Shown: piece by piece, positions 1-28,372 of the stretch
Layout: each line of letters begins with the position of its first letter
Position numbering within the stretch: the first letter of the stretch is position 1
Origin: Nanobdellota archaeon
Lineage (GTDB): Archaea > Nanobdellota > Nanobdellia > Parvarchaeales > Parvarchaeaceae
Direction: 5' to 3'
Length of the DNA stretch: 28,372 nt
NCBI GenBank assembly: GCA_021818905.1
Contig: JAKASS010000011.1
Coordinates: 1 to 28,372, forward strand
Made by a program: the position numbers and the translations under genes
The notes under the pieces: generated by a model
Database searches by the model: none
The model's input: the letters and a program-made list of their open reading frames with translations, nothing else
What the model was told of the DNA's origin: nothing

Positions 1-421
1 ATGAAAGCGACAATAAGACCTTCAGACCGCTCATGAAGAAAGCCGCCGAAATGGTAAAGATCGATAAGATACTGGCTGATAAAGGATACGATCCGTAGAG
101 AGACCACAGGTTTTCGAGGGAGAGACTTCACGCAGGATCGATCATTCCTGCAAGGAATGAAGACGTTCCCATATGGAAAACGAAAGGCAGATGGAGGAAG
201 CTGATGAAGACGGACTTTCCATTGTCGGAATACCATAAACGAAGCCTTGTGGAGACTGTCAACTCCGTGGAGAAGCGGCTGCAGGGGAGCTATGTGTCCA
301 GCAGGAAGGGGCGGATGCAGAAGAAGGAGCTTTGTCTGGTCGACATCGTGTACGATATCCATAGATACGTCGTCCTTAAAGGCGCCATTTTTTATTTATG
401 GCTTAGGATTTCTACAGAGCC
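1..421 (+). pseudogene. IS5-like transposase, 5'-truncated by window, nonsense-mutated
   Basis: Reading frame 3 from position 3 matches the C-terminal half of the transposase at 27159-28079 almost residue for residue: SDNKTFRPLMKKAAE, then ILADKGYD, then GRWRKLMK, then the catalytic-Glu block VETVNSVEKR. The frame is broken by TAG at 96-98, where the intact copy has a serine codon, so this copy cannot make a full protein. The last ~35 residues diverge from the intact copy. The sequence AGGATTTCTACAGAGCC at 405-421 is the same terminal repeat that bounds the intact element, so the mobile DNA ends at about 421. The open frame runs on to a stop at 441-443. The N-terminal half lies outside the window. 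This is a dead IS copy, related to but not identical with the one at the other end. Confidence 0.85.
405..421 (+). repeat. IS5-like terminal inverted repeat (3' end)
   Basis: AGGATTTCTACAGAGCC is identical to the 17-bp repeat at both ends of the element at 27179-28144. It marks the downstream end of the truncated copy. Confidence 0.8.
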
Positions 422-540
422 GGGTGGGCCCCAACCGATTTAAAAGGAAATGATCATTATAGCTCTCCACATAAGTGATCCGACACCAAAATAGGGGACT
501 GGAAAGTATTTCGGGAGGTAACGTCCTTAATAATAGCATA

Positions 541-906
541 AGAGAGTGGGGGAAAGCCGAAGTCGAAGGGGAAAAGGGGCTTTCCATATGTTAGAAGAAG
601 ACGAAGGACTAGATAGTGCCGTACATGGACAACTTCCGCGTGCATAGTTCAAAGAAGGTAAAGCGCTTTCTCAAACGGTATCCTAACATCAAAGTAAGGT
701 TCTTTCCCCCTTATTCTCCATGGCTTAATCCCCAGGAATATTGGTGGAACCATATCCGCAGGAAGCTGCTTAACAACCGCTTTTTCAGATCCGCAAGGCA
801 GATGGCCTTTGCTATGGCGAGGTTCGTCAAGTCCGTATATTCGGAAGAAGTGATGAGCGTGTGCTCGCTCAATCCTCTTAGAAAGACATTAAAGAGGGGG
901 GTGTAG
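541..906 (+). pseudogene. IS630-family transposase, C-terminal fragment
   Basis: The open part (from a GTG at 616) is 96 aa and carries the end of an IS630/Tc1-type DDE domain. It has MDNFRVHSSKKV, the second catalytic Asp in the family's DN..H context, and PPYSPWLNPQEYWW, the family's NP(x)E box with the catalytic Glu. An intact IS630 transposase is over 300 aa, so the first Asp and the DNA-binding N-terminus are missing. The same frame upstream (541-615) is interrupted by TAG at 592-594 and 610-612. The GTG at 616 is therefore probably just the first usable codon after a stop, not a native start. The fragment sits directly behind the truncated IS5-like copy, so one element probably inserted into the other. 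Confidence 0.75.
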
Positions 907-927
907 GATTACTTTCGAGGATTGCTA

Positions 928-1295
928 TAATTTCAACAAATGGAAAGAACATAGAGACATAATAACAGATAGTTTATGGTATCTGCCTAAACGAGATTCA
1001 TCAGGTTTCCTGTCGGTTATCTTTTGCTCTGACTTTGTTAATCCCATTTACATTTATGTATGTTAGTTATTATATGAATAACTTTCTAACATAATATTAA
1101 AAACTATTTTATACTGAATCCTGCAAAAAATGTTCGACGAGAATTTTAATCCACCGAAAAGACAGAAACCTTGTTTCTTGAAGGGCCGCTATTTGAATAA
1201 TTACTCCTAACAAAAACGGCATGGTAAATTTAAAGCGTACAAAAGTTCTTTTTTATTCATAGTGTAACGCTACAATTTAAACGTGTGTAAAGTAT
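928..1295. repeat. 368-bp perfect direct repeat, copy 1
   Basis: Every base from 928 to 1295 recurs at 12469-12836 in the same orientation (constant offset 11541); the bases on both sides differ. No terminal inverted repeats or flanking target duplications are visible. The first ~135 bases read on the plus strand as NFNKWKEHRDIITDSLW followed by LPKRDSSG, which resembles the N-terminal part of archaeal N4/N6 DNA methylases. That reading decays and stops at a TAG near 1063. A 26-codon ATG frame follows at 1130-1210 with an AT-rich box about 25 bp upstream. The repeat is otherwise non-coding. Confidence 0.95.
1130..1210 (+). CDS. possible 26-aa leaderless microprotein or gene remnant in the repeat
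   Basis: ATG at 1130, stop TAA at 1208-1210. The peptide begins MFDENFNPPKRQKP and is basic, with one Cys. An AT-rich run (CTATTTTATAC) lies 20-30 bp upstream, where an archaeal TATA box would sit for a leaderless transcript. The only supporting facts are that spacing and the perfect conservation in the second copy (12671-12751). The conservation is weak evidence because the whole 368 bp is conserved. It may equally be the 5' stub of a lost gene. Confidence 0.2.
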   Translation: MFDENFNPPKRQKPCFLKGRYLNNYS

Positions 1296-1385
1296 AATAG
1301 TCACTCTAATTAGGGCTGACAAGTTCAACTGTTTTTGCTTACGGTGCGGTTTTGAGTGCTGATTATGGAATGCTTATTCTATATA

Positions 1386-1416
1386 TTTTATACATAAATT
1401 TTTTATACATAAATTT
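1386..1416. promoter_or_regulatory. tandem operator-like repeat before MNT/HEPN genes
   Basis: TTTTATACATAAATTT occurs twice with a 15-bp period (1386-1401 and 1401-1416). It ends 11 bp before the ATG at 1428 and overlaps the expected TATA position. Toxin-antitoxin operons are commonly autoregulated at repeats like this; that role here is inference. Confidence 0.5.
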
Positions 1417-1427
1417 ATATATGAGCC

Positions 1428-2036
1428 ATGCATCAATTAATCATGAACAAATGGAAGCAGACGATGCTAAGGGTAGAAGCATACGATGTCCTGAAAGCGG
1501 CAAAGGAAGCCCTGAACAAGTCAGAGAACAAACACCTGAGCATGAGCGATGTCATAATACTGCTTATAGGCAAAAAATTATTATTTTTGATATCGAATCC
1601 TGATGTCAGGGATTATATAGAAAAATATGTCGCAGAGCTGTCAAAGGATAAAAGGATCCTCGGGATAATTTTGTTTGGATCTGTCGCAAATGGTACATGG
1701 AACAAATACAGTGACATAGATTTATTCGTGATTGTAAAAGGAAAGCCGCTCGATATCTTACATGAAACCAACGAAATAGACAAAAAATTAAAAACACAAC
1801 AAGAAAGGCTGCTGGATCTTGGTTTTGGCTTATATATAAGTCCCTTGATAGTCGGAGTGCACCAACTTAAGGAGTTTAGACCGATTTATCTGGAAATAAT
1901 AGATAAAGGAATAATCTTATATGAAAAAGAGGCGACAATCGGCGATTTTATTAAAGACCTGCATTCTAAGATATCCTATAAACGGACGAGCATTACTGGC
2001 GGAGAAGTTTTGAGATGGAAAGAAAAGCAGCGTTAG
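1428..2036 (+). CDS. MNT-type minimal nucleotidyltransferase (antitoxin of MNT/HEPN pair)
   Basis: 202 aa. Residues 78-104 hold the nucleotidyltransferase signature: GSVANGTWNKYSDIDLF has the Gly84-Ser85 pair and the metal-binding Asp96 and Asp98. The rest of the chain is short, as in MNT proteins. Residues 14-47 (VLKAAKEALNK, then SMSDVIILL) resemble the N-terminus of archaeal VapB/DUF217 antitoxins, suggesting a DNA-binding arm fused to the NTase; this is tentative. Start: ATG 1428; in-frame ATGs at 1443 and 1461 are possible alternatives. The 3' end overlaps the HEPN gene by 22 bp, so the two are probably translationally coupled. In characterised type VII pairs MNT proteins modify HEPN toxins, for example by AMPylation. 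The expected role is to neutralise the downstream protein. Confidence 0.85.
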   Translation: MHQLIMNKWKQTMLRVEAYDVLKAAKEALNKSENKHLSMSDVIILLIGKKLLFLISNPDVRDYIEKYVAELSKDKRILGIILFGSVANGTWNKYSDIDLFVIVKGKPLDILHETNEIDKKLKTQQERLLDLGFGLYISPLIVGVHQLKEFRPIYLEIIDKGIILYEKEATIGDFIKDLHSKISYKRTSITGGEVLRWKEKQR

Positions 2037-2440
2037 ACGCATTAGATGACGCACTTAGGTGGCTAAATTCTGCAAAGCGCAGCGGGGACAGCGGAGATTA
2101 CAATTTAGGCATTTATGGATTAGAGATGTCCACAGAAATAGCTTTAAAGGGGGTATTAATTGCGCTTAAAATAGATTATCCAAAAGTACATGATATCCTC
2201 CCAGTGATACGACTAGCGATTAGAGAGCATAGTTCTAGATTACCGGGGGCATTTGTAAATAATGAATATTTTATATTGGACACGTTAAGGGAACTACTTA
2301 AGCTTAGGGGGCCCGCCGGCTACACATTTAGTTCGAATATAAAAGTGGCAGATTTGAAAGAAGATTATAAAAGATACCTCCGGGACGTTACGCAGATACT
2401 AGAGTTATGTAAAACTTCTATAGCGCTATTAAACAGATGA
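2015..2440 (+). CDS. HEPN-domain protein (probable RNase toxin partner of MNT)
   Basis: 141 aa, predicted all-helical. The N-terminus (ALDALDDALRWLNSAKRSGD...YNLGIYGLEMSTEIALKGV) is typical of the HEPN fold (PF05168-type): an early helix with Arg/Trp, then a helix where the chain bundles. KVHDI at 57-61 is the usual second motif. R66-x5-H72 fits the RX4-6H pattern of HEPN RNases, so the protein could be catalytically active. It starts 22 bp inside the MNT gene. Downstream on the same strand there is no further gene, only a hairpin (2508-2531). The class is clear; whether it is a toxin or a housekeeping sensor is inferred from the pairing. Confidence 0.82.
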   Translation: MERKAALDALDDALRWLNSAKRSGDSGDYNLGIYGLEMSTEIALKGVLIALKIDYPKVHDILPVIRLAIREHSSRLPGAFVNNEYFILDTLRELLKLRGPAGYTFSSNIKVADLKEDYKRYLRDVTQILELCKTSIALLNR

Positions 2441-2485
2441 TGGCAAAAAGAGGATGCGATTTTAGACCGATTTATGTGACCTCCT

Positions 2486-2506
2486 CCCGCCTCTAAAGAG
2501 TGTGGG
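2486..2506 (-). repeat. 21-bp hairpin repeat, copy 1 (IS200/IS605 end-like)
   Basis: A 21-bp sequence (on plus, CCCGCCTCTAAAGAGTGTGG plus G) is identical at 4537-4557, same orientation. It folds into a hairpin with CTCT/AGAG and CCC/GGG stems. On the minus strand it reads CCCACACTCTTTAGAGGCGG and in both copies is followed within about 8 bp by CACAT. The layout resembles right ends of TnpB-bearing IS200/IS605 elements, but no tnpB is in the window. Confidence 0.6.
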
Positions 2507-2507
2507 C

Positions 2508-2531
2508 TTCCGCAGCGAGCCGCTGCCGGAA
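2508..2531. terminator. GC-rich hairpin between convergent genes
   Basis: TTCCGCAGCG, loop AGC, CGCTGCCGGAA forms a ~10-bp stem with one bulged C. It lies between the 3' ends of the plus-strand HEPN gene and the minus-strand wHTH gene. There is no T-run, so a bacterial-type terminator is not assured; it may stabilise either transcript end. Confidence 0.35.
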
Positions 2532-2610
2532 TGGTTCCTGATTCATAGTTTCATAGCTCATAGACCTGACTAAGATCTTCATCTTCGCAAGTTCCACCGC
2601 CAGAGGATGA

Positions 2611-3129
2611 TCACACTGTTGTGGATAATCTTCTATTCAAAAGAGCATACAAAATCAGCATTGCTACGCCCACAAATAAAACTGCTATCGAAAGTGACAA
2701 GATCGGGGTGTAGATCAAAGGACTTTGAGACACCTGTGGCAATCCGCCAGCCGAGACGGCACCTGCTACGACGGGGCCGATTTGCTGGACCATGACATTG
2801 TACGCTAAGATTATAGCTGCAAGCGACATCAAAACGACCGCCAACGGCAGTATTATTGTTATCTTTTTTGACGAGTCGGCCAGCGCCTTTCCTTTATCGG
2901 AGAGGGTATAAAAAACGTATTTTCTGTCGTTTACGGACAATTTTACAACAAATCCGTTCAGCATCAGAAGATTCAGATGCTCGATAACGGTGGGTGTGCT
3001 CTTCTTGAGCTCAGCGGCTATGTCTGAAGGCGTTTTCGGCTTGCTGGCTATGGATCTTATTATTTTAAGACGCTGGGAGCTGGACAGGGCTTTCAAATCT
3101 TTTTCACCGAGCTCGATGTGGTCTTCCAT
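2611..3129 (-). CDS. membrane-anchored winged-helix (ArsR-like) transcriptional regulator
   Basis: 172 aa. Residues ~10-85 form a winged helix-turn-helix: helix SSQRLKIIRSIASKPKTP, recognition helix around SDIAAELKKSTPTVIEHLNLL, and a wing at DRKYVFYTLSDKG. Two hydrophobic helices follow: residues ~90-110 (ILPLAVVLMSLAAIILAY) and ~142-165 (ILSLSIAVLFVGVAMLILYAL). The DNA-binding domain would face the cytoplasm and the loop between helices the outside, an arrangement common in archaeal one-component regulators. It follows the 435-aa surface protein after 31 bp on the same strand, probably as one operon, and may report on or regulate that envelope protein. Confidence 0.75.
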   Translation of the reverse strand: MEDHIELGEKDLKALSSSQRLKIIRSIASKPKTPSDIAAELKKSTPTVIEHLNLLMLNGFVVKLSVNDRKYVFYTLSDKGKALADSSKKITIILPLAVVLMSLAAIILAYNVMVQQIGPVVAGAVSAGGLPQVSQSPLIYTPILSLSIAVLFVGVAMLILYALLNRRLSTTV

Positions 3130-3160
3130 AATTCGTATAGCGCATTGTACTATTTGCTCA

Positions 3161-4468
3161 TTAAGAAAATTGTGTTATGCTAAGACTTCCGTTATAAGGG
3201 GCATCACCGATAGTCAAGAGCGCATAATATTGATAAGAGCACGGAAACTGTCCTGAAACTTCTGGATATATCCAATAGGTTCCTGGGATTGCGCTTGAAG
3301 CCACATTGAAAGTCGTATCAAATGTTCCGGACTGATCTGCTGACAGCGACCTCCATCTCGGATTAACTGATGTGGTTATTCCTGGATGTAAAATATAAAC
3401 AGGTAGTCCCATTGAAAATGTCGCGTTAATAACGCCTGAGTGGTTTGAAACGCGGAGCGCGGATATGTTAAGAAAGCCGTTTTCGTAGCTTAAAAACTCT
3501 GATATATTGCTAGGTATATCTCCGCTGAAATTCACCGATATCGGCATCTGTCTAAAAGAAGAAAGGGCGGGAATAGTCAATTCCGATTCGAAACCGTTCT
3601 TTGGAATGGACGCCTGGCTTCTACCCTTTACTTCGCCGGATGCGATATTATACGTAGTATTCCGTCCAGCCAAACTGTAATTTATCGCTGCATAAAATGA
3701 ATAGTTTCCAACATTGCTGGCGCACGCATTACCCGCAAAGGAAAATAGCTTTGATTCGCCGATCAATAGTGTACCATTCTGAACGGGAAGCAGAGAGAGA
3801 TTCGAACGTATTATTGACCCGTTATTTTCAGTTAGATAAAGGTAGGCACTGGCATTGTTTATATTAACGTTCTCCCCTAGAACATTTTCAATAGATATAT
3901 TAAATTTATTCTTGCCACAACTTGCCTGAATAGGTGCCTGAGTAGGGATTAATCCCGCAAATCCAGTAATTATGGGGGCGTTTGCAATACAGGCACCGGC
4001 GAATCCGTTGACGCAATATCTTCCAGTAACATTAGTTATGTTCGTATATGGCAACAGAGTGTCATAGCCGTTCTTGGCTATCGTCTGATTAGTAGCAGAA
4101 TAAAATCCGAAACCGTTTGTGTCTGTTATATTCATATGTGATAGATTTGTGTATCGTGTAGAGTTTCCGCCCACTATTTTCCTAGTGACATTTAGCGTTA
4201 TCGAACCCGAATCACTGGGAGATACGACATAGTCTTTATATCCAGAAACGTTGTAAATGCCGAATCCGGTGCTCGAGAGCGTGCTTATAACAGAATACAC
4301 CTCTCCGTAAACCAATGCTGGGCATCCGGAAACGCTAAAGGACAGGTTTCCTGGTCGTACGGCTGTAATTGCTAGAACGGTAACTTTTTGGGATTGGTGC
4401 ACATAAAAATAAGACACGAGTACGGCTGCGACTATGACGATCACGGTTATAAGCACCAAATTGTTCAT
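3161..4468 (-). CDS. secreted or membrane-anchored surface glycoprotein of unknown function
   Basis: 435 aa. One N-terminal hydrophobic segment (LVLITVIVIVAAVLVSYFYV, residues 4-23) acts as signal anchor. The remainder is beta-rich, Ser/Thr/Asn-rich and contains many N-x-S/T sequons, as in extracytoplasmic archaeal glycoproteins. A few spaced cysteines could form disulfides. I recognise no catalytic motif and no named family. The regulator 31 bp downstream is co-directional. The upstream 208 bp carries a hairpin repeat (4537-4557) and a possible TATA element (CTTTAAAG) 25-30 bp before the ATG. An S-layer or pilus-associated role is possible but unsupported. Confidence 0.7.
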   Translation of the reverse strand: MNNLVLITVIVIVAAVLVSYFYVHQSQKVTVLAITAVRPGNLSFSVSGCPALVYGEVYSVISTLSSTGFGIYNVSGYKDYVVSPSDSGSITLNVTRKIVGGNSTRYTNLSHMNITDTNGFGFYSATNQTIAKNGYDTLLPYTNITNVTGRYCVNGFAGACIANAPIITGFAGLIPTQAPIQASCGKNKFNISIENVLGENVNINNASAYLYLTENNGSIIRSNLSLLPVQNGTLLIGESKLFSFAGNACASNVGNYSFYAAINYSLAGRNTTYNIASGEVKGRSQASIPKNGFESELTIPALSSFRQMPISVNFSGDIPSNISEFLSYENGFLNISALRVSNHSGVINATFSMGLPVYILHPGITTSVNPRWRSLSADQSGTFDTTFNVASSAIPGTYWIYPEVSGQFPCSYQYYALLTIGDAPYNGSLSITQFS

Positions 4469-4536
4469 GTATCATATATGCTCTAAAAAGCTTTAAAGAC
4501 TATGTTTTTGTTAGGGAATTTCCTAATGTGGCGCCC

Positions 4537-4557
4537 CCCGCCTCTAAAGAGTGTGGG
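4537..4557 (-). repeat. 21-bp hairpin repeat, copy 2 (IS200/IS605 end-like)
   Basis: Identical to 2486-2506. Here it lies 120 bp beyond the stop of the cytochrome b gene; copy 1 lies 105 bp beyond the stop of the wHTH gene, both on the minus strand. It could be a remnant of a mobile end or a shared 3'-end signal. Confidence 0.6.
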
Positions 4558-4676
4558 TTTTCCAGCTCACGTTTGATAAGCTTGCTCTACACGGCAGTCA
4601 AGACTTGTCATATCCTACTTGTAAAATGAGCGTGCTATTATCTTCATGTATCTAGGATCAATGCCATGTATCAAAT

Positions 4677-6119
4677 TTACTTGTGCTTCTTTCTCTGTTC
4701 GGGATTCGTGAACCTGTTCCAAAACAGCTTATGCAGTTTAAGCTTATCGGGCAGCTTCCTAAGACCAGGTATGAACGGCAAGAACATGAGTGTCAAAAAC
4801 ATTAAAAATGTGACCGTGCCGTTCTCGATGTCATTCCACCACGGTATGTTGGATGTGGCTATCTCCATATAATCATAAGGCGCAAGCCAGTATTGCAGTG
4901 CCCAAGGTGGTGCGCCCACTTCTAGCATGCCCCATTCCGACGGGTCAAGCCCATAGTCGTAAGATGTGGAATTTAGGACTCCCGTATCGAAAAGAAAACG
5001 TATAACGTACGTGTTATCGAGCCCGCTGCTCTCTTCGCTCTGCAATATCGGTTGATACACCCCTTTCTGTGCCATCGCTGTAAGCTGTGAGGCCATCGAT
5101 ATCATGGGGTTTGTGGAATTAAGTCCTCCGGATATCGACCCGTTGTTCCCAAAGTAGGAATATGCCTGCACTAGCGTATTGTCCCGCGCGGATGCGTTTT
5201 CCGCAAAGAAAAGCGCCGCTTCGTTGGTAGAATCCGTGAGGTTCAAATAGGTGTAATAAGGAGTAAGAACGTACACGTTCCTTGTACTAAACGTGTAAGG
5301 ATTTATAGTATCGAGATATGTAGCGGTATCCGAGGAGAAGTTAAACTCGTTTAGAAAGGTCGTCGCCGTTGCCTGAGGCTTTGTAGTCGCAGCCTGGCTT
5401 ATAGTCAGAGGGGGTATGTATGGAGAACTAAATAAAATGGAAAAAGCAAGCACTATTATAAAAATATACAGCATCCTCCTGTACATGCTCGAGTGGTCCG
5501 CTGCGACCATTTTGTAAGGTATGTCTTTTCTGTAAGGCTTGCTTATACCTTGCCGCTTTACCATGAAGAAGTGCAAAGCCATTAAAAGAACTAGTATCAT
5601 CGGTATTATCGCAACGTGCCAGCCGAAGACGGCGCCCTGGTTCAATGGGTTGATCCAGAATCCCAGCCCCATGCCGTTCCAGAGATCTGCGCCGGCCTTC
5701 GCGTTCCATTGTGAGACTAACCCCCCGCCGAACCCCACTCCAAAGGCGAACTGCAGCAAAACTAGAAGCAGCATCGCGCTACCGACCATCCATATGAGTC
5801 TCTTTTTCTTAAAAGCCGACGTTGAAAAGTTCACGAACAAATGTACAAACATCAAAGTTATGAAAGCCTCGGCTGCCCACAGGTGAATGCTTCTAATAAA
5901 AGTACCGACTGGGTTTAAGTTCCACCAATACGGACCGAAAATCACCATTATTATACCGGTTATCGCCAATATCACGAACAACTCGAGTAAGTATACTCCT
6001 ATCGTAAAGAAGAAACTGTTACCGTATGAAGGTACTTTGCTTATGTAAACCTGATCGTGTACCACGTCTTTTAGCGGCTTGAAAAGCTCCTTAAGCTTCT
6101 TGAACAATGAATTTTTCAT
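4677..6119 (-). CDS. b-type cytochrome (cytochrome b/b6 family) quinol-oxidising subunit
   Basis: 480 aa from the ATG at 6119. The first four membrane helices carry two His pairs: H79 (RSIHLWAAE) and H93 (VHLFVNF), H168 (GWHVAI) and H183 (ALHFF). They match the bis-His haem b ligands, with 13 and 14 residues between partners as in cytochrome b6. A fifth helix follows at ~215-235, then a ~190-residue Asn-rich extracytoplasmic domain, PPWALQYW (possible counterpart of the PEWY quinol-site motif) and a C-terminal helix. The frame also opens at a TTG (6143), but the ATG starts the conserved amphipathic N-terminus. No Rieske or cytochrome c gene is adjacent, so partners must be encoded elsewhere, or this is a divergent quinone/b-haem enzyme of the acidophile SoxN/CbsA type. 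Confidence 0.88.
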   Translation of the reverse strand: MKNSLFKKLKELFKPLKDVVHDQVYISKVPSYGNSFFFTIGVYLLELFVILAITGIIMVIFGPYWWNLNPVGTFIRSIHLWAAEAFITLMFVHLFVNFSTSAFKKKRLIWMVGSAMLLLVLLQFAFGVGFGGGLVSQWNAKAGADLWNGMGLGFWINPLNQGAVFGWHVAIIPMILVLLMALHFFMVKRQGISKPYRKDIPYKMVAADHSSMYRRMLYIFIIVLAFSILFSSPYIPPLTISQAATTKPQATATTFLNEFNFSSDTATYLDTINPYTFSTRNVYVLTPYYTYLNLTDSTNEAALFFAENASARDNTLVQAYSYFGNNGSISGGLNSTNPMISMASQLTAMAQKGVYQPILQSEESSGLDNTYVIRFLFDTGVLNSTSYDYGLDPSEWGMLEVGAPPWALQYWLAPYDYMEIATSNIPWWNDIENGTVTFLMFLTLMFLPFIPGLRKLPDKLKLHKLFWNRFTNPEQRKKHK

Positions 6120-6158
6120 GTTAAAATTAAAAACTGCCCACAATATTATTATTGTATT

Positions 6159-6180
6159 TTGTGTTTTTATCTATAAATAA
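6159..6180 (-). promoter_or_regulatory. TATA-type promoter of cytochrome b
   Basis: On the minus strand ATTTATAGATAAAAACACAA lies upstream of the cytochrome gene. ATAAAAACACAA is also present before the DoxD-like gene (13725-13736). Confidence 0.4.
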
Positions 6181-6204
6181 TGCCGTTATGTGAAATAGCG
6201 GGGG

Positions 6205-6233
6205 CTAAAATCTCGGAAAAAATGTGATTTTAG
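6205..6233. other. hairpin downstream of the ISAzo13-like fragment
   Basis: CTAAAATC (6205-6212) and GATTTTAG (6226-6233) form an 8-bp stem with a 13-nt loop. It could be part of an IS end or a terminator for the minus-strand transposase fragment. Confidence 0.25.
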
Positions 6234-6255
6234 AGAGCACCATAAAATAAACTGA

Positions 6256-6447
6256 TTAATTTAGCGTGTAATTCCAGTTAGGATTAGTACGATGGGGTGT
6301 GATTTTTACCGTCTCAAATTCGTCATCATCGATTTTTCGGACTGTTTCATACACTTTCTTGCCCAATTTTGCGGATATCCTCAATCCTTTTTTAGTGGTC
6401 GTACCTTCGATTAGATTTAATATTATTTCATAAGTTCTGAGTGAGGT
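6256..6447 (-). pseudogene. ISAzo13-family transposase, C-terminal fragment
   Basis: The minus-strand frame ending at TAA 6256-6258 reads TYEIILNLIEGTTTKKGLRI, then ISAKLGKKVY, then PNWNYTLN. That is the characteristic C-terminus of ISAzo13/Rhodopirellula-type transposases (TYE.I..LI..TTTK.GL, then a final WNYT.). Only about 60 residues remain of a family that usually exceeds 350. The fragment ends at its upstream side where the promoter of the SDR gene begins, so the SDR or its promoter was juxtaposed after the element broke. No start codon or full domain is left. The stretch 6144-6491 has no other gene. Confidence 0.6.
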
Positions 6448-6491
6448 ACAGGAAGCATAAACTTTTATCCCTAATCTACACTATTGTACTT

Positions 6492-7214
6492 ATGGGAGAA
6501 AAAACTGCAATAGTCACTGGAGGAAGTAAAGGGATAGGCAGAGCTATAGCCGAAGAACTGGCAGGGATGGGCTATAATTTGGTGCTTGTAGCTAAAGATA
6601 AAAAGGGACTTAAGAAGACAGCTGAAGAAATTCGGAAGAAGTGTAAAAGAAATATGGAAATCTTCCCATGCGATCTGTCAAGTACAAAAGAAATTGATTC
6701 TTTTATAAAATTCTGTGCAACGTTGGAAATAATACCGGATGTATTGGTGAACAATGCCGGCACATTTATCGGAGGCACTACAGAGGATGCAAGTCTTGAA
6801 TCATACGACAAACTGCAATCAATAAATATAAGAGGTATGTTTTATTTGACTCAAAAGCTGATCCCCTTGATTAAGAAGAGCCAAGTAAAGAGAATAGTGT
6901 TAATTTCCTCAGTGCGAGCTTTGGATCAATACCCCGACGGCGAAGGAGGCGCCCTTTATGCAATCTCTAAGTGGGCTTTACGCGGATGGGCAAGATCGAT
7001 GAGAGAAGAACTAAGGAAATATAAAATAGGGGTTACAGTAATCTATCCCGGCGCAGTTTTTACTGATATTTGGAAAGGAACCAAAACAGCAAAGGGGGAG
7101 TTCATAGATCCGAAGGACGTAGCTAAAGCAGTTGGAGCCACTCTAAGCATTGGTTCACAGACGGTAATAGAGGAACTTGTGATAATGCCCCTGGCTGGTA
7201 ACATCATTGAGTGA
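6492..7214 (+). CDS. short-chain dehydrogenase/reductase (SDR)
   Basis: 240 aa, full length for a classical SDR. TGGSKGIG at 9-16 is the Rossmann dinucleotide motif, NNAG at 87-90 the structural motif, and the catalytic set is Ser139/140, Tyr156 and Lys160 (YAISK). An NAD(P)-dependent oxidoreductase is certain; the substrate is not. The frame is open from a GTG at 6441, but the ATG at 6492 begins the Rossmann strand directly and has a TATA-like CTTTTATC about 25 bp upstream, fitting a leaderless start. The gene overlaps the start of the broken flavin oxidoreductase gene, so the two once formed an operon. Confidence 0.9.
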   Translation: MGEKTAIVTGGSKGIGRAIAEELAGMGYNLVLVAKDKKGLKKTAEEIRKKCKRNMEIFPCDLSSTKEIDSFIKFCATLEIIPDVLVNNAGTFIGGTTEDASLESYDKLQSINIRGMFYLTQKLIPLIKKSQVKRIVLISSVRALDQYPDGEGGALYAISKWALRGWARSMREELRKYKIGVTVIYPGAVFTDIWKGTKTAKGEFIDPKDVAKAVGATLSIGSQTVIEELVIMPLAGNIIE

Positions 7215-7710
7215 GCTCGCGGAGGATCCAAAAACGTTCGGCTGGAAGAAATATATCACAGAGTGCCTTAATTCAACCGGCTTCTGCACCGTTGCTACAA
7301 GAGAAGAAAACGGAGTTTAGGTTAATCCCGTATATTTTACTTACGATGACAAGTTTAACATTTATTATATATCACAGCCAAATTCTAGGCACATGATTAA
7401 TACAAGGAAAGACAGCAGATGTTCGCTAGCAATCTACAGCACTCACTTCACTCCAGACGGGGGTGTATGGGGTGTGTACGTTGAAGGCAACGCAGTAATC
7501 ATTCCTGATGAAGAGGTGAAAAACGCATACAATGTCTATTTCAAAAGAAGATTCCCGGAGACAGGAAAAAGTGAGAGTCCACCAGCAATTCACAAGGGCG
7601 AAGGAGCAGCGTGGAAATTTGTTAAAATAATCCCATCTCACATCTACTATTTTGATACCAGATTCTTTGATGAAGTAAGACAAGAAGTACCCATGAGTGA
7701 GCTGAAATGA
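7207..7710 (+). pseudogene. pyridoxamine 5'-phosphate oxidase-like FMN protein with internal amber codon
   Basis: Frame 1 gives a continuous PPOX/flavin-reductase-like split barrel if TAG 7318-7320 is read through: FCTVATREENGV-stop-VNPVYFTYDD, then FNIYYISQPNSRHMINTRKD, GVYVEGNAVII and WKFVKIIPSHIYYFD. In this family the stop position is normally Trp (TGG), so a single G-to-A change explains it. Probable start TTG 7207 inside the SDR gene; the 3' part has its own ATG at 7393. TAG ends several other genes in the window, so reassignment is unlikely. The stop overlaps the ATG of the next frame (ATGA, 7707-7710), showing an original SDR-PPOX-deacetylase operon. Confidence 0.75.
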
Positions 7711-7832
7711 TAAAGGTAATTATGACCGCCGATGACCTCGGAATGAGTAGAGTATTCAATGGAAAGATACTTGACTTAGTAAGAAGAGAAGTAGTACTTT
7801 CTACGGTATCCCGGGGCTGTCCAAAGCAGTGA
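7707..7832 (+). pseudogene. YdjC/ChbG-like carbohydrate deacetylase, N-terminal fragment
   Basis: 41 codons from an ATG that overlaps the preceding stop. MIKVIMTADDLGMS followed by VFNGKILDLVRRE is the typical N-terminus of YdjC/HpnK-type polysaccharide deacetylases, including the metal-binding ADDxG motif. The family is normally 230-300 aa; homology stops after ~33 residues and the frame ends at TGA 7830-7832. At that point the sequence changes to a glycosyltransferase-derived scrap, so the gene was cut by a rearrangement. It is not expected to be functional. Confidence 0.6.
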
Positions 7833-7833
7833 A

Positions 7834-7869
7834 TCTTGTAGCCTCGCTTAGCTTTAGGTTCTCATCTAT
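7834..7869 (+). repeat. 36-bp glycosyltransferase-derived scrap, duplicated at 12837
   Basis: 35 of 36 bases match 12837-12872 (one T/C difference at 7865). Both copies read in frame as LVASLSFRFS, the start of the glycosyltransferase fragment at 12837-13143. Here the homology ends at 7869. Confidence 0.8.
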
Positions 7870-7990
7870 GTATTGGGTCGATACGCCCGTGCATAACTGT
7901 CTTGTAGCACGACTAGATACTCACCAAAATTACCCCGTTCCCGCCCATAAAGTAGAAAATGAGGAGTTATGCACGAGCGTATTGGGTCGA
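7870..7990. repeat. small inverted-repeat element flanked by 12-bp direct repeats
   Basis: ATACGCCCGTGCATAACT (7881-7898) and AGTTATGCACGAGCGTAT (7965-7982) are inverted repeats, 17 of 18 matching. GTATTGGGTCGA occurs as a direct repeat at 7870-7881 and 7979-7990. The arrangement resembles a ~100-bp MITE with a target duplication, or a structured recombination site. No copy of the whole element is elsewhere in the window. Confidence 0.55.
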
Positions 7991-8013
7991 CATAAGACTC
8001 GTCTCCTTTGGAA

Positions 8014-8705
8014 CTAAAGACTTCTTGCTCTCGCACGCCCTATGTCTGGCATGGATATGAGCGAGATCAGTTCTTCTTTTATCCCGTTCCTGACTCTTAT
8101 ATCTAGTTTAGAGGGACGGGAATAGTCAACGCTTAACGCCTTGAATATCTCCTTAAGACTGTAAAGCAGCCATCTTACATTCTGCAGATAAGAGTATGAG
8201 TATAACTCACCCGGCCGCACTTTGTAAGTCTCTTCAAGATATCGTTCCAGCTTTTCGTTTATCCATTCTTTCACGAGCTTGGCCATTTTTATCGCGGCCC
8301 CTTCCGTGTCGTATTTTGGCCTGCCAGCACTCCGGGGATCTGGTCAACCTCCATTTTTGGCAGAGGTGCCACCCCATTGTCGCCATGTCTGTAGATAGAG
8401 GAAAGTATAACTGTGTTGGCGGGTAAGTTAACTCCCAAGGCGAGAGTCGGAGTTGCGGTTATAAAAGAGATTGATCCTTCTTTAAAACCGTCTTCTATCA
8501 GTTCTCTTTGGTGGTTTAATAATCCGGCATGATAGAAACAAACGCCGAGCTTTATCAATGACGCAAGCTCTTCGCATTGTGATATAGGTTTATCAAGCAC
8601 GTTCAGAACGTCATTCGCAAGCTTGTTAAGTTTTTCAACTCGGTCTTTTTCGATGTGCCCTACAAGAGCTGTGGAAATCAATTTAGCGGCGGAAACGGCG
8701 CGTTC
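8014..8705 (-). pseudogene. Hel308/Ski2-like helicase, C-terminal half, frameshifted
   Basis: From 8705 downward: ERAVSAAKLIS, then GVCFYHAGLLNHQRELIEDGF, then FITATPTLALGVNLPANTVI, the motif V region of Hel308 helicases. At the QxxGRAGR box (motif VI) the frame slips: the DNA reads as GGA-GTGCTGGCAGGCCAAAA, and restoring one base after GGA gives GRAGRPKYDTEGAAIKMA. The other frame then continues (8286-8014) with KLVKEWINEKLERYLEETYK, then the GIKEELISLISMPDIGRARAR end of the family. So it is one former gene with a single-base deletion. The N-terminal DEAD domain is absent; a stop lies at 8706-8708. Hel308 acts at stalled forks; an intact copy presumably exists elsewhere. Confidence 0.85.
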
Positions 8706-8849
8706 TTAAAGAAAAGGCACCGCTTTTATGGTACGCTATTTTTAGATCCGCAAAGCCTAATCTAAATACCATATGCATAAATCAATGGTGCCCGTCTCGA
8801 TATTTAGAGCAAAGAAAAAACCTATCCCGTCTTACGACAGTCTAGTCAG

Positions 8850-8870
8850 CGTATGAAGTTATTTAAAGTC
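8850..8870 (+). promoter_or_regulatory. TATA-like promoter of membrane wHTH gene
   Basis: GAAGTTATTTAAAGTCGG lies about 25-35 bp before the ATG at 8891, the archaeal TATA position for a leaderless or short-leader transcript. Confidence 0.4.
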
Positions 8871-8890
8871 GGGTAAGATACTATTTCTCT

Positions 8891-9517
8891 ATGAACAATT
8901 CCGGTACGTATAATGAGTTTCTCGCATTTAATCTTGTAGGCGGAGCACTGATTTTACTCGACGGTGCTTTAAATCTGCCTATAAACATGCCGATGCAGGT
9001 ATACGCGATGGCGTTCCAATTCATATCCACAAACGCAATTCACCTATTTTTAAGCATTCTTAGTATAACGATAGGATTAGTCATAATCACCGTGACGCTC
9101 CTTTTTGTGTCTCTAAATCGCAAGGAAAGTGCGACTATGTATTTAATGTTTCTTAGTCTTGGCGCTATAAGTTTTCTCGGCGGCGGCGGATTCGTAATCG
9201 GCGGCATCTTAGTAGTTATCGCCAATATATGGCTAGTTACAGACCGCATAACTAGAAGACCCGCCCACTCTGGACCCGGTCGCATAAGAGCTCTCGCATC
9301 CGTTGCCTCGAGATCGACGTACTTGACCCTACCTGCCAATGAGAGAACAGTATGGAATTTAATAAACAAAGAGAAAGGCAGCATCTTACAGAGCCGGTTG
9401 ATCGTGAGGAGTGGCTTCTCAAAAGTCAATATTACCCGGATATTAAACAGACTTGAATCCAAAGGCCTCATCGAGAGAAGACGCATAGGGATGTCCAATG
9501 TAGTCCTTAGGAAATAA
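8891..9517 (+). CDS. multi-spanning membrane protein with C-terminal wHTH domain
   Basis: 208 aa. Four hydrophobic helices fill residues ~10-120 (for example LFLSILSITIGLVIITVTLL and the glycine-rich ISFLGGGGFVIGGILVVIAN). After a linker, residues ~145-208 form a winged helix: ANERTVWNLINKEKGSILQS, FSKVNITRILNRLESKGLIE, RRRIGMSNVVL. The second half matches the archaeal MarR/DUF7343-like domains that end membrane regulators. A one-component sensor is likely; the ligand is unknown. It precedes the 9617-12460 operon by 100 bp on the same strand but has its own promoter, and the operon has another, so control of that operon is possible. Confidence 0.72.
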   Translation: MNNSGTYNEFLAFNLVGGALILLDGALNLPINMPMQVYAMAFQFISTNAIHLFLSILSITIGLVIITVTLLFVSLNRKESATMYLMFLSLGAISFLGGGGFVIGGILVVIANIWLVTDRITRRPAHSGPGRIRALASVASRSTYLTLPANERTVWNLINKEKGSILQSRLIVRSGFSKVNITRILNRLESKGLIERRRIGMSNVVLRK

Positions 9518-9545
9518 TCTCTCTTAGTGAAACTAGTTACAAAGC

Positions 9546-9610
9546 ACGTTTAAATACCGTTTCTATGCATAAGGTCACTATTCAAACGACGCTATTTCGA
9601 TTTGGAGGAG
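9546..9610 (+). promoter_or_regulatory. promoter and strong Shine-Dalgarno of five-gene operon
   Basis: CGTTTAAATACC (from about 9548) is TATA-like, and GGAGGAGG (9604-9611) ends 5 bp before the ATG at 9617. The strong ribosome binding site decides the start and shows a leadered transcript, unlike most genes here. Confidence 0.55.
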
Positions 9611-9616
9611 GTAAAG

Positions 9617-9844
9617 ATGGAAAAAAGAAAGGATAAAACACAAATGTGGGTTATTATCGCTGCAATAGTAGTGTTCGGAGCCGTGACAATTGCTGCGCTC
9701 GCATTTTTTAGCAACGGGGTTAACGCCGTAAAGTATGGCTCTCTCGGTGATTATGGAATGATGGGCGCCTATGGCGGGATGATGAGTCACTACGCTAATT
9801 ATTCTGGGGCCGGTATAAATGGTGTAACGATGCAGGGGTGTTGA
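9617..9844 (+). CDS. small single-pass membrane protein, Met/Gly/Tyr-rich tail
   Basis: 75 aa from the ATG behind a strong SD; the longer frame from TTG 9602 would translate the SD itself. A basic N-terminus (KRKDK) is followed by one membrane helix (~12-32, MWVIIAAIVVFGAVTIAALA), then an outside tail rich in Gly, Met and Tyr (YGMMGAYGGMMSHYANYSG) ending in Cys. The Met/His-bearing tail could bind a soft metal; that is speculation. First gene of the operon; the next gene begins 24-39 bp later. No family recognised. Confidence 0.65.
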   Translation: MEKRKDKTQMWVIIAAIVVFGAVTIAALAFFSNGVNAVKYGSLGDYGMMGAYGGMMSHYANYSGAGINGVTMQGC

Positions 9845-9882
9845 CGGCCATAAAAAGAAAATTATAAGTGATCATAAGAGAT

Positions 9883-10425
9883 ATGTTCAGGAATTCAATG
9901 AAAACTGCTGGTGTAAGGGTATCGGTATTAGTTACCCTGATGATACTGTTATTTTTATCGTCTATAAAAACCAGTTATGGGATGTGCCCCCTATGCACTG
10001 CCGGCGCTGCAATCGGTCTATCTCTTGCTAGATATTATGGACTAAGCGATCTTATCGTTGGGCTGTGGCTTGGCGCCCTAGCGGTTTCTACTGGATTATG
10101 GATAGCTAAGATAACGAAGAAGAGGCTCGGACGAAAAATGCCATTACAGACGCCCATAATATTCTCGTTGGCAGTGGCAGCAACGGTAATACCGTTCTAT
10201 TACGCTGGCTTTTTCAACGGAATGCCAGGGATGAGCGACACCTTGTTTGGCATAAACAAGCTGTTTTTAGGCATAATAGTGGGAGGGATAATCACATACG
10301 CAGGGGCGCCGATGAGCAATCTGGTCAAAAAAATTAGGGGGGCGGCCTTCCCGTTCCAAGGCATATTTATAACGCTGGGTCTAATGATGTTAGCGTCTAT
10401 CTTGATATGGTATGCTGGCATATGA
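9883..10425 (+). CDS. CPLC-motif polytopic membrane protein, conserved unknown
   Basis: 180 aa from ATG 9883; GTG 9868 would add five residues. A signal-anchor-like helix precedes CPLC (C35/C38 in CPLCTAGAAIGLSLARYYGL), followed by about four more helices. From recollection, proteins with this CP.C...(A/G)..G.(G/S).(A/S)R(Y/W)xG layout are widespread unknowns in candidate-phyla bacteria and DPANN archaea. The Cys pair next to the membrane suggests thiol exchange or metal binding. The stop overlaps the next ATG (ATGA, 10422-10425), so the two are probably translationally coupled. No named family assigned. Confidence 0.7.
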   Translation: MFRNSMKTAGVRVSVLVTLMILLFLSSIKTSYGMCPLCTAGAAIGLSLARYYGLSDLIVGLWLGALAVSTGLWIAKITKKRLGRKMPLQTPIIFSLAVAATVIPFYYAGFFNGMPGMSDTLFGINKLFLGIIVGGIITYAGAPMSNLVKKIRGAAFPFQGIFITLGLMMLASILIWYAGI

Positions 10426-10949
10426 TCAAAATGGAATCAAAAAAAGATAAAAACATTGCAGAAACCGTGAATGACGCGTTTAGAAAGATAAAAGATTTGG
10501 AGCATTCGAATAAACTGGACCTATCCTCTAAAGAGGATCTGAGCATTGCTCTTATGAACCTAATCTCGATAGAAGAACACCTGTACTTTAGCGGCGCCAA
10601 AACCGGAAAAGACGAGTATTTTGCCCTTCTGGATTCTGTACGAGAGATAAGGAAAAATCTGATGGCGGGGCTTGTGAAGAAAGGAGAAGGCGAGGAATGG
10701 TGCGTATCAAAACATCTTCTAGCGGCGACGATGCGCCTTATAGAAGTCGGCATGAAGGAATTCAAGGCCGACAGGAAATCTGCAGAAACGAAGTTCACTA
10801 TAGCATTTAAGCTCTATTCGTTGTTTTGGGAAATAAACCTCTTGTCCAGTTCCAGCGGAAAGTACTTGAAACACATGCCAGAAAAGTTTAAAATAAGAAA
10901 CGGTTGGGCGGCTTTCATAAAAAAGGCCCTCGACTGTTGTAAGGAGTGA
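10422..10949 (+). CDS. soluble all-helical protein, conserved partner of CPLC protein
   Basis: 175 aa from the ATG that overlaps the upstream stop; an in-frame ATG at 10407 is less likely because it lies deeper inside the previous gene. Predicted helical throughout, with no signal or membrane segment. The best-conserved-looking block is EEWCVSKHLLAATMRLIE, followed by AFKLYSLFWEINLL, and the chain ends ALDCCKE. I recall similar WC.SKHLLA..MRL.EVG proteins beside CPLC genes in candidate-phyla genomes; no function is known to me. Likely cytoplasmic partner or chaperone of the membrane protein. Confidence 0.65.
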   Translation: MIKMESKKDKNIAETVNDAFRKIKDLEHSNKLDLSSKEDLSIALMNLISIEEHLYFSGAKTGKDEYFALLDSVREIRKNLMAGLVKKGEGEEWCVSKHLLAATMRLIEVGMKEFKADRKSAETKFTIAFKLYSLFWEINLLSSSSGKYLKHMPEKFKIRNGWAAFIKKALDCCKE

Positions 10950-10955
10950 TTTCAT

Positions 10956-11348
10956 ATGAAGGTAAAACATCTGCTCATGGCAATAATTGCATTGTCCGTC
11001 GTAATCGGAGTAGTATATTATCTTATCAGTATTTCAGCGGCTTCCGGCGTCCCGCAGAACAATGGGCAGACGGTGTTCGAAGGAAAACTACTATACAGCA
11101 AATTCAGCGCGCAGACGCTAAACGACAGCCATGTCCTGTCGGATAACGGTTGCAAAACCGATCCAAGGAATGGATTGTCTAATTGTACGGCCGGAATAGA
11201 GACGCAGTATGGTACGCTATACTTCGATTATGAGCACGACATGATGATTAATCCGTGCCTTTCCAGCGGAGATATCGTGAATATCGATATTGCAGCCAAC
11301 GACACGGCCGAAGTTACCAGAACATATTGGGGCGGGGGAGGGACTTAA
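10956..11348 (+). CDS. membrane-anchored extracytoplasmic protein, unknown
   Basis: 130 aa. A good SD (AAGGAGTGA, 10940-10948) supports the ATG at 10956; the SD overlaps the upstream stop. One N-terminal helix (LLMAIIALSVVIGVVYYLIS, residues 6-25) is followed by a ~100-residue outside domain with three cysteines (in NGCKT, SNCTA and NPCLS) that may form a disulfide. A short Gly run closes the chain. Fourth gene of the operon, 14 bp before the next. No family recognised. Confidence 0.65.
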   Translation: MKVKHLLMAIIALSVVIGVVYYLISISAASGVPQNNGQTVFEGKLLYSKFSAQTLNDSHVLSDNGCKTDPRNGLSNCTAGIETQYGTLYFDYEHDMMINPCLSSGDIVNIDIAANDTAEVTRTYWGGGGT

Positions 11349-11362
11349 GTTTATAAATCGGC

Positions 11363-12460
11363 ATGGAAGACTGTTGCGGCGGAGATAAACGTGATGATAA
11401 ACATGAGGAGAGGCGCGATTCGCACGTGGAAAAAGGCGATGAAATGCACGGCGGTGATAAGGACAAAGGCAGAGAGGCCAATGATCTGCTTAAGAATGCC
11501 GTGAATCCACAAAACAACGCGCAAAATCGCCCAAAAAAGAAAACGTTAGTACTGATCACTGCTGTCGCCGGCGCAGTTTTTATAGTAGCTTTAATCGTCT
11601 TTCTGCTGTTTATCAACGTAAGTAGCAAAAATGCCGCGGGTGTAAATTCACTCTTGCAGAATACGCCGATTCATGGTCCCAGCGATATAAACTTTAATTC
11701 GCTTGCGCAAACCGTTTATCCGTACGGCGGTTTTATACTGCCTGTCGTATGGGGAGATTCCATAAAGATCCTTTTAGAAAGCGGCGCACTGAACAAAACC
11801 GCGCTCGTCGCCGCAATCGAGTCGAGCAACCAGACGCTGACTCCTTATGAGACAGCGATAATGAACGGAACATTTGATGGTTATATTTATGTAAACCACA
11901 GTGATAGCTCCTTTTTGCTGTATGCCCTGTGGAGTTTAGGCGTTAATAACAATAATTCTATAATAGACAAAGGGCCGCTTATGCAACTGGGAGACCCCGA
12001 CAACTACGCCAGTACCGGTGGCTATCTTCCACTCGGAGAATTGCGGTTAGGTGCGCTGAGCATAATAAATTTGACGCCACTCCAGGAGTCCGAGGCTATC
12101 AATATATCAGAAGCGACCTTTAGACCCTGCTGCAATAATCCTGCGGCATTTCCGGATTGCAATCACGGTGCTGCCGAATTAGCCTTGATAGAGATGATGA
12201 CTTCACAAGGCTATAATCAAAGCACTACCTTTAAGGTGCTTCGTAACTTTTTGTCGGAATACTATCCACAAAACATGTTTGATGAGGCAGTCGTGTTTGC
12301 TTCGCAGGGGGTGAACTTTTCTTCGGTGTCTGCCAATACCACCGTAAGTTACTCTCTTTTCAGTGCCACTGGAGCACAGAATGTCGGTGCTTATATCCAG
12401 AAATATGGCCTGCTCCAATCCAGTTCGACCTCAAGTGGGGGGGGCTCTTGCTCGGCGTGA
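11363..12460 (+). CDS. CC/DCNHG extracytoplasmic protein with metal-binding-like N-terminus
   Basis: 365 aa. Residues 1-57 are hydrophilic and rich in His, Cys, Asp and Lys (MEDCCGGDKRDD, DSHVEKGDEMHGGD), a likely cytoplasmic metal-binding tail. One helix (60-85) follows, then a ~280-residue outside domain. It contains FRPCCNNPAAFPDCNHGAAE (254-273), which I recall as the signature (CC.N..AFPDCNHG) of an uncharacterised family in candidate-phyla bacteria and DPANN archaea. The clustered Cys, Asp, Asn and His look like a metal or cofactor site. The chain ends in a Ser/Gly linker with a Cys (GGGSCSA), possibly a tethering point. Last gene of the operon; the 368-bp repeat starts 9 bp after the stop. 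Confidence 0.72.
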   Translation: MEDCCGGDKRDDKHEERRDSHVEKGDEMHGGDKDKGREANDLLKNAVNPQNNAQNRPKKKTLVLITAVAGAVFIVALIVFLLFINVSSKNAAGVNSLLQNTPIHGPSDINFNSLAQTVYPYGGFILPVVWGDSIKILLESGALNKTALVAAIESSNQTLTPYETAIMNGTFDGYIYVNHSDSSFLLYALWSLGVNNNNSIIDKGPLMQLGDPDNYASTGGYLPLGELRLGALSIINLTPLQESEAINISEATFRPCCNNPAAFPDCNHGAAELALIEMMTSQGYNQSTTFKVLRNFLSEYYPQNMFDEAVVFASQGVNFSSVSANTTVSYSLFSATGAQNVGAYIQKYGLLQSSSTSSGGGSCSA

Positions 12461-12468
12461 GACGATAT

Positions 12469-12836
12469 TAATTTCAACAAATGGAAAGAACATAGAGACA
12501 TAATAACAGATAGTTTATGGTATCTGCCTAAACGAGATTCATCAGGTTTCCTGTCGGTTATCTTTTGCTCTGACTTTGTTAATCCCATTTACATTTATGT
12601 ATGTTAGTTATTATATGAATAACTTTCTAACATAATATTAAAAACTATTTTATACTGAATCCTGCAAAAAATGTTCGACGAGAATTTTAATCCACCGAAA
12701 AGACAGAAACCTTGTTTCTTGAAGGGCCGCTATTTGAATAATTACTCCTAACAAAAACGGCATGGTAAATTTAAAGCGTACAAAAGTTCTTTTTTATTCA
12801 TAGTGTAACGCTACAATTTAAACGTGTGTAAAGTAT
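12469..12836. repeat. 368-bp perfect direct repeat, copy 2
   Basis: Identical to 928-1295 over all 368 positions. It starts 9 bp after the end of the five-gene operon and runs directly into a 5'-truncated glycosyltransferase at 12837, so its right edge is a rearrangement junction. It carries the same methylase-like scrap and 26-codon frame (12671-12751) as copy 1. Confidence 0.95.
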
Positions 12837-13143
12837 TCTTGTAGCCTCGCTTAGCTTTAGGTTCTCACCTATACCGATAGCAGGGGGCTGCGTTTTCCTG
12901 AAGCGCGAAGTAATTGATAGCGTTAGAACCCTCAATGAGAAAGTGCTTTTTGCTGAGGACATCGACTTATACGCACGCATACGCAAGCGATACGCGTGGA
13001 AGGAATATGCGTTTAAGATACTGGACTCTCGGGTTACTGTGTCTTATGGGAGATTTGTGAACAAAGGGATCTACAGGACACCGTCATTTTATTTCAAGGA
13101 GCTGGTAAAGACGTTAGTGAAAAGGGATCCAATACGTATCTAG
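12837..13143 (+). pseudogene. family-2 glycosyltransferase, C-terminal fragment
   Basis: The frame is open from the repeat junction: LVASLSFRFSPIPIAGGCVF, then LKREVIDSVRTLNE, then AEDIDLYARIRKRYAW, then the C-terminus at TAG 13141-13143. PIAGGCVFLKRE and the ED(I)DL box are hallmarks of the acceptor side of GT-A family-2 enzymes. The nucleotide-binding N-terminal ~150 residues are missing because the 368-bp repeat replaced them. A GTG at 12943 could start a 66-aa peptide, but it would lack a fold. Its first 36 bp also occur at 7834-7869 next to a deacetylase stub, so these polysaccharide genes were probably once neighbours. Confidence 0.75.
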
Positions 13144-13173
13144 GACTAGCCAGGGATCGATTCACTCGGATGT

Positions 13174-13716
13174 TCAGCTTCTAAGCTCGGCGAGCGCTTT
13201 CCACCACCTGACCTTTTTCTCTATCTTCGAATCCAAAGTATAAGGGTTGGTACCATGTGTCGCGTTAAGCATTAGAAGGAACAGGAAAACCATCGCATAA
13301 ACTATGCCGGTGCCTATGTCCGTGGATCCCGGTCCTATAGCCCCTCCGAAGCCTTCCGGCACTGCCCATATAAAGAAACTAAGCAAGAACCCGCCAGTGT
13401 ACGCGGTTTTTCTCAAAAACCCAGTTATCAATGAGAATGCAAGGGCGAGTTCCAATACTCCAATAAAATACACCCACAATTGTGCGTTAGACGCTACCTG
13501 AGACGACCAAAATGAGAACCACGGCTGCAACCATGAAGGCTGGCCTATTGCCGCCGAATTTATCATGCTTCCTAGGGAACCGGCTAGGCCGGGTAAAAAC
13601 TTCAAATAACCGTCAATTCCCCAGATAATACCAAAGACTATCGCAAATGCCCTACTTAATTTATAAGAATTCCTGACAAACCAATTATCGACTATCTTAT
13701 GTATCAGCTTATGCAT
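13174..13716 (-). CDS. DoxD/DoxX-like membrane protein
   Basis: 180 aa with about four membrane helices: FAIVFGIIWGIDGYLKFLPG, WVYFIGVLELALAFSLITGF, a third around TAYTGGFLLSFFIWAVPEGF, and VYAMVFLFLLMLNATHG near the C-terminus. The order and the G(I)DG..KFLPG and VPEGFGG loops are those of the DoxD/TQO_small-like family. In Acidianus, DoxD is a subunit of thiosulfate:quinone oxidoreductase; other members have unknown redox roles. No doxA is adjacent. The ATG at 13716 follows an AAGGAC and an AT-rich ATATAAGCATAAAAACACAA, similar to the cytochrome b promoter. Confidence 0.78.
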   Translation of the reverse strand: MHKLIHKIVDNWFVRNSYKLSRAFAIVFGIIWGIDGYLKFLPGLAGSLGSMINSAAIGQPSWLQPWFSFWSSQVASNAQLWVYFIGVLELALAFSLITGFLRKTAYTGGFLLSFFIWAVPEGFGGAIGPGSTDIGTGIVYAMVFLFLLMLNATHGTNPYTLDSKIEKKVRWWKALAELRS

Positions 13717-13724
13717 GTCCTTTA

Positions 13725-13745
13725 TTGTGTTTTTATGCTTATATC
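13725..13745 (-). promoter_or_regulatory. TATA-type promoter of DoxD-like gene
   Basis: On the minus strand ATATAAGCATAAAAACACAA ends 8 bp before the ATG. It shares the 12-mer ATAAAAACACAA and the TATA(A)G core with the cytochrome b promoter. Confidence 0.4.
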
Positions 13746-13793
13746 CCTATTTTCCCGCTTAAGATATCAATCCTGGTCGTATAATAAATCGAT

Positions 13794-13949
13794 ATGGCGG
13801 ATGAAGAACTTATAGGACCGCTCTCCTAACACGAGCACGATAAGTGGATGCGCTATGTAACCGAGAGGATAACGAAGATGGCCCGTGAGATTTTCAAGCA
13901 GGCTTTTAAATTGTCGGTGCCCCAATATCTCTATAGTACAGGGGGCAAT
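13794..13949 (+). pseudogene. stub fused in frame ahead of SDR gene (EHxxW-type remnant)
   Basis: ATG 13794 starts MADEELIGPLS, then TAA (13827-13829), then the same frame continues HEHDKWMRYVTERITKMARE and runs into the SDR. The LIGPL(S)..EHDKW pattern resembles the N-terminus of small proteins with an EHxxW motif. A TATA-like TATAATAAATCG lies just upstream. It may be a broken small gene whose 5' end was left in front of the SDR; identity is uncertain. Confidence 0.3.
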
Positions 13950-14750
13950 ATGGAAAGTGTGAATAAATTATTGGACTTGACTGGAAAAACTGCGATAGTC
14001 ACGGGTGGTGGAATAGGCATAGGCTATGGAATTTCTTATCGACTTGCAGAGGCGGGTGCGAACGTTGTAATCGCAGACAGAAGTGATGACGGTGCAGTGG
14101 CAGAAAAAGAATTGTCATCCAAAGGCTTTAAAGTCATTTCTATAAAAACTGATATCGCTATAGAACAAGATGTAAAAAATTTAATTGACCAAACTATAAA
14201 GAAATACGGGGCGATAGATATTCTAGTCAACAATGCTGGGATATATCCAGATATTCCCGTAATGGATATGTCTTTAGAAGATTTTGATAAAGTATTGAAT
14301 GTAAACCTTAAAGGCGCATTTCTATGTACAAAATATGCAAGCGAGAAAATGATTGCTAGAAAAGCGGGTGGTAAAATAATAAACATAACGTCTATAGATG
14401 CGTTACACCCTTCTTCAGTAGGCCTTGCACATTACGATGCCTCAAAGCACGGGCTATGGGGTTTTACAAAAAATGTTGCCCTGGAACTTGCACCGTATAA
14501 AATTTGGGTAAATGCGATAGCGCCGGGCGGGATACTTACGCCAGGTATACAAAAATTACAGCAGAGCATGCCTGTTCCAGAGGGCGTCGACTTGCAGAAG
14601 ATGATGGCGTCATTCCTTAGTAAAATACCAATGGGAAGACTTGGTGATCCAGATGAGATAGGTAAAGCAGCGTTATTCCTCGCTTCTGATATGTCGTCTT
14701 ATATGACTGGAAGTCAGATAGTTATCGACGGCGGCGTGCTCTTAACCTGA
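13950..14750 (+). CDS. short-chain dehydrogenase (glucose-1-dehydrogenase/FabG-like SDR)
   Basis: 266 aa from ATG 13950. The frame is open from 13848, but the conserved family starts near ESVNKLLDLTGKTAIVTGG. Motifs: TGGGIGIG 18-25, D42 in IADRSDD after strand 2 (favours NAD over NADP), NNAG 94-97, Ser148, Tyr162, Lys166 (YDASK), the IAPGGILTPG loop, and the C-terminal FLASDMSSYMTGSQIVIDGG typical of glucose-dehydrogenase/FabG SDRs. All catalytic residues are present. Stand-alone and probably monocistronic. A sugar or polyol substrate is likely, not provable here. Confidence 0.9.
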   Translation: MESVNKLLDLTGKTAIVTGGGIGIGYGISYRLAEAGANVVIADRSDDGAVAEKELSSKGFKVISIKTDIAIEQDVKNLIDQTIKKYGAIDILVNNAGIYPDIPVMDMSLEDFDKVLNVNLKGAFLCTKYASEKMIARKAGGKIINITSIDALHPSSVGLAHYDASKHGLWGFTKNVALELAPYKIWVNAIAPGGILTPGIQKLQQSMPVPEGVDLQKMMASFLSKIPMGRLGDPDEIGKAALFLASDMSSYMTGSQIVIDGGVLLT

Positions 14751-15180
14751 GTTATAGCCAAGTTTACAGAGCCGTATTCCCAGAAACGCGCATAACTATT
14801 GTTATAAGTAGCGTCCCACCCCAGTGTATTGATTCCAGTTTACAGCGGCTACTATTGACGCAAAGGCGCTAGCGAAATTTGCATAAAAATGATTAAAATT
14901 TTACTAAGTATAAATAAAATGTAAGTCAAACTACAAAAATGATACAAAGATGAATCTGTTTTTAGATTTTATTTGGCTTTTTATACAGCGTCGTATAGAA
15001 TTTTTTGGTCCTGTATTTTCTATAGCCCTAAGAAAGCCCATGATCGTCCGTGCCCCTTTTCTTTATCAATGGGCGTGTAAATAAGTAGCGGTTTCTGTAG
15101 AACTGCTTTGCTGCCCCATCACTTTTCCCAAAATCTTCTGAAGCAAAGCTTCACAGTACCTCCGAAAGTGAAACTAATAA
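14751..15180. other. gene-poor stretch
   Basis: No reading frame with recognisable homology. It holds an AT-rich core (14880-15000) and a short hairpin GAAGCAAAGCTTC (15140-15152). I see no RNA gene. Confidence 0.5.
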
Positions 15181-15190
15181 CTTTTAATAT
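15180..15190 (+). promoter_or_regulatory. TATA-like box of 69-aa gene
   Basis: ACTTTTAATATG lies about 25-30 bp before the ATG at 15211, the leaderless archaeal spacing. No SD is present. Confidence 0.45.
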
Positions 15191-15210
15191 GCAGTGCCAT
15201 AAATAAATAG

Positions 15211-15420
15211 ATGACCGAAATTGACAAATCCGCACAGAAAGAATACTTAGACGCTTGGTCAAAAGCTCAGGAAAAACGCTTTGAATTGATGCGGGCCGTA
15301 AAGAAAGGCGGGCGGAAAAAAATTATGACCATACAAAAAGAGTTAGAACCTTTGGAAAGAGAGTACGATGCATCCCTAAAGAAGCTGCTTGAGAACGGGA
15401 ATGCTAGCCTCCAGGATTAG
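15211..15420 (+). CDS. small charged helical protein, unknown
   Basis: 69 aa, about half Lys/Glu/Arg/Asp, predicted helical and possibly coiled-coil (AQEKRFELMRAVKKGG, then IQKELEPLEREYDASLKKLL). No membrane segment or motif. Its own TATA box argues for a real gene. The last codons overlap the stop of the convergent transposase gene by 17 bp, so the original C-terminus may have been replaced when the element inserted. Confidence 0.5.
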   Translation: MTEIDKSAQKEYLDAWSKAQEKRFELMRAVKKGGRKKIMTIQKELEPLEREYDASLKKLLENGNASLQD

Positions 15421-16957
15421 CCAAAGTAATTAGTTTTATCGAGAACATTTTAGCGGTTATCTGCGTCTTTGTCGTATTCAAATCGAAGTAAGCTAACAAT
15501 AGCAAGTCTATCAATATCCAGTAATTGTAAAGAATGACCGAAAGCATAAAGTAAAAGTATCTTATTGTATAGTTTAGAGATGTTGTTTTACCCCTAAACA
15601 CGTACTTTTTGGATCTGTAACCAGTTTCGATTTGCCATCTTCGCCTGTACATTTCTCCAACTCTCTTCATCATCAGCGTATCATTCTGCGTCACATCCAT
15701 ATTTGTAGCGAATCCGTGTCTTTTTCTGGCTTCATCTCTTTTTGTTTCGCGTTCTATGACTATTAGATTAAACCTACAAGTTCCTAATGGCATGTTTCTT
15801 CTTATAAACGGTGCCTTGAGAGTATTGGTAGAAGTGATTGCCTTTGAGTTTTCTTTGGTCGGCATTATGTACTTTATGTCCATCTTATTTAGTAGGTTTA
15901 TTACTGGCGTACCATAGAAGCCCCTGTCCAGATAAGCCGTGCCGATATGTACTCTTTCCTTCGCAAACAACAGAAGCTTCTCAACTAAGTCAGTCTGATC
16001 ATCTTGAGGTAAGACTGGCAAAGCAAACAAAGTAAATCGCTGGCCGTGGTTTACTACATCAATTGTTATGAATTTGAAACACCAGCTTGTGCCTCTTTCA
16101 GGCTTTGTGCCGACTATCATTGGATGATTCGTGTCACCATAGAAGAACCAAGAAGTTGCGTCTATTGCGACATCAAAAGGTCTATCAGATATTAGCTTGC
16201 TTCTTTTTGCTATCTTTACTAAGATGTCAAAGGTATCTTCAAACATTTTCTGTAGATCTCTGAATGAGTTCTTTTTTAAGTGATAGAATAAGGAATCTGC
16301 TAAAGGAGTTCGCTTTTCAATTATAGTAGAAAGAACCTTTGCGCCATTCTCAGCGAAGTCCTGGCTAAGTGCAATGTGTATCAGAAGATTTAGATAATCT
16401 TCCTTTTCGAAGATAGAGTTATAATTGATGTCAAATTTTATTCTCTTTGATAATTCACCTTTAACAAAGTGGATGAGTTCCTTCTCTTTGTTAGTTCTTT
16501 CTTTTATATCTGTTAGTGGAGAAAGCGATTCCCGCTTCTTAAAAACCGTTCTATCTAAGACTATGTTGTACTTATCTGCTAATTCGTTTATGGTCTTTAC
16601 TACGAAGTCAACCAACCGTTTTTGGTCGATGGTTAAGGTCTTTATGAAATGTGATAGCGCCTGTTGGGTTGGTAAGATCGACGCGGTTTCGCCTCTGTCA
16701 AAGCCGAGATTTAATGCGTCTCCAGGATTCTTAGTAAGTTCTTTAATCAATGCTCGTTGAGATTTTAGACCCTTCAAAATGCCAAATATGTGGGCTTTAA
16801 GCATCGCATCTTGAGAGAACGTTCTACGTATACTTAAAGAAGGGGCGAGATTAAGTTCTTTTAGAATATAAGAAACTGTAATTTTATCGTTTGATTTTAG
16901 TAGATTAGCTAGAACTTCTTTTAGCTTTAGATTCAAATATTTAGGTTTCGTTATCAT
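15404..16957 (-). CDS. IS4-superfamily DDE transposase (copy A)
   Basis: 517 aa. Residues 1-255 are helical and DNA-binding-like. The RNase-H-like core has D266 (FDVAIDATSWFFYGD), D344 (TAYLDRGFYG) and E444 in YRRRWQIETGYR, matching the Y-(2)-R-(3)-E signature of the IS4 superfamily. An insertion between the second Asp and Glu, and the family-like MPTKEN strand, are also present. No frameshift, so it could be active. It shares the same architecture and the final GG-stop with copy B at 23058-24608 but is clearly a different element. I could not find convincing terminal inverted repeats. Confidence 0.88.
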   Translation of the reverse strand: MITKPKYLNLKLKEVLANLLKSNDKITVSYILKELNLAPSLSIRRTFSQDAMLKAHIFGILKGLKSQRALIKELTKNPGDALNLGFDRGETASILPTQQALSHFIKTLTIDQKRLVDFVVKTINELADKYNIVLDRTVFKKRESLSPLTDIKERTNKEKELIHFVKGELSKRIKFDINYNSIFEKEDYLNLLIHIALSQDFAENGAKVLSTIIEKRTPLADSLFYHLKKNSFRDLQKMFEDTFDILVKIAKRSKLISDRPFDVAIDATSWFFYGDTNHPMIVGTKPERGTSWCFKFITIDVVNHGQRFTLFALPVLPQDDQTDLVEKLLLFAKERVHIGTAYLDRGFYGTPVINLLNKMDIKYIMPTKENSKAITSTNTLKAPFIRRNMPLGTCRFNLIVIERETKRDEARKRHGFATNMDVTQNDTLMMKRVGEMYRRRWQIETGYRSKKYVFRGKTTSLNYTIRYFYFMLSVILYNYWILIDLLLLAYFDLNTTKTQITAKMFSIKLITLANPGG

Positions 16958-16958
16958 A

Positions 16959-17034
16959 TTACTTTTAGATATATTACTTAAAAGGAAGTTATCCTATATA
17001 AGCATTTCCTTTTAAGTATATCCTTTAAAAGTAA
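16959..17034. promoter_or_regulatory. 76-bp imperfect palindrome between transposase and zinc-ribbon gene
   Basis: The arms 16959-16987 and 17006-17034 are inverted repeats: TTACTTTTA...ACTTAAAAGGAA against TTCCTTTTAAGT...TAAAAGTAA, with 12 perfect bases nearest the centre. It starts 1 bp upstream of the transposase ATG and ends just before the TATA box of the divergent zinc-ribbon gene. It could be an IS end, an operator or a cruciform. Confidence 0.6.
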
Positions 17035-17065
17035 GTTATAAATAGTCGTATTGCGTAAATTATCT

Positions 17066-17203
17066 ATGTCACAATTCAGCGTCTTTGCTTACAAGTGTGA
17101 AAGATGTGGTCATAGCTGGGTACCAAATAACTTGTTCGGAAAACCGAGAGTATGCCCCCATTGTAAAAGTCCTTATTGGGATGTGCCTAAAAAGAGAAAA
17201 TAA
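17066..17203 (+). CDS. zinc-ribbon microprotein
   Basis: 45 aa: MSQFSVFAYKCERCGHSWVP, then CPHCKSPYWDVPKKRK. Two CxxC knuckles (C11/C14 and C32/C35) 18 residues apart form a complete zinc ribbon. Very similar stand-alone ribbons (..Y.C.RCGH.W.P....P..CP.CKSPYW..P.) are common in archaea and are often annotated only as zinc-ribbon proteins. TTATAAATAG lies about 25 bp before the ATG, consistent with a leaderless transcript. Convergent with the nuclease-like gene 10 bp downstream. A DNA/RNA-associated regulator is plausible; function unknown. Confidence 0.8.
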   Translation: MSQFSVFAYKCERCGHSWVPNNLFGKPRVCPHCKSPYWDVPKKRK

Positions 17204-17213
17204 ATTCCTTTAT

Positions 17214-18311
17214 CTATAATTTTAAAAGATTTTCTATTTCATTAATTAATTTGTTAATATGATCTTTAATAACCATAGTTAATTTATTTGGGTCCATTAG
17301 GGCGTCTGGATTTAAATTATAACCGATTGTATTAATATTGCTATAACACCAAATAAAATCATCAGGCTTTATAGTAATGGTTCCAAAATAACTTGATTGT
17401 TTAGTGTCAGGTATAGTACTAATTAATTGAGAGTCTTCTTTTTCTTTAAACGGAGCAAATAAAATAGTTTTCACAATTGCATCCCCGAAAAGTTTCTTTA
17501 GATTTAAATGCTGGTTTTCTAATTGTCTATTCTCTCGGTGTTTGCCAAATTTAAGTTCAGCATTAATAACTATTTGTTTGCCATCGTTTTTATCTAATAA
17601 AAGTATGATATCATGTGCCGGGAAATCGAATTCCTGCATTTTTGCAGCGCCAACAACTTCTTTTTTATATTCTGGATTGGGTAATCCACCAACATATCTT
17701 AAAAAGTTTTTGGGTTTAAAATGCTTAAATAATTTATCAAATAAAATCGCTTGGAAAAACTCATGTGGGTTTTCAATTGTAAAATCTCTTTGAACGTCTA
17801 CAGTTCCAATAAAATTTAATATTTTTGGATTATTTATAATTAAATTTTTAATTAGTTCTTTACAACTATTAACATTTTCAGATTGTTTAAAACCAGTTTC
17901 GTCTAGATAATCTTTACATAATCTAGCGCACGTTTTCTTTAGTTCCAAATCGCAAGACAGAATTGCGCCAGCTCGTAATATATAAATTATATTTGATAAG
18001 CTTTCCTTTTCGTCCTTAGCTTTAGTTTTTTGGATGAATCCATCTAGTATACTATCAGAAGATTTGGCTGCGCCTTCCAATGTTTGTAAGGGATTTTTGC
18101 CCCATACAAACCAAGTTTTTTTAGCACTTTTAATTAGACCGGTGTCAATCTGATATTTTTTAAAGCTCTTTTCATTATATATTTTTATTAAATATTGTAA
18201 ATACCCTGCAGTTAGAATTTCATCGGAAGGTTCAACTATGTTAATGTTGTCCCTGACGCCATTGAAATTATCTAAAAATATGGCCCTTATTTCTGACATA
18301 ACGGGCTTCAA
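17214..18311 (-). CDS. PD-(D/E)XK-like nuclease-domain protein, third gene of defence-like operon
   Basis: 365 aa, unrecognised overall. The C-terminal half has the pattern of a PD-(D/E)XK nuclease core: HDIILLLD (D234) followed after 17 residues by INAELKFGK (E252-x-K254), with a helix rich in Glu/Gln/His after it (HRENRQLENQHLNLKKL). An earlier Glu in ENPHEFFQAILFDKLF could complete the site. The N-terminal ~170 residues are helical with no motif I know. The ATG overlaps the upstream stop by 4 bp (18308-18311), so it is coupled to the Panacea-like gene. Restriction-like effector or toxin is the best guess; the nuclease call rests on one motif. Confidence 0.6.
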   Translation of the reverse strand: MKPVMSEIRAIFLDNFNGVRDNINIVEPSDEILTAGYLQYLIKIYNEKSFKKYQIDTGLIKSAKKTWFVWGKNPLQTLEGAAKSSDSILDGFIQKTKAKDEKESLSNIIYILRAGAILSCDLELKKTCARLCKDYLDETGFKQSENVNSCKELIKNLIINNPKILNFIGTVDVQRDFTIENPHEFFQAILFDKLFKHFKPKNFLRYVGGLPNPEYKKEVVGAAKMQEFDFPAHDIILLLDKNDGKQIVINAELKFGKHRENRQLENQHLNLKKLFGDAIVKTILFAPFKEKEDSQLISTIPDTKQSSYFGTITIKPDDFIWCYSNINTIGYNLNPDALMDPNKLTMVIKDHINKLINEIENLLKL

Positions 18312-18880
18312 AATGCAATTGGCCCGTGTAATTTTGCACTTTTTACTTCTGGTAAGCTATGTACGTAGTTTAATAGATGATTAAGAGATGTAGCCAATTC
18401 AAATATTGGATGGGTGTCAATATTATTTTCTATTAAGACTCGAACAGTTTCGATATTGATATTTTCTTTTTGTGGTATAGAATTTAGTTTAAAATCATAA
18501 AAACTGGTCACATTTGAAATAACGTTCTCTGATTTCAACTGTTCTAAATCATCTAAAATTTCCCAAGAAAGTGGTCCAAGTCGCTCTAGTATATAATTAT
18601 AAGGTGAGAGGTGACTTTTAGTATCCTCTTTAAATTTTTTGTCCAGCAAATATAATATTTTAACTATTCTTAATTTATCTATCTCGGTGTGACCATATTC
18701 TCCAAGCGCCTTTTTTATAACATACAGAACAAGAGCTCGTCTAATTTCTATTGGTGAAAGTGCGCTTTCCATTCTGGGTTTTAGTTTATGGTGTTTTATA
18801 GAGTCCTTTCTATATTTAAGCTTAATAACTGTAGGTTTATAACTTCTTCTCTTCGTCAGCTTTTTAACTTTTTCTTTCAT
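18308..18880 (-). CDS. possible Panacea/SocA-like (DUF4065) antitoxin-type protein
   Basis: 190 aa. After a basic N-terminal tail of ~40 residues, the core reads IDKLRIVKILYLLDKKF, then YILERLGPLSWEILDDLEQL. The KL.K.LYL.D helix and the GP(L/F)S turn before a helix are features of the Panacea/SocA-like fold. Panacea domains serve as antitoxins against very diverse toxins encoded next to them, which fits the adjacent nuclease-like gene. It follows the 67-aa gene after 1 bp and overlaps the next by 4 bp. An internal ATG (18772) would remove the basic tail. The assignment is tentative. Confidence 0.55.
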   Translation of the reverse strand: MKEKVKKLTKRRSYKPTVIKLKYRKDSIKHHKLKPRMESALSPIEIRRALVLYVIKKALGEYGHTEIDKLRIVKILYLLDKKFKEDTKSHLSPYNYILERLGPLSWEILDDLEQLKSENVISNVTSFYDFKLNSIPQKENINIETVRVLIENNIDTHPIFELATSLNHLLNYVHSLPEVKSAKLHGPIAF

Positions 18881-18881
18881 A

Positions 18882-19085
18882 TCACACTTTTGGTTTTATA
18901 TAATTTTTCTCAACTAACCACGAGATTACGATTTTATTTATCGCATCAGGTCTGTCTTTTGCTAAACCACCTTTAATTAAACTGTCCACAACGATCAATT
19001 GCTCTTTTGTAAAAGGCGTGCGCACATACTCGCTTTTGACCTTCCTTTTCTTTAATTTAGTAGGGCCCTTATCTACAATTGTCAT
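18882..19085 (-). CDS. small basic protein, probable ribbon-helix-helix-type DNA binder
   Basis: 67 aa. Basic N-terminus, then TPFTKEQLIVVDSLIKGG followed by LAKDRPDAINKIVISWLVE. One strand-like segment and two helices with a loop (KGGLAKDRPDAI) resemble RHH/CopG-type regulators. It is the first gene of the three-gene operon. The upstream 129 bp shared with the divergent endonuclease is extremely AT-rich and repetitive (TATATAAATATTATATAATA), a good place for its own binding. Probable autoregulator of the operon; class call is moderate. Confidence 0.5.
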   Translation of the reverse strand: MTIVDKGPTKLKKRKVKSEYVRTPFTKEQLIVVDSLIKGGLAKDRPDAINKIVISWLVEKNYIKPKV

Positions 19086-19214
19086 ATAATATAATGAAAT
19101 AAGATCTATATAAATATTATATAATAATTATATGAGTATTAAATAATCTTAATATTATAATAAATTTAATAAAAATTCTTAAAGAAATTTATGAACATAC
19201 CGCCTAAAGATTAA
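19086..19214. promoter_or_regulatory. divergent AT-rich promoter region
   Basis: Between the 67-aa gene and the endonuclease. Nearly all A/T with overlapping TATA-like and palindromic runs (AATATTATATAATAATTATA). Two TATA candidates point outward: TTTATATAG towards the minus-strand operon and AAATTTATG about 28 bp before the ATG at 19215. Confidence 0.5.
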
Positions 19215-20231
19215 ATGAAGATATCTCATGACTTAGGTTTAACCGAGACCCAATTTTGTAGGATGGCCATAACTGTTAAAATGTTATTCTCTAATATTCT
19301 TGGGCATGCTGCAGAAAGACAATACGAGAAGGCTCTAAAAAATAAAGATATACGTTTTACGAAAGCGCCTACCGATACACATTATGATTATTTAGTTGGT
19401 AAAGAAAGACAACAAGTAAAGCGATTTGAATCCGCGTCTACAGATTCTAATTTTATTGGAGTAAATTTAACTAAAACTCATGGCGATCGTTCTGGGGCAG
19501 ATGCTTTTTATAAGATAATAGATTTTGATAAGCTTATTTTATTTGATGTTGGTTTATCAAATTATATCAAAGTTAATGTAAAAGATATACCTAAAAATCC
19601 TAAGTACCAAAAAAGACTGATTGGGAGTTATAAAATCAAAAGAAAAAGGATTTTAAAAGGCTTTAATCTAGATTTTTTATCCGCTATGAAAATTCATAAT
19701 AAATTGTTTCCTGAAGCCATTGAATCTCTAAAAAAGAAATATAATTTAGGTTATAAAGAGCTATTAGAACGTAGCTGCAATTTATCACTAACAGAGATAG
19801 ATGCGCTATTTTCTAAGGAAAACTTTAGATTAATTACTGGCGCAAAAGGATTTGCAGCAGAGGAGAGATTAAAATTTTTATTAGAAAAGAATGGATTAGA
19901 GTTTAAACAAAATACTGATATGTACAGTAAAATTGATATCTGGGTCAAAGACAAAAGAGTTCAGGTAAAGACACCAAATGAAAGAGCTAACACAGAAACG
20001 CATTGGGGTGTAAAATTACACAAGTCCCATGGTCATGGACTCGGCGAACTTTGTCCAGTGGACGCATTTGATATCTTAGCTCTTTTCGTTGGCGGCAAAA
20101 ATCAGAACAGTTTCGTTTTTGTACCGATATTCGATTTAGACAAGTACCCCGGCCATCCCGAATATTTAAAACGAATAGGAAAAATTCAAAAGAAAAAGTA
20201 TAGAATAAATGATTTTAGCATCTTTGATTAA
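19215..20231 (+). CDS. probable Type II restriction endonuclease with two tandem PD-(D/E)XK-like domains
   Basis: 338 aa containing an internal duplication. First unit (~30-113): GHAAERQYEKALKN, D58 in HYDYLVGKERQQVKR (Q67-x-K69), then GVNLTKTHG and DAFYKIIDFDKLILFDVG. Second unit (~212-294): GFAAEERLKFLLEKN, D241 in KIDIWVKDKRVQVKT (Q250-x-K252), then GVKLHKSHG and DAFDILALFVGG. Each keeps the Glu-helix, Asp and QxK of a PD-(D/E)XK fold (Q replacing D/E, as in several restriction enzymes). Two catalytic units in one chain could cut both strands alone. Stop overlaps the convergent methylase stop (20228-20231). The nuclease fold is inferred; the duplication is plain. Confidence 0.72.
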   Translation: MKISHDLGLTETQFCRMAITVKMLFSNILGHAAERQYEKALKNKDIRFTKAPTDTHYDYLVGKERQQVKRFESASTDSNFIGVNLTKTHGDRSGADAFYKIIDFDKLILFDVGLSNYIKVNVKDIPKNPKYQKRLIGSYKIKRKRILKGFNLDFLSAMKIHNKLFPEAIESLKKKYNLGYKELLERSCNLSLTEIDALFSKENFRLITGAKGFAAEERLKFLLEKNGLEFKQNTDMYSKIDIWVKDKRVQVKTPNERANTETHWGVKLHKSHGHGLGELCPVDAFDILALFVGGKNQNSFVFVPIFDLDKYPGHPEYLKRIGKIQKKKYRINDFSIFD

Positions 20232-21025
20232 TCGTGATAGTGCAACAAATTGGCTTTAAAATTAGTTATTACTACTTCATTTGTTTTTTTGCGCCGCCCC
20301 TCACTCATAAAATATGTAAAATTAATCTGAGAGATATTCGCCCAATCATATAATTTTCTAACGCCGGGGCAATCATCATAAGACAAAACAAATTTAAATC
20401 TGGTCTCCCTCAAAAGATTTGCAAGTCTTATGTGGTCGCCCCCTTTAAAATCATTTGTATAAAGGGATTTGGCGGCGTTATAATAAGGTGGATCTAAATA
20501 CATCAATACACCCGAATTTTCTGACTTGGCTAATATTACATCTGAAAAATCAAGATTTGTTATTTTCACGTCCTTTAATTTTTGGGCGACGGGTTCGATT
20601 GTTTTTGTCCATTTATATGGTGGGATACTACTACCTAAGGCAAAACCCCACCTAGGATTCTTCATTATTCCGCTGAACGATGTTCTATTTAAATAGAAGA
20701 ACCTGAATGCCTCTTCTATCTTTGTCTTAGGCACCCTCTCTTTTACTTCCTTGTGTCTATCCCTATTCGCAACTTCTTTATCTAGAAGTTGATATAACTG
20801 TTTTCTTGCATCCTGATTCTGGATAATCTTATAAAAGTTTATTAAATCTTTGTCGATATCATTAATCCAATTCAGTTTTGGAGCCAATTCTTTAGCTAAG
20901 AAAACAGATAATCCTCCAGCAAATACTTCTCGGTATTCATCATGTTTAATCTCAAGAAATTTCTTGATTTTATTGGATGCATAAAATTTACCACCGGGGT
21001 ACCTTAAACATGTCTTTACTTTCAT
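20228..21025 (-). CDS. D12-class N6-adenine DNA methyltransferase (second of pair)
   Basis: 265 aa from ATG 21025 (TTG 21037 would overlap the upstream gene by 8 bp). LRYPGGK (7-13), REVFAGGLSVF (motif I, AdoMet binding), INDIDKDLINFYK (motif II) and YLDPPYYNA (motif IV, catalytic DPPY at 178-181) identify a Dam/D12 alpha-class enzyme that methylates the N6 of adenine. NRTSFSG and SYDDCP, also typical of the class, are present. It is paralogous to the gene upstream on the same strand but far from identical. Only 4 bp separate them, so they are co-transcribed. The pair and the convergent endonuclease make one restriction-modification system. Confidence 0.92.
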   Translation of the reverse strand: MKVKTCLRYPGGKFYASNKIKKFLEIKHDEYREVFAGGLSVFLAKELAPKLNWINDIDKDLINFYKIIQNQDARKQLYQLLDKEVANRDRHKEVKERVPKTKIEEAFRFFYLNRTSFSGIMKNPRWGFALGSSIPPYKWTKTIEPVAQKLKDVKITNLDFSDVILAKSENSGVLMYLDPPYYNAAKSLYTNDFKGGDHIRLANLLRETRFKFVLSYDDCPGVRKLYDWANISQINFTYFMSEGRRKKTNEVVITNFKANLLHYHD

Positions 21026-21029
21026 AGTA

Positions 21030-21854
21030 CTATACAAAGGACAACAGGCTTTTATTATCTTTTAATTTGAAATTAGATATAAATAATTCATTTCCATGTT
21101 CTCTTGGATTGAAATGGACTCTAGCATTGGCTACGCTATACGTCCAAGTACGCTCATAGAAATTGGCCCAATTATATAAATCTCTAATAAACTTGCAATC
21201 GTCATATGTAAGTAAAAATTTAACCTTAGTTTCTTTTAGAAGCTTTGCAAGTCTTATGTGGTCATCTTTCTTAAAAGAATGCGCATATGCAACAATCTGA
21301 CGACTTTCTGCATAGGGAGGATCTAAAAATAGAAAGACCTCTTTTTCTCCTTCCGGTCTAGCTTTTATAACGTCTTCAAAGTCTAGATTAGTAATTTTAA
21401 CATCAGACAACTTTAGTCCAGTTTCTTCTATAGTCTTTTTGGCAGATTTGATGTTAAATCTGGCGTCTCCGATAAAAGATTTCCACATAGTTATACCTGA
21501 AAAAGAGCATCGGTTAAGTATATAATACCGACTAGCCTTCTCGTAAAAATTCTTAGGTTTTGCATTAAAAAGGTCTTCGTACATTTTTTTGTTTATCTTT
21601 GTATTCTCTAAATCAAAAATTAAATCCTTGCGCATTTTTGCATCGGCTATAACCTTATAAAATGCTATTAAATCGCTATCAATATCATTAATCCAGTTAA
21701 ACTCAGAAAGCGGTTTGTTTATGAAAACTGAACCGCCACCCAAAAACGGTTCTCTATACTCGTCGTGTTTTACTTGTTCCCAAAATGGTCTGATAAATTT
21801 TATTGCCTTCAGCTTACCACCAGGATACCTAAATATAGATTTTAATTTTTCCAT
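21030..21854 (-). CDS. D12-class N6-adenine DNA methyltransferase (first of pair)
   Basis: 274 aa from ATG 21854 (a GTG at 21872 is possible). FRYPGGK (8-14), EPFLGGGSVF (35-44), INDIDSDLI, NRCSFSG, FLDPPYAES (DPPY 178-181) and LTYDDC place it in the Dam/D12 alpha class with the same motif spacing as its downstream paralogue. The sequences between motifs differ, so target recognition probably differs too. The start lies 13 bp inside the end of the triple-HTH gene, so it is likely translationally coupled to it. In Type IIS systems two such enzymes often protect the two strands of an asymmetric site. Confidence 0.92.
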   Translation of the reverse strand: MEKLKSIFRYPGGKLKAIKFIRPFWEQVKHDEYREPFLGGGSVFINKPLSEFNWINDIDSDLIAFYKVIADAKMRKDLIFDLENTKINKKMYEDLFNAKPKNFYEKASRYYILNRCSFSGITMWKSFIGDARFNIKSAKKTIEETGLKLSDVKITNLDFEDVIKARPEGEKEVFLFLDPPYAESRQIVAYAHSFKKDDHIRLAKLLKETKVKFLLTYDDCKFIRDLYNWANFYERTWTYSVANARVHFNPREHGNELFISNFKLKDNKSLLSFV

Positions 21855-22561
21855 TTTGTTTCTTTCAACCACTTCTTCTTTTCTAAGAATGTTTGTTTTA
21901 TAATATTTAGTCGTCGCTTACTTAAATCTTTTGAATTAGATATGAGTGCCTTCTCAGCAACGGCTTCTCTACCGTGAATAAAGAATAAAAAACAGTTGCC
22001 GAAGACTACACTTCTTACATCCGCGTCTCTTTTCAATACCCTGTATATTTTGATGTCTTTTCGGTTCATCAGGATAAAGCCATTGTTTATTAGTCTACAT
22101 AATAGTTTGAAATATCTACCACTAACTCTGCTCTTTTCGCTTTTTATGTCGGATGTCCAGCGAACAACACTAGGGTAGCTTACTTTTAGGATGTTCGGAA
22201 TTGCGGTCTTTTCAACACCAATTCTAGCTAATTGTCTAGCTTTCTGCTTTACTGCGACAGGATATATTTTGAATTCTCTACCATCTCTGCCTTTACCTAA
22301 CCAGCGATTCAATGACCTGAAACCAACGCCTAGTTTTATCGAGATCTTGAGTCTCGATAACCCAGACTTATAGAGTCTTTTTGCTTCTTGTTTTGTCTCT
22401 TTTGAATAGGTCTTGTTTTTGTAAGTGCTAGGAATATTCCAGCGCCATATTGTGGCGGAGGAAATCCCTAATATCTGAGCGGCCTTATTCTTGCTTAAGC
22501 CATATTGGACCATCGCCCTTACTTTGGCTTTTTCTTGTTCCGTATAATGTCTTCCCGTCAT
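21842..22561 (-). CDS. triple helix-turn-helix protein upstream of methyltransferases
   Basis: 239 aa from ATG 22561; a TTG at 22609 would add 16 residues, but TTTATAG lies about 20 bp before the ATG. The N-terminal half has three homologous homeodomain-like HTH units: YTEQEKAKVRAMVQYGLSKN with ILGISSATIWRW; YSKETKQEAKRLYKSGLSRL with LGVGFRSLNRWL; YPVAVKQKARQLARIGVEKT with LKVSYPSVVRWT. The C-terminal ~95 residues (ILMNRKDIKIYRVLKRDA, then VRSVVFGNCFLFFIHGRE) are unrecognised. It overlaps the first methylase gene by 13 bp. It may be the controller of the R-M system or a specificity factor; homing-type intron proteins also carry such HTH arrays. Confidence 0.7.
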   Translation of the reverse strand: MTGRHYTEQEKAKVRAMVQYGLSKNKAAQILGISSATIWRWNIPSTYKNKTYSKETKQEAKRLYKSGLSRLKISIKLGVGFRSLNRWLGKGRDGREFKIYPVAVKQKARQLARIGVEKTAIPNILKVSYPSVVRWTSDIKSEKSRVSGRYFKLLCRLINNGFILMNRKDIKIYRVLKRDADVRSVVFGNCFLFFIHGREAVAEKALISNSKDLSKRRLNIIKQTFLEKKKWLKETKWKN

Positions 22562-22730
22562 ATCTATTTTAGAAGGAACTGCTATAAACCAGCTTGTATC
22601 GTTTGTCAAAATAACCTATTTTTGGGATAGCACTTTCACAGGGGGCGTCTTCACAGAATGCCACTCATAGCTTACAGCAAGGGTTTTACGAAGCAGATTT
22701 GTCAAAAAACACTTTCGGAACTACTGCTTC

Positions 22731-22840
22731 AGGCGAGGGAGGGAATCGGACCCCCTTACTTCGTTGACAGCTATGTTTTGATTACGCATCGGCGCAATTG
22801 CCATTTGCAGACGAATACATAGCCGTTCTGTCACCTCGCC
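22731..22840 (-). tRNA. tRNA-Cys (GCA) with 39-nt intron at 37/38
   Basis: Read on the minus strand from 22840. Acceptor GGCGAGG pairs with CCTCGCC, and the unpaired base at 73 is U, the known identity base of tRNA-Cys. The D stem is ACA/TGT, the anticodon stem TTCGT/ACGAA, the loop CTGCAAA with anticodon GCA at plus 22806-22808, the T stem GGGGG/CCCTC with loop TCCGATT. The two halves of the anticodon stem are separated by 39 nt (22766-22804), the canonical archaeal intron position. The mature RNA would be 71 nt with no encoded CCA. The T loop has C at 55, a deviation from the usual TTC. Upstream ATATTTATAT (22851-22860) is a probable TATA box. Confidence 0.88.
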
Positions 22841-23057
22841 AGTGCAGCACATATAAATATAATTCTCCCCCAGTACCTCCGAAAGCGCCATACAAAAGCA
22901 CGTTCAGGTCCTGGATACCGCCCCTATCCCAACAAAGTATTCCATGATGTTTAATCTCGTTGATAAATTTAAAACCTTTAATCTAAAGAAATCGGCTTAC
23001 CAGAGAACGTAGATCGTAGCCATTGCTAAGGCAAAAATAAACTTCTTAATAAAATTG
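22841..23057. other. spacer between tRNA-Cys and transposase B
   Basis: Holds the TATA box of the tRNA (22851-22860) and nothing else recognised. The downstream end of the IS4-type element probably lies near 23055, since TGTTAGCCACCA resembles TGCTAGCCTCCA at the equivalent end of copy A. Confidence 0.35.
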
Positions 23058-24608
23058 TTAGCCACCAAAGTCTTCTTTTATGGACATTAAGATCGTACCG
23101 AACTGTTTAGCGCTTACTAAAGTCTTACCAGCACGAAGGCCGAGAAATGCAATGACTAACATATCGACGAAAAGCCATAAATTATACAGAACTACGGACA
23201 GCATAAAATAGAAATACCGTATCAGATAATTTCTTGACGTAGTCTTGCCTCTGAACGCGAGAGCCTTGACACGATAGCCAGTCTCTATTTGCCAGCGTTT
23301 TCTATAAAGATTAGCTATCTCTTTAGCGAACATTACGTCATTTGCATTTAGGTCCATATTAGTGACAAAACCATGCCGTTTATGCTCTTCTTCTACCATA
23401 ATCAGATTGTAACTGCAATCTGACATCTTGCAGTCCTTTACAATAAATGGCGGTTTTAGTCCTCTGGCATTTGAAACAGCCTTGGTATTGTCTTTCGTAG
23501 GAATTATGAAGGTTACGCCAAGCTTCTTGAGTCTGTTTATGCATTCAGCAGAAAGAAAACCCCTATCAAGATAGGCTCTGTTTATGCGTACCCTCTCTTT
23601 TGCATAGTTTATCAGTTCCTCGACTTGATTTGTTTGATTATCCAGCGAAGAGACCGGCAAAGCAAGGAGCGTAAACCTTTCTCCACGCTCGACTATGTCT
23701 AGAGTAATGAATTTAAAGCACCAAGTGGTCCCGCGTTCGGGCTTTTTGCCGACCACTATAGGGTCACTATGATCACCATAATAGAACCATTCTGTCGAGT
23801 CTATGGCTACGTCGACTTTCCTGTCGATGATTAGCCCAGAACGCTTGGCTAGCTTGAATACGGTATCGAATATCTTCATAAAAACTCCTCTCAATTCGTC
23901 AAAATCTCCGGTCTTTTTCAAATGATAAAAAAGTGTATCCGAGTTTGGGACTCTATGGTTTCTCAGCAGATTAAGTGTCTTTGAGCCGTTTTCCGCGAAA
24001 TCCTGTGTAAGCGCTATGTGGATAAGCAAGTCAAGCAGGTCCGAATCCTTAAAAAAAGCATTTTTATGCATGTCAAATCTAAGCCTTTTTAACAATAGCC
24101 GCTTTACTTCAGCACAGAGCTCTTCCGTACGTTTAGTCTTCCTATCTAGGATAGTCTTATCGCAGACGGTTTCGTTTTTGGCAGTCGTCTTCCTTTGCAT
24201 TATTTCTCTATCTAAGACGATGCCAGTTTTATCTGCGATGTCTTCTATAGTTTTAACTACGAACTCGACCAGTTCTTTATCTTCTTGTGTAAGCTTCTTG
24301 TTTACAAAGTATTCTATACTCCTTCTGTCAGGGGCTCTTAGTTTGTCGTCAGAATCTCTACAGAACCCGAGCGCAACCGCATCATCTGGATGTTTGCGTA
24401 AGAATTTGGCAAGCTTTACATGAGAGCTAATTTCTTTAAGCTTTGAGAACACAAGAAGCTTTAGCATGGAGTCACTAGAAAATATAGTTCTAAGACTTAT
24501 ACATTCTTCTAGTGTAATGAAGTTAAGAATATTTGATATCGTTAACTTAGATTCGCCCTTCTTAATCGCGAGATATATCTGCTTCCTTAGCAAAACAAGA
24601 TTGTCCAT
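23058..24608 (-). CDS. IS4-superfamily DDE transposase (copy B)
   Basis: 516 aa. D270 (VDVAIDSTEWFYYGD), D348 (RAYLDRGFLS) and E442 in YRKRWQIETGYR reproduce the IS4 Y-(2)-R-(3)-E signature. The KPERGT(T/S)WCFKFIT block and FRGKTTSRNYLIRYFYFMLS tail align with copy A (15404-16957) at about the same positions, but many residues differ, so these are two separate members of a group. The frame is intact. An AT-rich imperfect palindrome lies just before the ATG (24609-24645), as in copy A. Together the two genes bracket the 17-22.6 kb defence-like block in the same orientation. Confidence 0.88.
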   Translation of the reverse strand: MDNLVLLRKQIYLAIKKGESKLTISNILNFITLEECISLRTIFSSDSMLKLLVFSKLKEISSHVKLAKFLRKHPDDAVALGFCRDSDDKLRAPDRRSIEYFVNKKLTQEDKELVEFVVKTIEDIADKTGIVLDREIMQRKTTAKNETVCDKTILDRKTKRTEELCAEVKRLLLKRLRFDMHKNAFFKDSDLLDLLIHIALTQDFAENGSKTLNLLRNHRVPNSDTLFYHLKKTGDFDELRGVFMKIFDTVFKLAKRSGLIIDRKVDVAIDSTEWFYYGDHSDPIVVGKKPERGTTWCFKFITLDIVERGERFTLLALPVSSLDNQTNQVEELINYAKERVRINRAYLDRGFLSAECINRLKKLGVTFIIPTKDNTKAVSNARGLKPPFIVKDCKMSDCSYNLIMVEEEHKRHGFVTNMDLNANDVMFAKEIANLYRKRWQIETGYRVKALAFRGKTTSRNYLIRYFYFMLSVVLYNLWLFVDMLVIAFLGLRAGKTLVSAKQFGTILMSIKEDFGG

Positions 24609-24659
24609 ACTATTAACTTATCTAATAAATTAATGGTTAGTATAATATATAAACGTTAC

Positions 24660-24685
24660 GCTTATATATTAAATCGATAATATAT
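24660..24685 (+). promoter_or_regulatory. TATA-like promoter of wHTH gene
   Basis: CTTATATATTAAATCGATAA lies 11-30 bp before the ATG at 24691. No SD, so a leaderless transcript is likely. Confidence 0.45.
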
Positions 24686-24690
24686 GTATT

Positions 24691-24972
24691 ATGACACTTT
24701 CAAAAGACCAGATTCCAGCATGGGTAACAAAAAGATACGCATTGTTGTGGAAACGATTTGGAGTTACTAAGTTTACTTTTAGTGAGGCGGTAAAATCTTT
24801 AAATGATGATGGTAAATTTGTAAGCGTATTACTTTCTGATTTAAAGAAATTAGGTTGGGTTAAGATAGAACTAGATCATAATGATTCAAGAAGAAGAGTA
24901 TACCAACTTAGCCCGATAAATGAAGTGTCTAGTGGCATCTTAAAATCGGCATTCGGCGGCGAAATAAGGTAG
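24691..24972 (+). CDS. small winged-helix protein, probable regulator of AN1/propeller gene
   Basis: 93 aa. WVTKRYALLWKRFGVTKFTF, then SEAVKSLNDD, then VLLSDLKKLGWVKIELDHND, then a wing RRRVYQL. This order (start helix, FT..EA..LN.D, LL..L...GWV, D.R.R.Y.L) is that of a MarR/HTH-type domain common in archaea. The gene ends 8 bp before the AN1 protein on the same strand, so the two form an operon and it may control it. No sensor domain; class is clear, regulon unknown. Confidence 0.7.
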   Translation: MTLSKDQIPAWVTKRYALLWKRFGVTKFTFSEAVKSLNDDGKFVSVLLSDLKKLGWVKIELDHNDSRRRVYQLSPINEVSSGILKSAFGGEIR

Positions 24973-24980
24973 ATAATTTT

Positions 24981-26921
24981 ATGAGTAATAAATGTGACTT
25001 TTGTGGAAAGCGAGAGGAATACTCTCTACTATTTAAATGCCGTCGTTGCGGCGGTCAGTTTTGTTCTGAACATAGGTTACCAGAAAACCACGATTGTCCA
25101 GTTCTGGCAAAAGAAAAAGCGAAAATTAATAAACCCGGAGGCGACATTTTCAGTAGAGTTTATCATGGCTTTGAAGACCAAATAAGCCCCCAGAATCTTA
25201 ACTTACATAGTCTTAAAACTAAAAATATGCATATAAAATCCTATAAGGAGCAGATAAATTCGTATAAAAAATCTAAGATTTTCAAGTTGTCTGCATTTAA
25301 TTTATTCGTTTTAATCGATATAATTATTTTTGTGATATTATTAGTTTCCATATTTTTGCCGTCAATTTTTTATGGTTTAGGCGGAAGTAGTAATAGCAAT
25401 CCGCTTTTTATATATGGTACGAATACTAGCGGTGCTTATGTTTATACACTGAACACAAACACAAATCAAATAACAAATGTATTGAAATGGAATTCTTCTT
25501 TAATTGGAGTACCAATTGTAACTAATGATGAAAACATTTACAATGGAAGCATTTACGCTACAAATCTATATGCACAGTTATTAGTGCTACGGAATGGGAC
25601 GTTTAACCCAATAAACATCGGAGGCTTTTTAAGAGCCTATGCAACCGCAGGAAAGAATCTTTATGTCACTATCGACACGGGTTATGCTAATCAAACAATC
25701 GAAGTAATAAATCCAATTAATAATGAAATAACTCAGCGTATACCAATTACTACACCAATATGGGGGCTTTATCCTGGTAAAGGAATTTTATACGCCGTAG
25801 TGGGAAGTTCGATTTATTCTAATCCCTCGATACTAATCATAAACACAACAACTAATAAACAGATAGGTGAGTTCGGGTTACCGGCGGGCACGATCACCAA
25901 CGTAAATAACGCTTTTTCCGCAGGTCTAAATAATACCTTTTTAGTTGGAACAGCTATTGGAAATTTGACTTATTTAACGGCGCCTTCGGGAAATGTAATC
26001 TGGAAAACGAGTCTGCCGAATCAACCAAGTTTAATTGCTCAGGCCCCAAGTGGCAATATTTACGTGCTAACTACTGATATATCTAGTATATCTAGTCCTA
26101 TTTTATTTGGTAAGAATGTTTATGTAGTAAATTCGTTAACTGGTGCAGTTTCTGCTATAAATCCGCCCCCATCTGTTGCGGAGTACAGCCAGGCGATTGG
26201 AGTAGCGTTCCCAAATGCGAATTATGTTTATTTAGTATACCAAAACTCCTCTCAGTCGAAGCGGTTTAGTTCGTTCATATCCATTGTTGATATCCACTCA
26301 AATTCTATTTCCTCCATTATTCCGCTCTCTTTCGCTGCTAGTTACATAATATCGCAGGCCACAAATTCTTTACCTTACAATGCGGGACTTGGTTCATGGT
26401 TATTAGTAATTTTCATTGCTTTGACTGCGATACTTTTCTTTATCAAAAATCGAAATATGATTAAACGAGACTTGCTGCTTATAATTGTATTTATCGCGAG
26501 TTTTTTAGTGTTCTATTTCGCAGGAGCCGATTTAATTTCTTCGATAATATTTGGCTTTGAAACGACGCTTTTCCCAATTTTCCTGAGACTCGTTGGGAGA
26601 ATCGATATGCATAACATCACACCTGTTAGTAGTTCAGTCACCAAAACTTATGGCCATATAGGAAGACAAAATGTTGGTTTAAGATCTATTACAAGAAGCG
26701 GGTTTACTTTAGAGCACCGTAGAGTTGCAAGTATAGCCGCCGTGCTGATAATTTTAGGGGGATTAGTTGCTGCCATTGCATTCTTTTCTAGCTTTGGGAC
26801 GTATAATTCTCCGATACAAAACCCCATACCATATTATTATGTTACGTATTTTGGATTAGAAATCTGTTTTATTGGCATGTTAATAGCGTTAAAATATCGA
26901 ATGAAGGCAGGACTATTTTAG
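24981..26921 (+). CDS. AN1 zinc finger + extracytoplasmic beta-propeller + multi-TM protein
   Basis: 646 aa. Residues 5-39 are a complete AN1 finger: C5-x2-C8...C20-x2-C23-x4-C28-x2-H31-x5-H37-x-C39. A charged linker is followed by a membrane helix (~102-125, LFVLIDIIIFVILLVSIF). Residues ~130-465 are beta-rich with repeated Asn/Thr-rich strands (AYVYTLNTNTNQITNVL, LYVTIDTGYANQTIEVI, IYVLTTDISS, YVVNSLTGAVSAINP) spaced like YVTN/NHL propeller blades. The C-terminal ~180 residues have four or more further helices, with WLLVIFIALTAILFF, LIIVFIASFLVFYFAG and VASIAAVLIILGGLVAAIA. AN1 fingers fused to membrane domains are known in archaea, but I have not seen one with a propeller between. Confidence 0.75.
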   Translation: MSNKCDFCGKREEYSLLFKCRRCGGQFCSEHRLPENHDCPVLAKEKAKINKPGGDIFSRVYHGFEDQISPQNLNLHSLKTKNMHIKSYKEQINSYKKSKIFKLSAFNLFVLIDIIIFVILLVSIFLPSIFYGLGGSSNSNPLFIYGTNTSGAYVYTLNTNTNQITNVLKWNSSLIGVPIVTNDENIYNGSIYATNLYAQLLVLRNGTFNPINIGGFLRAYATAGKNLYVTIDTGYANQTIEVINPINNEITQRIPITTPIWGLYPGKGILYAVVGSSIYSNPSILIINTTTNKQIGEFGLPAGTITNVNNAFSAGLNNTFLVGTAIGNLTYLTAPSGNVIWKTSLPNQPSLIAQAPSGNIYVLTTDISSISSPILFGKNVYVVNSLTGAVSAINPPPSVAEYSQAIGVAFPNANYVYLVYQNSSQSKRFSSFISIVDIHSNSISSIIPLSFAASYIISQATNSLPYNAGLGSWLLVIFIALTAILFFIKNRNMIKRDLLLIIVFIASFLVFYFAGADLISSIIFGFETTLFPIFLRLVGRIDMHNITPVSSSVTKTYGHIGRQNVGLRSITRSGFTLEHRRVASIAAVLIILGGLVAAIAFFSSFGTYNSPIQNPIPYYYVTYFGLEICFIGMLIALKYRMKAGLF

Positions 26922-27042
26922 ATTCAAAGGTTTACAACCTAAAGAAGATAAGGGAATGCAAGATTTACAAAGTGCGAATCCGCAATTCGGTATTAAATGT
27001 TTAAAAATAATAAAAGTTATTTAATAACACGGATGTTACAGT

Positions 27043-27162
27043 TTGGACGTCGCATCAAAAGGCAAATACAAACTACTTAGCTTAATTTATGGCCTATTCG
27101 TTTTAGATGTTCTAACGGTAATAGGCACCACTATAAATTTACTCAACAGAGAAGATATTTAA
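27043..27162 (+). CDS. possible 39-aa single-pass membrane microprotein
   Basis: TTG at 27043, stop TAA 27160-27162. Translation: short basic head (DVASKGKYK), one hydrophobic helix (LLSLIYGLFVLDVLTVIGTT) and a polar tail (INLLNREDI). TTATTTAATAAC (27017-27028) lies about 20-25 bp upstream as a TATA candidate. The 3' end overlaps the reading frame of the IS5 transposase by 4 bp. A non-ATG start and no homologue make this uncertain. Confidence 0.35.
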   Translation: MDVASKGKYKLLSLIYGLFVLDVLTVIGTTINLLNREDI

Positions 27163-28073
27163 TCTTTGTCTAGCATTCGGCTCTGTAGAAATCCTATGAT
27201 AATAATATAAGCAAGCTGTATGCATCGCCGGATGTCGTAGACTACGTCGATCACCTTCACTTCCTTAAGCTTGTTCAGATGCAGCCTGCTGCTCAAGGTG
27301 GAGCCGAACTTCCTCTTCTCCACGGAGTTGACGGTCTCCACGATGCTTCGTTTATGGTACTCGTCAAGTGGAAAAGATGCTTTCATCAGCTTCCTCCATC
27401 TTCCCCTGGTCTTCCATATCGGAACGCCTTCATTCCTTGCAGGAATGATCGATCCTGCGTGAAGACGCTCTCTTGCGAACCTATGATTTCTCTCCGAATC
27501 GTATCCTTTATCAGCCAGTATCTTATCGATCTTTACCATTTCGGCGGCTTTCTTCATGAGCGGTCTGAAGGTCTTATTGTCGCTTTCATACCTTCGGTTG
27601 GAGGAGGAAACGGCTATCGCTTCCGTCTTCGGGTCTACGACGATGGGATGCTTGGTAAACACCTTTCTACGCAGTTCTTCGCCTATCCTCCACAAGTAAT
27701 GGTAGGAAGCATTGCGTTCTTCGTATCCAGTGGAGTCTATGGCGGCGTCCATTCTTCTTATCCCGAACAGTCCGAACGCCAAGGACAGCATCGCGTCCCA
27801 TACTCGCAGCGGTATCCGTTTGAAGAATCTCTGCAGTGTCGTATAATGAGGGACTTTATCGAAGTCAAACAATCCCTTGAGCTCTTCCAGCTCGTCTACG
27901 ACGTCCCGATAAGGCTTTCTCTCGTGTCTCATCAGGCAGATGCACGCGGCAAGCTGTGGCTGCGTGTAGGTCTTCTTGGAGAACTTGTTCGAGAATGGCG
28001 ACAACGCCCTCCTCGCTATGCCCAATACGATGGACGCAAATCTTTTATAGTAAGGACTCCCATTTTTATTCAT
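27159..28073 (-). CDS. IS5-like DDE transposase
   Basis: 304 aa from ATG 28073, preceded by AAAGAGGTG as SD; a GTG at 28079 would add two residues. DDE triad, numbered from the GTG: D115 (DAAIDSTGY), D190 (ILADKGYDSE), E248 (SIVETVNSVEKR). The N-terminal helix-rich DNA-binding part (QPQLAACICLMRHE, then FKRIPLRVWDAM) is typical of IS5 group enzymes. The stop lies outside the element: the last residues (GFLQSRM) are encoded by the left inverted repeat and the final few come from flanking DNA, so this insertion made a slightly longer C-terminus. Frame intact, so possibly active. Confidence 0.9.
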   Translation of the reverse strand: MNKNGSPYYKRFASIVLGIARRALSPFSNKFSKKTYTQPQLAACICLMRHERKPYRDVVDELEELKGLFDFDKVPHYTTLQRFFKRIPLRVWDAMLSLAFGLFGIRRMDAAIDSTGYEERNASYHYLWRIGEELRRKVFTKHPIVVDPKTEAIAVSSSNRRYESDNKTFRPLMKKAAEMVKIDKILADKGYDSERNHRFARERLHAGSIIPARNEGVPIWKTRGRWRKLMKASFPLDEYHKRSIVETVNSVEKRKFGSTLSSRLHLNKLKEVKVIDVVYDIRRCIQLAYIIIIGFLQSRMLDKD

Positions 28074-28144
28074 AAGCACCTCTTTTTTTGTTTATTTCTT
28101 ATAATCATCAAGGAGGTGCTTACTTTAGAGGATTTCTACAGAGC
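27179..28144 (-). mobile_element. IS5-like insertion sequence, complete
   Basis: Bounded by perfect 17-bp inverted repeats: GGCTCTGTAGAAATCCT (27179-27195) and AGGATTTCTACAGAGCC (28128-28144), giving 966 bp. I see no clear target duplication at the edges (flanks AGCATTC and CTGGGAA). It carries one gene, on the minus strand. Confidence 0.85.
28128..28144 (+). repeat. IS5-like inverted repeat, upstream end
   Basis: AGGATTTCTACAGAGCC, inverted copy of 27179-27195 and identical to 405-421. Confidence 0.85.
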
Positions 28145-28234
28145 CCTGGGAAAATATTCCGTTGCATAACTCAGTGATGACCTTATAAATCATCATAGCG
28201 ATCCTCCTTTCTTTGCGTCGTCGACGCATCTGCG

Positions 28235-28372
28235 TCAGACTTTCAACAACGAGTCATACGACAGCAGCTTCAGGGTCATCTCGTTCTTCACCTTCTTCCA
28301 TACACGGGAGGACGCGTAGTCCCCATATACCCGTTTGAAGGCGGAAAAGAAGGATTCCACGAGCCATCTTCT
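28235..28372 (-). CDS. IS5-type transposase C-terminus, cut by window end
   Basis: 45 codons read in from the window edge: RRWLVESFFSAFKRVYGDY, then ASSRVWKKVKNEMTLKLLSYDS. The WLVES.FSAFKR.(Y/F)G.Y block carries the catalytic Glu and belongs to a subgroup of IS5 transposases different from the one at 27159-28073. Stop TGA at 28235-28237. A hairpin GCGTCGTCGACGC (28215-28227) follows. The N-terminal part lies beyond the window, so whether it is intact cannot be told. Confidence 0.75.
   Translation of the reverse strand, partial: RRWLVESFFSAFKRVYGDYASSRVWKKVKNEMTLKLLSYDSLLKV

Follow-up and report, generated by a model that had tools for sequence, protein, structure and literature searches.

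A probable mobile Type II restriction-modification system with a tandem-unit candidate endonuclease and two D12 methylases in a Nanobdellota archaeon

The locus and its genomic setting

The DNA analyzed here, which we call the window, is a stretch of 28,372 nucleotides from a Nanobdellota archaeon (Parvarchaeales; Parvarchaeaceae) and comprises positions 1 to 28,372 of contig JAKASS010000011.1 (assembly GCA_021818905.1, forward strand). On its forward strand it carries a gene for a 338-amino-acid protein (positions 19215–20231), termed R, a candidate restriction endonuclease built as a tandem duplication of a unit of ~155–165 amino acids. Two adjacent genes on the reverse strand encode D12 N6-adenine methylases: M1 (20228–21025, with an ATG at 21025 and the longest open reading frame extending to 21037), which adjoins R, and M2 (21030–21854, with an ATG at 21854 and the longest open reading frame extending to 21872). 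Both match the Pfam model PF02086, with 112.5 bits for M1 (E = 3.6e-32) and 115 bits for M2 (E = 6.2e-33) against a cut-off of 22, and both contain a DPPY motif. The original prediction of two adjacent methylases converging stop on stop with R is borne out, as R and M1 overlap by four bases at their stops (20228–20231). The placement of DPPY at residue 178 in both methylases is also correct when counted from the two ATG starts; from the starts of the longest open reading frames, the motif lies at 182 in M1 and at 184 in M2. Besides these two genes, no further D12 genes were found in the 945-kb host genome. According to the list of open reading frames, the start of M2 is overlapped by a gene for a 255-amino-acid HTH protein (21842–22609, reverse strand; HTH_23, E = 1.3e-9), a possible regulator of the methylase genes. 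This protein contains repeated HTH segments.

R, M1, and M2 are located on a low-GC island (17001–22000; 29–35% GC versus ~43% in the first 14 kb of the contig) that sits between two diverged ISH3/IS4-type transposase genes, both on the reverse strand. Both were identified by Pfam and NCBIfam profile matches, and the second (23058–24608) shares 74% DNA identity with the first (15404–16957) over 65 nucleotides. The system was likely acquired by horizontal transfer, and the island is probably recent because sister genomes in the genus lack it; R was absent from all 14 other genomes of the genus that were searched. A third DDE transposase gene (27159–28079, reverse strand; PF01609) lies near the contig end. 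The island also carries a Panacea (SocA) antitoxin-like gene (18308–18880, reverse strand), directly followed by a gene for a 365-amino-acid protein with no Pfam match (17214–18311, reverse strand); together (17214–18880) they possibly form a PanAT-type toxin-antitoxin pair.

Two homologous units in R

The original prediction gave the coordinates of R and the residues of its two E...D...QxK units exactly: E34/D58/Q67-V-K69 in the N-terminal unit (19215–19682) and E216/D241/Q250-V-K252 in the C-terminal unit (19761–20228), both on the forward strand. Each unit matches the unit profile, in which the sequence itself is included, and carries its invariant positions. The pair of motifs alone is the weaker evidence for a duplication, as at least two matches occurred in 0.4% of whole-protein shuffles of R. 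What counts is the homology of the two halves, which align over almost their full length with a Smith-Waterman score of 106 (z = 13.6), whereas 2,000 shuffles produced a mean of 31.7, a standard deviation of 5.5, and a best score of 60. Two units and a short linker account for the chain, and no separate recognition domain was identified in it.

Apart from a weak hit to a PHROG whose function is unknown, the R family is not represented in the profile libraries that were searched: models from Pfam, NCBIfam, and PADLOC did not match R. Profile comparisons were more informative. The unit profile scored 26.8 against Mrr-type PD-(D/E)XK nucleases, where 150 column-shuffled controls gave a mean of 9.9 (standard deviation 2.0) and a maximum of 18.8, and it scored 18.8 against Hjc, where the column-shuffled maximum was 17.9. 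The E and D residues of the units are in register with the GxxxE...D pattern of the Mrr catalytic domain (Mrr_cat, PF04471) and archaeal Hjc (PF01870), and the sequence of the units contains the E...D...(E/Q)xK residues of PD-(D/E)XK enzymes; the QxK variant is also found in the host's Hjc-like gene. Mrr_cat weakly matches two of the three tandem R proteins that we describe below (best E = 0.0054; 17.3 bits, below the gathering cut-off of 21) and does not match R from the window. In addition to such scores below Pfam gathering thresholds, R differs from Mrr and Hjc in its architecture, and neither of these is known to pair with two methylases. A match to phrog_5018 elsewhere in the host genome, on a different contig, was considered as a second copy of R and rejected, as it corresponds to the Hjc-like gene.

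An AlphaFold model of full-length R built from one sequence had a pLDDT of 33, and a model of one unit built from a four-row unit alignment reached 45, with an order of helices and strands that is compatible, at low confidence, with an alpha-beta core. Foldseek returned nothing usable for the latter model, and profile searches of the PDB with R profiles matched no convincing chain. Because the AlphaFold models are too poor, we infer the PD-(D/E)XK fold from sequence likeness: the R units are predicted to be Mrr-like nuclease domains that would be catalytically active.

Tandem-unit and single-unit relatives

The first homologue of R came from a tblastn search of plasmids, which produced a single weak match (E = 2e-5), a 410-amino-acid protein encoded on a Planktothrix agardhii plasmid (locus L002). 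The second, on a phage-like contig from IMG/VR (locus L004), was found with an alignment of the window and Planktothrix proteins. The two homologues share 51% identity, and each is 25–27% identical to R from the window. Both of their genes are convergent with two D12 methylase genes, as in the window, and the layout is thus common to all three full-length tandem R proteins known. It has been kept over a great distance, from an archaeon to a cyanobacterial plasmid and a phage-like element. Scans of a genome collection, with R alone or with the two-row alignment, and a search of phage records found no relatives of R, and a DNA-pattern scan for the conserved motif of the C-terminal unit matched only the already-known viral contig. 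Within the phylum, tandem R was detected in 1 of the 343 genomes searched. The tandem system in L004 is directly adjoined by McrBC-type genes (9126–12241 of that contig) on one side, with phage-type genes, including one for lysozyme, on the other. At the Planktothrix locus, an HTH_3 gene overlaps R (L002, 5645–5890), unlike the HTH gene of the window, which overlaps the start of M2.

The original prediction had named the occurrence of the R gene elsewhere without methylases as evidence against it; instead, both of the other full-length homologues face two D12 methylases. This association bears on the possibility that R is not a partner of the methylases, being instead a modification-dependent nuclease of the Mrr kind, or a different DNA enzyme, that came to lie beside a methylase pair by chance. 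On the one hand, its closest profile is that of Mrr, which is a Type IV enzyme, and a related methylase pair in two other loci (L008 and L009) adjoins an unrelated HindVP endonuclease. On the other hand, all three tandem R genes, on unrelated replicons, face two D12 methylases, the single-unit relatives described below face one, and a nuclease cutting methylated sites next to active methylases would be self-destructive. We consider a chance association very improbable and treat R, M1, and M2 as parts of one system. At L008 (5001–7877), the orthologous methylase pair (59% identical) is convergent with the HindVP-type endonuclease gene and adjoins a C5 methylase; no tandem R was found near this pair, and its endonuclease may have been replaced or lost.

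All six units of the three tandem R proteins share G30, D58, Q67, K69, G90, and G113. The position of E34 is kept in five of the six, the C-terminal unit of the Planktothrix protein having Q there. In the bacterial-type proteins the two units are strongly diverged and the C-terminal units are longer. The missing glutamate and the longer, diverged C-terminal units would suit an enzyme in which one unit cuts and the other serves in recognition or dimerization, so that a double-strand cut would need two R molecules, in a Type IIS-like manner. However, the D and QxK residues persist in every unit, and the C-terminal unit of the window protein retains all four motif residues; we consider a single cutting unit unlikely.

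Three further proteins, of 266–301 amino acids, contain one GKxFEF...D...ECK center each. They are encoded on a phage-like contig (L015), on an Acinetobacter plasmid (L016), and in an archaeon of the same phylum as the window (L103), and in each case the gene is convergent with one D12 methylase gene. The single-unit profile scored 37.3 against the tandem units (null maximum of 20.3 in 200 comparisons), in an alignment that is secure only near the N-terminal helix, the GxxxE motif, and the YxxxDFD segment. Single-unit R was found in 1 of the 343 genomes of the phylum searched, and when other D12 genes from the phylum were sampled, the relative in L103 was the only R-like gene beside them. A separate locus in another genome of the phylum (L097, 1535–3958; G310:C6) contains three D12 methylase genes in tandem at the end of a short contig.

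The number of units equals the number of methylases at all six loci with an R gene, one and one in three of them and two and two in the other three. As the two numbers match, a paired-duplication origin of asymmetric-site systems is now testable. A one-unit endonuclease gene was probably duplicated and fused to give the tandem form, and its single methylase gene duplicated along with it. More tentatively, a joint duplication of endonuclease and methylase could have turned a one-unit/one-methylase system, presumably with a palindromic site, into a fused two-unit/two-methylase system with an asymmetric one, both states persisting in one archaeal phylum as well as in phages and plasmids. This might have happened more than once, independently in archaeal and bacterial lines; trees of units and methylases do not decide whether the window pairs (the halves of R, and M1 and M2) share the bacterial-type duplication or arose separately.

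Methylase specificity and comparison with known systems

M1 shares 48% identity with either Planktothrix methylase and 49% with M2. M1 scores above and M2 below the cut-off of the dam subfamily model (TIGR00571), and both match DpnM (2dpm) in the PDB. The likeness of M1 to M2, the dam score of M1, and the DpnM matches, together with the similarity that the halves of R in the window still show, would agree with a Type IIP-like system. In such a system the two units of R would form a covalently linked pseudo-homodimer acting on a palindrome, and the second methylase would either be a spare or modify the site in another form, like the paired adenine methylases of DpnII-type systems. The presumed target-recognition hairpins, placed approximately by analogy with Dam at 20570–20665 in M1 and 21402–21491 in M2 (both reverse strand), argue against it. 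Within a locus, the hairpins of the two partners are 28–45% identical, compared with 47–49% for the rest of the protein. For M1 and M2 these values are 28% and 48%, and for partners at the bacterial-type loci (Planktothrix, L004, and L008) the hairpin identity is 32–45%; the hairpin of M2 is 14% identical to those of the bacterial-type partners versus 40–47% elsewhere. Yet among bacterial-type orthologues the hairpin is kept, with 65–74% identity for the proximal and 84–94% for the distal methylases versus 55–64% for the rest, and proximal and distal methylases form two separate supported clades. M1 and M2 have no close orthologue, and what is seen in the window is the divergence of the hairpins within the pair. 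The strong divergence of the units in bacterial-type R proteins also speaks against a pseudo-homodimer, and to our knowledge DpnA, the partner enzyme in DpnII systems, is not a D12 methylase. We therefore regard the palindromic reading as unlikely.

The hairpins differ within a locus but are conserved among bacterial-type orthologues, so M1 and M2 likely have different targets, as would be expected if each methylated one strand of an asymmetric site. The original proposal that two methylases serve such a site is supported to this extent: the methylases probably see different targets, and the asymmetry of the site would follow from it. Judging from sequence, the locus is probably a mobile Type II restriction-modification system built on the Type IIT plan, with a single-chain endonuclease for an asymmetric site and two methylases. 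R, with its two homologous Mrr-like PD-(D/E)XK (E...D...QxK) units, would bind this site so that each unit reads one half and cuts one strand, and M1 and M2 would each methylate an adenine in one strand and thereby protect the host. If both catalytic sites are active, single-unit mutants would provide matched strand-specific nicking enzymes from a compact 338-amino-acid chain. The main text of a survey of archaeal systems does not mention Type IIS or Type IIT (PMC10609329), and the window would add a probable Type IIT-like system to archaea.

Type IIT enzymes have two different catalytic sites, some of them in a single chain, and are generally accompanied by two methylases; Mva1269I, BtsCI, AciI, BsrI, BssSI, and BsrBI are described single-chain examples (PMC4081073). 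By sequence, R resembles them in having two diverged homologous units, with D and QxK kept in three homologues, and in the two D12 methylases found at all three tandem loci, which in Type IIT systems generally act one per strand of the asymmetric site. The original prediction is supported in its restriction-modification module and its two nuclease-like units in one chain. For these, the label Type IIT, which denotes two different catalytic sites and an asymmetric sequence cut inside or near the site, fits better than the Type IIS framing, in which a separable domain cleaves at a fixed distance; there is no evidence of distant cutting or of a separate recognition domain in R. The methylases of FokI are of D12 type as well. 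FokI also has two methylase activities for its asymmetric site (PMC4081073) but differs in having one cleavage domain with a separate DNA-binding domain, and in the fusion of its two methylases into one chain. BbvCI, the best-studied heterodimer, consists of two homologous subunits (~27% identical) with one active site each and works when these are tethered by a 21-residue linker (PMC6326814). In BbvCI, solved as a heterotetramer (PMC6326814), and in Bpu10I the subunits are separate, whereas R is a natural fusion. Mva1269I combines an EcoRI-like and an FokI-like catalytic domain (PMC4081073, title of reference 127), in contrast to the two homologous Mrr-like QxK units of R.

A single-chain enzyme with two catalytic sites is not without precedent: the literature already describes such enzymes together with paired methylases (PMC4081073), although the kind is rare and sparsely described, and R may be a distant relative of one of them. 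What appears to be new is the R family itself, its use of two Mrr-like units that are homologous and lie within a single chain, and the parallel relatives that have one unit and one methylase.
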